DNA from: Armatimonadota bacterium
GTDB taxonomy: Bacteria > Armatimonadota > Fimbriimonadia > Fimbriimonadales > Fimbriimonadaceae
Length of the DNA stretch: 64,000 nt
Direction: 5' to 3'
Assembly (NCBI GenBank): GCA_020438215.1
Contig: JAGQUX010000001.1
Location: 62,001 to 126,000, forward strand
Shown: piece after piece, positions 1 through 64,000 of the stretch
Numbering within the stretch: position 1 is the stretch's first letter
Layout of the letters: the number at the start of each line of letters is the position of its first letter
Translations under genes and position numbers: made by a program
Notes under the pieces: generated by a model
Databases searched by the model: none
What the model was told of the DNA's origin: nothing
What the model saw: the letters and a program-made list of their open reading frames with translations, nothing else

Positions 1-982
1 CCTTCCCTGCATCAATCCCACTCTTGAGCTGCTTATCGTTCGGCTTACGAGTAGTGAACCAATACTGCACAAACGACCCGAGCGGACGATACGCGACAAG
101 TGTCACCAGAAAAGCGACAAGAAGGCGAAGCTCTGTATCCGTCGTCCACGCCCAGCTAAACAGACCAAGAAACAGCATTGCCGCCATTGCCAGATTCGTT
201 CCGCACCGAGGGTGAACGCGAGACATCCGACGCACGGCCTCCGGCTCGAGCGGCTCGCCTTGCTCAATCGCATGAACGACCATGTGCTCGGCGGCGTGGT
301 ATCCCGCCAGCGGCAAAGACCGTATCCCGAGCAGGAAAAAGACAAACCCCATCCCTTCCACAAAATTTCCCGCCAGTGGGTGACTTTGCCATTCCACGGG
401 TAAGAGGTGCCCGATCCCGAGTGCCAAATATGCACCTACCGTAAAGATGCCAAACATTGCCATCCCCGTCAGCACGAGCGAGTAAGAGGGGGCTCCCCCA
501 CTCACCGAGCCATCGGTCAGATAAACACCGATGGGAGTAGCTAGTCCTCCGATTCTCTTCGGCTTCGCCAGATGCCCATCGGGAGAAATCAATCGGCTGG
601 GCGTAAGAACCCCAATCACTCGATCCTGGGTGTCAACTACAGCAAGGATCTCTGTCTTCGTTTCGGCAAAAATGCGGAGTGCTTCCGCCGCTGGTGTCCT
701 CGCCGGGAGAGGGGCTGGTTTGTGGATCACTAGCTCACGGATCGGGTGAGTTTCCTCCATCCCGACAGCGAGTGCCCGCGTGACATCCGCCTCCATGATG
801 AACCCGAAGTAGCCATTGTCATCAATGACTGGCATCCCAGGGAGTCCGCAATCCACCAAGTCCATCGCCGCAACTTTTAGGGAATTCTGGGCATGAAGCG
901 GCTCTATATGAGCGGCAAGATAACCCACCTGGCGTGCGAGCGGCGGCGGGATCGTCACCGATCCAGGAGGTGGCGTTATCAT
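1..982 (-). CDS. CBS-domain / DUF1385 (YqhQ-like) membrane protein, cut by the window edge
   Basis: I translated this open frame directly; it has no stop before the left edge, so the C-terminus lies outside the window (about 327 codons visible). Residues about 20 to 135 look like a pair of CBS domains (motifs GMPVIDDNGYFGFIMEADVT and ILAVVDTQDRVIGVLT), which usually bind adenine nucleotides. From about residue 143 it matches DUF1385: IGGLATPIGVYLTDG, two membrane segments, then YHAAEHMVVHAIEQGEPLE and SRVHPRCGTNL, the His/Glu and Cys-rich signature of that family. Most YqhQ-type proteins that I know of lack a CBS pair, so this is a fusion. The ATG at 982 is the first in frame and lies 10 bp after the stop of the START-like gene on the same strand; no clear Shine-Dalgarno is visible. 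The molecular function is unknown. Confidence 0.85.
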   Translation of the reverse strand, partial: MITPPPGSVTIPPPLARQVGYLAAHIEPLHAQNSLKVAAMDLVDCGLPGMPVIDDNGYFGFIMEADVTRALAVGMEETHPIRELVIHKPAPLPARTPAAEALRIFAETKTEILAVVDTQDRVIGVLTPSRLISPDGHLAKPKRIGGLATPIGVYLTDGSVSGGAPSYSLVLTGMAMFGIFTVGAYLALGIGHLLPVEWQSHPLAGNFVEGMGFVFFLLGIRSLPLAGYHAAEHMVVHAIEQGEPLEPEAVRRMSRVHPRCGTNLAMAAMLFLGLFSWAWTTDTELRLLVAFLVTLVAYRPLGSFVQYWFTTRKPNDKQLKSGIDAGK

Positions 983-992
983 AAGTTCAAAT

Positions 993-1448
993 CTAACCGT
1001 ATGGTTGGCTCTTTTCTGCCCGATCTTTGATCGCAGCGAGGATGCCTTCCATGTTCTTGACGACCAATCCGTAGATCACTTTGCCAACCAGAGGGCCGAG
1101 CCCCGGCACCGAGTATTCATAAACTAATGTCGAATTGAAGCGTGTCCCGCGTTCTTCTTCAACAAACGACCAAGAGCCGCTCATCTCATCGTAATCGCCT
1201 TCGAGCTGAACAAATTCACAGCGGTAGTTGGCATCATCCCAAACATCTTTCTGACGCCAGCGCACTTTCAAGCCAAAAGCCGGCACCTTGCCAATCCAAT
1301 CGCTGGTGATCTCATCGCCGTCTCGCGAGACAATATCCAGAGATTCCACATCTTCCATAAACTCAGGGAAGCTCTCATTGTCCTTGGCAATGGCATACAC
1401 GTGCCCGATTGGCGCGTTGATCAAAATCGTGGATTCGATAGTCGGCAT
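993..1448 (-). CDS. SRPBCC/START-like (polyketide cyclase, COQ10-type) protein
   Basis: A 151-residue protein with the pattern of the SRPBCC superfamily: an opening strand TIESTILINAPIGHVYAIAK followed by the 'phase, Phe-Pro-x-Phe' helix (NESFPEFMEDVESLD), strongly alternating strands and a C-terminal amphipathic helix ending KNMEGILAAIKDRAEK. Such proteins form a hydrophobic pocket for lipids or aromatic ligands; COQ10-type members bind quinones, but nothing here fixes the ligand. It is soluble and has no signal peptide. The CBS-DUF1385 gene follows 10 bp downstream on the same strand, so the two are probably cotranscribed. A TAGACT hexamer lies 13 nt before the ATG and could be its -10 element. 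Confidence 0.8.
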   Translation of the reverse strand: MPTIESTILINAPIGHVYAIAKDNESFPEFMEDVESLDIVSRDGDEITSDWIGKVPAFGLKVRWRQKDVWDDANYRCEFVQLEGDYDEMSGSWSFVEEERGTRFNSTLVYEYSVPGLGPLVGKVIYGLVVKNMEGILAAIKDRAEKSQPYG

Positions 1449-1595
1449 GAGCGAAGTTTTGAGTCTACCAGCGACTTAGAACATTCCCATCGTCCAAGGT
1501 GCGCTCCTTTTCCGGTATCGTAGTGTCCCATCAATCAGTAGGACAGAACGAACCGAACGATTCAATCAAACGTCCGTAGAGTTGGAAGCAACAAA

Positions 1596-2852
1596 GTGAT
1601 TTCTGCAATCCTCGCCCTCTCCCAAGTCACCGCCACACCCATTCATCATCACGATGACTGGCGAAGCGAGTTGCCGCCGCAAGTATTGGACTTGATTGCT
1701 CAGCAAGAACAAACTTCAACCACGGGCGAACCTCCGGCAACCGACAAAGAACAGGAAAAGGCCAAGAAGGATCAAGAGCGTCACAAACGCGATATTGAAA
1801 ACGACATCAAAGAAGGCAAAGAGATCGCCGAGTTGGTGGAAAAGGAGCTCAAGCTCAGCCAGGACAAAGATGCGGAAGCTAAGCTACAGGCAATCGGAGC
1901 CGAGCTTGCTGAAATCGCGAATCAAGCCCCAGTCGATGTCACTTGGGGCGACGGGCGATTCAATCAGTTTCAATACCAGTTCAAGCTTCTGGAAGGCGAT
2001 GACGTCAATGCTTTCTCACTTCCGGGTGGCTACATCTTTTTCTACGATGGCCTGATCAAGTTCGCCGAAAGCGATGATGAGATCGCCGCCGTTGTTGCTC
2101 ACGAAATTTCTCATGCCGCGTTCCGGCACATGGCAACCCTCCGCCGAGAACAAGCCAAGATGTCTTGGGCGGCCCTCCCCGCGATTCTCGCAGCGGCATT
2201 TTCCCGCAACCCCGAGGTGATCTCAGGCACACTCACCGCCGCATCCCTGACCAACCAAGCATTTGCTTCCGGTTGGAGCGTTGATGCAGAAAAATCGGCG
2301 GATTACGGCGCAGTTCAATACATGGTCAAAAGCCGATACAACGCTGTCGGTATGTTGACATTCATGGAGCGGCTCGCCTTCCGAGATCGCTTTGCTCCCA
2401 AGATTGATTGGGGGATCTATGCCAGCCACCCGCCTTCAGAGCAACGTGCAAGTAGCATCATGAAACAACTCGCAAAGTACGATATTCCGGTTAAACGGAG
2501 CGCGGTGACCACCACCTACTCTGCGCGCTCGATCCCGCAAGAAAATGGTAACTACGAGCTTTGGTTCGGTAATACAAAGGTGTATTCCTTCGGCGGTGCC
2601 GAGGCAAAAGAACGTGCCGCACTCGCTGTGATCACGCTCAACAATTACTTGGATACTCTCCCCGCGAGCTATACAGTTCAGACTTCTGGGAAGGAGCTTC
2701 TCGGGCGTGGTCGCGTAATGTTCACTGGTCGCGCCGAAGATGTTATCGGTCGACAAATCTCCCCTGAAGAAGCGATCCGCGATGCGCGATCAGCTCTCTC
2801 TCATGTGATCTTCGATCTCAGTTTCCGCGTGTGGGCAAGCCCGCGCGGATAA
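1596..2852 (+). CDS. M48-family zinc metalloprotease, probably exported
   Basis: A 418-residue protein with the zinc motif HEISH at residues 169-173 and the third ligand Glu at about 232 (AEKSADYGA), the layout of M48 (Ste24/HtpX/BepA-like) peptidases. Residues 45-110 are very rich in Lys and Glu and probably form a coiled coil ahead of the protease domain. The N-terminus is short and weakly hydrophobic, so export is likely but not clear. The start is GTG with GGAAG about 7 nt upstream. After the protease domain about 130 residues match nothing I know. The 3' end overlaps the convergent ceramidase-like gene by 35 bp. The role is likely envelope protein quality control, by analogy with the family. 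Confidence 0.85.
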   Translation: MISAILALSQVTATPIHHHDDWRSELPPQVLDLIAQQEQTSTTGEPPATDKEQEKAKKDQERHKRDIENDIKEGKEIAELVEKELKLSQDKDAEAKLQAIGAELAEIANQAPVDVTWGDGRFNQFQYQFKLLEGDDVNAFSLPGGYIFFYDGLIKFAESDDEIAAVVAHEISHAAFRHMATLRREQAKMSWAALPAILAAAFSRNPEVISGTLTAASLTNQAFASGWSVDAEKSADYGAVQYMVKSRYNAVGMLTFMERLAFRDRFAPKIDWGIYASHPPSEQRASSIMKQLAKYDIPVKRSAVTTTYSARSIPQENGNYELWFGNTKVYSFGGAEAKERAALAVITLNNYLDTLPASYTVQTSGKELLGRGRVMFTGRAEDVIGRQISPEEAIRDARSALSHVIFDLSFRVWASPRG

Positions 2853-4107
2853 CCCCACGATCAGAGCGATCAAAGGTCTTTCCTGCTTTCGCAATGAGCT
2901 CCTGCGCGGCGGCAAGCACGTCGTTTGCAAACTCCCGACCGTGGAAAGCCAGCGTCGCTTCGTACCCTCCGCGATTATAATCTTCTGGCATCAGAATATA
3001 GCCCAGCCAGCCGTTACAGTGACTGATCACCAAACAGTGGTCGTATCCAGCTTTATAAGCCATCTCCTGAATTCGCCGTCCGATCTCTGAAGTTGGCTCA
3101 CCCGGCACGCCCACAATCAAGATGTTGTCCATATTGATCGCAGTGAGTTCCGCTTCCGGCGGAGCGAACTTGGTTACAACCATATTAGCAAGCAGATCAT
3201 TGGCCTTGAAGTCTTTAGCGAAGTCCGGATGCGGCTTGGGTTTGGGAAGCTCAATCTTTTGAGTGTGGAATCGCATCCTCGGTTCAACCCGAATAGCATC
3301 GGGAGTCGTTATCCAAAACGACTCGCCCATCGGTGGTTTGAAGAAGGAATCCAGCGAACGAAACTGATTCAAACGATCTTCCAATGACTCACTCACACCT
3401 TTGGGAGAGACATCCCCTATCGGGCCAGGAAAAACTGCAACGCCAAACTTATCACGCAAAGCTCCCGGCCAATCCCCGCTAAGTTGCATCCGATTTTCAT
3501 CAAAAATCGTGGCGTGAGCAGCATAGTGAGCAAACAACGGTCGATTCTGAACAAAAAACCCGGTGAAGCTCTTATCGGGGACAGCCCCTTGCCGCCGCGC
3601 ACGATTCCAATCCAATTTCTGCGAGCGAATCTGGAAGTGTGGATAGACTTTCTGATCTGACTCCGCTGCCGCCTTGATCCCTTCGGCGATCCGCGAGCTA
3701 TACCAATCCAACCACTTGCGATTGTAAGCAGCAATCCCAGGAATTTTGAACGTCATCCGATCGTTCAGCATCTGGCTATCGGGAGCGCAATGCGTATGCG
3801 TTGCGACCAAAAACAGATGGATGTCTTCGGGAATCTTCTTCTTGACTTCTCTGACCAAACTCTCTGGGATTGTCAGCATCTCCGCACTGACAAGTGCGAC
3901 TTTCTCATTCCCATATTCGAGAACGATGCTCGTACTGAATAGATGATCTCCGCCCGGCTCAAAGACAGCATCTCCGCGTGCGGTGTAACCTCCTAGCGGA
4001 AGTGCTTCTGGGGGAGTGATGTCAGCAGATGACCAGTGCACCCGCATTACCGGCTCGCGCTGGAATGAAGCGAGATTCGCCCCCAGAACCAAAGACATCA
4101 ATATCAT
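2818..4107 (-). CDS. Neutral/alkaline non-lysosomal ceramidase-like protein
   Basis: A 429-residue protein resembling the N-terminal catalytic domain of neutral ceramidases: WSSADITPPEALPLGGYTAR near the start, then EYGNEKVALVSAEML and the histidine cluster ATHTHCAPDSQ that provides zinc ligands in the family. The C-terminal half keeps NMDNILIVGVPGEPTSEIG and the GYEATLAFHGREF region. The immunoglobulin-like C-terminal domain of full ceramidases is missing, as in many bacterial members whose substrates are unknown. The first residues are hydrophobic and may be a signal peptide. It is the last gene of the leftward rpoZ-dnaJ-prmA-rsmE run, 25 bp after rsmE, and its 3' end overlaps the convergent M48 gene. 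Confidence 0.85.
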   Translation of the reverse strand: MILMSLVLGANLASFQREPVMRVHWSSADITPPEALPLGGYTARGDAVFEPGGDHLFSTSIVLEYGNEKVALVSAEMLTIPESLVREVKKKIPEDIHLFLVATHTHCAPDSQMLNDRMTFKIPGIAAYNRKWLDWYSSRIAEGIKAAAESDQKVYPHFQIRSQKLDWNRARRQGAVPDKSFTGFFVQNRPLFAHYAAHATIFDENRMQLSGDWPGALRDKFGVAVFPGPIGDVSPKGVSESLEDRLNQFRSLDSFFKPPMGESFWITTPDAIRVEPRMRFHTQKIELPKPKPHPDFAKDFKANDLLANMVVTKFAPPEAELTAINMDNILIVGVPGEPTSEIGRRIQEMAYKAGYDHCLVISHCNGWLGYILMPEDYNRGGYEATLAFHGREFANDVLAAAQELIAKAGKTFDRSDRGVIRAGLPTRGN

Positions 4108-4132
4108 GAGCTTCTCAAGTATTGGAGACTAA

Positions 4133-4843
4133 TCAGGTGCCAGAAAGTAACAGAGAACATGCTGCGGCAACGGCAGTATCCACGCGCATGACCCGCTTTC
4201 CGAGACTAATCGCTCGATCCCCTATGAGCTTGACTTCTTGCGGAGCCCAGCCCCCTTCCGGACCAATCACAATGGTGGATTCATCCCCAATTTCTGGCCA
4301 GGCGCAGTCCACGCCTTCGACCTCACTCAACACGAAAGCGTCAGGTTTATTACTAAATACTTGCTCTAAACCAGTCAATATCGTGATCTTGGGGAGATTG
4401 GTGCGGAACGAAACCTCCGCCGCTTCCCGGGCGATTGCATTCAGACGTACAAGCCGCTTCTCCCACTTTTCCGCTGTCCACTTCACCACCGTGCGCGCCG
4501 CAGGAAACACCAAAAACTCTGCGATTCCCATCTCTGTCCCCATGCGAATGGCAGTTTCCAGGGACTCAGGCTTCGGAAGTCCGAGCGCGAGTGTCACTCT
4601 CCGCGAAGATTCCGTTTCTGGATAAACCACCTCAATCGGCTCGGCTTGCTTGCCAGCCAAAGTGCATCGGATCAAACTCCCATCATTCGGAAGGATTGCA
4701 ACCTCGGCCCCGCTACTTAGCCGGAGAACATTCCGAAACTTCTTGACTTCCTCTTCTGGGAGTTCAATCGTGGCGCCGGCATCAACTCCCGGAACAAACG
4801 CACGAGGGAGAGCCCTCAGCGACGAAGAGTGGCTGCGATCCAA
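4133..4843 (-). CDS. rsmE: 16S rRNA (uracil1498-N3)-methyltransferase RsmE
   Basis: A 236-residue SPOUT methyltransferase. The N-terminal PUA-like part carries LPEEEVKKFRNVLRL, and the knot region carries the diagnostic VIGPEGGWAPQEVKLI and RVDTAVAAACSLLL, with ALGLPKPESLETAIRMGTEM in between. RsmE methylates U1498 of 16S rRNA using S-adenosylmethionine in the assembled small subunit. The gene overlaps the end of prmA by 28 bp and follows dnaJ-prmA, a gene order widely conserved in bacteria. The length is slightly shorter than the usual 240 to 250 residues. Confidence 0.93.
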   Translation of the reverse strand: MDRSHSSSLRALPRAFVPGVDAGATIELPEEEVKKFRNVLRLSSGAEVAILPNDGSLIRCTLAGKQAEPIEVVYPETESSRRVTLALGLPKPESLETAIRMGTEMGIAEFLVFPAARTVVKWTAEKWEKRLVRLNAIAREAAEVSFRTNLPKITILTGLEQVFSNKPDAFVLSEVEGVDCAWPEIGDESTIVIGPEGGWAPQEVKLIGDRAISLGKRVMRVDTAVAAACSLLLSGT

Positions 4844-5655
4844 TCGCCCTCCGCGAATGTCTCAACAAGCTCAAATCCGCACGCCTGCGCGCGGGTCAGA
4901 ACATCGGGCCAGTTCGCTTCAATAATCCCGCTGACAATCCAAAGCCCACCCGGTTTGATCCGATCAGCCGCCTCAGGAGCCAAGCGGATCAATGCCGCCG
5001 AGATGATATTGCTCAGCACAATATCGAATTGCTTCCCTTCGGCGACCGGTTGGAAACCAAGCCCCTCATGCACCTCTCCTGTGACGCCGTTTCGCTTCAA
5101 ATTCTCCAAGCTGGAAGTCACGCACACCGGGTCGTAGTCCACCAAGATCAGCTCACCGGCACCCAGCAATCCCGCGCCAACGCTTAATATCCCTGAGCCG
5201 CAACCGATATCGGCAATTGACTTCCCTGCACAATCCGCTTGCTCAATCAGTTCCAGACAGCCACGGGTTGTGGGATGGTCGCCGGTTCCAAACGCTTGCC
5301 CCGGATCAAGCACGATCTCCAGATCACCCGGCCCGATTTCTGCTTCTTCCCAAGTTGGGCGAACAATGAACTTCTCGCCCACTCGGCGGGGCTTAAAGAA
5401 CTCTTTCCATGCCTCGCTCCAATCCTGCTCTTCAACCTCTTCCAACTCAATGGAGACTGCGCCCATATTAAGGAGTTCCGCGCGAAGCGCATCCAGTTTC
5501 AAATCTTGACCGGGAGAAAGATAGCCGCTCAAAGCAGGAGGTCGGTCGGTTTGGACAGTGCCTTCGATTCCATGGCGGCTAAAAGCCTCGGCCCACATTG
5601 ACCAATCGTCCGGCTCGGCGGAGAGAACCGCGCTCACTTTTGTCCAAACGCTCAT
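4816..5655 (-). CDS. prmA: Ribosomal protein L11 methyltransferase PrmA
   Basis: A 279-residue class I methyltransferase. The S-adenosylmethionine site is DIGCGSGILSVGA, preceded by the PrmA signature DPGQAFGTGDHPTTRGCLEL and followed by VLSNIISAALIRLAPE, where NxxxxxL replaces the common NILA motif. The N-terminal part carries the substrate-recognition domain (EEVEEQDWSEAWKEFFKPRR). It trimethylates ribosomal protein L11. The start overlaps the dnaJ stop by 4 bp, a sign of translational coupling. Confidence 0.93.
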   Translation of the reverse strand: MSVWTKVSAVLSAEPDDWSMWAEAFSRHGIEGTVQTDRPPALSGYLSPGQDLKLDALRAELLNMGAVSIELEEVEEQDWSEAWKEFFKPRRVGEKFIVRPTWEEAEIGPGDLEIVLDPGQAFGTGDHPTTRGCLELIEQADCAGKSIADIGCGSGILSVGAGLLGAGELILVDYDPVCVTSSLENLKRNGVTGEVHEGLGFQPVAEGKQFDIVLSNIISAALIRLAPEAADRIKPGGLWIVSGIIEANWPDVLTRAQACGFELVETFAEGDWIAATLRR

Positions 5656-6776
5656 TTCTTTTTCTTGCCTTTAAAGAGGCCTCCGAGGAAACCTTCTTTC
5701 GGCTCCGGAATCCGCTCTCCTCGCACTTCAGCATACTCCCGCAAGAGTGCCGCTTCCGCTTCCCCAGTTTTCTTAGGGACGGCGAGATTCAGCTGAACGA
5801 AAAGATCACCGCGTTGGGAACTGCGGAGTGTTGGCAAGCCACACCCCTTGATCTTGATCATCTCGCCCGGCTGAGTTCCTGTCCTGATCTCAAACTCAAT
5901 ACTTTCATCAAGCCCATCGGTGACAATCTGGTCACCTAAAGCCGCTTGAGCAAACGTCATGTCGTATTTCATCGCAAGGTCTGGCCCACGCCGCTCAAAC
6001 CGCTTGTCCTCAGCGACGTGCATCACAACATAGAGATCGCCTGGGCGTCCGCCACGGACTCCATCCGATCCGCGCCCGGCAACACGAAGACTTTGTCCCG
6101 TCTCAACACCGGCGGGAACTTTCACCGTCAATTCTTCCGATTTTGTGACCAATCCATCGCCGCCACAAGTTGCGCACGGATTCTCAACGAGATACGCTTC
6201 TCCGCGGCATTTTGGGCAAGTGGTGGTGGTGCGAACCGCACCAATGAATGTCTGTCGGACTTGCGTCACTCCACCAGTGCCTTGGCAAGTGTCGCACTGC
6301 TTCGGTGCCGAACCGTCGGCGGTGCCTTTGCCATCGCAAGTATCACACTTGGCGGATCGGCGGTACTTGACTTCTTTTTCTGCCCCGTGAAGAACGTCAA
6401 TCAGTTCCACAACGACGCTGGCCTGGACGTCATCGCCCTCCATGGTTGGAGAAGGACGACGCGCCTGTTGTGCTCCCCCAAAGAATGCCTCGAACAGATC
6501 ACCAAAGCCGCCGTCTCGGAAGAAGTCTGGGCCAGGGCCACCGGCACCAAACTGCTCGTCCGCGGTACCGAATTGATCGTATCGGGCACGCTTTTCAGGG
6601 TCACTCAGAATTGCGTAGGCCTCTGAGACCTCTTTAAACTTCTCTTCCGCATCCGGGTTATCCGGATTCACATCGGGGTGATATTGACGGGCGAGTTTAC
6701 GGTACGCCGACTTGATTTCGTCAGCAGTAGCCGCCTTACTGACCCCGAGCGTTGCGTAAGGGTCGATGCTTGCCAT
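5652..6776 (-). CDS. dnaJ: Chaperone protein DnaJ (Hsp40)
   Basis: A 374-residue full-length type I DnaJ. The J domain is at the N-terminus (YATLGVSKAATADEIKSAYR, HPD tripeptide), followed by a Gly/Phe-rich linker, four CxxCxGxG-type zinc repeats (CDTCDGKG, CDTCQGTG, CPKCRGEA, CATCGGDG) and the C-terminal substrate-binding domains. The third repeat lacks the last Gly (CRGEA). It stimulates DnaK ATPase and delivers unfolded proteins. It follows rpoZ by 6 bp and precedes prmA; no dnaK, grpE or hrcA is in the window. The C-terminus ends in a short lysine run. Confidence 0.96.
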   Translation of the reverse strand: MASIDPYATLGVSKAATADEIKSAYRKLARQYHPDVNPDNPDAEEKFKEVSEAYAILSDPEKRARYDQFGTADEQFGAGGPGPDFFRDGGFGDLFEAFFGGAQQARRPSPTMEGDDVQASVVVELIDVLHGAEKEVKYRRSAKCDTCDGKGTADGSAPKQCDTCQGTGGVTQVRQTFIGAVRTTTTCPKCRGEAYLVENPCATCGGDGLVTKSEELTVKVPAGVETGQSLRVAGRGSDGVRGGRPGDLYVVMHVAEDKRFERRGPDLAMKYDMTFAQAALGDQIVTDGLDESIEFEIRTGTQPGEMIKIKGCGLPTLRSSQRGDLFVQLNLAVPKKTGEAEAALLREYAEVRGERIPEPKEGFLGGLFKGKKKK

Positions 6777-6782
6777 AAATCT

Positions 6783-7361
6783 TTAGTTGTCTTCTTCTTC
6801 GTTCTCGTCAGCGTCTTCTTCTTCTTGAGCTGCGAGATCGTCGAGAGACATTTCCGATTCATCATCCGAATCAGCGGTCGAGGTGTCATCATCGTCATCG
6901 CTGGAATCGTCAGATTCTTCGTCGTCATCATCTTCGAGGAGAGAGGACAGTGAAGATTTGGTTTCCCCATCTTCGTCATCGTCATCATCGTCGTCATCGC
7001 CAAAATCGTCACCCAGATCGCCGAGATCGAGATCCAGATCATCGTCGTCCGAGGATTCCCCGTCTTCGCTACTCGGGAGCAACAGGCCGACATCGTCGAG
7101 ACCCAAATCGTCCAAGTTGCTGAAATCGTCATCCAGTTCTGCTTGGGCAGCATCTGCGCCCAGAATCGGCTTGATCTTGCCTTGGGCAATTTCTTCCAAA
7201 GCAATGCTCAGCGGGTGGTTCGACTCGATGCGAACGAGCGGTGGGGCACCTTCTTTAATCTGTTTGGCGCGCTTGGCCGCAAGATTTGTCAGGATGTATT
7301 TGCCGTATTCGACTTCATTAAGAGTGTCGGGGGCCGGGAAGATGAGCTCGTTCTTCTTCAT
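6783..7361 (-). CDS. rpoZ: RNA polymerase omega subunit with a long acidic C-terminal tail
   Basis: A 192-residue protein starting at MKKNEL. Residues 1-73 are a recognisable omega subunit: EYGKYILTNLAAKRAKQIKE and PLSIALEEIAQGKIKP match the conserved helices that clamp the beta-prime C-terminus. Residues 74-192 form an extension with 62 Asp or Glu in 119 residues and a single Lys, including eight consecutive Asp, so it must be disordered and strongly negative. Typical omegas are 70 to 100 residues. The upstream in-frame Met at 7415 gives an extra 18 residues unlike the family, so I chose 7361. It heads the operon with dnaJ, prmA and rsmE. Confidence 0.9.
   Translation of the reverse strand: MKKNELIFPAPDTLNEVEYGKYILTNLAAKRAKQIKEGAPPLVRIESNHPLSIALEEIAQGKIKPILGADAAQAELDDDFSNLDDLGLDDVGLLLPSSEDGESSDDDDLDLDLGDLGDDFGDDDDDDDDEDGETKSSLSSLLEDDDDEESDDSSDDDDDTSTADSDDESEMSLDDLAAQEEEDADENEEEDN
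6786..7142 (-). repeat. Low-complexity Asp/Glu codon tract inside rpoZ
   Basis: The part of rpoZ that encodes the acidic tail consists mainly of GAC, GAT and GAA codons, read as runs of gtc/atc on the plus strand. The densest part is about 6965-7060. Such a tract can expand or contract by slippage. The coding frame is intact throughout. Confidence 0.8.
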
Positions 7362-7463
7362 GGGGAACGCTAAAAAATACCCGTTTCCCCCACTCTCGTT
7401 GCGGGTCCTGAGCAATTTCTTGCCAATCGACCCGGGATTCCGCGTATCCTATCAAACGCAATT

Positions 7464-7787
7464 ATGAGCACCCATAACATAGAAGTCGAAGGTTTTGGCA
7501 CAATCCAGGTTCCTAGCGGAACAAAACTGGTCAAGGCATTGGAGAATAACGGCATTGATGTCTCCCACCGATGCGGAGGTCAAGCCCGTTGCACCACATG
7601 CCGTGTAGCATTTTCCTCCCCCGAGCCAGAAATGGGTCAAGCCGAACACGATTGTCTTGAAGAAGATGGCGAGCTGGGCAACTTCCGACTTTCCTGTCAG
7701 ATCCGCGTTCATGAAGACATGAAAGTTAAAGTTCTCATGCGAGCATCGGAAAAGGGTTGGGAGCCAGGCGGAGACGTCGAAGACTAA
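7464..7787 (+). CDS. [2Fe-2S] ferredoxin, plant type
   Basis: A 107-residue soluble protein with the ferredoxin cluster pattern C-x5-C-x2-C at residues about 37 to 46 (CGGQARCTTC) and a fourth cysteine near residue 80 (RLSCQI). The fold is beta-grasp: IEVEGFGTIQVPSG, then the cluster loop, then a C-terminal strand KVKVLMRA. It carries electrons for a partner that cannot be named from the sequence. The gene is divergent from rpoZ and runs into apt 38 bp downstream. Confidence 0.9.
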   Translation: MSTHNIEVEGFGTIQVPSGTKLVKALENNGIDVSHRCGGQARCTTCRVAFSSPEPEMGQAEHDCLEEDGELGNFRLSCQIRVHEDMKVKVLMRASEKGWEPGGDVED

Positions 7788-7824
7788 AGTCAGGACACCC
7801 TGCTCAGGTAAATTTTTCCCGCTT

Positions 7825-8346
7825 ATGTCGAAGCTCCTTGCCGAATCGCTCATCCGTGATGTCCCTGATTTTCCCAAACCGGGCATTATCTTTAAGGACA
7901 TTCACCCGATCGTCGAGAATCCGGCGGCAATGCACGAGGTCGTTGATCTCCTAGCTGAAGATGCCAAAGCAAAAGGTGCAGAGGTCATCGTCGGGATCGA
8001 AAGCCGAGGCTTTATCTTCGGTGTCCCGATTGCAATGGCTCTCGATCTACCGTTTGCGATGACCCGCAAACTTGGCAAACTCCCCTACGAGAAGATCACC
8101 GAGGAGTATTCGCTGGAATACGGCACCAACACAATCGAAATGCATGTGGACGCCATCAAGCCGGGGCAACGCGCCTACATCATTGATGATCTCCTGGCGA
8201 CGGGAGGAACTGCTCGTGCCGCCGCGAACCTCGTGGAGCGGCTCAATGGAACGGTATGCAGCTTCGGATTTGTCGTGGAGCTCGCCTTCCTGAACGGGCG
8301 CGACGCCTTGGAAAATTACGAGATCAAGTCCCTGATTACCTACTAA
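7825..8346 (+). CDS. apt: Adenine phosphoribosyltransferase
   Basis: A 173-residue protein of the usual length. It shows the family signatures IRDVPDFPKPGIIFKDIHP at the N-terminus, GIESRGFIFGVPIA, the flexible-loop region KLPYEKITEEYSLEYGT and the PRPP-binding motif AYIIDDLLATGGTARAA. It salvages adenine by joining it to PRPP, giving AMP and pyrophosphate. The ATG at 7825 fits the family start. Confidence 0.96.
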   Translation: MSKLLAESLIRDVPDFPKPGIIFKDIHPIVENPAAMHEVVDLLAEDAKAKGAEVIVGIESRGFIFGVPIAMALDLPFAMTRKLGKLPYEKITEEYSLEYGTNTIEMHVDAIKPGQRAYIIDDLLATGGTARAAANLVERLNGTVCSFGFVVELAFLNGRDALENYEIKSLITY

Positions 8347-8385
8347 CGGATACTTTTGAAACAACAAATCGTCAAACTAAACGCA

Positions 8386-8793
8386 ATGAAGTCATTTACT
8401 AAGCTCTCGCTCGTTGGTCTGCTCGCAGTTTCCGCACTTGCATTTGCCGCCGAAACCTTGACCGTTGATAAGCTCGTGCAAAAGCGCGAAGATCTTGATG
8501 GCAAAACCGTCACTGTTTCTGGCGTCGTATCCAACTTCTCCGCCAAAACCAGCAAGGCTGGCAACAAGTACACAACTTTCACGCTGAAAGGAAGCAACAC
8601 AACTCTGAGTGCTTACACCCAGGGTCACATCGAAAAAGCTCCGAAGAACGGCGATGAAGTCGAAATCACCGGCATCTTCCGCAAGGAAAAAGTCGTCAAC
8701 CCAGATTTCACGGTGAAAAACGAAGTGGACTTCACCGCAAAGAAGGACACCAAGAACGGCATCAAAATCGTCAAGCGAAAAGACGATAAATAA
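8386..8793 (+). CDS. Exported OB-fold protein
   Basis: A 135-residue protein. The signal peptide is clear (MKSFTKLSLVGLLAVSALAF, cleavage after AFA), which is why I start at ATG 8386 and not at the TTG 30 bp upstream. The mature part has an OB-fold pattern: LDGKTVTVSGVVSNFSAKTS, YTTFTLKGSNTTLSAYTQGH, GDEVEITGIFRKEK. This resembles the tRNA_anti-like or periplasmic BOF-like OB domains that bind small ligands or oligosaccharides. No function can be assigned. It sits between apt and miaA and is read in the same direction. Confidence 0.75.
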   Translation: MKSFTKLSLVGLLAVSALAFAAETLTVDKLVQKREDLDGKTVTVSGVVSNFSAKTSKAGNKYTTFTLKGSNTTLSAYTQGHIEKAPKNGDEVEITGIFRKEKVVNPDFTVKNEVDFTAKKDTKNGIKIVKRKDDK

Positions 8794-8805
8794 TCGGAAG
8801 TCGGA

Positions 8806-9708
8806 ATGACTTCATCTTGCCCGAAGCTCATCGCCATTTATGGCCCCACAGCTTCGGGCAAGTCTGTTTTAGCCGAAGCAGTCTCTGAGCGCCTGGATGC
8901 GCAACTTATCAACGCCGACGCTTTTATGGTCTACCAAGGCCTGGATATCGGCACCAACAAACCCAAAAACGAAGCGGACTACGTGCTTCTTGATCTCGTG
9001 CCGCCAACTCACTCATTTGGGGTCGGAGAGTACATCCGCGCCGCCGAGCCGATCCTGACCAGCCTCTTCGCTCGCGGTAAAAACGTCGTTCTCGTAGGTG
9101 GGACAGGCTTCTATCTCCGCGCACTCACTGAGCAATACACCGAACTTTCTCCTCCGCCTGATCCACAGCTCCGCTCTGAACTCAAACGCAAAGATTTGAC
9201 TGATTTGGTGGAACAACTCAAAAACCTTGATCCTCGCACGGCAGAGACAATTGACATCAAAAACCCAATCCGTGTTCAACGCGCAATTGAGCGAATCTTG
9301 ACTCCAAGCGAGCCCATTCGAGTTCAATTCCCCCCATTTGATGTGCACAAGTTTGGAATCGTTCCCCCCACTGAAGCGTTGAAATCTAAAATCATCGAAC
9401 GAACACGCGAACTTCTCCTGACCGGTTGGAAAGAAGAAGTCGAAAGCTTGTTGCAACAAGGAGTACCAGTTGATTCACCGGGCTTTCGCGCAATCGGGTA
9501 TCACTCGGTGATCGGTTGGATTGAAGGCAAAATCGAATTCGATGAATTGGTGGAAGATGTGTCTCGCCAGACTTGGCAATACGCCCGGCGGCAGTTGACT
9601 TGGAACCGAAAGGAACCAAATTTAAAGCCAATCTCACTCGAAAGCCTGGATGATAAGGTATACGAGCAAGCAGTCAATCAACTTATGCATTCAATTGGTA
9701 TGTCTTGA
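8806..9708 (+). CDS. miaA: tRNA dimethylallyltransferase MiaA
   Basis: A 300-residue protein with P-loop GPTASGKS at residues 13-20, the substrate motif NADAFMVYQGLDIGTNKP (commonly DSRQVYRGLDIGT, so the usual DSxQ is changed here to DAFM), VVLVGGTGFYLRAL and the C-terminal QTWQYARRQLTWNR helix. MiaA transfers a dimethylallyl group to N6 of A37 in tRNAs that read UNN codons. It is followed 18 bp later by hfq, a classical miaA-hfq order, and then dapF. Confidence 0.94.
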   Translation: MTSSCPKLIAIYGPTASGKSVLAEAVSERLDAQLINADAFMVYQGLDIGTNKPKNEADYVLLDLVPPTHSFGVGEYIRAAEPILTSLFARGKNVVLVGGTGFYLRALTEQYTELSPPPDPQLRSELKRKDLTDLVEQLKNLDPRTAETIDIKNPIRVQRAIERILTPSEPIRVQFPPFDVHKFGIVPPTEALKSKIIERTRELLLTGWKEEVESLLQQGVPVDSPGFRAIGYHSVIGWIEGKIEFDELVEDVSRQTWQYARRQLTWNRKEPNLKPISLESLDDKVYEQAVNQLMHSIGMS

Positions 9709-9726
9709 TGCTTTTGGGTAAGAAAA

Positions 9727-10008
9727 ATGGCGAAATCAATCAACTTACAAGATATGTTTTTGAACCAGGTTCGCAAAGAGGGAATCGGGGTCACAATTTA
9801 TTTGATGGGCGGTGTGCAACTGCGAGGGCAAGTACGCGGATTTGACGCATTCACAGTTCTGCTGGATTCTCCCGGCAAACCAACACAACTGGTTTACAAA
9901 CACGCAGTCACCAGCATTGTGCCGGCCAAACAAATCGGCGATGATCAACATGGTGGCGGTGGCGGACACCGACGCCGTGACGACGAAGAAGAAGTAAACG
10001 ACGATTGA
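9727..10008 (+). CDS. hfq: RNA chaperone Hfq
   Basis: A 93-residue Sm-like protein. Sm1 ([20 protein letters not shown]) and Sm2 ([12 protein letters not shown]) are both present, and the N-terminus keeps [12 protein letters not shown]. The common proximal-face Q8 and the YKHA uridine-binding motif are conserved. The C-terminal tail starts with a Gly/His/Arg stretch ([12 protein letters not shown]) and ends acidic. Hfq pairs small RNAs with mRNAs. The stop codon overlaps the TTG start of dapF (TTGA), so translation of the two is probably coupled. Confidence 0.95.
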
Positions 10009-10826
10009 TCCACTTCACTAAGATGCACGGAATCGGCAACGATTTCGTGATGATCGACCGAATGAAAGCTGCCGACGAGTCCATCGACTGGTCGGCGCTT
10101 TCTGTTTCGATGTGCGACCGCAAGTTCGGCGTAGGTGCCGATGGGCTGATCCTTGCTGAACCAGGCAAGGACACCCAGTTCGCCATGCGGATGTTCAATC
10201 CGGATGGTTCCGAATCGGAAATGTGCGGAAACGGAGTGCGCTGTTTTGCCCTGTTCGTTCGCGATAAGGGCCACACTGCCAACACAGAAATTCCGGTCGA
10301 AACCGGGGCTGGTCTACTCCACCTTTCTATCGAAGATGATGGGCAGGTCAAAGTGGATATGGGTGTTGCAAAGCTCCCTCGCGGAGAAATTGGCATGGCT
10401 GGCTCCCCAGATGAGCGGTTCATCAATCAGCCGTTGGAGGGATTTGATCTCAATGGCACCGCTGTGAGTATGGGCAACCCCCATGTCGTAATCTTTACCG
10501 ACGATGTTGCGGCAATCCCGCTGGAGCAGATTGGCCCGCAGATTGAGTGTCACCCGCTCTTCCCTGCCCGCGTGAACGTTCACTTTGTGCAGATTGTTGA
10601 GCGCGACCACATTGTTCAACGCACTTGGGAACGAGGCGCAGGTATCACTCTTGCTTGCGGAACTGGCGCATGCGCTTGCGCCGTAGCTTCTTTCCTCAAC
10701 GGATACACGGATCGATCAGTGGACATTGATCTCCCCGGCGGACGGCTACATATTGAATATCACGAAAATGGTCGCGTTGATATGACCGGACCAGCAGTCA
10801 CCGTTTTTGAAGCGGATTGGAAATAA
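10005..10826 (+). CDS. dapF: Diaminopimelate epimerase DapF
   Basis: A 273-residue protein that starts with TTG inside the hfq stop codon; the family N-terminus [12 protein letters not shown] follows at once, which confirms this start. The two catalytic cysteines are Cys74 (EMCGNGVRC) and Cys218 ([11 protein letters not shown]). The enzyme converts LL- to meso-diaminopimelate for lysine and peptidoglycan. A bidirectional-type terminator follows directly. Confidence 0.96.
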
Positions 10827-10865
10827 AAAAGCAGGCTCACTCCATCTAGAGTGAGCCTGCTTTTC
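10825..10865. terminator. Rho-independent terminator shared by dapF and the PEP-CTERM gene
   Basis: A perfect 10-bp stem at 10831-10840 and 10851-10860 (gcaggctcac / gtgagcctgc) can extend by two pairs into the loop. It is flanked by six A on the left and TTTT on the right, so it works in both directions between convergent genes. Confidence 0.9.
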
Positions 10866-10876
10866 TATGCTGCGAC

Positions 10877-11479
10877 TCAGCTTTTGCGCTTTCGGCGAAG
10901 CAAGAGAGCCGCGCCTGCGCTCAAACCAAGCAGAGTCGCCGGTTCCGGCACCGGAGCCAACTTAGCAGATCCGCCGTTTGCAAATCCGTTGTAGTGCAAC
11001 ATTGCGGGAACTTGAACTCCACCAGTCGAAAGCTCATCGAAGCTTGCCACCGAAAGACCGGAAGAAACCAGATCACCAACCCAGACATCGCCTGGATTGA
11101 TTCGGTTAGCCGCGGCATTTTTGAAATCTAAGCGGAGATCAAAATTTGCGCTGGCATCCGTAATCGAGTCCGTGCCGTAACTCAGCGAATTGAACGAAGA
11201 GTTCACATTCGTGACGAGATTGACCGTTGGAGTTGTAATCCCGGAAGCAACGTTCAGGTTGAGATAGTCAACGTATTGACCAGCCGCCGAAGTTGCATGA
11301 TGAGAGATCGTCACTCGCACAGTGTCCGCCGTAACGTCATCAAGTTGCACGGAAACCCATGGATTCGGGCCGCCTGGTGTCCCCGATGAAGTGATGATAG
11401 TGCCAAAATCGAAGTTGAGGGTCGCCGCAGAAGCAATGCTCCCCACGCCCACAAGCCCACACAAAATTACTAATCGCAT
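10877..11479 (-). CDS. PEP-CTERM sorting-domain protein
   Basis: A 200-residue exported protein. The signal peptide is MRLVILCGLVGVGSIASA. The mature part is Ser/Thr/Asn-rich and predicted mostly beta. The C-terminus is a textbook PEP-CTERM signal: PVPEPATLLGLSAGAALLL followed by RRKRKS. Proteins of this class are sorted by an exosortase and are typically linked to extracellular polysaccharide. No exosortase is in the window. The start at 11479 has AGAGGA about 8 nt upstream and gives a clean signal peptide; an in-frame Met 30 bp upstream is less likely. Confidence 0.85.
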   Translation of the reverse strand: MRLVILCGLVGVGSIASAATLNFDFGTIITSSGTPGGPNPWVSVQLDDVTADTVRVTISHHATSAAGQYVDYLNLNVASGITTPTVNLVTNVNSSFNSLSYGTDSITDASANFDLRLDFKNAAANRINPGDVWVGDLVSSGLSVASFDELSTGGVQVPAMLHYNGFANGGSAKLAPVPEPATLLGLSAGAALLLRRKRKS

Positions 11480-11665
11480 ATAAATTCCTCTGCAAACAAT
11501 TGCAAACATCCGTCGATTGCTATCGACTTCACAATTTTGGACGTTTTGACGGCGTTTGGGTTCGGAAATAGGTCGAAACCAGGTATTAGTATCAGTAATT
11601 GGACTGAGGATTATTCAAAGTTCGTAGAATGTTTACGGTTCCAAATTTCATGACTTTGCAACCAG

Positions 11666-11694
11666 TTGACTTTGAATTCGTATTCTTGTTTTAT
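11666..11694 (+). promoter_or_regulatory. Candidate sigma70-type promoter for the tandem paralogue pair
   Basis: TTGACT at 11666-11671 and TTTTAT at 11689-11694 with a 17-bp spacer, about 55 bp before the GTG start at 11751. The surrounding 270 bp between the divergent genes is AT-richer than the flanks and holds nothing else that I recognise apart from a short repeat (actttgcaa at about 11653 and 11704). Confidence 0.4.
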
Positions 11695-11750
11695 GTGATC
11701 CTAACTTTGCAAGCTGGGGCATAATTTAAGCGGACGGCGGTGCAACGGGA

Positions 11751-12272
11751 GTGTCAATCGAAGAAACGAAAGTTGAGTTCTCCACGGAAGTCCCTAGAGC
11801 AAGTGGTGAAGAGAGAACCCTGCTCAAACGCAAGCTTACTTACTCCGTTCTAGGATTAGTTGCTCTCATCGCGATCAGCTTTTTCTACCCAAAGGCTTAC
11901 AGCTTTTTGGTAATGCCGTACATAGTCTTTGTTCCCGCCCTGCTGATCTATACACTTCTGCCAAAAGAGCTGTTCACTCTCGCCATCTCCCCAAACGATG
12001 TCGAAATATGCTCTGGAAACTGTGGCATCCTCATTCCATCCCAGCTGATTGAAGGCTTGTCAATGAATACTTCCGATGAAGATATCCCATACTCAATCAA
12101 GTTCAAAGATGGAACATACTATTCCCTCCCATTCGTTGCTGAAGCAGAGGAAATCAAGGATGCATTTGCGTCAGTGGCAAACATCCCTTCGCTGTGGGGG
12201 CAAGCCGAACATTCAGGCTCTGTGAGAGAACCTAAAGCAAAGGATACAGACAAGCAAAATCGCTCATGGTGA
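11751..12272 (+). CDS. Membrane protein of unknown function with a PH-like domain, paralogue A
   Basis: A 173-residue protein with a charged N-terminus, two hydrophobic segments at about residues 31-48 and 52-70 (LTYSVLGLVALIAISFFYP, YIVFVPALLIYTLLP), then a soluble beta-rich part (FTLAISPNDVEICSGN...YSIKFKDGTYYSLPF) ending in a helix. This two-TM plus beta-sandwich-plus-helix layout resembles bacterial PH-like (YcxB/bPH2) proteins, but the match is by pattern only. The last 17 residues (SVREPKAKDTDKQNRSW) are nearly the same as in the next gene. The start is GTG; the stop overlaps the start of the next gene by 7 bp. Confidence 0.65.
   Translation: MSIEETKVEFSTEVPRASGEERTLLKRKLTYSVLGLVALIAISFFYPKAYSFLVMPYIVFVPALLIYTLLPKELFTLAISPNDVEICSGNCGILIPSQLIEGLSMNTSDEDIPYSIKFKDGTYYSLPFVAEAEEIKDAFASVANIPSLWGQAEHSGSVREPKAKDTDKQNRSW
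12219..12272 (+). repeat. C-terminal tail repeat, copy 1
   Basis: This 54-bp segment encodes the 17-residue tail and the stop codon of paralogue A. It aligns with 12806-12859: 13 of 17 residues are identical, while 7 of those 13 identical residues use different codons. Confidence 0.8.
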
Positions 12273-12859
12273 ACCTGGATGAGCGAACGGAAGAACGAGA
12301 GGGACGTGACCACAATTTGAAAGAGTCTGAGTTCCCTCTAGAAAAATCTGAGCAAAGCGGCGTTCTCATTTCCTCTAGCTCAGTGGCATATCGAAAAAGG
12401 CTAAGTGACTCTCGCAATGGGTTGATCATTTTCACCATTATTCTCTTGTTTGCCGTCTTCGGAGCAAGCCTTCTTGTCAAAGGCGACAGCATTCCTCTTT
12501 TCATCCCGATACTGTTTCTTTTGCCGATAGCCGAGCATGTTTACTCGGCCTATTTCAAGAAGCACGAGCTTTACATAACTGCCGAATACATCACCTTTAG
12601 TCGTGGACGAAATGACACGATCATTCAAACGAAAGACATCAAGGGTATCGGGCTTGCTAAGTCACAAGGAGACACATACTCTCTTGTCCTTCACAACAAC
12701 AAGCGGATAGACCTCAATTTCCCTGAGCGAAGCGAAGAGATCTTCCAAGCTCTTAAGGAAGTTGCCGGGCTCAAGCCACTGTGGAACACCTCGGAGCCCT
12801 CATCCTCAGTTCGCGAACCCAAGGCCAAAGAGGTCAACAAGCAAGATCGCTCATGGTGA
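12266..12859 (+). CDS. Membrane protein of unknown function with a PH-like domain, paralogue B
   Basis: A 197-residue protein with the same layout as its upstream neighbour: a longer acidic and basic N-terminal tail, two hydrophobic segments at about 52-70 and 75-90 (GLIIFTIILLFAVFGASLL, IPLFIPILFLLPIAEHVY), then a PH-like beta domain (ELYITAEYITFSRGRNDTII, YSLVLHNNKRIDLNFPE) and a C-terminal helix reaching LKPLW. The tail SVREPKAKEVNKQDRSW repeats that of paralogue A. It overlaps paralogue A by 7 bp and its stop is 1 bp from the stop of the convergent 206-residue gene. The function is unknown. Confidence 0.65.
   Translation: MVNLDERTEEREGRDHNLKESEFPLEKSEQSGVLISSSSVAYRKRLSDSRNGLIIFTIILLFAVFGASLLVKGDSIPLFIPILFLLPIAEHVYSAYFKKHELYITAEYITFSRGRNDTIIQTKDIKGIGLAKSQGDTYSLVLHNNKRIDLNFPERSEEIFQALKEVAGLKPLWNTSEPSSSVREPKAKEVNKQDRSW
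12806..12859 (+). repeat. C-terminal tail repeat, copy 2
   Basis: Partner of 12219-12272. The last 17 bases of coding sequence and the bases after the stop (atcgctcatggtgaac) are identical in both copies, so the junction of the tandem duplication is still visible. Confidence 0.8.
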
Positions 12860-12860
12860 A

Positions 12861-13481
12861 CTACTTCATGACAATAAAATTGACTTCTGGACTACCGCTA
12901 TAGTGTTTTTCCATTAACTTGGTAGAGTAAAAGTTATTGTCATAATCGATTGGATAATATTCAATTCCTGACTTTTTCAAGAACTCCAAGTACTTCCGCT
13001 CAAAAACCTCTCTATCGGGGTATTTGTATTTGATTATCCAAAGTGGAAGATTCTCGCATGAAACAAGGTATCCATCTTCTGAACGATGAACGGTAAGAGG
13101 TATCCGCATAGGCTCGGCACCCACAGCATCCTCATCATTTAGATAGAAATCATAGTAGGTCACACCCATTGGCCAATCACGTTCGGGGAATTCCTCGCCA
13201 AAGTCAATCTTCTGGACCTCAGTTATGTTGAGTTTTTCAATGGATACTTCCTCCAAGACGAGATTCATCAAGTCCTCATATTGACTTGAAGTCACTCCTG
13301 CGCGTTGCCATTGGCTCTGAATACCAAGTTGATAGACACGCTTCCAATTCTTTTCGGCGACAGCAGCTCTAAAATCCACGGCTCGCTTTTGTGGAGTCTG
13401 GATTGTCATAATTTTCCAAACTCCAACGATGGAAAGAACGACTATTGCTCCCGCAATGACGCGAATTGACCTCTTACTCAT
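12861..13481 (-). CDS. Unrecognised membrane-anchored protein
   Basis: A 206-residue protein with one N-terminal hydrophobic segment (VIAGAIVVLSIVGVW, residues 8-22) after a basic start MSKRSIR, so it is probably anchored in the inner membrane with the rest outside. The soluble part is rich in Tyr, Asp and Glu and shows no motif that I know. Its start lies 3 bp after the stop of the Cys-rich gene on the same strand, so it is the last gene of a four-gene cluster. Confidence 0.65.
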   Translation of the reverse strand: MSKRSIRVIAGAIVVLSIVGVWKIMTIQTPQKRAVDFRAAVAEKNWKRVYQLGIQSQWQRAGVTSSQYEDLMNLVLEEVSIEKLNITEVQKIDFGEEFPERDWPMGVTYYDFYLNDEDAVGAEPMRIPLTVHRSEDGYLVSCENLPLWIIKYKYPDREVFERKYLEFLKKSGIEYYPIDYDNNFYSTKLMEKHYSGSPEVNFIVMK

Positions 13482-13484
13482 ATA

Positions 13485-13793
13485 TTAATAGCAGACTCCC
13501 GTTGCGCCATTACACTGCATGCCTACTTTAGCAGTCTTGTTGCGACGCTCAATGCCTCCACCACCATCCAATATTGGGCATTGCACCATTCCAAGCCAAC
13601 ACTCAATTTGTTGACATTCGTATTGGAAACATGTCCCTGCGTTGGCTCCAGTTCCTGTACAGCAACAATTGAACCAAGGTGCCACAACAACCTTTGAGCA
13701 ATTGAAGCAGTCGTATGTAGAGTTTGGAGGGCAAGGCGCAAAGGATAGCGCCGCCATACTAATCGCGATTAGCGAAATGAGTGTCTTCATCAT
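13485..13793 (-). CDS. Small secreted protein with 12 cysteines
   Basis: A 102-residue protein with a signal peptide (MKTLISLIAISMAALSFA). After cleavage the mature chain of about 83 residues has 12 cysteines, including a CCC triplet (WFNCCCTG), so six disulphides are possible. No known fold signature is visible. The initiating Met could be the second of the two (13790). It lies 7 bp downstream of the pseudopilin-like gene and 3 bp upstream of the 206-residue gene. GC content is lower than in the housekeeping flanks. Confidence 0.6.
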   Translation of the reverse strand: MMKTLISLIAISMAALSFAPCPPNSTYDCFNCSKVVVAPWFNCCCTGTGANAGTCFQYECQQIECWLGMVQCPILDGGGGIERRNKTAKVGMQCNGATGVCY

Positions 13794-13800
13794 TTTTTAC

Positions 13801-14406
13801 CTACTTGGAGCACATTTCAGCAATGCGCCCTCCTCTGAAAATCGGATAGCGTCCTGTTTTGATAGCTCCTGGCCTCGTCAGCCAGACTAAATATGGTGGG
13901 TTTGTGGCATCTGAAAGGTGTCTTTCACTAGGGTGGAAATGCAGTTCATCATGAACTAAACAGTGGATTACGGGATATTGACTATTTGGATCGGCGAACC
14001 AACGCTCAAATTGAACAGAAGCTGTATTATACAGCGGAGAATTCTTCTCTGGCTTTACCGAGAAAATGTACGTTGAATAAAGTTTGTCCTTCGCACATTG
14101 TGGTGTAATCGGGCAATACATTATTCCATTTCCTCCAGCATATGCTTCTAACAGAAATGGACGTCGCATCGCATACGCTGGGAAGTCAATTGTTTCATGG
14201 ACGGGTTCATACCCCTCGTAGTCTGCTCCGTACATATTGAGGGCCATCACCTGTTGGCGAATGTTCTGCTTACAACTTGCTACACTTGCGCTTACTTTTG
14301 CTCTTGGGTACACAGCCATCACAATTCCAGAAAGCAATAACAGAATTGCAATCACAACTAGAATCTCTGTGATTGTAAAAGCTATTGATCGTCTTCGCAA
14401 CCGCAT
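13801..14406 (-). CDS. Pseudopilin-like protein with a type IV prepilin signal
   Basis: A 201-residue protein whose N-terminus is basic (MRLRRRSIA) followed by FTITEILVVIAILLLLSGIV. This is a prepilin signal with Phe+1 and Glu+5 and the long hydrophobic helix. The rest contains several cysteines (ASCKQN, MYCPITPQC, VIHC, EMC) and a His cluster (HDELHFHPSERH). It resembles the many type II secretion or DUF1559-like pseudopilin proteins of Planctomycetota and Armatimonadota. The C-terminal part matches nothing I know. No prepilin peptidase or secretion ATPase is in the window. Confidence 0.75.
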   Translation of the reverse strand: MRLRRRSIAFTITEILVVIAILLLLSGIVMAVYPRAKVSASVASCKQNIRQQVMALNMYGADYEGYEPVHETIDFPAYAMRRPFLLEAYAGGNGIMYCPITPQCAKDKLYSTYIFSVKPEKNSPLYNTASVQFERWFADPNSQYPVIHCLVHDELHFHPSERHLSDATNPPYLVWLTRPGAIKTGRYPIFRGGRIAEMCSK

Positions 14407-14567
14407 TTGTAGTCCTCACTGCCAACGGTAGTGGCGTTCACTGTCGACTTGAACCTCCACATATCTGGATATAGTGACTCACTAATTCTCTTATGTGCCG
14501 CAACTCCAAATACAGATATCCCGGTGACTAAAAGAAGAATCGCTTGATTTAATGAAAGGCGTTTCAT
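14382..14567 (-). CDS. Very small membrane or exported protein
   Basis: A 61-residue protein with one hydrophobic segment (AILLLVTGISVFGVAA, residues 9-24) and a C-terminal CGCEDDQ. It overlaps the start of the pseudopilin-like gene by 25 bp and precedes it on the same strand. The hydrophobic segment, the overlap and the AT-rich promoter-like sequence upstream support a real gene, but it is short and has no known homologue to me. Confidence 0.45.
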   Translation of the reverse strand: MKRLSLNQAILLLVTGISVFGVAAHKRISESLYPDMWRFKSTVNATTVGSEDYKCGCEDDQ

Positions 14568-14584
14568 ACCACTACAATTGCTAT

Positions 14585-14600
14585 CTTATAGATAATTATA
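14585..14600 (-). promoter_or_regulatory. Candidate -10 elements for the pseudopilin cluster
   Basis: On the minus strand TATAAT (14595-14600) and TATAAG (14585-14590) lie 27 and 17 nt before the ATG at 14567 in an AT-rich stretch. No strong -35 hexamer is visible at standard spacing. Confidence 0.35.
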
Positions 14601-14646
14601 TCAACAACCAAACGGGGGGGGCTTAAGCCCTGTTTTGAACTTGATA

Positions 14647-15114
14647 TTAGTTGTCTCGCTCCAGATCGCGCCGCTGGTCCTTTTCTTTGATCGACTCGCG
14701 CTTATCGTAGAGTTTCTTACCACGAGCCACAGCAATAGCAATCTTTGCGCGCCCCGATTTGAAGTAAATCTTAGAGGGGATCAGTGCCAGCCCCTTTTCT
14801 TCGGACTTGCGCCGCAAAGCCTCAATCTCTTTCTTATGCATCAAGAGTTTGCGATCTCGCCGGCGATCCGGTTGAAAAGCCGTCGTAAATGTGTAGGGCT
14901 CAATATCCAGATTGAAAAGCCACAACTCGCCGTTCTTGACCGCGCAGTATGCATCGGTCAAGTTCGCGCGACCCAGATAAAGGCTCTTGACTTCGCTACC
15001 CACCAGAACGATGCCCGCCTCATGAACCTCTTCGAAGTGATAATCGAAGCCTGCCTTACGATTGTTGATCGTGGCTGGCCCTTCGCGCTTCGCCTCTTTT
15101 TTTTTGCCAGCCAT
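14647..15114 (-). CDS. smpB: SsrA-binding protein SmpB
   Basis: A 155-residue protein with ATINNRKAGFDYHFEEVHEA and GIVLVGSEVKSLYLGRANL near the start, YTFTTAFQPDRRRDRKLLMH in the middle and a basic C-terminal tail (KLYDKRESIKEKDQRRDLER), all typical of SmpB. It binds tmRNA and takes part in trans-translation. I chose the ATG at 15114, which gives the usual length; an in-frame Met 39 bp upstream would add an unlikely stretch. A TACAAT hexamer sits 9 nt upstream. I found no tmRNA gene next to it. Confidence 0.94.
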   Translation of the reverse strand: MAGKKKEAKREGPATINNRKAGFDYHFEEVHEAGIVLVGSEVKSLYLGRANLTDAYCAVKNGELWLFNLDIEPYTFTTAFQPDRRRDRKLLMHKKEIEALRRKSEEKGLALIPSKIYFKSGRAKIAIAVARGKKLYDKRESIKEKDQRRDLERDN

Positions 15115-15147
15115 AGGCCGAAAATTGTACCGTCCGAACCTGAGAGG

Positions 15148-15153
15148 TACCAT
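15148..15153 (+). promoter_or_regulatory. TANNNT hexamer directly before the FKBP lipoprotein gene
   Basis: TACCAT ends exactly 6 nt before the ATG at 15160. If it acts as the -10 element, transcription would begin on the A of the start codon. Confidence 0.35.
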
Positions 15154-15159
15154 TTGAAT

Positions 15160-15951
15160 ATGTCGTTATCCCCGCGCGTGAGCCTGATCCTGCTTGCCGT
15201 CGCAACCATGTCCGTCATAGGTTGCGGCCCCAAAAAAGATGAGCCGGTTGAGGCGGACACAGCCAAAGTCGGCATTACTGTGCTGGAAGAAGGCAAAGGA
15301 GAGCAAGCTATCGCAGATGGTGATATGGCTTTTATGCTTTATCGAGGCACGCTCACCGATGGAACCCAATTTGACACCAACATGGATGATCCGACCAAGC
15401 AAAAGCCGTTTGCTTTTGTTGTTGGCGGCCGCGAAGTCATTCCTGGTTGGGATCAGGGTGTTCAAGGCATGAAAGTGGGAGAAAAGCGCAGATTGGAAGT
15501 TCCTTGGATTTTGGGTTACGGCGAGGCTGGAAACGGCACCAGCATTCCCCCAAAAGCTGATCTCAATTTTGAGATTGAATTGGTTTACATCCTCAAAAAA
15601 GGCGAAGATCCATACATCGATGAAGTGGAATCAACGCCCGGCACTGGACCGGAAGCTAAAGATGGCGATGAAGTAGCCATCCACTATAAAGGGATGTACC
15701 TCAACGGGATGGTCTGGGATGACACCCGGTTGCGACCCAAGGGCCCGGAAACCGCAAAATTCACTGTTGGGAATCTTGATAGTGTTGCCCCAGCAGTTTC
15801 CTACGCTGTCAAAGGCATGAAGGCGGGCGGCAAGAAGACCGTAATCTTCCCCTTCACACTCGCTTTTGGGACAATCGGAAACTCCACTATGGAGGGGCGT
15901 CAGATCTACAAAATGGAAATTGAACTCGTTTCGGTCAACGGCAAGAGCTGA
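15160..15951 (+). CDS. Lipoprotein with two FKBP-type peptidyl-prolyl isomerase domains
   Basis: A 263-residue protein with a lipoprotein signal (LLAVATMSVIGC, Cys22). Residues about 40 to 147 form a complete FKBP domain: GDMAFMLYRGTLTDGTQFDT, VIPGWDQGVQGMKVGEKRRL, IPWILGYGEAG-like segment and IPPKADLNFEIELV. A second, more diverged FKBP-like domain follows (GDEVAIHYKGMYLNGMVWDD, YAVKGMKAGGKKTVIFP, FTLAFG). The function is likely folding of envelope proteins. The frame stays open upstream through smpB on the other strand, but the lipobox fixes the start at 15160. Confidence 0.9.
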   Translation: MSLSPRVSLILLAVATMSVIGCGPKKDEPVEADTAKVGITVLEEGKGEQAIADGDMAFMLYRGTLTDGTQFDTNMDDPTKQKPFAFVVGGREVIPGWDQGVQGMKVGEKRRLEVPWILGYGEAGNGTSIPPKADLNFEIELVYILKKGEDPYIDEVESTPGTGPEAKDGDEVAIHYKGMYLNGMVWDDTRLRPKGPETAKFTVGNLDSVAPAVSYAVKGMKAGGKKTVIFPFTLAFGTIGNSTMEGRQIYKMEIELVSVNGKS

Positions 15952-15981
15952 ATTGACGTAAAGTACTAAGAGAAAGGAACC

Positions 15982-16659
15982 ATGAAAGCAAGAACCGTCT
16001 TCACCGTCCTCGCAACTCTGGTAATGGGGGGTGCAATGCTCACCGCTCCAATTCCATCCCAAGCACAGGTTAAAAAGCAAGGGAGCAAGTACCTCTTCCG
16101 AATAAAATGGCAAAAGGGCAAGAAGTACAACTACAGCATGACGACCACGACCACCATGCCCGGCGCGGATAAGCCGATGGTTCAAGGTGGATCGATCTCT
16201 ATGCTGGTCAAATCAGTTTCTAACGGAACGGCTACAGTCGAAACAACGACGAACGGAATGGGTTCATCCGGAACCCAAACTATGAAAGTTGATAGCCGAG
16301 GAAAAACTGTTGAAGTGCAAGGTGCAAGCGGATACGCAAACGAATTTGCACAGTTCCCTGCCAATGCTGTTGCAATCGGCGACAAGTGGACCGTCAATTC
16401 CAGCCCAATGCAAGGAATGAATGTCAAGGCAACCAACACCCTCAAAGGTTTCAAAACAATCAATGGAAAGCAGTACGCCCACATCAATTCCCAAATGACG
16501 ATTAGCGGTCAATTTGGCGGAACTGGCAAAGCTGATACCCTCATCGACATGGCAGACGGAATGAACCTCCGTTCAACCATCAATATGAAAGCAAACGTCG
16601 ATACGGGCAATGGTCAGAAAATGAATCTCGACTTGGCCATCAAACTTGAACGCAAGTGA
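15982..16659 (+). CDS. Exported protein of unknown function (DUF6263-like)
   Basis: A 225-residue protein with a signal peptide (TVFTVLATLVMGGAMLTAPI, cleavage after SQA) and AGAAAGGA about 6 nt before the ATG, one of the better ribosome binding sites in the window. The mature part is Thr/Met/Gly-rich and beta-strand rich: KWQKGKKYNYSMTTTTTMPG, GGSISMLVKSVSNGTATVET, FPANAVAIGDKWTVNSS. This resembles the DUF6263 family, whose function is unknown. Its stop overlaps the GTG start of the ArgC-like gene (GTGA). Confidence 0.7.
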   Translation: MKARTVFTVLATLVMGGAMLTAPIPSQAQVKKQGSKYLFRIKWQKGKKYNYSMTTTTTMPGADKPMVQGGSISMLVKSVSNGTATVETTTNGMGSSGTQTMKVDSRGKTVEVQGASGYANEFAQFPANAVAIGDKWTVNSSPMQGMNVKATNTLKGFKTINGKQYAHINSQMTISGQFGGTGKADTLIDMADGMNLRSTINMKANVDTGNGQKMNLDLAIKLERK

Positions 16660-17381
16660 TCATTGGTTGTCTCCGACCACAAGACAATGCCTTGGCAGAA
16701 ATTCTGTCAAGGCATCCTTATGTCACATTGGAGCCCCAGGCTTCCAGTCAAGATCGAATCTTAGAGTTCAATCAAGATGGTTCCTGGGATAGAACCATCA
16801 CTTGGTCTGGGCAAGACTTCCCTATACGTGGGCTTGTTGAATTGATTGATAACAACCCAATGGTCTGCGCAACATCGCTGAGTTTGCCGACTCCGTCCGC
16901 AACGTTGACCATGATTGCGCTTGGCCCGCTGATTCGTGCCGGAATCATCCTGGAAGCACCCGCACTCCACTTCAATTTCGCCGTTGAACCAGCGGATATT
17001 CAAGACAATTTGGAAACCTTCGGTTGGAATGGGGGGGCAACGCTGGCTATCGACGAGCAAGAGTTCGGTAGCGTGCTCATTCTCAATGCGATGGCAAAAG
17101 TGCCGAACTACTCCGACGACCGCGTCTTCGACGAGTTGTTTGATGAAGCGTTCGGACGATCATTCTTTGTCCACGCCGCTCCACCAGAAGCAGATTGGGA
17201 TACCAAGCTCGTTTCCGGAACGCCCAACGCGGTTTACAACCTCCGCATCACCCCTGGAGAGGATGACTCACTACTGACCGTACAAGTCATGGCCGACAAG
17301 GATGGGAAGTGCGGTGCCGCGCAGGTCGTCCACGCAATGAATGTTATGTGCGGTTTCGAAGAATCTCTCGGATTAGAATAG
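16656..17381 (+). CDS. ArgC-like (N-acetyl-gamma-glutamyl-phosphate reductase family) protein without the catalytic Cys
   Basis: A 241-residue protein; true ArgC is about 345. The C-terminus matches ArgC closely (GKCGAAQVVHAMNVMCGFEE, compare GAAGQAVQNMNLMFG in ArgC), and residues 76-98 (SLPTPSATLTMIALGPLIRAG) align with the ArgC active-site helix NPGCYPTAALLALAPL-LKAG, with the nucleophilic Cys replaced. The N-terminus MIIGCLRPQDNALAEILSRHP recalls the start of the NAD domain, but most of that domain is shortened. It is therefore probably not a reductase. It is coupled to the upstream exported protein by a 4-bp overlap. The relation to ArgC is by eye and moderate in certainty. Confidence 0.6.
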   Translation: MIIGCLRPQDNALAEILSRHPYVTLEPQASSQDRILEFNQDGSWDRTITWSGQDFPIRGLVELIDNNPMVCATSLSLPTPSATLTMIALGPLIRAGIILEAPALHFNFAVEPADIQDNLETFGWNGGATLAIDEQEFGSVLILNAMAKVPNYSDDRVFDELFDEAFGRSFFVHAAPPEADWDTKLVSGTPNAVYNLRITPGEDDSLLTVQVMADKDGKCGAAQVVHAMNVMCGFEESLGLE

Positions 17382-17386
17382 CTTTT

Positions 17387-17734
17387 CTATTCTTTCTTAT
17401 CTAAATCAAGCACCTTTCCTGAAGACTTCTGCTCTTCATTCACTGCGGCGACATCCTCAGCGGTGCCAATAATTCCGTCGACGCCTTCCCCAGCGATTTT
17501 CTCCCACTGACCTTCCTTGACGCGTTTGTAGGTAGTCATTCCTTTCTTAGCCGCCTGTTCATAACTCAAGTCCGCTTTTGTTTTGATCGTCGCGCGGGAG
17601 ACAACCTTCTTGCATGGCAGACCGCAGGTCGGACAATAACCGATCGGCTCATCTTCCAGACCTTGCAAAACCGAGAACCGCCCCGGACACATCAGGCAGT
17701 CATCATCAACGAGTTCGTACTCGTAAATCGGCAT
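17387..17734 (-). CDS. FmdB-family zinc ribbon protein, long form
   Basis: A 115-residue protein starting MPIYEYELVDDDCLMC with a second pair YCPTCGLPC, the CxxC...CxxC zinc ribbon of the FmdB regulatory-protein family. Unlike the shorter FmdB protein at 48.1-48.3 kb it lacks the Ser-rich tail and has a longer C-terminal region with many Lys and Glu. The role is unknown. The stop is 5 bp from the stop of the convergent ArgC-like gene. Confidence 0.75.
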   Translation of the reverse strand: MPIYEYELVDDDCLMCPGRFSVLQGLEDEPIGYCPTCGLPCKKVVSRATIKTKADLSYEQAAKKGMTTYKRVKEGQWEKIAGEGVDGIIGTAEDVAAVNEEQKSSGKVLDLDKKE

Positions 17735-17742
17735 CTCGCTTT

Positions 17743-17748
17743 ATTTTA
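17743..17748 (-). promoter_or_regulatory. TANNNT hexamer before the FmdB gene
   Basis: TAAAAT on the minus strand, 8 nt before the ATG at 17734; no Shine-Dalgarno between them. Confidence 0.35.
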
Positions 17749-17777
17749 CGTCGCGGAATCAGGTACGCATCTCAGAA

Positions 17778-18440
17778 GTGCCCGATTACGACCAACTGAA
17801 TGAGCAAATTATCCAATGCCGGCAATGTCCACGCCTGGTGGAATGGCGTGAACGCATTGGAAAAGAAAAGCGCAAGTCGTTCCAAAATGAGGAATATTGG
17901 GCGAAGCCCGTTCCCAATTTTGGTGACCCAAACGCCAACGGATTAGTTGTCGGACTAGCTCCGGCTGCTCATGGCGCAAACCGTACCGGGCGGCAGTTCA
18001 CCGGCGACCGCAGCGGAGACTGGCTCTACCGATCCATGCACCGCATCGGCTTTGCGAGTCAGCCGAACGCCACCCATATCGGTGATGGTCTTAAGCTAAC
18101 AAACATCATTGTTACTCCCGTTTGCCACTGTGCACCGCCCGACAACAAACCCACCCGAGAGGAAATCGCCAACTGCAAAACCTATCTCGATCAAACTCTT
18201 GCTCTTCGCGAATGGAAGGCGTTTCTATGTCTTGGCAACATTGGCTGGACAGAACTCCACAAAGCTCTTGGAATACGGCCGATCCCCAAATTCACTCACG
18301 GAGTAGAAAGCCATCTCCCCGATGGACGTATCATCCTCGCCAGCTTCCACCCCAGCCAGCAGAACACCTTTACAGGTCGCCTGACCGAAGAGATGCTTGA
18401 TTCCGTTATTCAAAGATTTTGGGATTTGCTTCAGGCATAA
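17778..18440 (+). CDS. Uracil-DNA glycosylase, family 5 (UdgB-type)
   Basis: A 220-residue protein with the Cys cluster CRQCPRL near the N-terminus, GLAPAAHGANRTGRQFTGDR (motif 1 of family 5, which lacks the catalytic Asp of other families), SGDWLYRSMHRIGFA, VCHCAPPDNKPTREE and SFHPSQQNTFTGRLTEEML (motif 3). The cysteines are those that hold a 4Fe-4S cluster in family 4 and 5 enzymes. It removes uracil and other deaminated bases from DNA. The start is GTG at 17778, 43 bp from the divergent FmdB gene. Confidence 0.93.
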   Translation: MPDYDQLNEQIIQCRQCPRLVEWRERIGKEKRKSFQNEEYWAKPVPNFGDPNANGLVVGLAPAAHGANRTGRQFTGDRSGDWLYRSMHRIGFASQPNATHIGDGLKLTNIIVTPVCHCAPPDNKPTREEIANCKTYLDQTLALREWKAFLCLGNIGWTELHKALGIRPIPKFTHGVESHLPDGRIILASFHPSQQNTFTGRLTEEMLDSVIQRFWDLLQA

Positions 18441-18443
18441 AAA

Positions 18444-18473
18444 AATCCCCTTCGACTAAGAGCGAAGGGGATT
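18444..18473. terminator. Terminator between the UDG and aspartic protease genes
   Basis: An 11-bp perfect stem (18444-18454 and 18463-18473; aatccccttcg / cgaaggggatt) with an 8-nt loop, preceded by an A run. It lies between convergent stops, so it can serve both strands, the leftward one better. Confidence 0.85.
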
Positions 18474-18479
18474 CCAAGT

Positions 18480-19649
18480 TTAGTTTGAGCTTTTCGGTTT
18501 ATTGACGAGTACCGCGCGTTCGACTTCATAGCGCGTCAACTGCCCACCGCGAGAAAGCGCCAATTTGACTTTTGTACCTGGTTCGCCGTCCAGCATTTCC
18601 TCCAATTGTTGCGGGCTCAAGTGACCAATGAATTCGCCATCCACATCAATAATCGCATCACCCAGTTTGATGCCCGCTTTTTCAGCCGGGCTACCAGGCG
18701 TCACACGATAAATCAGCATCCGCTCAGCACGGTCGTTGTAAAAACCAACGATGCCTGGATTGCCCTTTGGTGGATCAATCGTTTTGCCGGAGAAGTGCTC
18801 TAGCATCACCATGCGGCGACGCATGTCAATCGTGATATTAAAGTTCTTCAGGAAGCCAAATCCAACGGTGCCATCGTGGTCAGCCGCACTTGCCGGCAGG
18901 TCGATGATGCTCCAGATGGAATCCTTGACAGGAACGCCATAGATTTCCAATTCGGGGAACTGCATGTACCAACTTTTAACCGGCCCGGAAGCAACCCAAG
19001 CCACAGTTTCGAACTGAGCTTCGCTGTTATCCCACATGTTCATCCGTTGAAGGACATCTTTGTGGGTAGTTGCATAAAAGCCGTTGCCCGTATCCAAGGC
19101 GAGATACATTTTCTCGCCATTGGGAGCCTTCACGGTGAGTTCAATCGAGTTCATTCCCTTCGGCAACATCCGCTTGATAATTCGCTTCTTGCCATCCGCT
19201 TCTAGCCCAGAGAAATCGTGTTCATCCGGGTAGATCACGAACTTGGATTTCTCAAAATTGATTTGGAAAACGCGATCTCGGAAAACTTCCAATCCCATGA
19301 TCCCATCAACGTGAGTTCCGTAAGAACTGGACCAGTCGCGAGTGGGTTGCTGGACAATCGTCATGCCCTTTGAGTCCACTTTCTTGCTACCCATTTGCAG
19401 GGTTGCGATATCAACGGTTTTGGCTTGGAACACGCCAACAAAGTCTTGAAGATTGATCACGCCAGACGCTTTACCAACGTTGACCGTATCATTCAAAACA
19501 AACGACCCGGAAAATCCGGTATCGAACATACAACTGACCGTCACTCCATTGACTTTTGCATCGGCAATTATCGCCGTGTCTTGGATTTTGAACGGGATGT
19601 CCACGCCACCGGTCTGCATCACCGCCATCGCCACAATTGAACTCAACAT
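18480..19649 (-). CDS. Two-lobed retropepsin-like aspartic protease with a C-terminal PDZ domain
   Basis: A 389-residue protein with a short signal-like N-terminus (MLSSIVAMAVMQTG). Two DTG active-site motifs are present, MFDTGFSGSF at about residue 42 and LALDTGNGFYAT at about residue 190, so one chain can form both halves of the catalytic dyad. The C-terminal 90 residues are a PDZ domain (VTPGSPAEKAGIKLGDAIID, GEFIGHL). This is an exported regulatory-type protease by analogy with PDZ-aspartyl proteases, but its substrate is unknown. The start has AAGGGAG about 6 nt upstream, a good ribosome binding site. Confidence 0.85.
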   Translation of the reverse strand: MLSSIVAMAVMQTGGVDIPFKIQDTAIIADAKVNGVTVSCMFDTGFSGSFVLNDTVNVGKASGVINLQDFVGVFQAKTVDIATLQMGSKKVDSKGMTIVQQPTRDWSSSYGTHVDGIMGLEVFRDRVFQINFEKSKFVIYPDEHDFSGLEADGKKRIIKRMLPKGMNSIELTVKAPNGEKMYLALDTGNGFYATTHKDVLQRMNMWDNSEAQFETVAWVASGPVKSWYMQFPELEIYGVPVKDSIWSIIDLPASAADHDGTVGFGFLKNFNITIDMRRRMVMLEHFSGKTIDPPKGNPGIVGFYNDRAERMLIYRVTPGSPAEKAGIKLGDAIIDVDGEFIGHLSPQQLEEMLDGEPGTKVKLALSRGGQLTRYEVERAVLVNKPKSSN

Positions 19650-19747
19650 AATAACTCCCTTATTTTACGGTATCAACTCTCTTAACGTGCCATTGAAGTT
19701 GCCGGTTCGCCACATTCTCGCTAGCTCGGTAAAATGTCCCCGGAAAA

Positions 19748-22006
19748 ATGCTTGTAGCACTCCTTTCAATCAGTTCTTTGGCTACGGTTGCCCCACTCCC
19801 AGCAATCAGCCCGTACCCACTTGAACTGACTCAGCGCACCGGGCATTTTTCTATCCAGAAGTCCACTCTGATTTCCGCATCCCCCGAGGTTGCTGTCAAG
19901 AGCAAGTGGTTCATCGACAAGCTTCGCCTGACCTCTGGCTACCAACTTCCCATCATTGAAACCCGGCGCGGTACCGACGAAATCCAACTGGAACTCTCTG
20001 ATCGCCTGAACTGGCTTGGTGCAGAAGGGTATAGGATTACTGTCAATAACCGGATCATCAACGTCCGAGCATGCAAAGAAGCAGGGCTCTTCTACGGATT
20101 GCAAACCCTCCGCCAACTCCTCCCCGAGAAGTTTGAATCGAGCGCAAATCAATCCGGCGCGTGGACGGTCAGTGCGATCGACATCACCGATAAACCGCGC
20201 CTGAGCTGGCGTGGATTGCACCTGGATGTCTCCCGCCACTTCTTTAGCGTCAACGAGATCAAAAAGTACATCGACACCATGTCTCAGTACAAGCTCAATC
20301 GATTCCACTGGCACTTGGTGGACGACGGCGGCTGGCGAATAGAAATCAAATCCCACCCAGAACTGACCAACGTTGGCGCATGGCGAGTCGCAGATGGCCC
20401 GGGCTGGAAACCCGGCGAAATCAAATTCCAATCACCTGATGGCCCGGAAAAGGTCTATGGCGGCTTCTACACACAGGCACAAGTCAAAGAGGTGATCGCC
20501 TATGCCGCAGAGCGAAATGTCGAAGTTATCCCTGAGATTGAGCTACCCGGGCACAACCTCCCTGCCATCGCGACCAACCCACAACTCGCTTGCGATCAAG
20601 CGGCGCGAGATGCCATTCTTCCCACATATAGCTACCCTGATTTGAACGCATTCTGTGCTGGCAAAGATGCCTCCTTCACTTTCCTCGAAGAAGTTTTGAC
20701 AGAAGTTGCCGCTCTCTTCCCGAGTCCGTATCTTCATATTGGCGGAGATGAGGTCGATCGCCGCATCTGGGAAGCTTGCCCAAGTTGCAAAGCTCGCATG
20801 ACGAGCCTGGCAACCACCGACACAGGTCGCCTGCAAAGCTACTTCCTTCAACGAATCTCTAAGTTTCTGACAACCAAGAACAAGATCCTGATCGGTTGGG
20901 ATGAGATTTTGGATGGAGGTCTTCCTACCAATGCGGTCGTCATGTCATGGCGGGGTTACGACGGCGGTGTTCTTGCGGCAAACCAAGGGCATCCGATTAT
21001 CATGTCGCCCGTCGGATACTGCTATTTCGACTACCCTTACACCACGACTCCCACTTCTCGAGTGTATGAGTTTGATCCCGTCCGTGCGGATATCAAGACT
21101 GGAAATCGCTCCCTCGTTCTTGGAGGGCAGGGCAATATCTGGACTGAGTGGATCGAAACTTACGATGAAGTCGAATCCATGACTTATCCCCGTGCCATCG
21201 CGCTCGCCGAAGTGCTTTGGACTGATCCACCGCGTCACTCTTGGACACGATTCAATGCGGCTCTCCCCACCCAGATCATGCGGTTGGATCGGCAGGGCGT
21301 TGCTACATTCCTACCCGAGCCTGTGGTTGCCGAAGACATCATTTTCATTCAAGATCGAGCGATTATTGAGTTACCACCTTCTCCCGATCCGCGACTGATT
21401 CTCCGCGCTACAACCAACGGAACCGCACCAACGGCTTCCACACCAACCTACTCGCGCCCGATTGTCGTGGAGCGCGAAACTACGATCAAGGTCGCGCTCT
21501 TCTCACCATCTGGCAAGAGCGGCCCAGTGAGAACCATTCAAGTTCGCAACTTGCCAAAGGCGTATGATGGCCCGGTCGTTCCTGGCCTTTTACGGCGGGT
21601 CTTCCGTGGGCGATTTGATGAAATGCCGGACTTCGAAGGGCGGAAACCAGATACTCGCCGCCCGGTGACCAGTTTGGCTCTATCCGACGATATTCCCGAA
21701 GATGAATACGCCATCAGCTGGACGGGATACATAAAGGTTCCTAAAGAAAACCTTTACACATTCCACCTCACCAGCGATGATGGAAGCCAGTTCCTGATCG
21801 AAGGTGCGATGGCGATTGATAACGATGGATTGCACGGCAGCGTGACCAAATCTGGCAGTGTTCGGCTGACTCCTGGGCTTCACCGCATTGAGGTTAAATT
21901 CTTTGAGCGCGACGGTGCCGAAGTGCTCAAGCTGGAAGTTGAAGCGAAAGGTTTGCCTCGGCAAGTCATTCCGGCAAGTTGGCTGTTCACTGAGCCGGTT
22001 TGGTAA
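19748..22006 (+). CDS. Beta-N-acetylhexosaminidase (GH20) with a PA14 domain
   Basis: A 752-residue exported enzyme. After the signal peptide comes the GH20b N-terminal domain (residues about 20-150), the TIM barrel with RLSWRGLHLDVSRHF-type entry, KLNRFHWHLVDDGGWRIEI and the catalytic Asp-Glu pair in YLHIGGDEVDRRIWE. The region 510-610 looks like the chitobiase/hexosaminidase C-terminal domain, and residues about 615-750 are a PA14 domain (YAISWTGYIKVPKENLYTFH, LTSDDGSQFLIEG). It releases GlcNAc or GalNAc from glycans. The gene is followed by a strong terminator. Confidence 0.92.
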   Translation: MLVALLSISSLATVAPLPAISPYPLELTQRTGHFSIQKSTLISASPEVAVKSKWFIDKLRLTSGYQLPIIETRRGTDEIQLELSDRLNWLGAEGYRITVNNRIINVRACKEAGLFYGLQTLRQLLPEKFESSANQSGAWTVSAIDITDKPRLSWRGLHLDVSRHFFSVNEIKKYIDTMSQYKLNRFHWHLVDDGGWRIEIKSHPELTNVGAWRVADGPGWKPGEIKFQSPDGPEKVYGGFYTQAQVKEVIAYAAERNVEVIPEIELPGHNLPAIATNPQLACDQAARDAILPTYSYPDLNAFCAGKDASFTFLEEVLTEVAALFPSPYLHIGGDEVDRRIWEACPSCKARMTSLATTDTGRLQSYFLQRISKFLTTKNKILIGWDEILDGGLPTNAVVMSWRGYDGGVLAANQGHPIIMSPVGYCYFDYPYTTTPTSRVYEFDPVRADIKTGNRSLVLGGQGNIWTEWIETYDEVESMTYPRAIALAEVLWTDPPRHSWTRFNAALPTQIMRLDRQGVATFLPEPVVAEDIIFIQDRAIIELPPSPDPRLILRATTNGTAPTASTPTYSRPIVVERETTIKVALFSPSGKSGPVRTIQVRNLPKAYDGPVVPGLLRRVFRGRFDEMPDFEGRKPDTRRPVTSLALSDDIPEDEYAISWTGYIKVPKENLYTFHLTSDDGSQFLIEGAMAIDNDGLHGSVTKSGSVRLTPGLHRIEVKFFERDGAEVLKLEVEAKGLPRQVIPASWLFTEPVW

Positions 22007-22010
22007 CAAA

Positions 22011-22043
22011 AAGACAGCCCGTTGGAAACCCAACGGACTGTCT
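22011..22043. terminator. Bidirectional terminator between hexosaminidase and pruA
   Basis: A 15-bp stem with one mismatch (22011-22025 and 22029-22043; aagacagcccgttgg / ccaacggactgtctt) and a 3-nt loop between convergent genes. The flanking A and T runs are modest. Confidence 0.8.
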
Positions 22044-22063
22044 TACACAGGCTTAACAAGAGC

Positions 22064-23695
22064 TTATTCTTCGTCCATAAACGGATAGCGGTAATCCGTC
22101 GGCGGAACAAACGTTTCTTTGATTGTGCGGGCACTCAACCAGCGATAAAGGTTGAGCATCGAGCCTGCTTTATCGTTCGTACCGGATGCTCGTGCTCCTC
22201 CAAACGGTTGTTGCCCAACAACTGCCCCTGTCGGCTTATCGTTGATATAGAAGTTCCCGGCTGCATTCCGCAGAGCATTAGTGGCTTCTTCAACCGCATA
22301 GCGGCATTGGGAGATCACCGCACCGGTGAGAGCATATGGTGAAGTCGAGTCCACAAGCTCCAAAGTCTCGCTCCACTTTTCTGCATCATAAATGTAGATG
22401 GTCAGCACCGGCCCGAAGATTTCCTCGCACATGGTGCGGTACTTCGGATCTTTGGCTTCCAAGATAGTCGGCTCGATGAAGTAGCCCTCGCTCTTATCGT
22501 AGCCACCGCCAACGAGCACTTCCACATCCGAAGACGCCTTGGCATCATCAATATAGGAAGCGATCTTATCGAACGATCGCTCATCAATGACTGCGGTCAC
22601 AAAGTTACGGAAATCTTCCACCGAGCCCATCTTGAAACTCTTGACGCCTTCAACCAGTTTCTTCTTAACTTCGTCGGCGATATTGCTCGGGATATAAGCG
22701 CGGCTCGCCGCCGAACATTTCTGCCCTTGGAATTCAAATGCACCTCGGAGTAGTGCCGTCACAACCGTATCAACATCCGCGGATTTGTGAGCAACAACGA
22801 AGTCCTTCCCACCCGTTTCACCAACAATGCGAGGATAAGACTTATACTTATCAATGTTTCCACCGATGGTCTTCCACATATGCTGGAAGACGCCCGTCGA
22901 GCCCGTGAAGTGGACACCAGCAAAATCGGCATGATTGAAACACACATCCCCAACCGTCGGGCCATCCACGTAAATCAGGTTGATGACGCCATCCGGCAGA
23001 CCCGCTTCTTTCAGCACCTCCATGATGATTCTCGCGGAGTAGATTTGGGTTTCGGCTGGCTTCCACACGACAACGTTCCCGCACATCGCAACGCAGGTCG
23101 GGAGGTTCCCGGCAATGGCGGTGAAGTTGAACGGCGTCACCGCAAGGACGAATCCTTCCAGAGGACGCCACTCCATACGGTTATGAAGAAGCGGTTGGCT
23201 CCCCGGCTGTTGAGAGTAAATCTCGCTCAGGAAGTGGACATTAAAGCGGAGGAAGTCGATGATTTCGCAAGCGGCATCAATCTCAGCTTGGAAAGCAGTT
23301 TTACTTTGCGCCAGCATCGTCGACCCGTTCATGTAAGGGCGATACTTTGTTGCGATCAGATCAGCCGCGCGGAGGAAAATGTTCGCGCGGTTTTCCCAAC
23401 TCGTGTTCGCCCAAGCTTCCCGAGCCTTGAGTGCCGCATCAATTGCTTGCTGCACATGGCTCTTATCACCCTTATGATAAGTGCCAAGCGTGTGCTTGAT
23501 CTCATGCGGAGGATGCATGGTTTTGGTGTTCCCCGTTCGCACTTCTTGACCATTGATGTACATCGGTACATCCACTTGCTGAGATTTCAACTCCACAAGC
23601 GTCGCCTTGAGGGCTTTCTTTTCGGGGGAGCCAGGTGCGTAGTTGAGCACAGGCTCGTTCTTCGGTTCGGGATACTGAAACGATCCGAGTTTCAT
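22064..23695 (-). CDS. pruA: L-glutamate gamma-semialdehyde (1-pyrroline-5-carboxylate) dehydrogenase
   Basis: A 543-residue aldehyde dehydrogenase of the P5C dehydrogenase (ALDH4) type. Catalytic Cys327 lies in FEFQGQKCSAASRAYIP and Glu293 in VGETGGKDFVVAH; the N-terminus SFQYPEPKNEPVLNYAPGSP is typical of this subfamily and supports ATG 23695, although the frame is open for another 57 codons upstream. It oxidises glutamate semialdehyde to glutamate with NAD+, the last step of proline and ornithine breakdown. The rocD gene 11 kb away would supply its substrate. No proline dehydrogenase is in the window. Confidence 0.95.
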   Translation of the reverse strand: MKLGSFQYPEPKNEPVLNYAPGSPEKKALKATLVELKSQQVDVPMYINGQEVRTGNTKTMHPPHEIKHTLGTYHKGDKSHVQQAIDAALKAREAWANTSWENRANIFLRAADLIATKYRPYMNGSTMLAQSKTAFQAEIDAACEIIDFLRFNVHFLSEIYSQQPGSQPLLHNRMEWRPLEGFVLAVTPFNFTAIAGNLPTCVAMCGNVVVWKPAETQIYSARIIMEVLKEAGLPDGVINLIYVDGPTVGDVCFNHADFAGVHFTGSTGVFQHMWKTIGGNIDKYKSYPRIVGETGGKDFVVAHKSADVDTVVTALLRGAFEFQGQKCSAASRAYIPSNIADEVKKKLVEGVKSFKMGSVEDFRNFVTAVIDERSFDKIASYIDDAKASSDVEVLVGGGYDKSEGYFIEPTILEAKDPKYRTMCEEIFGPVLTIYIYDAEKWSETLELVDSTSPYALTGAVISQCRYAVEEATNALRNAAGNFYINDKPTGAVVGQQPFGGARASGTNDKAGSMLNLYRWLSARTIKETFVPPTDYRYPFMDEE

Positions 23696-23702
23696 GCTCA
23701 CG

Positions 23703-23708
23703 AGTCTA
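23703..23708 (-). promoter_or_regulatory. TANNNT hexamer before pruA
   Basis: TAGACT on the minus strand, 7 nt before the ATG at 23695; no Shine-Dalgarno is present. Confidence 0.4.
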
Positions 23709-23733
23709 CCGACCGCATGACTTCGAGTTCGGG

Positions 23734-23739
23734 AATAAT
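23734..23739 (+). promoter_or_regulatory. -10-like hexamer before the phosphotransferase gene
   Basis: AATAAT, 7 nt before the ATG at 23747, in the 51-bp gap between divergent genes. Confidence 0.35.
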
Positions 23740-23746
23740 AGCCCGC

Positions 23747-24736
23747 ATGAATCGCCCATTTGGAGAACTGACCCACCGTCAGCAACTCAACCTCCTGCGC
23801 CCAATTGCCAGAGAATTCGCCGCCCGCTTCGGTCACGCCGATGCTCAGATCAGTTGCATCAACCACGGCTTCAACACCACCTACAAAATCACAACCCCAG
23901 ATGGCACTCGGTACGCTATGCGGATCAACATCAATTCCTTCCGCACAGATGGCGAAACCAACTTCGAGTTGAATTGGGTGAGGGCGATTGGAGAGGAAAC
24001 TGACATTCCGGTAGCGACTCCGCAGGTCTCCAAGTCCGGAAATATGGTCGAAAGCAAGGCAGTCCCCTGGCGCGAAGAGCAGCTCAAGTGCGTGCTGTAC
24101 TCCTGGCTCGAAGGGCGCGGGTACCCCTATCGCAATTCAGAGAAGACCGCGAAACACCTGGGCGAAGTCACGACCAAGCTCAACCAACACGGTGAACAAT
24201 TCCAATCGCCGTTCAGAAAAAAACTCACCCTCTTTCCTGATTGCATATTCGGACACCCGCTGGACTTCCGTGATGCAGAGAAAGAAGGCGATATGGCTCC
24301 TGTGCGAGAGCTGATCAGTCGCGCCAACGACGTCATCGCCCGCCTCAAGAAAACTCCCGCCATCCCGATCCACTACGATCTCCATGCCGGGAATATCAAA
24401 ATCAAGAATGGCAAAGCGGTTCTGCTTGACTTCGACGACTGTATCCTGGGATGGCCGATGCTGGATGCCTCCGTCAGTCGTTTCTACTTCCGACATATGA
24501 AGCCAGCGGCAGTAGACGCTTACTTCCGGGGGCTCGGCTGGACGCCTCCCGATCTCGGATTCACGTGGGAAGACTTCAACACTCTTCAAGCTTCCCGCGG
24601 GATTTTCCTTGCCAATGAGTTCCTCAAGATGGAAACTGCTGAACTCATGGATATGGCTAAACCGTATGCGATTGCCACAATCAAACGGAGCGAGAAATTC
24701 CTGCGAACCGGCGAATGGGACTACGCACTCAGATAA
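23747..24736 (+). CDS. APH/ChoK-family phosphotransferase
   Basis: A 329-residue protein with the kinase-like fold of aminoglycoside phosphotransferases and homoserine kinase II: ISCINHGFNTTYKITTPDGT (nucleotide loop), YAMRININ with the Lys position replaced by Arg, catalytic HYDLHAGNIKIKNGKA and the metal-binding DFDDCILGWPMLD. Small metabolites or antibiotics are the usual substrates; none can be inferred here. The frame is open far upstream across pruA, but the divergent arrangement and the protein pattern place the start at 23747. Confidence 0.88.
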   Translation: MNRPFGELTHRQQLNLLRPIAREFAARFGHADAQISCINHGFNTTYKITTPDGTRYAMRININSFRTDGETNFELNWVRAIGEETDIPVATPQVSKSGNMVESKAVPWREEQLKCVLYSWLEGRGYPYRNSEKTAKHLGEVTTKLNQHGEQFQSPFRKKLTLFPDCIFGHPLDFRDAEKEGDMAPVRELISRANDVIARLKKTPAIPIHYDLHAGNIKIKNGKAVLLDFDDCILGWPMLDASVSRFYFRHMKPAAVDAYFRGLGWTPPDLGFTWEDFNTLQASRGIFLANEFLKMETAELMDMAKPYAIATIKRSEKFLRTGEWDYALR

Positions 24737-24787
24737 TCGGGTACAGTCTCCGCAGATGATGCCAATGACGACTGCCTCCGCTTAGTC

Positions 24788-24806
24788 GTTCACCGCGTTG
24801 GTGAAC
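24788..24806. repeat. Short inverted repeat
   Basis: gttcacc-gcgtt-ggtgaac, a perfect 7-bp palindrome 50 bp after the phosphotransferase gene. It has no T run, so it is a weak terminator or a protein site; I cannot decide. Confidence 0.35.
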
Positions 24807-24829
24807 GCGCCCGCATATTCTCTTCCCTT

Positions 24830-25288
24830 TTGAACCGGTCATACCGGCTTCAGTTTGGTTGCGCCTGTTCACCTGACCAAGGAAATCAAAACGTTGACTA
24901 CTTGAAAAATCATCGAAACCATCATAAATCTATTCGTCATCACCGCCTGAATCAGCCATTCCGATGCCTCCACTGTGGAGCTTCTATTGAGCTTAACGGC
25001 GCAGGATCAGCTCACCGGAATCACTGTCCGCATTGCCTCCATAGTCGGCATGTGGATGTCAGTCCGGGCGACCGTGCCTCCGATTGCCAAGCTGTGATGG
25101 AGCCAATTTCCGTCTGGGTTCGCTCGGGCGGCGAATGGGCAATCATCCATCGCTGCACAGGTTGCGGAGAACTCTCAAGTAACCGGGTAGCCGGTGACGA
25201 CGACATCATGAGGTTGCTCTCCATTGCCGCGCGGCCAATGGCTGAGCCCCTCATCCCGTGGGAAGCCCTCGATCGGCATTCTTCCTAA
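24830..25288 (+). CDS. RNHCP-domain zinc protein
   Basis: The protein carries CLHCGASIE, then the name-giving HRNHCPHCLHSRHVD followed by SPGDRASDC, a match to the RNHCP domain, and a second cysteine pair HRCTGCGEL. Together these can bind zinc twice. The function is unknown. The start is uncertain: TTG 24830 gives 152 residues, but the first 24 are poorly conserved-looking, and TTG 24902 (128 residues) is an alternative; there is no internal ATG before the zinc domain. The gene precedes the ATP-grasp gene by 41 bp on the same strand. Confidence 0.8.
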   Translation: MNRSYRLQFGCACSPDQGNQNVDYLKNHRNHHKSIRHHRLNQPFRCLHCGASIELNGAGSAHRNHCPHCLHSRHVDVSPGDRASDCQAVMEPISVWVRSGGEWAIIHRCTGCGELSSNRVAGDDDIMRLLSIAARPMAEPLIPWEALDRHSS

Positions 25289-25329
25289 CGGGGTTCCGAA
25301 TATGCGGCGCGGGCAGGTAAACCCTGCTC

Positions 25330-26214
25330 GTGCCGGAGACCTTCCCTTTGCGCGTTGCGATTGTCACCACCTGCGAACTCCCCGAGCCAGATGTCGATGA
25401 AGAACTCATCCTTGCTGGCTTCCAGATGGCAGGTGTTCATGTCGAGATGGCGGCGTGGGATGACCCGCAAGTAGATTGGGAGAGTTTCGATGTCGCCGTC
25501 ATCCGCTCAACTTGGGATTACCCCTGGCGAATTGACAAATTCCTCGACTGGCTCGACTATGTTGAGACAAAGACGCTTCTCCTGAACCCAGCGAGTGTAG
25601 TGAAGCCGAACCTCCACAAGTCGTACCTCCGTGCGCTGGAGCAAAAGGGGATTCCTATTGTGCCGACGGAGTTCCTCTCGGCGGACTTACTGAAGGATTC
25701 CGCCATTGACCTCGGCGAACTGATGAGCAAACGAAGCTGGGAGAAAGTCGTCCTCAAACCTGCGATTGGGGCGGGTTCGTACCTGACGCGTGTTTTCTCA
25801 ATCGAACAAATCGGAGCGGCGACCAAATTTTTGGAAAATGATTTGAAAGGACACGATGTCTTGGTTCAGAAGTTCATTTCCACTGTCAGCGAAGGTGGAG
25901 AGCGATCCATCATTGTGATTGATGGTGTCTGCACACACAAAATCGTGAAGTCACCGCGCTTCGCCGATGACGAAGAGTCTGTAAGCGATGCTGTCTCCCC
26001 TGACCCAGAAGAAGTCGCTTTCTCCCATCGTGTATTGGATGCGGCAGGTTTTGCCGAGCCTCTCCTCTACGCCCGCGTCGATCTCATGCGTGATGAAACT
26101 GGTCAACTCCTGCTGAGTGAATTGGAACTTGCCGAGCCGAGTCTATTCTTCAAACAAAACCCCTTGGCACTGACCAAGCTCGTAGAAGGCACGATTTCCC
26201 GCGCCCGCAAATAG
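25330..26214 (+). CDS. ATP-grasp ligase-like protein (DcsG / RimK-like)
   Basis: A 294-residue protein. The N-terminal part has VAVIRSTWDYPWRIDKFLDW and LLNPASVVKPNLHKSYL; the ATP-grasp part has KVVLKPAIGAGSYLTRVF, DVLVQKFISTVSEGGERSII and the metal-binding ARVDLM...LLSELELAEPSLFF. This order is that of the ATP-grasp family that includes DcsG of cycloserine biosynthesis. Such enzymes join a carboxyl group to an amine through an acyl phosphate. The substrates are unknown. The start is GTG. Confidence 0.85.
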   Translation: MPETFPLRVAIVTTCELPEPDVDEELILAGFQMAGVHVEMAAWDDPQVDWESFDVAVIRSTWDYPWRIDKFLDWLDYVETKTLLLNPASVVKPNLHKSYLRALEQKGIPIVPTEFLSADLLKDSAIDLGELMSKRSWEKVVLKPAIGAGSYLTRVFSIEQIGAATKFLENDLKGHDVLVQKFISTVSEGGERSIIVIDGVCTHKIVKSPRFADDEESVSDAVSPDPEEVAFSHRVLDAAGFAEPLLYARVDLMRDETGQLLLSELELAEPSLFFKQNPLALTKLVEGTISRARK

Positions 26215-26219
26215 AAAGA

Positions 26220-26243
26220 AGCCCCCGCGGGTCAACGGGGGCT
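26220..26243 (+). terminator. Hairpin after the ATP-grasp gene
   Basis: agcccccg / cgggggct, an 8-bp GC-only stem with an 8-nt loop, 5 nt after the stop. A T run is missing, so it may be a weak terminator. The following stretch to 26292 is unusually rich in G and T on the plus strand and otherwise empty. Confidence 0.55.
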
Positions 26244-26321
26244 CTGGGGTGAGGAGCGTATTTGTGGTGTTTGTGTTGTGTTTGGGTTGAGGGTCTTCGG
26301 TCAAATGGACCGGAGGAAAAT

Positions 26322-26663
26322 CTATCCCGTTAGCGCATAAGAGATGTACCGTTCTCTCCCATCCATCACCTGTTGCAGACGTTGTTCCGTCATGCTTCGC
26401 GCTTCGCGCTCGTCTCGGGTGATGAAGGTGACCTTTTCTGCGCCGGAGTAGATTGCCGATTCGCGGCAGTCGTCCAGTATGTCGCGGGCACAGTCGGTCA
26501 TGCCGGTGATGGTGGAGAAGTCGATCAGAACCTGAAATTCGATGTGCTGATCCATGATTGCCAGGAATTCCTCAGCAAAATGGATGGCTTCACGCCGAGT
26601 AATGCGCCCACCGAAGCTCGCTTCGATCTGTTGTTCTTTCGGGTTCCAGGTGAGAAGGTACAT
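26322..26663 (-). CDS. STAS/SpoIIAA-like protein
   Basis: A 113-residue single-domain protein with alternating strands and helices: YLLTWNPKEQQIEASFGGRI, HIEFQVLIDFSTITGMTDCA, AEKVTFITRDEREARSM. The pattern resembles STAS or SpoIIAA-like anti-sigma antagonists, although the usual phosphorylated Ser in the DxS loop is not obvious. I start at ATG 26663; an in-frame Met at 26714 would add 17 residues that do not belong to the fold. The gene is monocistronic. Confidence 0.6.
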   Translation of the reverse strand: MYLLTWNPKEQQIEASFGGRITRREAIHFAEEFLAIMDQHIEFQVLIDFSTITGMTDCARDILDDCRESAIYSGAEKVTFITRDEREARSMTEQRLQQVMDGRERYISYALTG

Positions 26664-26742
26664 AAGATTCTCGAGGGTATTTGTAATTGCGGGACAACCA
26701 AAACCGTCGTCCACACCATCTGTTTTCCCGATCCCAAAGCAA

Positions 26743-26777
26743 GAATCGCCCGTACCCCTAACAGGTACGAGCGATTC
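26743..26777. terminator. Inverted repeat between clpX and the STAS-like gene
   Basis: A 14-bp stem with one mismatch (26743-26756 and 26764-26777; gaatcgcccgtacc / ggtacgagcgattc), 7-nt loop, 24 nt after the clpX stop in its direction of transcription. The T run is weak. It probably ends the tig-clpP-clpX operon. Confidence 0.6.
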
Positions 26778-26800
26778 GAGTGGTTTTACTAGGCTGAAAG

Positions 26801-28120
26801 CTAGCTGGCCTTGGCTTCTTTGACCATTTCTGCGGTCATCAGCACCGGCTTCTTCTTCTCAGCAATGATTCCCGGCGGCAAGACAACACGCTTGATGTCG
26901 CCTTTGCTCGGGACTTCGTACATCACATCGAGCATGATCTGCTCCAAGATGCCACGCAGTGCCCGTGCGCCGGTCTTGCGTTTGAGAGCTTCGGCGGCAA
27001 TTTCCCCGAGTGCCTCGGTAGCCACTTGAAGTTCCACGCCATCGAGTTCAAAGAGCCGCGCATACTGTTTCATGATCGCGTTCTTTGGACCAGTCAAAAT
27101 CTGAACCAGAGCTTCTTCATCCAGTTGGTTGAGTGCCGTAATGACCGGCAAGCGACCAATGAATTCTGGAATCAAGCCAAACTTGAGCAGATCTTCTGGG
27201 CTGACTTCTTGGAAGACATCCGTTCGTCGCTCTTGCTTGGATTGCGGATCGCTGCGAAAGCCCATTGTGTTCTCTTTCTGTCGCCGCATGATGATTTCCT
27301 CGAGGCCATCAAATGCGCCACCACAGATGAACAGAATGTTCTTTGTATCGATCTGCAAATACTCTTGTTGCGGGTGCTTTCGTCCACCTTGCGGCGGAAC
27401 GTTGGCAACCGTGCCTTCCAAAATCTTGAGGAGAGCCTGCTGGACGCCTTCCCCACTCACGTCGCGAGTGATGGATGGGTTATCCGATTTGCGGCTGACC
27501 TTATCAATTTCGTCGACATAGATAATTCCGCGCTCGACGAGTTCTTTTGCTCGTCGCGGATCCATGCGCTCAGCTTCTGTCCACAGCTTGAGCAAGATGT
27601 TCTCAACATCTTCGCCCACATAACCGGCTTCGGTCAGTGCTGTCGCATCGGCAATCGCGAACGGAACTTCCAGCATTCGCGCCAAAGTTTGCGCAAGAAG
27701 AGTTTTCCCGCTACCCGTTGGCCCGATCATCAGGATGTTTGACTTTTGCAGTTCAACATCCGGATCGGTGTTCTCCGATTCCGTAATCCGTTTGTAGTGA
27801 TTGTAAACAGCAACCGCCAGATTTCTCTTCGCTTGCTCTTGGCCAACTACATAGTTGTCCATATACGTAACGATTTCCTTCGGCTTGGGCGGCTCCTTCT
27901 TAGGAGCTTCCGTCGCTTTCAAAGGTGCAGTTGCCTTTGCTGGCTCGTTCTCAGCTCGCTCAGCGGTGGGGCGAATGCCTTCGTTTTGGAGAATATCGTT
28001 ACAGAGATCGATACATTCCGAACACACAGCACCATGCAACCCAACGATCAGCTTTGGTACCTGCTCCTTCTTTTTGCCGCAAAGGCAACAACGATCTCGA
28101 CGTTCATCTGGCTTGGCCAT
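26801..28120 (-). CDS. clpX: ATP-dependent Clp protease ATP-binding subunit ClpX
   Basis: A 439-residue AAA+ unfoldase. The N-terminal zinc domain uses Cys11, Cys14, Cys33 and Cys36 ([17 protein letters not shown]). Walker A is GPTGSGKT at residues 133-140, Walker B is IIYVDEIDK, and the pore and IGF-type loops appear in the usual places ([11 protein letters not shown]). The linker between the zinc domain and the AAA+ domain is longer than usual and rich in Ala, Pro and Lys. ClpX unfolds tagged proteins, including tmRNA-tagged ones, for ClpP. It is the last gene of the tig-clpP-clpX order. Confidence 0.97.
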
Positions 28121-28140
28121 TCTTCAATCCTAGTTTTTTA

Positions 28141-28740
28141 TTATCGTTCGCCCGGCTTCAAAACTTTATCGACAAGACCATAATTTTGTGCCTCATCTGC
28201 GGACATAAAGTGGTCTCGGTCGCAGTCCTTGGTGACTTGCTCAACACTCTTGCCAGTTGCTTCGGCGAGAATGCCCATCAAAATCTCCATATAGCGTGCC
28301 GCTTCTTCAATGGCAATCCGCATATCGGAGAGCTGGCCGCGAGCACCACCAGAGACTTGGTGAATCATCACGCGAGCATTTTCCAGGCAGTAGCGTTTGC
28401 CTTTTGAACCGCCAGCCAGAAGAACAGCACCCATTGATGCCGCTTGACCAACACAGATGGTCGCCACGTCCGGCTTGATCATCTTCATCGTGTCGTAGAT
28501 CGCCAAACCCGCGCTGACCGATCCACCGGGGCTGTGGATGTAGAAATCGATATCCTTGTCTGGATCTTCTTTTTCCAAGAAAAGCAACTGAGCAATGATC
28601 AGATTCGCAACGTAGTCATCGACCGGCGTCCCCAAAAAGACGATGCGGTCTTTGAGCAGTCTTGACCAAATATCATAGCTTCGTTCCCCACGCGCCGTCT
28701 GCTCGATGACGAATGGTACGCCTGTGTTGTGCACTTCCAT
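28141..28740 (-). CDS. clpP: ATP-dependent Clp protease proteolytic subunit ClpP
   Basis: A 199-residue serine protease with Ser102 (GQAASMGAV), His127 ([11 protein letters not shown]) and Asp176 ([11 protein letters not shown]), and the ring-forming helices [18 protein letters not shown] and [20 protein letters not shown]. It starts at ATG 28740 with a typical N-terminus. It lies between tig and clpX, 20 bp upstream of clpX. Confidence 0.97.
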
Positions 28741-28765
28741 CTCTTTACAAATCCTTTAGGATGGG

Positions 28766-28811
28766 ATCAGCCCCCAATAATGATCGGCTGATGACTGCCT
28801 TCCGTGCAGTC
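28766..28811 (-). promoter_or_regulatory. Two hairpins between tig and clpP
   Basis: ATCAGCC / GGCTGAT (28766-28772 and 28786-28792) and GACTGC / GCAGTC (28793-28798 and 28806-28811) lie next to each other in the 90-bp gap. Neither has a T run. They may attenuate readthrough from tig or mark a clpP leader. Confidence 0.4.
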
Positions 28812-28831
28812 CCTATTGTGTTTATATCCTA

Positions 28832-30253
28832 CTAAGAATCCTTCTTCTTGGTTCCCTTTGCCGGGGCTTTCTTGGCCGGTGCTTTCTTCGGCTTTTCTGA
28901 ATCATCAGCTTTCGCCTTGGAACTTGTTGTTTTCTTGGGAGCCGCGTCGCCCTTGCCGACATTCGCTTTTTCCATCAACCAATCGGTGACTTTCGCCGCC
29001 ATCGATCGATATTGCACTTCTTCGCGCAATTGCGGGCCATACTGCTTGATAAATTCTTCAAATTGATTTTGAGGAATGCGGTTTTCCATCGCAATCTGCA
29101 CCAGATGCTTATTCACATCATCTGGGCTGATCTCCATCTTCTCATCTCGGAAAATGCGATCAATCACAACCGCGCGGCGGACATTGACTTTCGCTTCTTC
29201 TTCCAAACCAGATTTGAATGCATCGAAGGTCATGCCGTTGTCTTTCGCATAATCTTCCAAAGACTTTCGCTGCTGCGCAATCTGCTGTTGGATTTCTTGA
29301 AGGCGTTGCTGAACGACTTGCTCCCAAGTCGTGTCAGCGACTTCCACGGTCGAAGCACTCAAAACTTGATCCAGGAGTTGCTCGCGCACCATTTCTTCAG
29401 CAGAAACAGTCTTTGCGTGCTCAATTCCATTGCGAACTCGATCCTTCAGAGTGGCAACATCATCAAGGTTATAGCTCTTTGCAAACTCATCGTCCAAATC
29501 TGGCATTTGCACTGCGCTGATCGACTTGACCAGAACAGTCACGGCTTTCTTCTTTTGACCTGCCCAGTTCGGGTCTTGGAAGTTTTCGGGGAAATCCAGC
29601 TTCAGGGCTTTGGTGTCTTCTACGGACATCCCCGTGAGTGCCTTATCCAAACCTTCAAAGGTTTGACCAGCAACAACCATGAAGGTGCGGCCATCGCCTT
29701 CTTCTCCATCGGCTTTCAGGTTGACAACAGCAACGTCGCCGGTTTGAATTCCACGATCGGTGACTTCTTGCTTCTTCCCTTGTGATCGGCGAAGTTCTTC
29801 GATTTGCTTTTCAACTTCTTCGTCGGTGACCTTGACTTCTGGCATGTTCGCCGAAAGCTTGTCCAGACCCTTGAGTTCCACCACAGGTGCTAGAGGAATC
29901 TTTGCGATGTATTCGCATTCGGAAGAATCTCGCTCTAGCTTGTTGAGTTCGATAGAAGGAACGTTTGCCGGTTCCAATTCTTCGTTCTTGATCGCTTCAT
30001 CCATCGAGGACTTCACGATGAATTCGGCCGCAGCTTGATACAGTCGGTTCGGGTCGATGGCTTGTTCCACCACTTTCGCGGGAGCTTTGCCCGGGCGGAA
30101 ACCTGGAACGCGAACGGTCTTGCCCAGTTCGCGAACAGCGCGTCGGAATCCGGCATCGACTTGGTCGGAGGAACAAACAATATCAAGTTTCACCGTGCAG
30201 CGATTCAGCTGCTCGCGGGTGACTTTCATTTCGGCAACGGTGGAGGTGCTCAT
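28832..30253 (-). CDS. tig: Trigger factor
   Basis: A 473-residue ribosome-associated chaperone. The N-terminal ribosome-binding part has the signature GFRPGKAPAKV, the middle is an FKBP-like domain (VAVVNLKADGEEGDGRTFMV), and the C-terminal part is helical. The last 37 residues are a Lys/Ala/Pro tail (KKAPAKKAPAKGTKKKDS) not found in most trigger factors, similar in composition to histone H1-like tails, and may add RNA or ribosome affinity. The operon tig-clpP-clpX couples nascent-chain folding with degradation. Confidence 0.95.
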   Translation of the reverse strand: MSTSTVAEMKVTREQLNRCTVKLDIVCSSDQVDAGFRRAVRELGKTVRVPGFRPGKAPAKVVEQAIDPNRLYQAAAEFIVKSSMDEAIKNEELEPANVPSIELNKLERDSSECEYIAKIPLAPVVELKGLDKLSANMPEVKVTDEEVEKQIEELRRSQGKKQEVTDRGIQTGDVAVVNLKADGEEGDGRTFMVVAGQTFEGLDKALTGMSVEDTKALKLDFPENFQDPNWAGQKKKAVTVLVKSISAVQMPDLDDEFAKSYNLDDVATLKDRVRNGIEHAKTVSAEEMVREQLLDQVLSASTVEVADTTWEQVVQQRLQEIQQQIAQQRKSLEDYAKDNGMTFDAFKSGLEEEAKVNVRRAVVIDRIFRDEKMEISPDDVNKHLVQIAMENRIPQNQFEEFIKQYGPQLREEVQYRSMAAKVTDWLMEKANVGKGDAAPKKTTSSKAKADDSEKPKKAPAKKAPAKGTKKKDS

Positions 30254-30304
30254 GGCCTAAGAGGAAAAGGGTACCCAAGGGTTAGAGTCAGGCTCAGGCC
30301 GAAG

Positions 30305-31297
30305 TTACGCGGGAGTTCCATCCTGCTTGGGCGGTCGAACAATCGAAGCGACTACTGAGACACCCAGAATCAGTGCGATGATTCCCAGAGACCAGACCAC
30401 CGGAAACTTATTCCAGTCTGTATAGATTTCCTTCTCAGCGTAGTTGTAAAGCATCTTGCCGCCAACAAACATCAAGACGAATGCCAATCCATAGCTGAGA
30501 TAGTGGAACATCTGCACCAGCCCGGCGAGAGCAAAGAATAAAGCCCGCAATCCAAGAATCGCAAAAACATTCGATGTGAAAACGATAAAAGGATCGGAGG
30601 TGATTGCGAAGATCGCGGGGATCGAGTCCACCGCAAAGATGATGTCGGTGAATTCGACCACGATAAGCGTGATAAAGAGTGGAGTCGCCCAAATCTTGCC
30701 GTCAATCCGAGTCAAGAATTTCTGACCAACATAGTCTTCTGTCACCGGGATAAATCGCTTGACTAATCGCACTAGGGGGTTCTTTTCGGGGTCAAGCTCT
30801 TTATCTTTGACCACCAGCATTTTGATCCCCGTGAAGATCAGGAAAGCCCCGAAGATCAGCATGCTCCAGAAGAATTTCTCTAAAATTGCTGATCCCGCAG
30901 CAATAAAGATTGCCCGGAAAATCAATGCTCCGAGAATCCCCCAGAACAGAACACGATGCTGATACTTCGCCGGGACTTTGAAGTAGGCAAACACCATCAA
31001 GAAGACAAATATGTTGTCAATGCTGAGGGCTTTTTCAACGAGATATCCGGTCAAAAATGCGGTTCCGGCTTCAGAGGCAGAATATTGGCTTCCAGGCTGA
31101 ATCTGATCCCAAAACGCATAGACGCCGCCACAGAACAGCAAAGCAATTGCAATCCAGACTCCACTCCAAACCAGAGCCTCACGCATTTTGACTTCATGGG
31201 CACTCTTATGAAAGACGCCTAAGTCAAGAGCCAACATAGCGAAGACGAATCCCAGAAACGCCAACCAAATCCAGATAGATATTCCCGCAAGAACCAT
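30305..31297 (-). CDS. TerC-family membrane protein (Alx-like)
   Basis: A 330-residue protein with about nine transmembrane segments. It carries the family motifs: EKALSIDNIFVFLMVF and VEFTDIIFAVDSIPAIFAIT, where the acidic residues in the membrane are thought to bind a metal ion such as Mn2+. The close relative is Alx, a manganese exporter of E. coli. No yybP-ykoY riboswitch is visible upstream. A second TerC-family gene is at 48.4 kb. Confidence 0.9.
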   Translation of the reverse strand: MVLAGISIWIWLAFLGFVFAMLALDLGVFHKSAHEVKMREALVWSGVWIAIALLFCGGVYAFWDQIQPGSQYSASEAGTAFLTGYLVEKALSIDNIFVFLMVFAYFKVPAKYQHRVLFWGILGALIFRAIFIAAGSAILEKFFWSMLIFGAFLIFTGIKMLVVKDKELDPEKNPLVRLVKRFIPVTEDYVGQKFLTRIDGKIWATPLFITLIVVEFTDIIFAVDSIPAIFAITSDPFIVFTSNVFAILGLRALFFALAGLVQMFHYLSYGLAFVLMFVGGKMLYNYAEKEIYTDWNKFPVVWSLGIIALILGVSVVASIVRPPKQDGTPA

Positions 31298-31302
31298 TTT
31301 TG

Positions 31303-31322
31303 AACCTTCTATTGAGAAGGCT
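31303..31322 (-). promoter_or_regulatory. Hairpin that includes the ribosome binding site of the TerC gene
   Basis: On the minus strand AGCCTTCT-CAAT-AGAAGGTT forms an 8-bp stem with a 4-nt loop. The 3' arm AGAAGG is the only Shine-Dalgarno candidate, 6 to 8 nt before the ATG at 31297, and is fully paired in this structure. Confidence 0.5.
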
Positions 31323-31379
31323 CTACAACATGCGTTTTAGAAGTGTCTCAAGCGACGGGACTTTGGTGAAATTGGAGCC

Positions 31380-32312
31380 CTATTTTCGCCAAGCATCGGG
31401 AGCATCGTCCAGCAAATTGTCCAACGCTTCATCCAGATCTGGATATAAAAATCGAAAGCCGTTCGCTTGTGCCGCAATGGGAAAAACTCTCTGACCTTGC
31501 AGAATCACTGTCGGCTCTAAACCCATGACCGAGCAAGCGAGCTTGAATACTGCCTCGGGGGCCGGAGGCGCAATCGGTGGGCGGCCAAGTGCTTTCCTCA
31601 ATTCCGACATGAACTCTTTATTCGTTGCCGGATTCGGAGCCGTCGCATTGATCGGGCCGTGTATATCCGTCTTAAGCATCCATTCCACGATTCGGCAGTA
31701 ATCTTCTAGGTGAATCCAGCTCATGTATTGCTCACCCGAGCCCACATGACCACCAAGGAATGCCTTCGTAATCTTAGAAAGCTGTTGCAATGCTCCACCA
31801 TCAGGTGACAAAACGACTCCTGTCCGAATAGCGATCTTGCGAGTTTTGGGTGTCACCCATTCTTCTTGTGCGCGTTCCCATTTGACGCAAAGCTCGCCCA
31901 TGAATCCTTCGCCAGAGGCAGATGCTTCACTCAACGACTGGTCGCCGGAATCCCCGTAATATCCAATCGCGCTCCCATTGATCCAAAGCTTGGGAGGGTT
32001 CACAGAATCAGAGATGGTTTTCCCAATCGCGTCTGTTGGTTCGATGCGGCTACTGGCGAGAACTTGTTGGTACTTTGGCGTCCAAGCCTTAGCGATGTTC
32101 GCGCCGCTGAAATTGATCACTGCTTCTGCGCCATCTAGTTCACTTGACCAAGCACCCTGAGACTTGCCGTCCCACTGGACATTCTTGTATTTGCTACCCG
32201 AGGCTGAGCGGGACAAGATCACAATCTCATAGCCAAGATCACTCAGATGATCGGCAACCGCTTGCCCAAGGAAGCCCGATCCTCCAGCAATAACGATTTT
32301 GCCTGGGCTCAC
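31380..32312 (-). CDS. TIGR01777/SDR39U1-type epimerase family protein
   Basis: A 310-residue Rossmann-fold protein with GGSGFLGQAVADHL (nucleotide site), VINFSGANIAKAWTPKYQQ, INGSAIGYYGDSGDQSLSE and the C-terminal DUF1731-like region (RPPIAPPAPEAVFKLA, GQRVFP). This is the YfcH/SDR39U1 family of unknown substrate. I chose GTG 32312, which overlaps the ubiX stop (GTGA) and leaves the Rossmann strand at the right distance; ATG 32327 is the alternative. Upstream in-frame residues lie inside ubiX and look unrelated. Confidence 0.85.
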   Translation of the reverse strand: MSPGKIVIAGGSGFLGQAVADHLSDLGYEIVILSRSASGSKYKNVQWDGKSQGAWSSELDGAEAVINFSGANIAKAWTPKYQQVLASSRIEPTDAIGKTISDSVNPPKLWINGSAIGYYGDSGDQSLSEASASGEGFMGELCVKWERAQEEWVTPKTRKIAIRTGVVLSPDGGALQQLSKITKAFLGGHVGSGEQYMSWIHLEDYCRIVEWMLKTDIHGPINATAPNPATNKEFMSELRKALGRPPIAPPAPEAVFKLACSVMGLEPTVILQGQRVFPIAAQANGFRFLYPDLDEALDNLLDDAPDAWRK

Positions 32313-32908
32313 TCCTCCACCATCCATTGCGGCATCAGGTTGTGTTCCATTCCCAGGCTTTGCATAACGCGAGCAACGACTGTATCCGCCAAATCTTCGA
32401 GAGTCTTCGGTTTCTGATACCATGCCGGGCTGGCAGGAATCACTGTCGCTCCTGCCTCTACCAAGGTTGTCATGTTCCGCATATGGATAAGATTCCAAGG
32501 CATCTCGCGCGGAACTAAAACTAGTTTCCGACCCTCTTTCAAGCAGACATCAGCCGCACGCGTTGTGAGGTCGTTACTGATTCCATTCGCGATGCGCCCT
32601 GCCGTCCCCATCGAGCAAGGCAGAATCACCATCCCGTCATGTCGAAACGAGCCCGATGCCGGTGGGGTGAAGTAGTTGCGGGCGTCTAGTAAGTGGATGT
32701 TGGAAAAGCGTTCTCCCAGCCAACTCAATGTATCAAAATTCGTGCGGGAGATTGCCACTCCCAACTCCGTCATCGCAACATCAATCGCCTGATCACTCAG
32801 AGTCAAATAGATTGATTCACACTGACGAGCCGCTTGTATCAAAAACCGTTGCGCATAAATCGCTCCGCTTGCCCCGGTTACCGCCACAACTAACTTGGAT
32901 GGAGTCAT
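32309..32908 (-). CDS. ubiX: UbiX-family flavin prenyltransferase
   Basis: A 199-residue protein with the FMN-binding VAVTGASGAIYAQRFL, ILPCSMGTAGRIANGIS, and LVLVPREMPWNLIHMRNM. UbiX attaches a dimethylallyl group to FMN to make the prenylated cofactor of UbiD decarboxylases in quinone synthesis. No ubiD is in the window. It overlaps the SDR39U1 gene by 4 bp. The usual end of the family, with AxAWYQKPKTLEDL and VARVMQSLG, is intact. Confidence 0.9.
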   Translation of the reverse strand: MTPSKLVVAVTGASGAIYAQRFLIQAARQCESIYLTLSDQAIDVAMTELGVAISRTNFDTLSWLGERFSNIHLLDARNYFTPPASGSFRHDGMVILPCSMGTAGRIANGISNDLTTRAADVCLKEGRKLVLVPREMPWNLIHMRNMTTLVEAGATVIPASPAWYQKPKTLEDLADTVVARVMQSLGMEHNLMPQWMVEE

Positions 32909-32979
32909 ATTGTCATTTCAGTCTACGACTTTCGAAACAATCTCGTCTTGCAACGTCCTAGCCGTGCAAAAATGAGTGC

Positions 32980-34290
32980 GTGGATGAACCGATCAGAATG
33001 ACGAGCGCGGAAAAGCTCGGCATGATCGTGCTTCTCATTATTGGGCTTGGCGTTCGCCTGTGGTGGCTCTTCAACGTCAATTCTCAGCCTGTCACCGACT
33101 TCAACTTCTATTACGAACGCGCCAAGGATATCGCCGCTAATCGTGGATACGCCGTCGATGGAGTCTTCACCGCATATTGGCCCGTCGGATACCCCTTCTT
33201 TCTTTCGCTGTTCTTCCGTATCTTTGGCCCGAGCGTCATCCTCGCAAAGATTCTGAATACGGCCCTGACGCTCAGTTGCATTGGCCTCACCTATTGGATT
33301 ACATGGCGGCTTTGGAAAAGCTCAATTCTCGGTTTTCTCGCCGGTTTGATTCTGGCGATCGCTCCGCCATTTGTGGCGTATAGCGGCATTGTCGCCAGCG
33401 AACCGCTCTACACTGCTCTCACCCTGCTTGCAATCGCTTGGAGCTTGGTCGCATTCCAGAAACCCAGGTTCTGGCTATTGGTCGGGGTAGCCGTCGGATT
33501 TGCAACTCTGGTTCGACCTCAAGCTGTACTCATCCCCTTCCTGATCATCCCCGGCGTTGCCCTCTTCAGCCGATCAGAACGCGAAGACCGCCGCTTCAAT
33601 TATAAGAAAGCGTTTGCATACTCACTTGCGGCGATGCTCCTGATACAGTTTCCATGGCACATCCGAAACCTCGTCGTGTTCAAAAAGCCGGTCTTCATCA
33701 GCACCAACGGCGGAGACAACCTCTGGATTGGCAATAACGAGAACGCAACCGGCAAATACATCCCTCCACCGGGAATCCCCCAATCTCCCGCCAAAGAACT
33801 CGCCAACGACAAAGCCACCCGCACCGAAGGCAAAAACTACATCCTCGACAACCCGGGAAAGGTGATCTCTCTTTGGCCGGCAAAACTGGAAGCCACTTTC
33901 CTCACCCGGAGCGATGTCGCCTATTGGAGTTTTCAAACGGAGAAAGGCAAGCTCATCACACCCGGCATGGGAAGTGACAAGCCGCTCTACAAATTCACCC
34001 AACGATTTTCAGCTAATTTTGCTTACTGGCTATTGATCTTTGCCGGAGTCGGTGCCGTACTCAGCTTCCCGTTTTTGGAATCGCGGCGTGCCCTTGGTAT
34101 CCCTGTTGCCATGATCGGATTGACTGCCCTTCTCTCTATGGTCTTCTTTGGGAACCCCCGATTCGGCTTTCCCGCCATCCCGTTCCAAGCAATGCTTGCG
34201 GCAAGCGCAGTTGGCTCCATCTTCATGCTCATGTCTCTTCCGCTCGCTTGGTGGCAAGAGAAAAAAAGTCCGCCAGGTCGGTTGGAATGA
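32980..34290 (+). CDS. GT-C-fold glycosyltransferase (ArnT/PMT-like membrane protein)
   Basis: A 436-residue protein with about ten membrane segments. The first large loop holds the acidic motif TDFNFYYERAKDIA and a TAYWPVGYPFFLSLF segment; the next loop holds SGIVASEPLYTALTL. This is the GT39/GT83 layout: a polyprenyl-phosphate sugar donor is used on the outer face of the membrane. The acceptor is unknown. The start may be GTG 32980 or ATG 32998; the latter would remove six residues. Its 3' end contains the terminator of the convergent fliL gene. Confidence 0.82.
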   Translation: MDEPIRMTSAEKLGMIVLLIIGLGVRLWWLFNVNSQPVTDFNFYYERAKDIAANRGYAVDGVFTAYWPVGYPFFLSLFFRIFGPSVILAKILNTALTLSCIGLTYWITWRLWKSSILGFLAGLILAIAPPFVAYSGIVASEPLYTALTLLAIAWSLVAFQKPRFWLLVGVAVGFATLVRPQAVLIPFLIIPGVALFSRSEREDRRFNYKKAFAYSLAAMLLIQFPWHIRNLVVFKKPVFISTNGGDNLWIGNNENATGKYIPPPGIPQSPAKELANDKATRTEGKNYILDNPGKVISLWPAKLEATFLTRSDVAYWSFQTEKGKLITPGMGSDKPLYKFTQRFSANFAYWLLIFAGVGAVLSFPFLESRRALGIPVAMIGLTALLSMVFFGNPRFGFPAIPFQAMLAASAVGSIFMLMSLPLAWWQEKKSPPGRLE

Positions 34291-34307
34291 ACCGATCCAA
34301 GCGGACT
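34261..34307 (-). terminator. Terminator of fliL inside the 3' end of the glycosyltransferase gene
   Basis: Stem agtccgc / gcggact (34267-34273 and 34301-34307) with an inner stem tcggtt / aaccga (34278-34283 and 34290-34295). Read on the minus strand the hairpin is followed by seven T (34261-34267), so it ends fliL transcription. It overlaps the last eight codons of the convergent gene. Confidence 0.8.
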
Positions 34308-34332
34308 ACGCTTTGGCTGCTAGCGTTCGCGC

Positions 34333-34983
34333 TTAATACTTTTGGTAGGCGAAGCTGGTAAAGAAGACTTTCAGGACTGGACCTTCTTCTGCATCCCAGC
34401 CGAGTTCGTCTAGCCACTCATTGGTTTCATCATCAATGTGCCAATACGGCCCATCTCCATGTGCACCATGAGAAGCTTCCTCGTCTTTCTTCTTCTTTTT
34501 CTTCTTGCTTGAGCTTTCTTCTTCCGCGGGCTCTTCCTCTTCGTGGTGGACAGAGTGATTGATCGCCGCAGCAATCTCGCGTCGCAGATGCTTCAAAGCG
34601 TCCGGCTTACTGATATCTTCGATTGATTTCGAACTGAGAACATCAATAACCGCGTTACGAGCGATGGAGTACGAAGCATCTCCGCTTCCGTGGCCCCCAC
34701 CTTCTCCGGCCGGATCAGCAACGTGACCCACTTCCTCGCCCTTCTTGGAAACTTGAACTGCGATCTCGCAGGTCAAGAACGATTTTCCATCACCAAGCGA
34801 GATCAAAAACTCTTCGCCGAGAGACTCAACCAGACCCAGTTCGATCTCCGGCTCCTTCGGCTTCTCCTTTTTGCCGCCCATTGCGAAGAATCCTCCTCCC
34901 GCAATAACCAGGACGGCAACCAGGATGATCGGCAGCTTCCCGCCTTTCTTCCCTTCTTTTCCTTTCTTACCCTTGTCAGCCAT
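34333..34983 (-). CDS. fliL: Flagellar basal body-associated protein FliL-like
   Basis: A 216-residue protein with a Lys-rich N-terminus, one membrane segment (LPIILVAVLVIAGGGFFAMG, residues about 17-36) and a periplasmic part with the FliL pattern: EEFLISLGDGKSFLTCEIAV, ARNAVIDVLSSKSIEDISKP, LRREIAAAINHSV and the C-terminal VFFTSFAYQKY. A long acidic and Lys-run insert (EEEEPAEEESSS, seven Lys) and a Gly/His stretch are unusual. No other flagellar gene is in the window. The start ATG 34983 is preferred over GTG 35013. Confidence 0.75.
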   Translation of the reverse strand: MADKGKKGKEGKKGGKLPIILVAVLVIAGGGFFAMGGKKEKPKEPEIELGLVESLGEEFLISLGDGKSFLTCEIAVQVSKKGEEVGHVADPAGEGGGHGSGDASYSIARNAVIDVLSSKSIEDISKPDALKHLRREIAAAINHSVHHEEEEPAEEESSSKKKKKKKDEEASHGAHGDGPYWHIDDETNEWLDELGWDAEEGPVLKVFFTSFAYQKY

Positions 34984-35090
34984 GCGCTCTTTTCCCTGTC
35001 TGTCTTCTTCCACAATTCCCCGGTAATTTCACATTGAATTTTTAGCGAGTGGGACGGGCATTTGTGCTGGCATATGGCGGGTGGTCCTGA

Positions 35091-35124
35091 GTGGGGGTTC
35101 CTTTTGCCCCCTTCCATCCCCCAC
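35091..35124 (+). promoter_or_regulatory. Alternative hairpins before rocD
   Basis: GTGGGGG (35091-35097) can pair with CCCCCAC (35118-35124), or its last five G with CCCCC (35107-35111). The two structures exclude each other, an attenuator-like arrangement. The start codon at 35134 is 10 nt downstream. Confidence 0.35.
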
Positions 35125-35133
35125 AATGAACCT

Positions 35134-36408
35134 ATGAACTCGACCGCAAAAGGTTCTCTCTGGCACGACATTGTCACCCAAGGTGTGCAACGCGTCGTGG
35201 ACGGCATCTCCGATCAAGAAGCGATGGAGATGAACGAGCAGTACGGCACCCACAACTACAAACCACTTCCCGTGAACGTTGTCCGCGGTGAAGGCGCACG
35301 GGTTTGGGATGGCGATGGCAAGGAATACATCGACTGCATCGGTGCATATTCCGCCGTTGCACACGGACACCTTTCGCCACGCGTTGTCGATGCGATGGTC
35401 AATCAGCTCAAGGAAGTAGCGGTCACTTCCCGAGCATTCTACAGCCCCGAAGTAGGGCTCTTCCTGAAAGGGCTTTGTGAATACGCTGGTCTGGATCGCG
35501 CCTGTCCCATGAACACCGGGGCTGAAGCTATTGAAACCTGTATCAAGCTCGCACGCAAGTGGGGGTACACGGTCAAGGGAGTGCCGAAAGATCAAGCCGA
35601 AATCATTGTTTGCGAAAACAACTTCCACGGTCGCACAACCACCATCGTCGGGTTCAGCACCGAGGAAGATTACAAGCAGTTCTTCGGCCCATACACGCCT
35701 GGGTTCAAGGTTGTTCCGTTTGGTGACATCGGAGCCCTGAAAGCGGCGATCACCCCGAACACCATCGGATTCCTCGCCGAACCGATCCAAGCCGAAGGCG
35801 GCATCCTCATTCCACCCGATGGCTACCTCACCCAAGTCCGTGAAGTTTGTAACGCAAACAACATGCTCTTGATCTGGGATGAAATCCAAACCGGGTTCTG
35901 CCGAACGGGATACCGCTTCGCATGGCAATACGAATCCGGCGCAGAGCCTGACCTCATGGCGGTTGGCAAGCCGCTGGGTGGTGGTCTGCTCCCCGTCAGT
36001 GCCGCTCTTGGCAAAAACCATGTGATGGAAGTCTTCAAACCCGGTGACCACGGCTCAACATTTGGTGGGAACCCACTCGGAAGCGTTGTCGCTCTTGCCG
36101 CCCTCGCGGAGATGGAAGAGGAAGACTATGCCGGTCGCTCTAAACGCCTTGGCGACCTCGCCGTGGATTATCTTAACAACATGGGCTTGCCTCATGTAAA
36201 AGAAGTGCGCGGACGCGGCCTTCTGATTGGCGTGGAGGTGAATGACAACGTGGATTCTAAAGCGCTTTCTGCCGCTCTCGTTTCGCGCGGAATCCTGACG
36301 AAAGAAACCCGCAAGCGCACCTTCCGGCTCACCCCACCAATCATGATTTCGGAAGAGCTTCTGATGGATGCCCTCGGACGAGTCAAGGACGCCATCGCTT
36401 CGGTGTAA
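35134..36408 (+). CDS. rocD: Ornithine aminotransferase
   Basis: A 424-residue class III aminotransferase. HNYKPLPVNVVRGEGARVWD and IGAYSAVAHGHLSPRVVD match ornithine aminotransferase in particular; the PLP lysine is Lys279 (LMAVGKPLGGGLLPV), with the WDEIQTGFCRTG Asp that binds the PLP ring nitrogen. It converts ornithine and 2-oxoglutarate to glutamate semialdehyde and glutamate. pruA in this window performs the next step. I chose the ATG at 35134; an upstream in-frame Met (35062) gives 24 extra residues with no similarity. The pheS gene begins 7 bp after its stop. Confidence 0.93.
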   Translation: MNSTAKGSLWHDIVTQGVQRVVDGISDQEAMEMNEQYGTHNYKPLPVNVVRGEGARVWDGDGKEYIDCIGAYSAVAHGHLSPRVVDAMVNQLKEVAVTSRAFYSPEVGLFLKGLCEYAGLDRACPMNTGAEAIETCIKLARKWGYTVKGVPKDQAEIIVCENNFHGRTTTIVGFSTEEDYKQFFGPYTPGFKVVPFGDIGALKAAITPNTIGFLAEPIQAEGGILIPPDGYLTQVREVCNANNMLLIWDEIQTGFCRTGYRFAWQYESGAEPDLMAVGKPLGGGLLPVSAALGKNHVMEVFKPGDHGSTFGGNPLGSVVALAALAEMEEEDYAGRSKRLGDLAVDYLNNMGLPHVKEVRGRGLLIGVEVNDNVDSKALSAALVSRGILTKETRKRTFRLTPPIMISEELLMDALGRVKDAIASV

Positions 36409-36414
36409 CCCAGA

Positions 36415-37410
36415 ATGGAATTGATCGCAAAAGTAGAAGCCGAAGCCCTCGCAGCTATCGAATCCGCCACGACAACCGCCGAGTTGCGCGAGCATGAACT
36501 TGCCTTTCTCGGTAAGAACGGTTCTATCAGCGGATTGATGCGCGAAATCGGCAAACTTCCGAACGAAGAAAAACCCAAGTTCGGGGCCGCGGTCAATGAA
36601 GCAAAAGCCAAAGTTCAAGCGGCTTGGGATGCCAAGTCCGCCTCCCTGAAAAATGCCGAGCGCGCCGTCCAATTCGAGCAAGAGCGCATCGACGTCACAA
36701 TGCCGGCTAGGCACCGGTCTGGTGGTCGTAAACACATCATGCAGATCACGATGGACCGAATCAAAGATGTGTTCACGTCAATGGGTTTTGTTTATGAAGA
36801 GAGCCCGGAAGTTGATCTTTTCTCTTATAACTTCGGGGCACTGAACTACCCAGACGATCACCCGGCAATGGATGAGCAGGACACCTATTACATCACCGAT
36901 GACCTGCTCCTGCGCACGCAAGGGACAACCCTCCAAGGCCACGTTTTTGAGACGGTCAAGCCTCCGCTACGCCGCTTTACCATAGCGCGGACTTTCCGCA
37001 ACGAAGCGGTGGATCGAACGCATAGCCACACATTCCACCAAGTCGATGTTTTTATGATCGACAAGAACGTCACAATGGCGCACTTGAAAGGCACGCTTCG
37101 CACGTTCGCACGTGCCATGTTCGGCGATGAAGTGGAAGTGCGGTTCCGTCCTGACTTCTTCCCCTTTGTTGAGCCCGGCGTGGACTATGCGATCTCATCG
37201 CCTAAGCTGTTCGATGGCAAATGGGTTGAGTTGGGTGGTGCGGGCTTGATCCACCCGAACATCTTGGAAAACTACGGCATTGACCCCGACGAATACTCCG
37301 GTTTTGCGTTTGGCTTGGGTGTAGAGCGTATTCCGATGATGGCTTACGGCGTGGACGACCTACGCCTCTTCACCGAAAACGACTTCCGCTTCTTGGAGAT
37401 GTTCTCGTAA
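36415..37410 (+). CDS. pheS: Phenylalanyl-tRNA synthetase alpha subunit
   Basis: A 331-residue class II synthetase subunit. The N-terminal coiled coil reads FLGKNGSISGLMREIGKLPN, followed by HRSGGRKHIMQITMDRIKDV, motif 2 with RRFTIARTFRNEAVDRTHSH and motif 3 with GFAFGLGVERIPMMAYGVDD. The catalytic core contains FHQVDVFMI. It works as an alpha2-beta2 tetramer with PheT, encoded 22 bp downstream. Confidence 0.97.
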   Translation: MELIAKVEAEALAAIESATTTAELREHELAFLGKNGSISGLMREIGKLPNEEKPKFGAAVNEAKAKVQAAWDAKSASLKNAERAVQFEQERIDVTMPARHRSGGRKHIMQITMDRIKDVFTSMGFVYEESPEVDLFSYNFGALNYPDDHPAMDEQDTYYITDDLLLRTQGTTLQGHVFETVKPPLRRFTIARTFRNEAVDRTHSHTFHQVDVFMIDKNVTMAHLKGTLRTFARAMFGDEVEVRFRPDFFPFVEPGVDYAISSPKLFDGKWVELGGAGLIHPNILENYGIDPDEYSGFAFGLGVERIPMMAYGVDDLRLFTENDFRFLEMFS

Positions 37411-37431
37411 CGAGCAAGGAGGATATGAGCA

Positions 37432-39465
37432 ATGAAATTCACTGAATCCATGCTGCGCGATTATGTCGAGACTTCCATGACGGCGGAGGAAATCGGCAAC
37501 CTCCTCACCATGACCGGGTTTGAACTCGAAGAGATCACCGAAGTCAATGGCGAAAAGGTATTAGACGTCAATATCATGGCGAACCGAGGCGATGGAGCCA
37601 GCGTGATCGGCATGGCCCGCGAGGTTCTCGCCAAGGACGAATCCGCAAAGCCCACCGACCTCTACCTGCGTGCAATGAACGGCTTCCCGCTCTCGGATAT
37701 GGATAGCCGCGATATTTGGGCGAAAGCCAGCGTCGCAATTGAAACGGAGAATTGCACCCGCTTCTCCGCCCGCGTTTTTGAAGGGATTTCCAACGGCACC
37801 TCCCCTGATTGGATGCAAGACCGCTTGACCAAGCTCGGCCAGCGACCGATCTCGTTGCTGGTTGATCTCACTAACTATGTGATGCTGGAGACAGGGCAAC
37901 CGATGCACGCTTACGACCTCGACACGGTTGCCGGAGATCGCCTGGTCGCTCGTCAAGCCAAAGCGGGAGAGAAGCTTCGCACGCTCGATGGTCAAGATCA
38001 CGATCTCAACCCCGACCAGATGATGATCGCCGATGGTGATCGTGTGGTTGGGGCCGGTGGGATCATGGGCGGCGAAGAAACCGAAGTTTCCGCAACGACA
38101 ACTCGCTGTCTCTTGGAAGCGGCACACTTCGTTAATACTAGTGTCCGCAAAACTCGCAAAGAGATGGGGCTCCAGACCGAAGCGAGTTACCGCTTTGAAC
38201 GCCATGTTGATCCCGAAGGAACCGTTGGCGCACTCAACCGATTCGCTGAACTTCTCGCTGACGCTGGTGGCCCAAACGCTGTCCACGGAGTGATTGATAT
38301 CTACCCCGCCAAAGCCGAGCGCAATGAAGTTACCGTTCGGATGGATCGCGCTTGCCGATTGCTAGGAATGGAAATCTCTATGCGCGAAGCACAGGCGTAT
38401 CTCACTCGCCTGGGGTTTGAAATCCTTTCATCAGACGACAACGCATTGACCGTGGCCGCACCAACCTGGCGCATTGATGTCATCCGTGAAGAAGATGTGA
38501 TCGAAGAGATCGGTCGGGTTCACGGCTACGAAAAGATTCCTGAAATCAACCCCGAAGGCACAACCGGTCGTGGCGGCGTTCACGGCATCTATCGCATGGT
38601 TGATGATGCAGTGAGTTCGCTGGTTCGCGATGGCTTTGTTCAGTCGTTCAGCCACACGCTAGGCGATGCTCATCCGCTGGATGCGCCTGGTATGGAACGG
38701 ACGATTCTCCGCAACCCACACTCGCCAGAAATGGCCCACCTCCGCAACAGCCATCTCCCGAATCTGAGTGCAACCGTTCTCAAAAACGGACAAGATAATG
38801 TCCATACTTTTGAAGTTGGCAAGTTGCACAAATCAGGAACAGAATGGCACGGACTGGGGATCATTTCCTGTGGAAACTTTGAATCAGAATCGTGGCGAGA
38901 AACCGACAAATCGAAAGCCGATTTCTTCACTCTGAAAGGGGTTGTTGAAAGCCTGGGTGAGCGATTGAACCGCTCCATTACTCTCGCGCCGAGCGATAGC
39001 GACGAGCGATTCCACCCGACACGACAAGCAACACTTCTTAGTGGAAGACAAGTGGTTGGCGTCATTGGGCAAATCCACCCTTCGGTCGCAGAAGCGACCA
39101 GCCTCCCCGAACACGCGGTGATTGCGGAGATCAATCTGAACGATCTCTTCGGGGCAGAAGCAACTGGTGACACATTCACCAGTCTCAGCCGAAACCCTGC
39201 AGTTCGCCGAGATATTGCCTTTGTCATCGACAAATCTGTTGCCTACTCAAAAATTGAAGACAGCATCCGCGCCTCGTCAGCCGAGGTGCTTGAGAAAATG
39301 TGGCTGTTCGATGTCTACGATGGCAAAGGCATCCCCGAAGGTCAACACAGTTTGGCTATTGCTCTGCAATTCCGCAAACACGGCAACTTCACAGACGAGG
39401 AAGCGAACCAGGTGCGGGATCAGATCGTGGCGGGGTTGGAATCGCTCGGGGCGAAACTGCGTTGA
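37432..39465 (+). CDS. pheT: Phenylalanyl-tRNA synthetase beta subunit lacking the tRNA-binding OB domain
   Basis: A 677-residue protein; most bacterial PheT are about 790 to 800. The first 40 residues (B1 start) end at GFELEEITEV and continue directly with the core at VLDVNIMANRGDGASVIGMA. The EMAP-type OB domain that normally occupies the next 110 residues is missing. The B3/B4 editing domain (MHAYDLDTVAGDRLVARQAK), B5, the catalytic-like core and the C-terminal FDX-ACB anticodon domain (SLSRNPAVRRDIAFVIDKSV) are present. AGGAGGATAT lies just upstream of the ATG. The 3' end overlaps the convergent membrane-protein gene by 77 bp. Confidence 0.93.
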   Translation: MKFTESMLRDYVETSMTAEEIGNLLTMTGFELEEITEVNGEKVLDVNIMANRGDGASVIGMAREVLAKDESAKPTDLYLRAMNGFPLSDMDSRDIWAKASVAIETENCTRFSARVFEGISNGTSPDWMQDRLTKLGQRPISLLVDLTNYVMLETGQPMHAYDLDTVAGDRLVARQAKAGEKLRTLDGQDHDLNPDQMMIADGDRVVGAGGIMGGEETEVSATTTRCLLEAAHFVNTSVRKTRKEMGLQTEASYRFERHVDPEGTVGALNRFAELLADAGGPNAVHGVIDIYPAKAERNEVTVRMDRACRLLGMEISMREAQAYLTRLGFEILSSDDNALTVAAPTWRIDVIREEDVIEEIGRVHGYEKIPEINPEGTTGRGGVHGIYRMVDDAVSSLVRDGFVQSFSHTLGDAHPLDAPGMERTILRNPHSPEMAHLRNSHLPNLSATVLKNGQDNVHTFEVGKLHKSGTEWHGLGIISCGNFESESWRETDKSKADFFTLKGVVESLGERLNRSITLAPSDSDERFHPTRQATLLSGRQVVGVIGQIHPSVAEATSLPEHAVIAEINLNDLFGAEATGDTFTSLSRNPAVRRDIAFVIDKSVAYSKIEDSIRASSAEVLEKMWLFDVYDGKGIPEGQHSLAIALQFRKHGNFTDEEANQVRDQIVAGLESLGAKLR

Positions 39466-40762
39466 TCGCAAGCTTCCCTCCGAGAGCAACCAGCAGCACG
39501 CAGTAAGCCGCCCAGAAAGCCGACGGCCAGTACAGATAGTGCCCGAAGTATTTGAGCCACGCCATCGGCAAGAAGCTGATCAGCGACATGAGCAGCATCG
39601 CAATCATCAGCCAGCGGTCGTTGGATTTCCATGTCTGCACATGGGCGACGATGTTCCCTGTGATGAACGACATCAATGCCCAAGGCGATAGCGTCATCAA
39701 CACGAGAATCCCAGCAGTGATTGATATGTAAACCTGTTGACCCCAGTTGAACAATGGGAATCCATAGTCTCCAATCGAGAGATACACCCCAATCCCATCG
39801 CGAAACTGCTGTTGCTGATAGCCGCTGACTTCGCTCGGCAAAATACGCGAACGCATTACCATGTATCCGCCGAGAACAACCCAAAACCCAATGTGCACCC
39901 ACCAGTTCGGCTTGCGACCACTCAGGGAAAAAAGAATGGCTGTACCGAGCAGAATCGCGGGAAGCATCACCGCTTGCTCATAGCTCATCAGTGCGAGCAC
40001 CAGATCGACAAACGCCCAAACCAGCCAGAGCCACGTCCACTTTCCTGCCTGAACTACCTCCGTTCCTTTAGTAGAAGGGACATCCGTCGCTTTTGCCTCG
40101 GGCATGGGTTTGCGTCCAGCGGTGATACGCTCATAACGCGCATACGCCGCGACAGAAGCCAAAGTGAAGATGGTCATTACGCTAGCGGTTCGGCCTGGAA
40201 GCCAGTGAACAATCCGATCAGCGAACTCCCCGCCCGCAACTTTGAAGACGGCACTGGCAAACAGCAAAACGAACACCGCCGAGAAAATCTGCCTTGCTGG
40301 AGCATGGTCTTTCCGCAGAAACCCGAGCAAGCAGACCCCTGCCATTGCCGCTAAAACAAACTGAATCCATCCGTTCACCGGTCCGCGTAAGTGCCAGAGC
40401 CCAAACAAACCACTCCCAAATCCAGCGAGCCAGGGACGATTCGTGAGTTCGCGGAGCATCCAAAAACTCAGGCCAATGCACAGAGCCGCGATCAATGCAT
40501 TAGTCAAACCATAGCCTGCCGCATCTGAGCCGTGGAGGGCGTTATCCATCTCAAACGCAAGCGTGGAGATTGGACGATAAAAGTGGTTGTAAAGCGGCCA
40601 ATCTCCACTGAACCAAGCCAGAGGATCGTTACGCTCGCGGATGTTCTCCAAAAGCACTTTGGTGTCGCTATCACGGAGCAGATTCGCGTTAGTGGAATGC
40701 CCGGCAATCACCAGCACGATTGTGATGAGGGGCAAGAGAAACCAGGGGAGCCAACGCTTCAT
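39389..40762 (-). CDS. Polytopic membrane protein, probably GT-C-like
   Basis: A 457-residue protein with about ten hydrophobic segments. After the first one comes a loop LAWFSGDWPLYNHFYRPIST that recalls the GT-C glycosyltransferase and Tmtc-type proteins, whose first extracytoplasmic loop holds an acidic catalytic site; the match is weak. GAAGG lies about 8 nt before the ATG. The 3' part reads 77 bp into pheT on the other strand; the last 20 residues (PTPPRSDPAPGSLPRL) have low complexity. Confidence 0.65.
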   Translation of the reverse strand: MKRWLPWFLLPLITIVLVIAGHSTNANLLRDSDTKVLLENIRERNDPLAWFSGDWPLYNHFYRPISTLAFEMDNALHGSDAAGYGLTNALIAALCIGLSFWMLRELTNRPWLAGFGSGLFGLWHLRGPVNGWIQFVLAAMAGVCLLGFLRKDHAPARQIFSAVFVLLFASAVFKVAGGEFADRIVHWLPGRTASVMTIFTLASVAAYARYERITAGRKPMPEAKATDVPSTKGTEVVQAGKWTWLWLVWAFVDLVLALMSYEQAVMLPAILLGTAILFSLSGRKPNWWVHIGFWVVLGGYMVMRSRILPSEVSGYQQQQFRDGIGVYLSIGDYGFPLFNWGQQVYISITAGILVLMTLSPWALMSFITGNIVAHVQTWKSNDRWLMIAMLLMSLISFLPMAWLKYFGHYLYWPSAFWAAYCVLLVALGGKLAINAVSPRAIPTPPRSDPAPGSLPRL

Positions 40763-40856
40763 GAATCGATCCTTCGCTCATTAGAATGACCCATTCTGAG
40801 CAATAATAAGGAACCTTAGCCTAATTTGGCGCGTTCAAAGCCTAGAGGAAGAAAAC

Positions 40857-41375
40857 ATGAACTTGGTATCGAAGCTAATCCCGCTCGCAGTTGCACCGTT
40901 TGTACTCACCACCGTCGTTGGTACTCCACAAAACGCCACCGACAAGCTTGAAGGTAAGAAAATCCCTGCCTTCAGCATGAAAACCACCGACGGCAAAACC
41001 ATTACCGATCAAACACTGAAGAATAAAGTCGTCCTCGTTGATTTCTGGGCAACCTGGTGTGGCCCGTGCAAGAAAGCCTCCCCATTGATGCAAGAGCTTC
41101 ACAAGAAGTACGCATCCAAGGGCTTGGTTGTCATCGGTGCTAGCGGCATGGAAGATGATTCCAGCGCGAAGCCCGCCGCGAACTACAAGAAGGAGCATAA
41201 GTACACCTACACCTTCACCTACAACAACGATGCTCTCATGGAGAAATGGGGCGTCAAGGGTATCCCGCAATTCGTGCTCATCGGAAAAGATGGCGTTGTG
41301 AAGGAAACCTACTTCGGATACAGCGATGCAATCGGTAAGAAAATGTCTGCCGCTGTCGCCGCACAGATGAAGTAA
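40857..41375 (+). CDS. Exported thioredoxin-family protein (TlpA/ResA-like)
   Basis: A 172-residue protein with a signal peptide, then IPAFSMKTTDGKTITDQTLK, the active site WATWCGPCKKASPLM and the cis-proline region KGIPQFVLIGKDGVVKET. This matches the AhpC-TSA/TlpA type of periplasmic reductases that reduce disulphides, for example in cytochrome c maturation. GAGGAAGAAA lies about 5 nt before the ATG, a strong binding site. A strong terminator follows. Confidence 0.9.
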   Translation: MNLVSKLIPLAVAPFVLTTVVGTPQNATDKLEGKKIPAFSMKTTDGKTITDQTLKNKVVLVDFWATWCGPCKKASPLMQELHKKYASKGLVVIGASGMEDDSSAKPAANYKKEHKYTYTFTYNNDALMEKWGVKGIPQFVLIGKDGVVKETYFGYSDAIGKKMSAAVAAQMK

Positions 41376-41397
41376 GAATCAAGTTCTGAATAGAAGA

Positions 41398-41430
41398 AAG
41401 TCCTTTCCAGTTTCTGGAAGGGGCTTTTTT
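41398..41430 (+). terminator. Rho-independent terminator after the thioredoxin gene
   Basis: A 13-bp stem with two G-U pairs (aagtcctttccag / ctggaaggggctt), 3-nt loop, followed by TTTTTT. It ends at the stop of the convergent SH3-like gene and can partly serve that gene too. Confidence 0.9.
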
Positions 41431-42028
41431 ATCGTTGAATAATAAACATGATGAGCGCGCCGACTCCAGCCGCCATCAAAGTCACAAACGCCAAACCCAT
41501 TGCGTTCTTCGCCCGATCTGAGAGATCAATCTGAGGTTTGTTCTTCACGAGCCGTACTTTCTCAATGGAAACGCTTTCTTCCGAATACCAGATGTGACAC
41601 TGTACACTCCGTGAATCTGGGTTGTAAGTGTTGACCTTCGCATCCGTCCAGGTTTTGTACATGTTCGAATAAGCCTGGATCTTCATGCCCGGCTTGATAT
41701 GGAACGGCTTGACTTCTTCCAGCCCAACAACCCCTTCCCCTCCAGACATGTAGCGGAGTCGAATCCGGTTTCCTGATTGCCCAAGATAAACGGCGGGATA
41801 CCAGCACTCATCTTCTGAGATTGCGAACACTAACTCCCCTTCTTTATACTGGAACTCCGATTCCATCAACCGTTCGCGGAGGGCTTCCATCACCGATTCG
41901 CGCGGCAAACCCGATTCCACCGCCGCATCCACCATCTCTTTCAGCTCTGGTCGATTCTCAAGCAGTTTCTCAGTTCGACCAGCCAGTTCTTCGGCTCTTT
42001 CTAGTATTTCTCGCTGATCGTTTTGCAT
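41429..42028 (-). CDS. Tail-anchored protein with tandem SH3/Tudor-like domains
   Basis: A 199-residue protein. Residues 1-55 are helical and charged. Two small beta-barrel-like repeats follow: GELVFAISEDECWYPAVYLG and GMKIQAYSNMYKTWTDAKVN, each with the W-Y/T-x-A pattern seen in Agenet and Tudor domains (about residues 60-105 and 112-160). The C-terminal 25 residues are a single membrane helix (MGLAFVTLMAAGVGALIMFI) before IQR. This would anchor the protein with its domains in the cytoplasm. I do not recognise the family. It is the last gene of the aspS-nrdR run. Confidence 0.7.
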   Translation of the reverse strand: MQNDQREILERAEELAGRTEKLLENRPELKEMVDAAVESGLPRESVMEALRERLMESEFQYKEGELVFAISEDECWYPAVYLGQSGNRIRLRYMSGGEGVVGLEEVKPFHIKPGMKIQAYSNMYKTWTDAKVNTYNPDSRSVQCHIWYSEESVSIEKVRLVKNKPQIDLSDRAKNAMGLAFVTLMAAGVGALIMFIIQR

Positions 42029-42034
42029 CTCTTG

Positions 42035-42529
42035 TTATTCCTTACTGATTTCGACCGCTGCAGGCTTCGATTTCCGCCGATCTTTCTGCAATTTCCGCAC
42101 CAGATCGGCGAATTCCTGCGGTCGTTCAAAGCTTTGATAAACGCTCGCGTACCGAATATAGGCGATCCCATCCAGGCGATACAGTTCGTCCATCACTCGG
42201 TCACCGAGTTGGCTAGTTTCAACTTCCTGATCAAATTGATCGTACACCGACTGCTCGATTCTGTCAACCGCATCTTGAAGAGAGTTAATGCTCACCGGAC
42301 GCTTTCCACAAGCGAGAACCATGCTGTTCAGCAGCTTTTCACGGTCGTATTCTTCCCGCACGCCATCCCGCTTGATGACAAGAAGGCGCGGTCGTTCCGG
42401 CTCTTCAAAAGTGGTGAAGCGACGTTCGCATTGCAGACACTCCCGGCGACGACGAATCGCCGCTCCCTCTCTCGCCGGGCGCGAGTCGAGCACCTTATGC
42501 TCTTGGAATCCGCAAAACGGGCACTTCAT
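42035..42529 (-). CDS. nrdR: Transcriptional repressor NrdR
   Basis: A 164-residue protein. The N-terminal zinc ribbon uses MKCPFCGFQEHKVLDSRPAR and CLQCERRFTTFE; the rest is an ATP-cone domain (VIKRDGVREEYDREKLLNSM). NrdR senses ATP and dATP and represses ribonucleotide reductase genes. None of those is nearby. The gene follows aspS by 9 bp and precedes the SH3-like gene by 6 bp. Confidence 0.96.
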   Translation of the reverse strand: MKCPFCGFQEHKVLDSRPAREGAAIRRRRECLQCERRFTTFEEPERPRLLVIKRDGVREEYDREKLLNSMVLACGKRPVSINSLQDAVDRIEQSVYDQFDQEVETSQLGDRVMDELYRLDGIAYIRYASVYQSFERPQEFADLVRKLQKDRRKSKPAAVEISKE

Positions 42530-42538
42530 TTTTCTTCA

Positions 42539-44365
42539 TTAAGCCTGCGGCTGTTTTGGCATCGGCTGCAAGCCCATGTCTTTCCACTGAGCTTCATCCA
42601 CTTCCGCCGGGGCATCCATCATCGGGTCGTAGCCATTCCCGATCTTCGGGAAAGCGATGACCTCGCGGATGTTCTCATCATCGGTGAGGAACATCACCAT
42701 GCGGTCAATCCCTGGGGCAATCCCCCCGTGCGGAGGCGCGCCGTAGCTAAACGCTTCGAGGATATGACCAAAACGAGTCTTTTGTTGCTCTTCATCCACA
42801 CCGATCAAACTGAAAATGCGAGACTGGACATCAGCTTGGTGAATCCGGATTGAGCCAGACGCCATCTCCACGCCGTTGCACACCATGTCGTAGCAATCAG
42901 CGCGAACACGACCAGGATCGGATTCGAGGAATTCCAAGTCCTCCACCTTCGGGCTGGTGAACGGATGGTGAGTCGGATCCCAGCGCTGCTCCTCTTCGTT
43001 CCAATCCACCAGTGGGAAATCGAGAACAAAAGCGAATGCCAGCTTGGATTTATCCCTGAGCCCACACCGCGTTCCGATTTCGTTACGCAGTCGGCTAAGA
43101 GCCTCACAGCTGACCGTCCAGGTATCAGCAACAAACAGCAAGAGGTCGCCCACGCCCGCACCAGAAAGTGCGAGAAGTTGATCCACTTCCTCGTCGGAGA
43201 GGAACTTCTGGATTCCCCCCTTGACACGAACTCCTGAACTGGTCAAACGAGATCCTTCTGCTTCATCGCTCGGGTCAATGATCGCGAAATTCGCGAGACC
43301 CTTCGCGCCGTACTCCTTGGCAATATCTTCTAGCTCGGTGATCTGCTTTCGCGTGAGTTCTGCCCCGCCGGGATACACAATCCCACGCACGAAGTTCCCT
43401 GCCGCGATGGTGTTCTTGAATACACCAAACTCAGAGTCCTTGACGATCTCGCCCGCATCAAACAGTTGGCGATCAAAGCGCAGGTCAGGCTTATCGCTCC
43501 CGTAAATACGCATGGACTCATCGTAAGTCAGGCGGGCAATGCTGGTCACTTTCTCTTTGTCCAGCGAGAACTGATCAATCACATCATTGACCACGCTCAT
43601 CGTCATCCCGCTAATAAGTTCAAGGATGTCCTCCTGCGTGACAAAGCTCATCTCCAAGTCGAGCTGAGTGAACTCAGGCTGGCGGTCGGATCGCTGGGCT
43701 TCATCACGGAAGCACTTGGCGATCTGGTAGTACCGCTCAATCCCGGCAACCATCAGAAGCTGCTTATACTGCTGTGGGCTCTGAGGCAAAGCATAGAACT
43801 TGCCGGGCGAAAGCCGATAAGGCACCAGATAGTCTCGCGCGCCTTCTGGAGTTGAGCGTGTGATGATCGGAGTCTCAATTTCTAGAAAGTCTCGCGCATC
43901 CAAATACGCCCGGATTTTGCTCGTTAGCGCCGCACGAATTGCGAGCTTTCTATACATCTTTGGGCGACGAAGGTCAACATATCGGTGCTTGACACGCAAC
44001 TCCTCATTGACTTTCGCCATCTCATTTTCGTCGCTCACCGGGAACGGCAAAACCGATGCAGGGTTCAGAATTTCCCAGCTTTCCACCGCGAGTTCGACAT
44101 CACCCGTGGACATATTTGGGTTACGGTTTTTCTCATCGCGGGCGCGAAGAGTTCCGGTCAAAGATAGGCACGTTTCGCTCTTGATTTCGACATCAGCGTT
44201 CTCGGGAAAAACAACTTGAAGCAAGCCCGTGCGATCGCGGACATCAATGAAAATCACGCCACCCAGATCGCGCACTTTGTGTGCCCAACCATTCACGGTG
44301 ATCTGCTGATTCACATGTTCGAGGCGCGGTGCGCCGCAGTCGATTGTCCGCTGAGTAAAGCTCAT
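42539..44365 (-). CDS. aspS: Aspartyl-tRNA synthetase
   Basis: A 608-residue bacterial-type AspRS. It has the N-terminal anticodon-binding OB domain (WAHKVRDLGGVIFIDVRDRT), motif 2 around FRDEAQRSDRQPEFTQLDLE, the bacterial insertion (GAD) domain, PTHHPFTSP and motif 3 GGIAPGIDRMVMFLT. Whether it also charges tRNA-Asn cannot be decided by eye. A 9-bp hairpin directly precedes the start. Confidence 0.97.
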   Translation of the reverse strand: MSFTQRTIDCGAPRLEHVNQQITVNGWAHKVRDLGGVIFIDVRDRTGLLQVVFPENADVEIKSETCLSLTGTLRARDEKNRNPNMSTGDVELAVESWEILNPASVLPFPVSDENEMAKVNEELRVKHRYVDLRRPKMYRKLAIRAALTSKIRAYLDARDFLEIETPIITRSTPEGARDYLVPYRLSPGKFYALPQSPQQYKQLLMVAGIERYYQIAKCFRDEAQRSDRQPEFTQLDLEMSFVTQEDILELISGMTMSVVNDVIDQFSLDKEKVTSIARLTYDESMRIYGSDKPDLRFDRQLFDAGEIVKDSEFGVFKNTIAAGNFVRGIVYPGGAELTRKQITELEDIAKEYGAKGLANFAIIDPSDEAEGSRLTSSGVRVKGGIQKFLSDEEVDQLLALSGAGVGDLLLFVADTWTVSCEALSRLRNEIGTRCGLRDKSKLAFAFVLDFPLVDWNEEEQRWDPTHHPFTSPKVEDLEFLESDPGRVRADCYDMVCNGVEMASGSIRIHQADVQSRIFSLIGVDEEQQKTRFGHILEAFSYGAPPHGGIAPGIDRMVMFLTDDENIREVIAFPKIGNGYDPMMDAPAEVDEAQWKDMGLQPMPKQPQA

Positions 44366-44371
44366 GAGATT

Positions 44372-44394
44372 AGCGGGCAGAATACCTGCCCGCT
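44372..44394 (-). promoter_or_regulatory. GC-rich hairpin directly before the aspS start
   Basis: AGCGGGCAG-GTATT-CTGCCCGCT, a perfect 9-bp stem that ends 6 nt before the ATG at 44365, where the ribosome binding site would lie. No T run follows it. It could end the upstream YciI-type gene or act on aspS translation. Confidence 0.5.
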
Positions 44395-44425
44395 TGAACC
44401 TGACCCGGACTGAAAATCCCTTGGT

Positions 44426-45121
44426 CTACTGGGGCTTGCGGAAGAGCCCTTTGCCCAGCCAAAGCGGGTGAAGTTCCAATGCCAGATGCTTGGATTTGAA
44501 CATGGGATCATCGGCGACACGAGCTTCGATCTGTTTGTTATCAATCTCGCCATCAGCCGGGAAAAGATAGAAGCCACGCCACGTTTCGTGCCCCATCACT
44601 GGGCCAGCAACGCAAAGTTCGCCTTTGTCCATCAAGTTGGCAATCGTACCGAGGTGAGAAGCTTGGAGTTCATTTCCTTGCTTTTCCGACCATGTTTCGC
44701 CCTTCTTCGCAATGCCCAGAACATAGGTTCCCATACCGAGATCTTCTTCTGGCCAAGCGAAAACAGTGGAGTCGACAATCCATTCGTGGAGTTCAATCTT
44801 CAGTAGGCCATGCTTTACGTAAGGATCGGCTTCAAATTCTTTCGGAACATCTTTTTTGGGGAGAGTGAGGATCACGATCCCACGCATGTCTCCCCCACCA
44901 GCGAACGGGCCTGCAACCGGCGACTTCTTTTCTTTGTAGAGACGCATCAGATTCGCAATATGGTCTTCCTGCATCTTGGTCAGTTCATCGGCAGTGAATT
45001 TCTCACGACCAGAACCGCGCGTAAAAATCAAAAACGTGTGTTGCTTCAAATTTTCCATCTTGACTTGTGGTTTTGCGTCTTGTCCCATCATTGCCGCCAA
45101 ACAAACCGCCGCTGTGATCAT
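44426..45121 (-). CDS. Exported protein with two YciI-like domains
   Basis: A 231-residue protein with a short hydrophobic start (MITAAVCLAAMMG) and two ferredoxin-like YCII-type domains: HTFLIFTRGSGREKFTADEL...LKIELHEWIV and YVLGIAKKGETWSEKQGNEL...HLALELHPLWL. The usual YciI is a single domain of about 95 residues, cytosolic, and of unknown enzymatic role. Here two copies are joined and probably exported. Start at ATG 45121; the upstream in-frame start adds ten residues ahead of the signal. Confidence 0.7.
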   Translation of the reverse strand: MITAAVCLAAMMGQDAKPQVKMENLKQHTFLIFTRGSGREKFTADELTKMQEDHIANLMRLYKEKKSPVAGPFAGGGDMRGIVILTLPKKDVPKEFEADPYVKHGLLKIELHEWIVDSTVFAWPEEDLGMGTYVLGIAKKGETWSEKQGNELQASHLGTIANLMDKGELCVAGPVMGHETWRGFYLFPADGEIDNKQIEARVADDPMFKSKHLALELHPLWLGKGLFRKPQ

Positions 45122-45127
45122 CCCCCT

Positions 45128-45133
45128 ATTATA
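45128..45133 (-). promoter_or_regulatory. TATAAT hexamer exactly 6 nt before the YciI-type gene
   Basis: TATAAT on the minus strand followed by agggggATG. At standard -10 to +1 distance the transcript would begin at the ATG. No -35 hexamer at 16 to 18 bp. Confidence 0.5.
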
Positions 45134-45190
45134 CGGGCTGGGCCGGCTCACAAAGTTCCGAGCTCTGCACGAAACCCAACCAAAAGCGGC

Positions 45191-45196
45191 TAGAAT
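45191..45196 (+). promoter_or_regulatory. TAGAAT hexamer exactly 6 nt before the MFS gene
   Basis: TAGAAT-cccatc-GTG; the transcript would begin at the start codon. The opposite TATAAT is 60 bp away on the other strand. Confidence 0.45.
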
Positions 45197-45202
45197 CCCA
45201 TC

Positions 45203-46483
45203 GTGGGCAAGGCCTCATCAGGATACGTAAACAAGTTCGGCTGGAATCTTGGGTTCAGTGCGTACTGGTTCGCCACCAGCTACAAATGGTTCATCCTGCT
45301 GTTCGTTTTTCTGCCTAAACAAGTCGCCGATATTGTCCCCGGCGGTGAGAAGAACACCTACTGGGGTCTGATCCTCGGGACAGGGGCGATCTGGGCGGTG
45401 ATAGGCCCGGCAGTGTTCGGAAGGCTCCACGAAACGAAAGGCGGAATCTGGGCAAAGCGGCACATCTGGCTCGCGATAGGAAGCGCAGGCACCCTCATCG
45501 CTCTGATGGTTCTCGTCGGCGCAAGTAGCCTGTGGATTCTGGCTCTGGGGTATTTCCTGCTCCAACTCAGCGACGATGTGGGAACAGGCCCTTACGCGGG
45601 GATGGTCGCCGAAGTCGTTCCCGAAGAACACCGAGGCTTCTCTTCGGCGATTTTGGGGGGATTCAAGCTGTTCGGCCAGATCGCTTCCGCGATCATGGCG
45701 TTGGTTCTCAAGAAGATTGAGCTCGTCTACATCGGGATTGCGACGGTCAATCTCATCTGCGCGATCATCACGATCCTCACGATCAAAAATCTCCCTGACA
45801 AAGAGATTGATCCGGATGCCAAGTCCGAAACGTTTGTCAAGGAGTATCTAGCCCCATTCAAGAACTCCGACTTTGTGAAAGTGTGGCTGAACCGCATGAT
45901 CGTTGCGTTCGCGTTTGCCAGCATCACCGCCTACACCCGCAATTTCTTGGAAGACACCTACGCGGCAACAAAATCCATTGAGTTTTTCTTGATGAATTTC
46001 AAAAATCCGGAGTCGTATGCGAACGATGCCGCCAACATCCTCGCCCTCACAATCTCATTCACGGGAATTCTGGGTTCGCTGTTCAGTGCCAGATACGCCG
46101 ACAGGATTGGTCGTAAGAAGCTCCTAGTGATCTCCGCCATGATCATGGCGATTGCGCTGGTGCCAATTGCGATGACCAAGGATTTCAACCTCATCTGGAT
46201 GATGGTCGCTGGGTTTGGGCTCGGGAACGGGCTTTATGCGGCGGCAGATTGGGCGCTCGCCAGCGATGTCCTCCCCGATCAATCTCGCCCCGCCACCCAG
46301 ATGGGGGCATGGCAGTCCAGCGAAACGGCGGTGCAAATCCCCGCCGGCATCGTTATGGGGGCTCTGATTGATACGCTCAACCGCCAATCGGCGGGGCTGG
46401 GCTACCAAGCCATGCTCATCACCGCCGCGACGCTTTTCTTCTGCTCAACGTTTTTGGTGAAACGGATTCGGGGGTCGCACTAA
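45203..46483 (+). CDS. MFS transporter
   Basis: A 426-residue protein with 12 predicted membrane segments. The motif between helices 8 and 9 (SLFSARYADRIGRKKLLVIS) is the D-R-x-G-R-x-x signature of the major facilitator superfamily; the first half has the shorter GPAVFGRLHETKGGIWAKR version. The substrate is unknown. The start is GTG. Confidence 0.85.
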   Translation: MGKASSGYVNKFGWNLGFSAYWFATSYKWFILLFVFLPKQVADIVPGGEKNTYWGLILGTGAIWAVIGPAVFGRLHETKGGIWAKRHIWLAIGSAGTLIALMVLVGASSLWILALGYFLLQLSDDVGTGPYAGMVAEVVPEEHRGFSSAILGGFKLFGQIASAIMALVLKKIELVYIGIATVNLICAIITILTIKNLPDKEIDPDAKSETFVKEYLAPFKNSDFVKVWLNRMIVAFAFASITAYTRNFLEDTYAATKSIEFFLMNFKNPESYANDAANILALTISFTGILGSLFSARYADRIGRKKLLVISAMIMAIALVPIAMTKDFNLIWMMVAGFGLGNGLYAAADWALASDVLPDQSRPATQMGAWQSSETAVQIPAGIVMGALIDTLNRQSAGLGYQAMLITAATLFFCSTFLVKRIRGSH

Positions 46484-46484
46484 G

Positions 46485-46490
46485 TAGAAT
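46485..46490 (+). promoter_or_regulatory. TAGAAT hexamer exactly 6 nt before the AlbA_2 gene
   Basis: TAGAAT-tcatat-ATG directly after the MFS stop codon, which overlaps it. It would give a leaderless transcript. Confidence 0.45.
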
Positions 46491-46496
46491 TCATAT

Positions 46497-47498
46497 ATGA
46501 AAACACCTGCTACGGAATTGCTCGAACGAATCCCGCAGATGACTGGTCAGGAATTTATTGACGAAGAATGGTCAGAAAATGACTGGCTGGAATTCAAAAC
46601 AATTCATCGGGGTAATGACGACTGGAAGGATGTTCTCAAGAAGAACTTCACAAAAGCTGCATGTGCTTTTGCAAACGGCTCCGGAGGAATGATAGTCTGG
46701 GGCATAAAATGCTCCAGCGACAAAGCCACCAAAATAGTCCCAATTGAAGAAATTGAGGAAGTACATCGGCATCTGGACGGATGGTCTTACCAAATTACTG
46801 AGCAGCCTATTCAGGGAATCCGGCATGGCAAATTTGACGCCAACAATTTGATTTACACATACGTACCGGAGAGTTCGATTGCTCCGCACAGAAGCGTTTT
46901 AGATGAAGTCTTCTATATGCGCTCAGGTTCAAATAGCATCAAGATGCCTTTTCGCATGATTCAGTCGATGTTCTTGGCACGACAAAAAGGGAGAGTTAGT
47001 ATTGAAATAAATGCAGAGAAACTGTTTGACTTCTCCCCTAAACTTGAGATTAGAATCATCAACACAGGAAGTATTGTACTTTCTGAGCCAGTCCTCTTTT
47101 ATTCTGCTCAGAACATTGAATGCATCCATCCTCAACTATCGGGAGAATATAAATCTGTTTTCCCGAAAGAGCTTTTTCATAATGCAAAGTTACCTCCAAT
47201 TATTGCACCATACCAAATCATCACGAAAGATATCGGTGAATTCAAAGGTCGGAGCGCACAAGCACTTTTTCATTTGGTCGATAAAAACACGACAATAGGC
47301 TTTTCTTTTCGGATACCCGAAAACCACTACAATAAATGCCGCGACTATGCAAGTGCATCCTCCCCTTGGATTGAATTGCCAGCTTTGAGCGAAGTCGAGT
47401 TCCAAACAGCACTCCTAGACGATAGGCATTTCTCTCCATATTTTCTCGATGTTGAGCGAGGCACTGGACGGCTCTTCATTAACAAAGTGCCTGAATAA
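46497..47498 (+). CDS. AlbA_2 (Schlafen-type) ATP-binding domain protein
   Basis: A 333-residue protein. The N-terminal 150 residues follow the AlbA_2 pattern: WLEFKTIHRG, FTKAACAFANGSGGMIVWGI and the later HGKFDANNLIYTYVPESS with RSGSNSIKMPFRMIQSM. The C-terminal half is beta-rich and unknown. Bacterial AlbA_2 proteins often act in nucleic-acid or regulatory settings and are found in defence regions, but no partner is present here. Its GC content and codon use are more AT-rich than the neighbours, which suggests transfer. Confidence 0.75.
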   Translation: MKTPATELLERIPQMTGQEFIDEEWSENDWLEFKTIHRGNDDWKDVLKKNFTKAACAFANGSGGMIVWGIKCSSDKATKIVPIEEIEEVHRHLDGWSYQITEQPIQGIRHGKFDANNLIYTYVPESSIAPHRSVLDEVFYMRSGSNSIKMPFRMIQSMFLARQKGRVSIEINAEKLFDFSPKLEIRIINTGSIVLSEPVLFYSAQNIECIHPQLSGEYKSVFPKELFHNAKLPPIIAPYQIITKDIGEFKGRSAQALFHLVDKNTTIGFSFRIPENHYNKCRDYASASSPWIELPALSEVEFQTALLDDRHFSPYFLDVERGTGRLFINKVPE

Positions 47499-47529
47499 TA
47501 TTCCAAAAACCCAAACGCGACCCCCAACG

Positions 47530-47535
47530 TAAAAT
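47530..47535 (+). promoter_or_regulatory. TANNNT hexamer before the GYF-TM2 gene
   Basis: TAAAAT, 9 nt before the ATG at 47545. Confidence 0.3.
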
Positions 47536-47544
47536 AGATCAGAC

Positions 47545-48108
47545 ATGTACTCAGTGATTGGCCCGGATGGGATGATCTACGGCCCGGTAGACGCGCAGAC
47601 TCTCCAGCAATGGGTGAATGAGGGGCGGGTTCTGCCCACCACAACTATCATTGATGCGAATTCTGGGCAGCACGTCCAGGCGCAAAGCCACCCGATTGCC
47701 AGCACAATGTTTGCTCCACCATCCAATGCGGGCTACCCACCGGGGACGCAAACCCATGTCTCTTCTCCTTACGGTTCGGGGACGGCGGCAGGGACAGGAT
47801 TCAACCAACCAGGCGGAAGCGCCCCCAGCAACTACCCACGGCAACATCCGCACTACTCTGGCGCACCGATGGTTGGCTCCCGAACGAAAGTTATTGCTGC
47901 GCTACTCGCCTTCTTTCTTGGTGGCCTGGGAATCCACAAATTCTATCTGGGCTTCAACCAACACGGAATCATCATGCTCGTGCTGGGCTTACTTGGATTC
48001 GTGACCTGTGGAGTGACAAGCTTGGTTGCTTCGGTTTGGGCAATCTACGATTTCATCATGATCCTGGTCAGCGACTACAAAGACGCCGACGGATACTCAC
48101 TCGGCTGA
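47545..48108 (+). CDS. GYF_2 and TM2 domain membrane protein
   Basis: A 187-residue protein. Residues 1-50 are a GYF_2 domain (MIYGPVDAQTLQQWVNEGRV), followed by a Pro/Gly/Ser-rich linker and a C-terminal TM2 domain with two membrane helices (RTKVIAALLAFFLGGLGIHK, FYLGFNQHGIIMLVLGLLGF and YDFIMILVSDYKDADGYSLG). The GYF fold binds proline-rich sequences; TM2 is a common but poorly understood membrane module. Its 3' end overlaps the convergent FmdB-like gene by 12 bp. Confidence 0.88.
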   Translation: MYSVIGPDGMIYGPVDAQTLQQWVNEGRVLPTTTIIDANSGQHVQAQSHPIASTMFAPPSNAGYPPGTQTHVSSPYGSGTAAGTGFNQPGGSAPSNYPRQHPHYSGAPMVGSRTKVIAALLAFFLGGLGIHKFYLGFNQHGIIMLVLGLLGFVTCGVTSLVASVWAIYDFIMILVSDYKDADGYSLG

Positions 48109-48342
48109 AGAGCTACCGGAATCCGAACTGCTAGATTCGTTCGATGCAGGCTCGGGTTTGCTACCCGAATAGTCGTTGATGTGAAATCCGTCCCCCTTGA
48201 ACATCACCGCTGTTGGCTGGATGATGCGTCGCAGACCGCCCTTGGCTCCGCACTCGCAGTCGGTAAGAGGGTCTTCCGAGATGCGCTGTTCAACTTCAAT
48301 GACTCGCTCGCATTTGCGGCATTCATAAACATAAGTGGGCAT
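48097..48342 (-). CDS. FmdB-family zinc ribbon protein, short form
   Basis: An 81-residue protein with MPTYVYECRKCERVIEVEQR and DCECGAKGGLRRI, a near-canonical FmdB/CxxC zinc ribbon, then a Ser-rich tail (SNESSSSDSGSSSAE). The second half of the cysteine set is CEC, a shorter spacing than the usual CxxC. It is the second FmdB protein in the window. Confidence 0.85.
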   Translation of the reverse strand: MPTYVYECRKCERVIEVEQRISEDPLTDCECGAKGGLRRIIQPTAVMFKGDGFHINDYSGSKPEPASNESSSSDSGSSSAE

Positions 48343-48422
48343 AGCGATGTACCTAATTCCGAATCGGTTTCAGGTTCGAATTGTGGCAGAATTGGGGCGC
48401 CGGTCATACGGCCCGATCACCG

Positions 48423-49250
48423 ATGATTCCACTCCCCATTGCGGATATTTTTGGCATTCCACCCCAGACCTTCCAGGCATTGGATGTGATGTCTATCTTG
48501 CTTCTCATCCTATTGGAAGGGTTGCTTTCGGCAGATAACGCCTTGGTCATGGCGATCATGGTGCGCCACTTGCCAGAAAAGCAACGGAGCAAGGCTCTGC
48601 TTTACGGGCTCGGCGGCGCATTTGTTTTCCGCGCCATCGCGCTGGTTATGGCGAGCTATATCCTGGGATTGTGGTGGCTCCAACTCGCGGGCGCGCTTTA
48701 TCTCATCTTCCTGACCCTCAAGCACTTCTTGAAAAAAGACCACGGCGACGATGAAGTCAAAAGCCGGGCGGGAACTGGTTTCTGGATGACCGTTCTGCTC
48801 GTCGAATTCACCGATATTGCGTTCGCAGTGGATTCGGTGCTGGCCGCCGTTGGTTTTATCAAAGGGCCAGAAAAACTCTGGATTGCCTACGCTGGCGCAA
48901 TGATCGGGGTGATCCTGCTGCGTTATGCGGCACAGTTCTTTATCAAGCTTCTGGATCGGATGCCGTTCCTCGAACACATGGCGTACGCCCTCATCGGTTG
49001 GGTGGGCGTCAAGCTGCTGTTATTGAGTGGCCATTCGCTTGACAAATGGCTGCCTAAGTCTAACTCAACTTTCAGACTTCCTTTTCATGTAGAAGAAATG
49101 TCTCAGTTAGTGTTCTGGATAGGTATGGCAATAATTCTGAGTGTTGGCACCCTACTCGCCATCAAATTCCAGCAGAAAGTCGATGAGTCTGAGTCCACCG
49201 AACCGGTCGAAATTGAGTTCGAAAACGAAGAAAATCTCGAAATCAAGTAA
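48423..49250 (+). CDS. TerC-family membrane protein, second copy
   Basis: A 275-residue protein with about seven membrane segments and both family motifs: LEGLLSADNALVMAIMVRHL and VEFTDIAFAVDSVLAAVGF. It is closer in length and motif to the YjbE/YkoY group than the Alx-like gene at 30.3 kb. The tail is acidic (ESESTEPVEIEFENEENLE). The ATG at 48423 is preferred over the upstream in-frame GTG, because the membrane pattern begins there. The likely role is metal ion export, inferred from the family. Confidence 0.88.
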   Translation: MIPLPIADIFGIPPQTFQALDVMSILLLILLEGLLSADNALVMAIMVRHLPEKQRSKALLYGLGGAFVFRAIALVMASYILGLWWLQLAGALYLIFLTLKHFLKKDHGDDEVKSRAGTGFWMTVLLVEFTDIAFAVDSVLAAVGFIKGPEKLWIAYAGAMIGVILLRYAAQFFIKLLDRMPFLEHMAYALIGWVGVKLLLLSGHSLDKWLPKSNSTFRLPFHVEEMSQLVFWIGMAIILSVGTLLAIKFQQKVDESESTEPVEIEFENEENLEIK

Positions 49251-49295
49251 GCGATTTCCAATTACGACCGTTAATAAGTCATAATGACAGTAATA

Positions 49296-50888
49296 ATGCG
49301 TAAATGGCTTTTCTGTCTATCGCTAGGGATGGCAGCGACAGTAGCCTTGGGGAACGCACCACAACCGGCCACGATTCAGTGGGCTAGCGCGGGGACATTC
49401 TCTCAGGACTGCGTGCGCGTAGGCGATACCGCTTACATCACTCCCACCTTAGCTAAGTCTTGGGGTTGGAATGTGTCTTTGCGTGGCGATGAAGTTCAGA
49501 TCGCTACAGAAGGCCGCTTATTCCGCACCGCAACACTCATGGATCGCGGGACTCGCTACTTCGATCTCTCAGAGTCAGCAAGAATGCTCGGTGCTTACAC
49601 CGAATGGGATGGCGACACTTTCCGCGTTCTCGCTCGAGTTCGGAATATTGATATCAGTGAAAAATCAGCTGCGATTTTCAGCACCATCAACACGAAAGCA
49701 ACCTCTTTCCAACTCAAGAACCCGGATCGCTATGTGATGGACATCCAGGGTGCACACCTGGATGAAAGCCAAATCAAAAATTTGCCCGCATGGTGGCGCG
49801 TCGGTCAGTACTCGAAAGATACCGTCCGGATCGTGATTGAACACCCGGCAGCAATCAATGTTCGCGGTGATCTCACCAAGGCATCCCGGGAATTCACTCT
49901 TTCTCTTCCGAAAGAGCTTGCGATTGAGCCGGCAAAGATCACAACGCCAATCCAGCCTCGGATTGATCAAGATCCTACGAGCGAGCAGTTGTTTACCACC
50001 GTTGGCGTGCCAACAGTTGTCTCCGATTCGGCGACAGAAACAGTCATCAAGATTGAAACGAGCAAAGCACTCAGTTCCACCCCTGCGGTGAAGTATCTCA
50101 GCCCAACTCAGGTTGAAATCTACATTGCGGGGGCGCGACTCACGGATTTGCTTCGCGGTGAGCTCAAAGGTTCTCGCTGGGTGAACAACGTCATGACCAG
50201 CGGCGACAACGCCGGATCGTTCTTCCAATTTGATACGAACAAACCGATGGCCTTCGAAGCCAAGCTCAGCGGTAATGCGATTATCCTTCGCCTATTCCGA
50301 CCGGCTACATCAGGGAGCCTTGTCGGGCAAATCATCGTGATTGATGCGGGCCACGGCGGTTCCGATTCTGGTGCACGATCAGGTGGAGTTAACGAAAAGA
50401 GCCTGACTCTTCCCGTTGCAATCGCCACCGCAAAAGCATTCACCGATGCCGGTGCCAGCGTCATCCTCACACGATCTCAAGACACTTTCCCATCATTGCA
50501 AGATCGGTGCGATATTGCAAATAATAGTGGCGCCAACTTGTTCATTTCCATCCATGCCAACTCGGTCGTGAAAGCCAACAGCCGATCTGGAAGCATTACG
50601 TTCTATCACATGGATATGAGCATCGGCAAACTCCTTGCCGAATGCATTCAGAACGAAATTTCAAAAGCGTCCAATATTCCTTCGCTTGGGATTTGGTCAG
50701 ATAAGCGCATCTACAAAGACAGCGGCTTCAAAGTTCTGCGGGATACAAAAATGCCCGCCGTGCTCATAGAAATGGGATTCGTCAACCACGACTTCGATCG
50801 CGGAGTCATGAACAGCAAGGATTTTCCCGCAAAAATGGCCCAGGCCATTCTCCGCGGTGTCAAAAATTTCGTAGGGGAAGGTAAGTAA
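49296..50888 (+). CDS. N-acetylmuramoyl-L-alanine amidase (Amidase_3) with N-terminal AMIN-like domains
   Basis: A 530-residue exported protein. The signal peptide is MRKWLFCLSLGMAATVALG. The middle has two beta-rich AMIN-like regions (about residues 115-215 and 245-345, NPDRYVMDIQGAHLDESQIK). The C-terminal amidase has the zinc ligands in VIDAGHGGSDSGARSGGVNE, LFISIHANS and the catalytic Glu in VLIEMGFVNH. It cuts peptide from muramic acid during growth or division. The start could be ATG 49284, four codons earlier; I prefer 49296 for the signal peptide. The GerMN gene follows at once. Confidence 0.9.
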   Translation: MRKWLFCLSLGMAATVALGNAPQPATIQWASAGTFSQDCVRVGDTAYITPTLAKSWGWNVSLRGDEVQIATEGRLFRTATLMDRGTRYFDLSESARMLGAYTEWDGDTFRVLARVRNIDISEKSAAIFSTINTKATSFQLKNPDRYVMDIQGAHLDESQIKNLPAWWRVGQYSKDTVRIVIEHPAAINVRGDLTKASREFTLSLPKELAIEPAKITTPIQPRIDQDPTSEQLFTTVGVPTVVSDSATETVIKIETSKALSSTPAVKYLSPTQVEIYIAGARLTDLLRGELKGSRWVNNVMTSGDNAGSFFQFDTNKPMAFEAKLSGNAIILRLFRPATSGSLVGQIIVIDAGHGGSDSGARSGGVNEKSLTLPVAIATAKAFTDAGASVILTRSQDTFPSLQDRCDIANNSGANLFISIHANSVVKANSRSGSITFYHMDMSIGKLLAECIQNEISKASNIPSLGIWSDKRIYKDSGFKVLRDTKMPAVLIEMGFVNHDFDRGVMNSKDFPAKMAQAILRGVKNFVGEGK

Positions 50889-50893
50889 TCGCT

Positions 50894-51475
50894 ATGCCCA
50901 AAAAGAGTCGTCCGAACACACTGGCAATCGTTGCAATCGTTCTCGGTTTGAGCACCGTGACCGCTCTCGGCGTTTACACAACTCTGCCGCAACTCAGAAA
51001 AGCTGAGCAAGCGCAAACCCGCGACCCAGAAGTCGATCCCAATCAAAATACATCGCGCATTGAGCCAAAAGTTGATGTCACCACCCAAGATGTTCCCAAT
51101 GCGGAGCATGTGATGGTCTTCACGCCAGATTTCAGCACCGATGACCTTACGTTTACTTCCAAGAGCATTGATGTGCCCGCAGGCGCAGATCTCCACACCT
51201 TTGCCGTGAACCAATATCTGGCGCAAATCTCAAGCGTGCCGGAATCAGCCCGAGTCAAAAGCTGCACGGTGGATACCACTGTCGCCACGCTCGATTTTGA
51301 TTCCACCATCCTTGCTGGATACGGAACGATGGAAGAGCAAGCGATTGTCAATGGCATTCTGACCACAATGGGGCAATTCCCCGATGTCAATGCGGTTCAG
51401 TTCCGCGTCGACGGGAAAATCGTGGAATCGTTCGGGAACATCGAGCTCACCATTCCACAGAAAGTGCTTCGCTAG
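50894..51475 (+). CDS. GerMN-domain protein
   Basis: A 193-residue protein with an N-terminal membrane helix (TLAIVAIVLGLSTVTALGVY) and a single GerMN domain: MVFTPDFSTDDLTFTSKSID, VDTTVATLDFDSTILAG, EEQAIVNGILTTMGQFPDVN, QFRVDGKIVES. GerMN domains occur in sporulation protein GerM and often sit next to amidases; here the gene is 5 bp behind one, so a common role in peptidoglycan is likely. It is followed by a strong terminator. Confidence 0.88.
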   Translation: MPKKSRPNTLAIVAIVLGLSTVTALGVYTTLPQLRKAEQAQTRDPEVDPNQNTSRIEPKVDVTTQDVPNAEHVMVFTPDFSTDDLTFTSKSIDVPAGADLHTFAVNQYLAQISSVPESARVKSCTVDTTVATLDFDSTILAGYGTMEEQAIVNGILTTMGQFPDVNAVQFRVDGKIVESFGNIELTIPQKVLR

Positions 51476-51492
51476 TTCGGATTTGACAGCTC

Positions 51493-51523
51493 AAAAGCTC
51501 CCTGAGATTCTCAGGGAGCTTTT
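51493..51523. terminator. Terminator between GerMN and PAP2 genes
   Basis: A perfect 14-bp stem (51493-51506 and 51510-51523; aaaagctccctgag / ctcagggagctttt) with a 3-nt loop and T and A runs on both sides; bidirectional. Confidence 0.93.
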
Positions 51524-51524
51524 T

Positions 51525-52088
51525 TCATACCTCGGAGCTTTCGGGCTGTTCTTCCGGCTCTATTCCCTTCTTCCGCTCCCACCACTGCCACGCAAAGTGG
51601 AGCCCCATCGCAACTAACCCACCTGCAATCCATCCTCCCAAAACTTGGTAAGGATAGTGAACGCCGACGTAGATCCGTGAGATGCCGGTCAGAATCGCAA
51701 TGACCAGCCAAACATAGCCCACCTTCCGCGCGCGGAAGAGGAACGGCACCGCCACCGCCATCATGTTCGCCGAATGCGCGCTGATTGTGCCGAAGCTTGT
51801 CAGCTTTTCGACCCGCAAGTTCACATCTGCTAGCTCAACACAGGGGCGCAAGTGCTGGAACGTGTTCTTGAACACATCACAAATCTCGTTGCCGATGGGC
51901 CAAGCGATGAGGGCAATGATCGTGGGGACACGGGTGCGTTTATCGCGCAAAAGAAAGATGACGGCGATCACCAGAATAATGAGCACCGGAACCATCTTTG
52001 TGCCCTTGCTGAGCACATAAAAGAGTGGGTTCATCCATTCCGGCCACCCATTGATCCATCGGAAAATGCTCAGATCGAGCTCACGCAC
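51525..52088 (-). CDS. PAP2-family membrane phosphatase
   Basis: A 187-residue protein with about five membrane segments. The PAP2 motifs are NTFQHLRPC (motif 1), GTISAHSANMMAV (motif 2) and SRIYVGVHYPYQVLGGW (motif 3). In motif 3 the Asp of HxxxD is Gln (HYPYQ), while the catalytic His stays. Such proteins dephosphorylate undecaprenyl diphosphate or other lipid phosphates. The start is 17 nt after the stop of the MerT-like gene. Confidence 0.85.
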   Translation of the reverse strand: MRELDLSIFRWINGWPEWMNPLFYVLSKGTKMVPVLIILVIAVIFLLRDKRTRVPTIIALIAWPIGNEICDVFKNTFQHLRPCVELADVNLRVEKLTSFGTISAHSANMMAVAVPFLFRARKVGYVWLVIAILTGISRIYVGVHYPYQVLGGWIAGGLVAMGLHFAWQWWERKKGIEPEEQPESSEV

Positions 52089-52105
52089 AGGCGTACTTTA
52101 CCGCT

Positions 52106-52465
52106 TCACCGAGCGTTGCTAGCCGCAGAATGCTCGTGATCGTGCTTCGGGAAAAACGGCATGGTGGGCAGAGCAAGGAAAAAACAACTCAAGCACGCGA
52201 CGCTCCAAGCCCCAATGATGCGCTTTCGCCGAGAAGCCGCTCCATGAACGGCGCATGTCGGCTTGCGGTAAGCCAAGATGAACCCCACCACAATCTGAAT
52301 CACGGAAAGAGCAATGAACCAATTTCGGTACGGCTCAAGTGCCTGAAGCCAACTTGCCCCAGCAAAGAATCCGCCGCTTGCCAGCAGAATCGGTGCGCCA
52401 CAGCATGGCAAATGCGCCAATGCTGCCGCTAAAACAGATCCGACTCCTAGAGCAGTTCTTCTCAC
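52106..52465 (-). CDS. MerT/MerC-like small membrane protein
   Basis: A 119-residue protein with three to four hydrophobic segments. The first has a paired cysteine (LAHLPCCGAPILLASGG), followed by SWLQALEPYRNWFIAL, which is the pattern of mercuric transport protein MerT. The third has KPTCAVHG and the C-terminus is His-rich (FFPKHDHEHS). There is no merA, merP or merR nearby, so a role in mercury is not supported; heavy metal or thiol chemistry is possible. The start is GTG at 52465. Confidence 0.65.
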   Translation of the reverse strand: MRRTALGVGSVLAAALAHLPCCGAPILLASGGFFAGASWLQALEPYRNWFIALSVIQIVVGFILAYRKPTCAVHGAASRRKRIIGAWSVACLSCFFLALPTMPFFPKHDHEHSAASNAR

Positions 52466-52472
52466 TACTGCA

Positions 52473-52478
52473 AGATTA
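52473..52478 (-). promoter_or_regulatory. TANNNT hexamer before the MerT-like gene
   Basis: TAATCT on the minus strand, 7 nt before the GTG at 52465. Confidence 0.35.
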
Positions 52479-52537
52479 TTGCACTTTTATTGCATTTCTG
52501 CACCGGGTCCCGCTCCTTTTCGCCCACCAGATTGAAC

Positions 52538-52546
52538 TTATCCACA
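52538..52546 (+). promoter_or_regulatory. Perfect DnaA box upstream of gyrA
   Basis: TTATCCACA, an exact match to the TTATNCACA consensus, 67 bp before the gyrA start. It is the only perfect box seen in this gap; the nearby ttattgcac and ttattgcat are poor matches. One box can regulate gyrA or be part of a larger cluster outside the window. Confidence 0.6.
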
Positions 52547-52612
52547 GGTAAGATCAATTCGCGGATTTCCCCCGCACCTTGAACCTAATTCTTATCGTCT
52601 GGAATCTTCGGA

Positions 52613-55096
52613 GTGGCTGACCAAGAGCAAATTATCGAAACCGTCAATATTGACGATGAACTCGCGAAATCTTATGTGAATTACGCGATGTCCGTCATTA
52701 TCTCGCGCGCCCTGCCGGACGTGCGTGACGGAATGAAACCCGTGCAACGCCGCATTTTGTATGCGATGCGCACCCTGAACCTGTCCCCGGACAGCGCATT
52801 CCAAAAGTGCGCCAAAGTCTGCGGACAAACTAGTGGTGACTATCACCCGCACGGTGAAGCAACTATTTATCCGACCCTGGTTCGTATGGGCCAGCCGTTT
52901 ACCATGCGCTATCCGCTTGTTTGGGCGCAAGGAAACTTCGGCTCCATTGACGGCGACCCTCCGGCTGCGATGCGTTATACGGAGTGTCGTCTTACGCCGC
53001 TGGCTATGGAACTTATGGAGGATTTGGACAAGGAGTGCGTCGATTGGATGCGCACCTATTCCAATGCCGCCGATGAACCGGTCTTCTTCCCCGGTAAGTT
53101 CCCCAACCTGCTTTGTAATGGAACCCAGGGCATCGCGGTTGGGATGGCGACATCTATGCCGCCGCATAACCTCACCGAGGTGTGCAATGCGATCCTGCTC
53201 CGCCTGGACAGCCCAGAGTGCACGCTGGAAGAGGTCATGGAAGTTCTTCCTGGCCCTGACTTCCCTACTTACGGCCTCATCATGGGTAAGAAAGGCATCC
53301 GCGATGCCTACGAATCCGGACGTGGCTCCGTTGTGATGCAAGCCAAGACGATGATCGAACCCAGCGACATGGGCAAATCCTCCATCGTCATCACCGAACT
53401 CCCCTACCAAGTCAATAAGAAGACTTTGGTGGAATCCATCGCCAAGATCGCCAAACTGAAGAAGCTGGACGGCATCACCGATGTTCAGGATTACTCCGAC
53501 AAACGCGGTATGCGGATCGAAATCGAACTCCGCCGCGATGTCAACCCGAACCGCGCCCTCAATTACCTGCTGAAGCACACTTCCCTGCGCCAAACGTTCG
53601 GCTGTATCATGCTTTCGCTGGTGGATGGCGCTCCGCGCACGGCTCCGCTCATTGTCTTGCTCGATGAGTATCTCAAGAACCGCCGCCGCGTCATCACCCG
53701 CCGAACAGAGTACGAAATCTATCGCGCTCTGGAGCAGGTGCATAACCTGGAAGGCTATCAAATCGCTCGCCGATTCCTGGATGAGATCATCAAAACCATC
53801 CGCGAATCCCGCGATCAAGGCGAAGCAATGGTTCGCCTCATCCGCGAATTTGATATGTCTCCGGCTCAGGCACGCGCGGTGCTGGCAATGCAGCTTCGCC
53901 GCCTCACCCAGCTTGAGCAATCACAGCTCGAAGAGGATTACAAAGCGGCGTTGCTGAAAGTGCAAGACCTGATGCACATTCTCACCGATGAAGAGCGGCT
54001 GAACAGCATCCTCCGAGATGAAGTCACTCATCTTCGCGACAAGTACGGCGATGAGCGCCGCACCAAGATCGTGGCTCGCGAAGCGGGTGACTTCAGCGAA
54101 GAAGACCTGATTCCGGAAGAAGAAGCGATTGTCTCCATCAGTCGAGATGGCTATATCAAACGCATCTCAGTGGATTCTTATCGTCAGCAAAAGCGCGGCG
54201 GTAAGGGCCTGAAGAGCGTGATGAAGCAAGACGACGAACCGGCTCACCTGTTCCAAGTCAATACTCACCACTTCATCTTATTCTTCACCGATCGCGGTCG
54301 AGTTTACAAGCTCCGCGCTTACGACCTGCCTGAAACCTCGCGGTACAGCCGGGGTATGCCAGTCATCAACTACATCGCAATTGAGAGCGGTGAACGGGTG
54401 ACGGCAACCGTCAGTGTTAAGGACATCCGCGGCGAAGGCTTCCTCACCATGATCACCAAGTTCGGTGAGATCAAGCGCACGCCGATGGACAGCTTCGCCA
54501 ATCTGCGATCCAACGGCCTCAACGCCTTTGATATCGAAGATGGCGACGAGCTCGGATGGGTTCTCACCAGCGCAGGTGGAGATGACGTTATCATCGTCAC
54601 CCACAACGGTATGTCCATCCGGTTTAGCGAGGAAGACCTCACCAGCCGCTCACGACAGGCGGGCGGTGTCCGGGCGATCAAGCTCCGTGAAGGCGATTAT
54701 ATCGTTGGTGCGGACATCGTCAAGCCGGATCACACGCTCCTGGTTGTAGGCGAAAACGGCATGGGCAAACGCACTCCGCTTGATGAGTATCGCGTTCAAT
54801 CTCGCGGCGGCGTTGGCATCCTCACCATGAACTGCACCGATAAGACGGGCAAGATCGTGGGGGCAGAAGTCGTCAGCGATGATGACCGGTTGATCCTTCT
54901 CACCACCGGCGGGCAAGGAATCCGTATCGTGGTCAAAGGAATCCGTGAGGTCAAGCGAGTCGCCCAAGGCGTCAAGCTGATCAACCTGAAAGATGGGGAT
55001 CAGATCGCCTCGATGGCGCGCTTAGTCTTCGATCCGGATGAGGGTGATAACCCGGTTTCGGAAGAAGGCGGCGAAGATTCGGACTCCGAAGAGTAA
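52613..55096 (+). CDS. gyrA: DNA gyrase subunit A
   Basis: An 827-residue protein. The active-site Tyr is Tyr122 (PPAAMRYTE), and the GyrA box of the C-terminal wrapping domain is QKRGGKG, which marks it as gyrase and not topoisomerase IV. The quinolone-determining region reads HPHGEATIYPTLVRMGQPF, so the position of E. coli Ser83 is Ala83 and that of Asp87 is Pro87. The C-terminus is acidic. The start is GTG at 52613. gyrB and dnaA are not in the window. A 13-bp hairpin follows. Confidence 0.97.
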   Translation: MADQEQIIETVNIDDELAKSYVNYAMSVIISRALPDVRDGMKPVQRRILYAMRTLNLSPDSAFQKCAKVCGQTSGDYHPHGEATIYPTLVRMGQPFTMRYPLVWAQGNFGSIDGDPPAAMRYTECRLTPLAMELMEDLDKECVDWMRTYSNAADEPVFFPGKFPNLLCNGTQGIAVGMATSMPPHNLTEVCNAILLRLDSPECTLEEVMEVLPGPDFPTYGLIMGKKGIRDAYESGRGSVVMQAKTMIEPSDMGKSSIVITELPYQVNKKTLVESIAKIAKLKKLDGITDVQDYSDKRGMRIEIELRRDVNPNRALNYLLKHTSLRQTFGCIMLSLVDGAPRTAPLIVLLDEYLKNRRRVITRRTEYEIYRALEQVHNLEGYQIARRFLDEIIKTIRESRDQGEAMVRLIREFDMSPAQARAVLAMQLRRLTQLEQSQLEEDYKAALLKVQDLMHILTDEERLNSILRDEVTHLRDKYGDERRTKIVAREAGDFSEEDLIPEEEAIVSISRDGYIKRISVDSYRQQKRGGKGLKSVMKQDDEPAHLFQVNTHHFILFFTDRGRVYKLRAYDLPETSRYSRGMPVINYIAIESGERVTATVSVKDIRGEGFLTMITKFGEIKRTPMDSFANLRSNGLNAFDIEDGDELGWVLTSAGGDDVIIVTHNGMSIRFSEEDLTSRSRQAGGVRAIKLREGDYIVGADIVKPDHTLLVVGENGMGKRTPLDEYRVQSRGGVGILTMNCTDKTGKIVGAEVVSDDDRLILLTTGGQGIRIVVKGIREVKRVAQGVKLINLKDGDQIASMARLVFDPDEGDNPVSEEGGEDSDSEE

Positions 55097-55117
55097 AAAT
55101 CCTTGATTAGCAGTTGG

Positions 55118-55151
55118 ATGGGAGCATCTTCACTTGGTAAGATGCTCCCAT
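55118..55151 (+). terminator. Hairpin after gyrA that reaches into the next start codon
   Basis: A perfect 13-bp stem (atgggagcatctt / aagatgctcccat; 55118-55130 and 55139-55151) with an 8-nt loop, followed by TGGCTTTTTC. It looks like the gyrA terminator, but the last two bases of the stem are the A and T of the start codon of the next gene. Confidence 0.7.
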
Positions 55152-55959
55152 GGCTTTTTCTGGTGCGCCCAATCGCGGGATTGAGTTTTCCGTTATCTCA
55201 GAAGCATTTGAATTTGTGAAGGCAAATATCGGTGCGGTCTGCGGCTTCTATGCTGTTGGTTTGATCGCTTCTTACGTTGTGAGCTACGCTATTCAGCTAC
55301 CGACGATCATGGCTCAGGTTGCCGCTGCAAGCACAGATAACGCGGCCGCCGCTACCGGCTTTAGCCTCGCAGCGCTTCCTTTCCAAATGTTGGGCGGTAT
55401 CGCCCAATATGGTGTACTCGGCTTGTTCAATGGTGGCATTGCTTATATGGTCATCAAGTACCTGCGAGGAGAGAAAGTTGAGTTCGGTGACGGATTCAAC
55501 GCCTTCAGCCAAGCACTTCCTCTGATTCTTGGCGGGATCATCGCATCCTTCCTCACGGCACTGGGCTTGATCGGTTGTATCGTCGGTGCATTCGTGGTTG
55601 GTGGCCTGTTCATCCCCCTTTACACAATTCTGGTTCACGAAAAGCTCAGTGTCATGGAAGCCCTGAAGCGATCCGCTGAACTCGTCAAACCGTATCTGGT
55701 GATGGGTGCCGTCTTCTTCTTAGTACAAGGTCTGCTTGGAAGCCTTGGTGTACTGGCCTGCTGTATCGGGATTTTCTTCACCATGCCAATGATGGCGGCT
55801 TGCGGAACATTCATCTACCGCGATCTCACTGGAACCGACTTTGGTGGACAATTCGCACCTGCCGGTGGGCCGAGCAACTACCCACGCGAAGCTGGTGGAT
55901 CGATGCCGGAGTACGGTAACGAAGAGCCGCGCGATCCGAATACTCCCCCAGAGATGTAA
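55150..55959 (+). CDS. Polytopic membrane protein of unknown function
   Basis: A 269-residue protein with about five or six membrane segments (VCGFYAVGLIASYVVSYAIQ, AYMVIKYLRG, LILGGIIASFLTALGLIGCI, VGGLFIPLYTILV, FFLVQGLLGSLGVLACCIG). The cytoplasmic C-terminus is Pro/Gly-rich. The layout, with a 'FxPxYTILVHEKLSVMEALKRS' helix pair, is that of bacterial DUF975- or glycerophosphodiester phosphodiesterase membrane-domain proteins; I cannot assign it. The ATG lies in the gyrA hairpin and no Shine-Dalgarno is visible. Confidence 0.75.
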   Translation: MAFSGAPNRGIEFSVISEAFEFVKANIGAVCGFYAVGLIASYVVSYAIQLPTIMAQVAAASTDNAAAATGFSLAALPFQMLGGIAQYGVLGLFNGGIAYMVIKYLRGEKVEFGDGFNAFSQALPLILGGIIASFLTALGLIGCIVGAFVVGGLFIPLYTILVHEKLSVMEALKRSAELVKPYLVMGAVFFLVQGLLGSLGVLACCIGIFFTMPMMAACGTFIYRDLTGTDFGGQFAPAGGPSNYPREAGGSMPEYGNEEPRDPNTPPEM

Positions 55960-55975
55960 TCTGAGATTGCAAGCT

Positions 55976-56012
55976 AGAAAGAGCCTTCTTCAAATTGGAG
56001 AAGGCTCTTTCT
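55976..56012. terminator. Bidirectional terminator
   Basis: A perfect 14-bp stem (55976-55989 and 55999-56012; agaaagagccttct / agaaggctctttct) with a 9-nt loop, between the membrane-protein gene and the convergent SMP-30 gene. Confidence 0.9.
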
Positions 56013-56015
56013 TAT

Positions 56016-56882
56016 TTAGTAGCCAGGCATCACGCCTTTGACCGATACACGAAGCGAATAGACACCCGTTCTCGCCGTCACAAAAAGAGTGCTTCCATCC
56101 TCGCCAAAGCAGAGGTTCGCTGGCTGCTCGGGAAACTTGATCGTCTCAAGCAGTTCTCCCTTTGCTGAGATCACGCGAACACCATCCCCACAAGCCGCCC
56201 AGATGCGGCCACCTGTATCTACACGGACTCCATCCGGACCAGGATGAGGAGCAAGATGCGTTGCATCCCCTAGAACAATCATCTCCTTCTTGACGGCTGC
56301 CCAATCCACAACATCCATCTGGCTGTCACCGGAATCCGCAATGTAGAGCTTCTTCCCATCGGGAGAAAAAACCAAACCATTTGGTTGATTCCGTCCCCTT
56401 GCGATCGCACTGAGGTTTCCTTTCGTGTCAATCCGGAAAACGTACTGTGCATCCTGCTCCTTTTGATTCGGACGGATACCATAGGTAGGGTCGGTGAAGA
56501 CGATATCTCCATCAGGATGCACTGCGACATCATTGGGGGAATTCAACGTCTTACCATTGAACTCGCTCGCTAAAATCTTCGTCGCGCCATCCACCATTTG
56601 GATAAAGACTTGCCGCCCGCCATGTTCACAAGAGATCACATTCCCCTTCGCATCAATGGTGTTCCCATTTGCGCCACGAGAATTCTCGCGATAAATCGAC
56701 ATCTCTTTGCCATCCCAGCGGTAGATCGTGTTCGCGGGAATATCACTAAAGATCAGTTTTCCATCTTTCGTCCAGCACGGCCCCTCGGTAAAGCGATATG
56801 TGCCAGGCAGTTTCACGATCTCCACGCCGGGAGCAACAAACGATTTCTCTTGCATTGTCATCACCAACATCAAACTCAGCAT
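56016..56882 (-). CDS. SMP-30/gluconolactonase-like protein
   Basis: A 288-residue six-bladed propeller. It has the metal site residues of the SMP-30 family: Glu in FTEGPCWTKDGKLIFSDIP, Asn in NSPNDVAVHPDGDIVFTDP and Asp in HPGPDGVRVDTGGRIWAACG. The N-terminus is a weak signal (MLSLMLVMTMQ), so it may be exported. It probably hydrolyses a sugar lactone. The ATG is adjacent to the stop of the sugar isomerase gene, so both are translated together. Confidence 0.88.
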   Translation of the reverse strand: MLSLMLVMTMQEKSFVAPGVEIVKLPGTYRFTEGPCWTKDGKLIFSDIPANTIYRWDGKEMSIYRENSRGANGNTIDAKGNVISCEHGGRQVFIQMVDGATKILASEFNGKTLNSPNDVAVHPDGDIVFTDPTYGIRPNQKEQDAQYVFRIDTKGNLSAIARGRNQPNGLVFSPDGKKLYIADSGDSQMDVVDWAAVKKEMIVLGDATHLAPHPGPDGVRVDTGGRIWAACGDGVRVISAKGELLETIKFPEQPANLCFGEDGSTLFVTARTGVYSLRVSVKGVMPGY

Positions 56883-57773
56883 TTAGTCCACCTTAGGGTT
56901 CGGAATATAGGTTCCACCCCGACAGTTCCGCAGATAGTTGAGGGAATGCACCTGCCCCGTCATTTCCAAGTCGTCCTTATAGACTGGGTCATGCCATCCC
57001 TCAATATCAATCGCGCCCTTCCAACCAGCCTTGCGAAGGATCGAAATCACATCTGTCCAATTCGTATCGCCAAAGCCCGGCGTGCGATGCCAGACAAACC
57101 ACTTGCCGCACCGCAGACCTTCGCGTTTCAGAACATCCCACTCAATCGAAGCATCCTTGCCGTGAATATGATAAACACGATCCACCCACTTCTTCAGTTG
57201 TGGAAGCGGATCGATCAAACTCACCATTTGGTGGCATGGCTCCCACTCCAATCCGAGCGTCTCGCCAGGCACAGCATCGAACATCATTTCCCACGCTCTG
57301 GGGGAATGAGCAATGTTCCACTTCGGCAACTCCCAACTCCCGCCCATGTCACAGTTTTCAAAAGCGATCTTCACGCCGCAATCCTCCGCCACTTTTGCGA
57401 GATTTCCAAACACCTCAATAAATCGCGGCATGGATTCATCTACCGGCTTCCCTTCAACCGCGCCAGCAAACCCACAAACAACTTCCGCACCAAAGCTCTT
57501 GGCCGAACGGATGAGCCGCTCCCAATCTTTCGCCGTCCGATCATCAGTGAGAGGGTTACCGTAAAGCCCCACGCTGGAGATCACGGCACGCCCGGCGAGC
57601 ATATCTTGCACCTGCTTGCCCAGTTCATCAAGATCACCTTCCGGGAGGTACTGCCAGTTGGTGAGCTGGAACGACTCAAATCCGTGCTGGACAATCTGGG
57701 GCAGGTAGGTCAAAGCCTTGTCCATTGAGGCCAGCGTGCCGATGAGAATATCTTGGTGGTTTTCGCGGGACAT
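56883..57773 (-). CDS. Sugar phosphate isomerase/epimerase family TIM barrel
   Basis: A 296-residue AP-endonuclease-2-type TIM barrel (xylose isomerase-like). The N-terminus ILIGTLASMDKALTYLPQIV and the metal-binding positions KIAFENCDMGG, LGLEWEPCHQM, YHIHGKDASIEWD and IDIEGWHDP are present. The metal-dependent isomerisation or epimerisation of a sugar or inositol derivative is likely, together with the adjacent gluconolactonase-like gene. I use ATG 57773, preceded by GAGGG; the in-frame upstream Met adds 15 unrelated residues. Confidence 0.85.
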   Translation of the reverse strand: MSRENHQDILIGTLASMDKALTYLPQIVQHGFESFQLTNWQYLPEGDLDELGKQVQDMLAGRAVISSVGLYGNPLTDDRTAKDWERLIRSAKSFGAEVVCGFAGAVEGKPVDESMPRFIEVFGNLAKVAEDCGVKIAFENCDMGGSWELPKWNIAHSPRAWEMMFDAVPGETLGLEWEPCHQMVSLIDPLPQLKKWVDRVYHIHGKDASIEWDVLKREGLRCGKWFVWHRTPGFGDTNWTDVISILRKAGWKGAIDIEGWHDPVYKDDLEMTGQVHSLNYLRNCRGGTYIPNPKVD

Positions 57774-57821
57774 GAGAGCCCTCAAATTACCCGACTCTGC
57801 CCCAGAATTCAGACACAAAAA

Positions 57822-57849
57822 TGCCCCAAAACCGACTGATTTTGGGGCA
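57822..57849 (-). terminator. Terminator of the M42 aminopeptidase gene
   Basis: tgccccaaaa / ttttggggca, 10-bp stem, 8-nt loop; on the minus strand it is followed by a T run. It lies 13 nt after the M42 stop. Confidence 0.88.
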
Positions 57850-57862
57850 AGTGGTTCCTCAC

Positions 57863-58915
57863 TTACAGCGAGTAAGTGTAATCGCCCTTGTGAGCGTCTT
57901 CGATATACCGTGCCAGCAAGTCAATGCAGGCTTGGACATCATCCTGATGCACTGTTTCATTCACCGTATGGATGTACCGGCATGGAGTCGAAAGCGTGAA
58001 CGCAGGAATCCCGCCATGTTGCTTTTGAACTCCACCAGCATCCGTACCGCCAGCAGGAAGAACTTCCATTTGATGAGCGATCTTGTTTTTCTTTGCCACT
58101 TTCTTGAAGTGATCCACCATCTTCGGATGGCAGATCAGTGAAGAATCCATGATCTTGATCGCGGCGCCTTTACCCATTTGAGTGACTTGAAATTCAGCTG
58201 GAATGCCGGGGATCTCATTCGAGAGCGTCACGTCAAGAGCCACAACCATATCAACGGCCTCGCCGCTGGCAAACGAGGTTGCCCCTCGCAGGCCAATTTC
58301 TTCCTGAACGGTCGCGACGCCAATCACTTCGACATCATTGGACTTCATCGCCTTCATCGCTTCAATCATGATAAAAACGCAGGCGCGGTCATCCATCGCC
58401 TTACCAGTGATCAGGTTCCCCATTCGCTGGCAGTCGCGATCCATCGTCACACTATCACCGAGTTGGACTTTCTTCTTGGCGGTTTCGCCATCCATACCCA
58501 TATCAATGAAATAATCATTGACATCAGCGGCTTTGCCAATTTCTGCTGGGCTGAGCATATGCTTTGGCTTGGTACCGGGCATCAAGAGCCCTGGAACCGG
58601 GCCAGATTCGGTATGCACCTTCACGCGCTGCGCCGCCATCATGCGGGGATCCCAGCCACCCAGCGGGTTCACACGAGCAAAACCTTTGTCGTCGATGTAC
58701 TTGACCATAAAGCCAATTTCATCCATATGGGCAGCGATCATCAGCTTCTTCGGATTCTTGCCCTTCCCTTTGACTCGGCAAATGACGTTGCCCATCAAAT
58801 CAACAGAGAGTTCGCCGATCCCCTTCAATTCTCGCGCAACAATTTTTCGAATGTTGTCTTCATTTCCCGGAACACCGGTTGCTTCGGACAACTCTTTTAA
58901 AAGTTCGAAGTTCAC
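57863..58915 (-). CDS. M42-family metallo-aminopeptidase
   Basis: A 350-residue protein with the di-metal site residues: LMIAAHMDEIGFMVKYID (His and first Asp), NLITGKAMDDRACVFIMIEA, catalytic VATVQEEIGLRGATSFASGE, DMVVALDVTLS and a final His in LSTPCRYIHTVNE. The family forms large tetrahedral aminopeptidases, sometimes annotated as endoglucanases. The start is GTG 58915, which lies inside an inverted repeat. The diguanylate cyclase gene lies 48 bp upstream on the same strand. Confidence 0.93.
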   Translation of the reverse strand: MNFELLKELSEATGVPGNEDNIRKIVARELKGIGELSVDLMGNVICRVKGKGKNPKKLMIAAHMDEIGFMVKYIDDKGFARVNPLGGWDPRMMAAQRVKVHTESGPVPGLLMPGTKPKHMLSPAEIGKAADVNDYFIDMGMDGETAKKKVQLGDSVTMDRDCQRMGNLITGKAMDDRACVFIMIEAMKAMKSNDVEVIGVATVQEEIGLRGATSFASGEAVDMVVALDVTLSNEIPGIPAEFQVTQMGKGAAIKIMDSSLICHPKMVDHFKKVAKKNKIAHQMEVLPAGGTDAGGVQKQHGGIPAFTLSTPCRYIHTVNETVHQDDVQACIDLLARYIEDAHKGDYTYSL

Positions 58916-58940
58916 AGATTCGTTTTACCTGTGAACTTCG
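58906..58940. repeat. Perfect 12-bp inverted repeat covering the start of the M42 gene
   Basis: cgaagttcacag (58906-58917) and ctgtgaacttcg (58929-58940) with an 11-nt spacer. The left arm contains the GTG start of the M42 gene; AGGT, its only ribosome binding site candidate, is at the edge of the right arm on the minus strand. Confidence 0.8.
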
Positions 58941-58967
58941 TGATTCCGTTCCCGATTCGGGAATCAA
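58941..58967 (-). terminator. Hairpin at the stop of the diguanylate cyclase gene
   Basis: tgattcc / gggaatca-type stem with an inner cccgattcggg palindrome, starting in the stop codon of the GGDEF gene. No T run, so it is a weak or attenuating terminator. Confidence 0.45.
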
Positions 58968-61900
58968 GCAGCTTTTGCTTCTGGCGTCCAAAGCGAGACT
59001 TGATTTCGTCCGCCCTCTTTCGACATATACAGAGCTTGATCCGCACGCTCGATCATTTGGGCGCGTTGATTAATGTCAGGGCTCAGCATACAAACACCGA
59101 AGCTCGCTGTGACCTCACGATGTGGCCAATCCCGATCCTCAATTTCCATCCGCGCTTCATCGGCAATGGCTACCGCTACTTCTTCGGATACACCCACCAA
59201 AACCATCACAAACTCCTCACCGCCATACCGAGCCACAAAGTGCGGCTCACAAACGGTTCGTGAAAGTGCTTGCGCAACTCCTTTCAAAACCTCATCGCCA
59301 GCCGGGTGCCCAAAAGAGTCGTTGTAGGTTTTGAATTTATCAACGTCCATAAGCACAACAGCCAGATTGCTTCCGCCTTCTTTAGCAGATTCGAATTTGG
59401 CTTGCAAAAACTCTTGGAACGTCTTGTGGTTCTTGAGCCCGGTGAGGCCATCAGTCGATGCCAAGTTATGGAGCCGCGCATTGGCTTCTTCAAGCTCCAT
59501 CTTTTGCATATCCAACTGAACATTCGCCTCGTTCAGCTGCGCCATCTGGTCTTCCAACTGACGCTGAATCATCTTCCGGTCGGTAATATCTTGGAAGAAG
59601 ATACTGATCGATTCTTCGGAAGGATATGCTCGGAATTCCAGCCAACTCGCCTCGTTGACATTGAAGAATTCGAAAGTGACAGGTTCGTGAGAATCGAAGG
59701 TCTCCAACATCGTATCGATTGCGTCTTGCCAAAAATCATCGTAGAGCACGTCGCGGATATTCTGTCCAATCAGCTCCCCGGTTGGAGTTTTAGCAAAAGC
59801 GGCCGCAGTCTTGTTTGCATAGATAAATGCGCCATTTCGATCGAGAGAGTAGAAACTGTCACGGATCGATTCGAGCATAGACCGATTTCGCTCGTTCGCT
59901 TTTGCAAGTCTCTTTTCGGCCAAGCGTTGCTGAGTGATATCCAGACCAGTTCCGCGATATCCCACCAGGCGATCTTCTACATCATAAATCGGTTTTCCAT
60001 TGAAACGAATCCAGATTGGGCGACCATCGCGGCCCTTACATTCTGCGACAATATGCTTGAATGTCCCTGCCGATTCGACTTGTTGCTCAATCTTCTCTTT
60101 GACTGAATCCGCTTCGTCGAACTCCATAAAATCGAAAGGTGACTTCCCTTCCAACTCACCCGGAAGGTAACCCATGACATCCAATACCTGCTCGGAAACA
60201 TAGGTGAATTTACCTTTGTGATTGATCTCCCAGATATATTCGCCCGCTGCTTCCACAACATCTCGAAAACGTTGTTCGGATTCCATGAGCTTCAGCTCAA
60301 ACTCCTTCTGCTCCGTAATATCTTCTTGGATGATCACGATGTGCGTACAAATGCCCTCTTCGTCTTCAACAGGAGTGAAGGAGCACTTCATCCAGCAATT
60401 GGAGCCATCCTTACGCACGATTTCCAAGTCACCATTGGTTGTACGGTGAGACATGAATGCTTCTTTTGCCTGAAGGAGCATATAGGGATCAGATGTCTTA
60501 CTGTATAGAAAATCGAGCGGAGATTTACCAACAACATCTTTGAATTCAAACCCGCTGCTCTTGGTGAAAGCGGGATTCGCAAATAGGATCAACCCACTGG
60601 CGTCCGTAATGATGACACTGTTCGCGGCCCTCTCCGCCACCATAGAAAGCATGCGCATCCGTTCGGCGTCTGCTTTGTCTTTATCGATACATTTACCGAC
60701 TCCCAGGAACCCAATAACATCTCCGTCCGAGTTATGGAGCGGAGACATCGAAAGACGAGCTAAATGGAACGAACCACCTGGCAATTGATATGTCCATTCT
60801 TGCCGTTCGCGCATCCCTTGTCGAGCAGAGTAGTAAAGTGCTTCCCCTGCTGACTTCAACTCGATCCCCATCTCTTCTTCGAGTTCCACCCGACGAAGTT
60901 CCAGTTCGGAGCTAACGAGAAGTGAATCCAGCGTCTGCTCTCCAACGACTTGCTCCGCAATGACATGGAACATCGCTTCTGCCGCGCGGTTAAAGCCCGT
61001 AATCATCCCATTCTGATCAGTTGAGATAATGCTGTATTCAGCAGCATCGATGACCGCCTTTTGCAGACCCGCCATCTCGGCAATCTGATTCTCAGCCTTC
61101 CGCTGATTGGTGACATCCAGAGCCACGCCAATCCCCCCAACGGCCCGACTGTTATGGTCGGTCAGCGGGAAGAACATCATCGAAACTACACGGCGACCAT
61201 GCTTGATGGTGTCGAATTCCCAGTCGAATTTCGACTCTTCTTTCTCTTCAATAGCTTTGCGGACAGCACACAGGACCGGCTCTTCACGGCCCTGGGCTTT
61301 CATTACCGCCGTCACGTGATTGAGTAGCGCAAAGTGGATCTCTGTTTCGAAAATTTCACCGAGCATTCGGTTCGCTTCGAAAACAGTGCCGCTTTCATCG
61401 AAGGTCATCGCCCCGACAGGCAAGCCATCGAAGAGTGATTGGAATCGCAAAGAGGCATGCTCCTGCATTGCGGTTTGATTTTCCGCATTTTCAAGAGCTT
61501 CTCGAAGCTCTTCTTGCTGAGCAAGAAGAGCGTTGTTTTTGTCCTCTAATTGATGAGAGAGCGCAGCGAACTCTTCGTTTTCGTCGTTCAAATTGGCGGT
61601 AGCGGTATCAAATCGTTTGATTGTCCGACGAACTACGAAGAAGGCCACGATCCCAATCGCGGCGAGTCCAAAAACAATTCCGAAAAGCCATTGAGTCCCA
61701 ATGCCTTTCTCTTCTGTTTTCTGCTGAGATGCTTCTGTCTTTACGGTGGCTTGAAGCTGAGACTCCAGCTTGTTCAGCGAGCGGGATGTGGATTTGAGCG
61801 CATCTGCGAGCGATGTCTTTTGCGCCTCAGAAATCGACTGTGCCGAACCGAACGCAAACGCAAGATCGGTCAGTTGCGAAACATTCCGATCCAATTCCGG

Positions 61901-62206
61901 GTGGGAGCCGCCCAACGAATCAACTCGTTTGGCGATCTGCCCAACCTGTACTTCAATCGAATCTGAGATGGTGCTGAGGTCGCTGGTAGTGAGTGCGAGA
62001 ATTTGCGAGCGCAGCAGTATCGTATCTGATTCGAGTTCTGAGACTTGAAATGCTTGTTCAAGCGCATTTCCGCCCGTTTGCTTCCCTTTCTCAGTATGAG
62101 AAAGAGACCAAACCGCGGCGACGACAACGAAAAGCACGATGACGCCAAAAGCCCATCCTGCATTTCTAGCCGACCGCTTAGCCTCCGCTAACCGATTTCC
62201 AATCAT
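58964..62206 (-). CDS. Membrane diguanylate cyclase with five PAS domains
   Basis: A 1080-residue sensor. TM1 is at about 16-35 and TM2 at about 174-192; the 140 residues between them are extracytoplasmic and helical. A coiled coil follows (about 200-247), then five PAS domains (about 250-370, 375-515, 520-640, 645-770, 775-890), a second helix and a C-terminal GGDEF domain with the active GGEEF at residues 995-999. The inhibitory RxxD site normally five residues before it is absent. It makes cyclic di-GMP from GTP. AAAGGTAG lies before the ATG. Confidence 0.93.
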   Translation of the reverse strand: MIGNRLAEAKRSARNAGWAFGVIVLFVVVAAVWSLSHTEKGKQTGGNALEQAFQVSELESDTILLRSQILALTTSDLSTISDSIEVQVGQIAKRVDSLGGSHPELDRNVSQLTDLAFAFGSAQSISEAQKTSLADALKSTSRSLNKLESQLQATVKTEASQQKTEEKGIGTQWLFGIVFGLAAIGIVAFFVVRRTIKRFDTATANLNDENEEFAALSHQLEDKNNALLAQQEELREALENAENQTAMQEHASLRFQSLFDGLPVGAMTFDESGTVFEANRMLGEIFETEIHFALLNHVTAVMKAQGREEPVLCAVRKAIEEKEESKFDWEFDTIKHGRRVVSMMFFPLTDHNSRAVGGIGVALDVTNQRKAENQIAEMAGLQKAVIDAAEYSIISTDQNGMITGFNRAAEAMFHVIAEQVVGEQTLDSLLVSSELELRRVELEEEMGIELKSAGEALYYSARQGMRERQEWTYQLPGGSFHLARLSMSPLHNSDGDVIGFLGVGKCIDKDKADAERMRMLSMVAERAANSVIITDASGLILFANPAFTKSSGFEFKDVVGKSPLDFLYSKTSDPYMLLQAKEAFMSHRTTNGDLEIVRKDGSNCWMKCSFTPVEDEEGICTHIVIIQEDITEQKEFELKLMESEQRFRDVVEAAGEYIWEINHKGKFTYVSEQVLDVMGYLPGELEGKSPFDFMEFDEADSVKEKIEQQVESAGTFKHIVAECKGRDGRPIWIRFNGKPIYDVEDRLVGYRGTGLDITQQRLAEKRLAKANERNRSMLESIRDSFYSLDRNGAFIYANKTAAAFAKTPTGELIGQNIRDVLYDDFWQDAIDTMLETFDSHEPVTFEFFNVNEASWLEFRAYPSEESISIFFQDITDRKMIQRQLEDQMAQLNEANVQLDMQKMELEEANARLHNLASTDGLTGLKNHKTFQEFLQAKFESAKEGGSNLAVVLMDVDKFKTYNDSFGHPAGDEVLKGVAQALSRTVCEPHFVARYGGEEFVMVLVGVSEEVAVAIADEARMEIEDRDWPHREVTASFGVCMLSPDINQRAQMIERADQALYMSKEGGRNQVSLWTPEAKAA

Positions 62207-62323
62207 TACCCACTACCTTTTTGTCTCCCCCACATTTCTTCTTCCACAAATCTCGTAAAAAATCACAGGGTAGTTATGCGGGGCATTGGAACTCAGCACA
62301 GGTAAATTCCTTTAGGTAGAACC

Positions 62324-63259
62324 ATGAGCGAAAAAGTTGTGATTATTGGATCAGGTCCGGCGGGATATACCGCCGCCCTTTATGCCGCGCGAGCCGACCT
62401 TTCCCCCCTTGTTTTTGCGGGGCCAGAACCTGGTGGTCAGCTGATGATTACAACGGACGTGGAGAACTATCCCGGCTTCCCCGATGGCGTGATGGGGCCA
62501 GACATGATGGATCTTTTCAAGAACCAATGCGTTCGATTTGGTGCGCGCGTTGAACACGCTACCGTCACAGAAGTTGATCTCTCCCAACGCCCCTACAAAG
62601 TCACTGCCGATGGAAAGACCGTCGAAGCGGAAACAATCATCATCTCCACTGGGGCGAGCGCGAAATGGCTCGGACTGGAAAGTGAGAAAACTTTCGGAGG
62701 TTTTGGCGTCAGCGCATGCGCTACCTGTGACGGCTTCTTCTTCCGTGATAAGGAAGTGATTGTTGTGGGCGGAGGCGATACTGCCATGGAAGAAGCGAAC
62801 TACCTCACCCGCCACTGCTCAAAAGTTCATTTGCTTCACCGCCGCGACGAATTCCGCGCCAGCAAAGTCATGCAGGCTCGCGTACTAGAGAATCCGAAAA
62901 TTCAAGTTCATTGGAACTCAGGGATTGAAGAAATCTTAGGTGACACCGACCCGGTCAAAAAAGTGACTGGCGTTCGTATCAAAGATACGGTCACCGGCGA
63001 AGAGCGTCATATGAACATTGACGGGGTCTTCATTGCGATCGGCCACAAACCGAATAGCGACCTCTTCAAAGGCGTTTTGGATATGGATGATGTTGGCTAC
63101 CTGCTCGTGCAACCGCACTCCACCAAAACCAAAGTGCCGGGAGTGTTCGCTTGCGGCGATGTCGCCGATAGCGTTTATCGTCAAGCGGTCACCGCGGCGG
63201 GAACGGGTTGTATGGCCGCTATTGATGCCGAACGTTTCTTAGAGGCTGAAGGCGTCTAA
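62324..63259 (+). CDS. trxB: Thioredoxin reductase
   Basis: A 311-residue flavoprotein. FAD-binding GSGPAGYTAALYAARADL at the N-terminus, redox-active CATC (Cys132 and Cys135) and NADPH-binding VVGGGDTAMEEANYL. It reduces thioredoxin with NADPH, which links to the TlpA-like protein at 40.9 kb only loosely. A 117-bp gap separates it from the divergent diguanylate cyclase gene. AGGTAGAACC precedes the ATG. Confidence 0.96.
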   Translation: MSEKVVIIGSGPAGYTAALYAARADLSPLVFAGPEPGGQLMITTDVENYPGFPDGVMGPDMMDLFKNQCVRFGARVEHATVTEVDLSQRPYKVTADGKTVEAETIIISTGASAKWLGLESEKTFGGFGVSACATCDGFFFRDKEVIVVGGGDTAMEEANYLTRHCSKVHLLHRRDEFRASKVMQARVLENPKIQVHWNSGIEEILGDTDPVKKVTGVRIKDTVTGEERHMNIDGVFIAIGHKPNSDLFKGVLDMDDVGYLLVQPHSTKTKVPGVFACGDVADSVYRQAVTAAGTGCMAAIDAERFLEAEGV

Positions 63260-63271
63260 AGGATTGGAACC

Positions 63272-64000
63272 ATGGCTTTCACTGCATTAATCGCCGCTAC
63301 GCTCATCGCTCAGAATCAAGTTCCGGGACTTGGACAACAAGTTCCTGACATCATTCAAGCGGAATGGCCCTCGGTTGATAATCCTGCATTGAAGGTCATG
63401 GTGTATCACCAGCTTCTGCCTCTACCAGAAGCAAAAGTTTGCCCCACTCACGATTGGAAATATCCCTTCGCCACAATTGGTCTTGGTGCAACTCCTTCAA
63501 ACCCCAGCTTCGTCCAACGTTTCCGAGTGTTTGCGCAAGCTCGCGGCGAAAACCACGATGACATCGCCCAGTGGTCTACGCGGATGTTCCTCCGTCTTTG
63601 GAGCAACAACTATAACCGCTTCGATATCGACCACGCCATCCAATATCGCCGCCTTGTTGATGTCTATCTCGCGTTTGGTGGTGAAGCCGGTGGCGAACAC
63701 AAGTTCGAAGTCGATGGTCAGGATGTTGATAACGACAATCGTCCCCAGCCCGCTAGCTCGATCTATCTTTATCAAGCCTGGCAGATTGAGAACCCCATCC
63801 AGCTTGCCCGTGAGATTGCGCATGAATACGGGCACGCCTCCATCCCGCCGGTCGGCCCGTTTGATGGCCCAGAGGATTGGGCGAACGGCGACGCCGGCGA
63901 GCGAATCTACATGCGATGGCTTTCTAAAGATCTGAAAGCTGGGAAGATCTCAACTGCTGATGTTGTCAATGCCGACCCTGCCCTGATTGAAAAGCAGGTT
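63272..64000 (+). CDS. Exported zinc metallopeptidase-like protein, cut by the window edge
   Basis: I translated the open frame directly; 243 codons are visible before the right edge and no stop occurs. It starts with a weak signal (MAFTALIAATLIAQNQ) 12 bp after trxB, with AAAGGA upstream. A zinc motif HEYGH follows after about 184 residues (LAREIAHEYGHASIPPVGPF), preceded by a Tyr- and Asp-rich part. The family is not clear; it could be a gluzincin-type peptidase. Its C-terminal part is outside the window. Confidence 0.7.
   Translation, partial: MAFTALIAATLIAQNQVPGLGQQVPDIIQAEWPSVDNPALKVMVYHQLLPLPEAKVCPTHDWKYPFATIGLGATPSNPSFVQRFRVFAQARGENHDDIAQWSTRMFLRLWSNNYNRFDIDHAIQYRRLVDVYLAFGGEAGGEHKFEVDGQDVDNDNRPQPASSIYLYQAWQIENPIQLAREIAHEYGHASIPPVGPFDGPEDWANGDAGERIYMRWLSKDLKAGKISTADVVNADPALIEKQV

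Follow-up and report, generated by a model that had tools for sequence, protein, structure and literature searches.

Hexamers of the form TANNNT that end 6 nt before the start codon in a genome of the Fimbriimonadaceae (Armatimonadota) are very probably -10 boxes of the housekeeping sigma factor, from which transcription would start on the start codon or within a few nucleotides of it, giving leaderless mRNAs. This reading was put forward in a preliminary description of the 64,000-nucleotide stretch of DNA analysed here (the window), and it is supported by genome-wide enrichment of the hexamer, by a pyrimidine at -1 and a purine at +1 at the start codon, and by conservation between orthologues. 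In the proposed mechanism, the placement of the -10 box sets the start of RNA polymerase on, or a few nucleotides from, the start codon. Sigma would bind the box and transcripts would start there, with a resulting 5' UTR of about 0-5 nt and translation without a Shine-Dalgarno (SD) site, and ribosomes would initiate on the 5'-terminal AUG or GUG, by analogy with Deinococcus. The remaining genes, mostly inside operons, would be served by an intact but sparse SD system.

The window is part of a 2.64-Mb MAG in 119 contigs, with about 50% GC, belonging to the class Fimbriimonadia. The gyrA of this MAG is closest to those of Fimbriimonadaceae MAGs (83% to ACE_ARM8, CP075366).

Start-proximal hexamers in the window

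Four -10-like hexamers had been described as ending exactly 6 nt before an ATG or GTG, and re-reading of the sequences showed all four to be right, with the minus-strand coordinates of the preliminary description denoting the 3' end of the hexamer. On the minus strand, TATAAT (45128..45133), followed by AGGGGG, precedes ATG 45121 of a YCII-related gene (44426..45121; PF03795), for which start calling favoured this ATG over the longest-ORF GTG 45151. The orthologue in ACE_ARM8 also has TATAAT 6 nt before its ATG, and in another member of the genus TATACT is found 9 nt before the ATG. On the plus strand, TAGAAT (45191..45196) and CCCATC precede GTG 45203 of an MFS transporter gene (45203..46483; PF07690), and a second TAGAAT (46485..46490), followed by TCATAT and ATG 46497, lies inside the 13-nt gap between this gene and a Schlafen/AlbA_2-domain gene (46497..47498, plus strand; PF04326). 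Comparison upstream of the MFS orthologues did not reveal consistently present boxes, and the Schlafen-domain gene has almost no orthologues within the genus; the candidate boxes of 45203 and 46497 are without individual conservation support. The absence of an SD sequence between hexamer and start codon holds for the listed sites, although at 45121 an AGGGGG touches the ATG, too close to act as an SD.

The fourth hexamer, TACCAT (15148..15153, plus strand), lies within GGTACCAT and is followed by TTGAAT and ATG 15160 of an FKBP-type peptidyl-prolyl isomerase gene (15160..15951, plus strand; PF00254). An identical GGTACCAT-6 nt-ATG arrangement occurs in 8/8 genomes of the genus. Its divergent partner is TACAAT (15124..15129, minus strand), located 9 nt before ATG 15114 of smpB (14647..15114, minus strand; PF01668), where TANANT at the same spacing of 9 nt is also present in all eight genomes. 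In each of them the two genes diverge from a shared intergenic region of 45 bp, in which the two start-proximal -10 boxes are separated by 18 bp. Within the FKBP box, GGTACC is an invariant palindrome and may therefore double as an operator.

Among the looser cases, reported with spacings of 7 to 9 nt, four of the five are TANNNT, while that at 23734 reads AATAAT and does not belong to this pattern. The four, read from the sequence of the window, are TAGACT (23703..23708, minus strand), 7 nt before ATG 23695 of an aldehyde dehydrogenase gene whose start is uncertain; TAATCT (52473..52478, minus strand), 7 nt before GTG 52465; TAAAAT (17743..17748, minus strand), 8 nt before ATG 17734 of a zinc-ribbon gene; and TAAAAT (47530..47535, plus strand), 9 nt before ATG 47545 of a TM2-domain gene. 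For the zinc-ribbon gene, a box was looked for upstream of the ACE_ARM8 orthologue and was not found. Further TANNNT cases in the window had been overlooked, namely the smpB box (15129, minus strand) and those at 28132, 52100 and 56895 (all minus strand) and 55138. A weak candidate, TAGGAT (28127..28132), stands 6 nt before ATG 28120 of clpX, behind clpP, and no box was found upstream of clpX in ACE_ARM8. TAAAGT (52095..52100), a -10 hexamer 6 nt before GTG 52088 of a PAP2-family gene, has a counterpart in the ACE_ARM8 orthologue, with TAGAAT 6 nt before the GTG. TAAGAT (55138..55143, plus strand) precedes ATG 55150 by 6 nt, and TAAGGT at 56895 has a spacing of 7 nt. With starts called from coding signal only, TANNNT at spacing 6 is found in 5 of the 58 window genes, compared with 0.6-0.7 expected (P = 7e-4).

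Enrichment and conservation across genomes

The statistics cover 822 kb of the 2.64 Mb, that is, the window and 758 kb of the same genome, with 756 genes called by the author's own caller. In 750 genes with starts chosen from coding signal (codon statistics) alone, TANNNT ends 6 nt before the start in 70.7 per 1000 starts (7.1%), against about 11 (about 1.1%) at most other spacings; at the near spacings of 7, 8 and 9 nt the values are 31, 16 and 32 per 1000, and before internal in-frame start codons spacing 6 yields 4.4 per 1000. A blind scan of hexamer patterns in which three or four positions were fixed ranked TANANT at spacing 6 first. Unsupervised EM from random starting points, in which gene starts were left free, yielded a GGTAnAAT class (29-36%) with a modal spacing of 6; a single-motif EM merged the classes and was uninformative. 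In 1.6 Mb of the relative ACE_ARM8, TANNNT at spacing 6 reaches 84 per 1000 over a background of 12.7, so that the genome-wide enrichment by which the preliminary description was to be judged is present by a wide margin in both genomes. Whole-genome counts gave 27 matches of TAGAAT-N6-ATG vs 3 of the reversed pattern and 63 of TANAAT-N6-ATG vs 9, while the shifted TANAAT-N15-ATG gave 22 vs 16. By the strict TANNNT excess, some 10-12% of all genes, and about 27% of those in divergent arrangement, would use the box, and the mixture model allows up to about a third.

The same pipeline detected TANNNT at spacing 6 in 0/188 genes of 250 kb of E. coli K-12, whereas 150 kb of D. radiodurans MP1 gave 6/122 over a background of about 0.5%, with C or T at -1 in 8/8. 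Akkermansia-type loci, initially intended as the negative control, were dropped in favour of E. coli, being repeated copies of one gyrA neighbourhood with poor gene calling.

The box is conserved where the surrounding sequence is not. In 261 orthologue pairs with homologous starts, a box at 6-9 nt was common to both members in 27, compared with 8.2 expected (odds ratio 14.6, P = 1e-12); at the control spacing of 16-19 no box was shared in any of the 261 pairs, and upstream identity outside the box was close to random. The frequency of the box also varies with gene arrangement: 31% of divergent genes have it at 6-9 nt vs 13% of genes with a co-directional neighbour no more than 30 nt away (control 3-5%), figures that come from EM-refined starts and thus lean somewhat towards finding the motif, while the spacing figures were obtained without this refinement. 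The suggestion that genes with the box are first in their units therefore describes a tendency and no rule, as gene 46497 itself begins 13 nt downstream of its predecessor.

These data bear on the explanation that TA-rich hexamers, or the TAA and TAG stop codons of preceding genes, come to stand before start codons by chance or base composition. TAA and TAG are indeed stop codons, and 46485 is located just behind one. However, the signal is at its strongest where genes diverge and no stop codon lies upstream, and a stop-codon artefact is rejected on this ground; the peak at one spacing is sharp, the reversed-pattern and shifted-spacing controls are low, and E. coli is negative. Chance is refuted for the genome-wide signal by the enrichment, the orthologues and E. 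coli, and as a general account we consider its probability next to negligible; for single unconserved sites it is possible.

Beyond this genome, matches of TANAAT-N6-ATG outnumber those of the reversed control in every one of the 88 genomes of the order (4899 vs 1029) and in 199/205 genomes of the phylum, with a weak excess in some families. In two genomes of one family (f9) the enrichment is very strong, with 345 vs 28 and 286 vs 41 matches, and another family (f12) shows little (1254 vs 860 over 13 genomes); therefore, the use of this mode would seem to differ widely within the phylum, with the family-level ratios being rough, as the reversed pattern controls mainly for base composition.

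Anatomy of the proposed promoters, leader length and Shine-Dalgarno context

Promoter anatomy was described on 171 spacing-6 genes pooled from the own genome and ACE_ARM8. G is favoured at -14 (50%) and -13 (53%), and A at -9 and -8. Immediately before the start codon, 80% of these genes have C or T and 4% have G, compared with C or T in 49% of genes without a box (P = 2e-14), and the contrast is also present among divergent genes alone. A pyrimidine at -1 together with a purine at +1 is the general bacterial preference at transcription start sites. The occurrence of this signature at the start codon therefore places +1 most likely on the start codon itself.

One could also propose that the -10 boxes are real but that most leaders are short, of several nucleotides, or that +1 falls just inside the gene with translation from a downstream start. 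Enrichment extends to spacings 7-11, and at smpB a box spaced 9 nt from the start is conserved; therefore some leaders of 1-5 nt are likely. As an account of most genes this proposal is nonetheless improbable, since the modal spacing is 6 nt and the pyrimidine lies directly before the start codon. In the pooled genes, the -1 pyrimidine preference is strong at box spacings of 6, 7 and 9 nt and absent at 8, and its presence at 9 but not at 8 is unexplained by a fixed distance from -10 to +1.

The -35 hexamers had been called poor. Matches of 4/6 or better are at the shuffled level and there is almost no information at the -35 positions, although a small subset shows an excess of 5/6 matches (6.4% vs 2.7%). 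GG precedes 39% of the hexamers that lack both A's vs 3% of those with both (P = 8e-7), and this trade-off between GG and hexamer strength is the compensation expected of promoter parts.

SD sequences follow the opposite distribution to the box. SD 4-mers are found in 30% of genes close behind a co-directional gene vs 15% of divergent genes (again with EM-refined starts), and box and SD exclude each other, with 9 genes having both compared with about 32 expected. The anti-SD CCTCCTT is intact in the 16S rRNA of relatives (GGATCACCTCCTT), from which it was read, as the 16S was not found in the source MAG itself. In the own genome and ACE_ARM8, the median length of divergent intergenic regions falls from 161-171 bp where neither gene has a box to 101-116 bp where one does and about 80 bp where both do.

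It could be argued that the motif is a translation signal, an AT-rich S1-type or non-canonical ribosome site, and no promoter. This would suit its position near the start codon and the low SD use in the class, which a 2024 survey put at only 25% for Fimbriimonadia (PMC10783764) and for which the leaderless mode would itself offer a reason. Against it stand the letter pattern, which is that of a sigma70 -10 element, the trade-off between the hexamer and the G's upstream of it, the lower frequency of the box inside operons, where translation signals are still needed, and the Deinococcus box of the same kind, which is bound by RpoD and not replaceable by an RBS (PMC12340547). A purely translational role is thus very improbable, and the hexamers are better regarded as putative -10 boxes.

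We regard as nearly evenly balanced, with a slight lean towards doubt, the wider proposal that leaderless transcription is a main mode of expression in Fimbriimonadales and much of Armatimonadota, driven by a distinct promoter that has a GG-extended -10 and no -35 and whose pyrimidine initiator is joined directly to the start codon. If true, this would, taken together with Deinococcota and Actinomycetota, point to an old origin of the mode in this part of the bacterial tree.

Relation to known leaderless systems

The listing of leaderless-rich groups by Zheng et al. (2011; PMC3160421) is without Armatimonadetes, and PMC9581028 gives 21.6% as the proportion of bacterial species for which GeneMarkS-2 predicted leaderless transcription. 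Our literature search met no description of leaderless genes in Armatimonadota, only the SD survey of the class, although a GeneMarkS-2-type survey may list Fimbriimonas. The data thus support a known kind of gene expression, Deinococcus-like and putatively leaderless, in a phylum for which no description was found. Start-codon-proximal leaderless promoters would thereby be extended to a largely uncultured phylum, gene starts in its many MAGs could be corrected by the rule of TANNNT 6-7 nt upstream, and a further clade would be available in which to ask whether leaderless initiation was inherited from an ancestor or evolved more than once.

Extended -10 promoters of E. coli, which do without a -35, have the form TGnTATAAT. 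The promoters described here resemble them in the G two bases before the hexamer, and the -35 is dispensable there. They differ in avoiding T at -15 and preferring a second G at -13; the TGn element, looked for in the spacing-6 genes, was not found as such, with G-14 in 50% but T-15 in only 16%.

Leaderless transcripts of mycobacteria and other Actinobacteria (PMC3898074, PMC4633059) share with the present case the TANNNT -10 box and a large share of genes; there, the start on AUG or GUG is known from mapped 5' ends, while here it is predicted from sequence.

The closest likeness is to the "-10-motif adjacent to ORF" of Deinococcus-Thermus (PMC12340547, PMC3160421), also TANNNT 6-7 nt before the start codon. 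In Deinococcus, experiments showed that the box, which stands 6-7 nt ahead of about a third of the ORFs, is an RpoD-bound -10 region (PMC12340547). Both systems have a separate RBS class alongside, a comparable share of genes and, in the D. radiodurans sample, C or T before the start codon; the -35 is not needed there, and the sequence here has almost no -35 signal. The Thermus-type GGGA downstream of the hexamer was looked for and not found: 3.3% match it at 3/4 letters or more, and G is not preferred at positions -6 to -4. The present system differs in belonging to another phylum, in its GC content of about 50%, in the marked G at -13/-14 and in being known from sequence alone; instead of the TACACT of Deinococcus-Thermus, its commonest hexamers are TAGAAT, TAAACT and TAAAAT.
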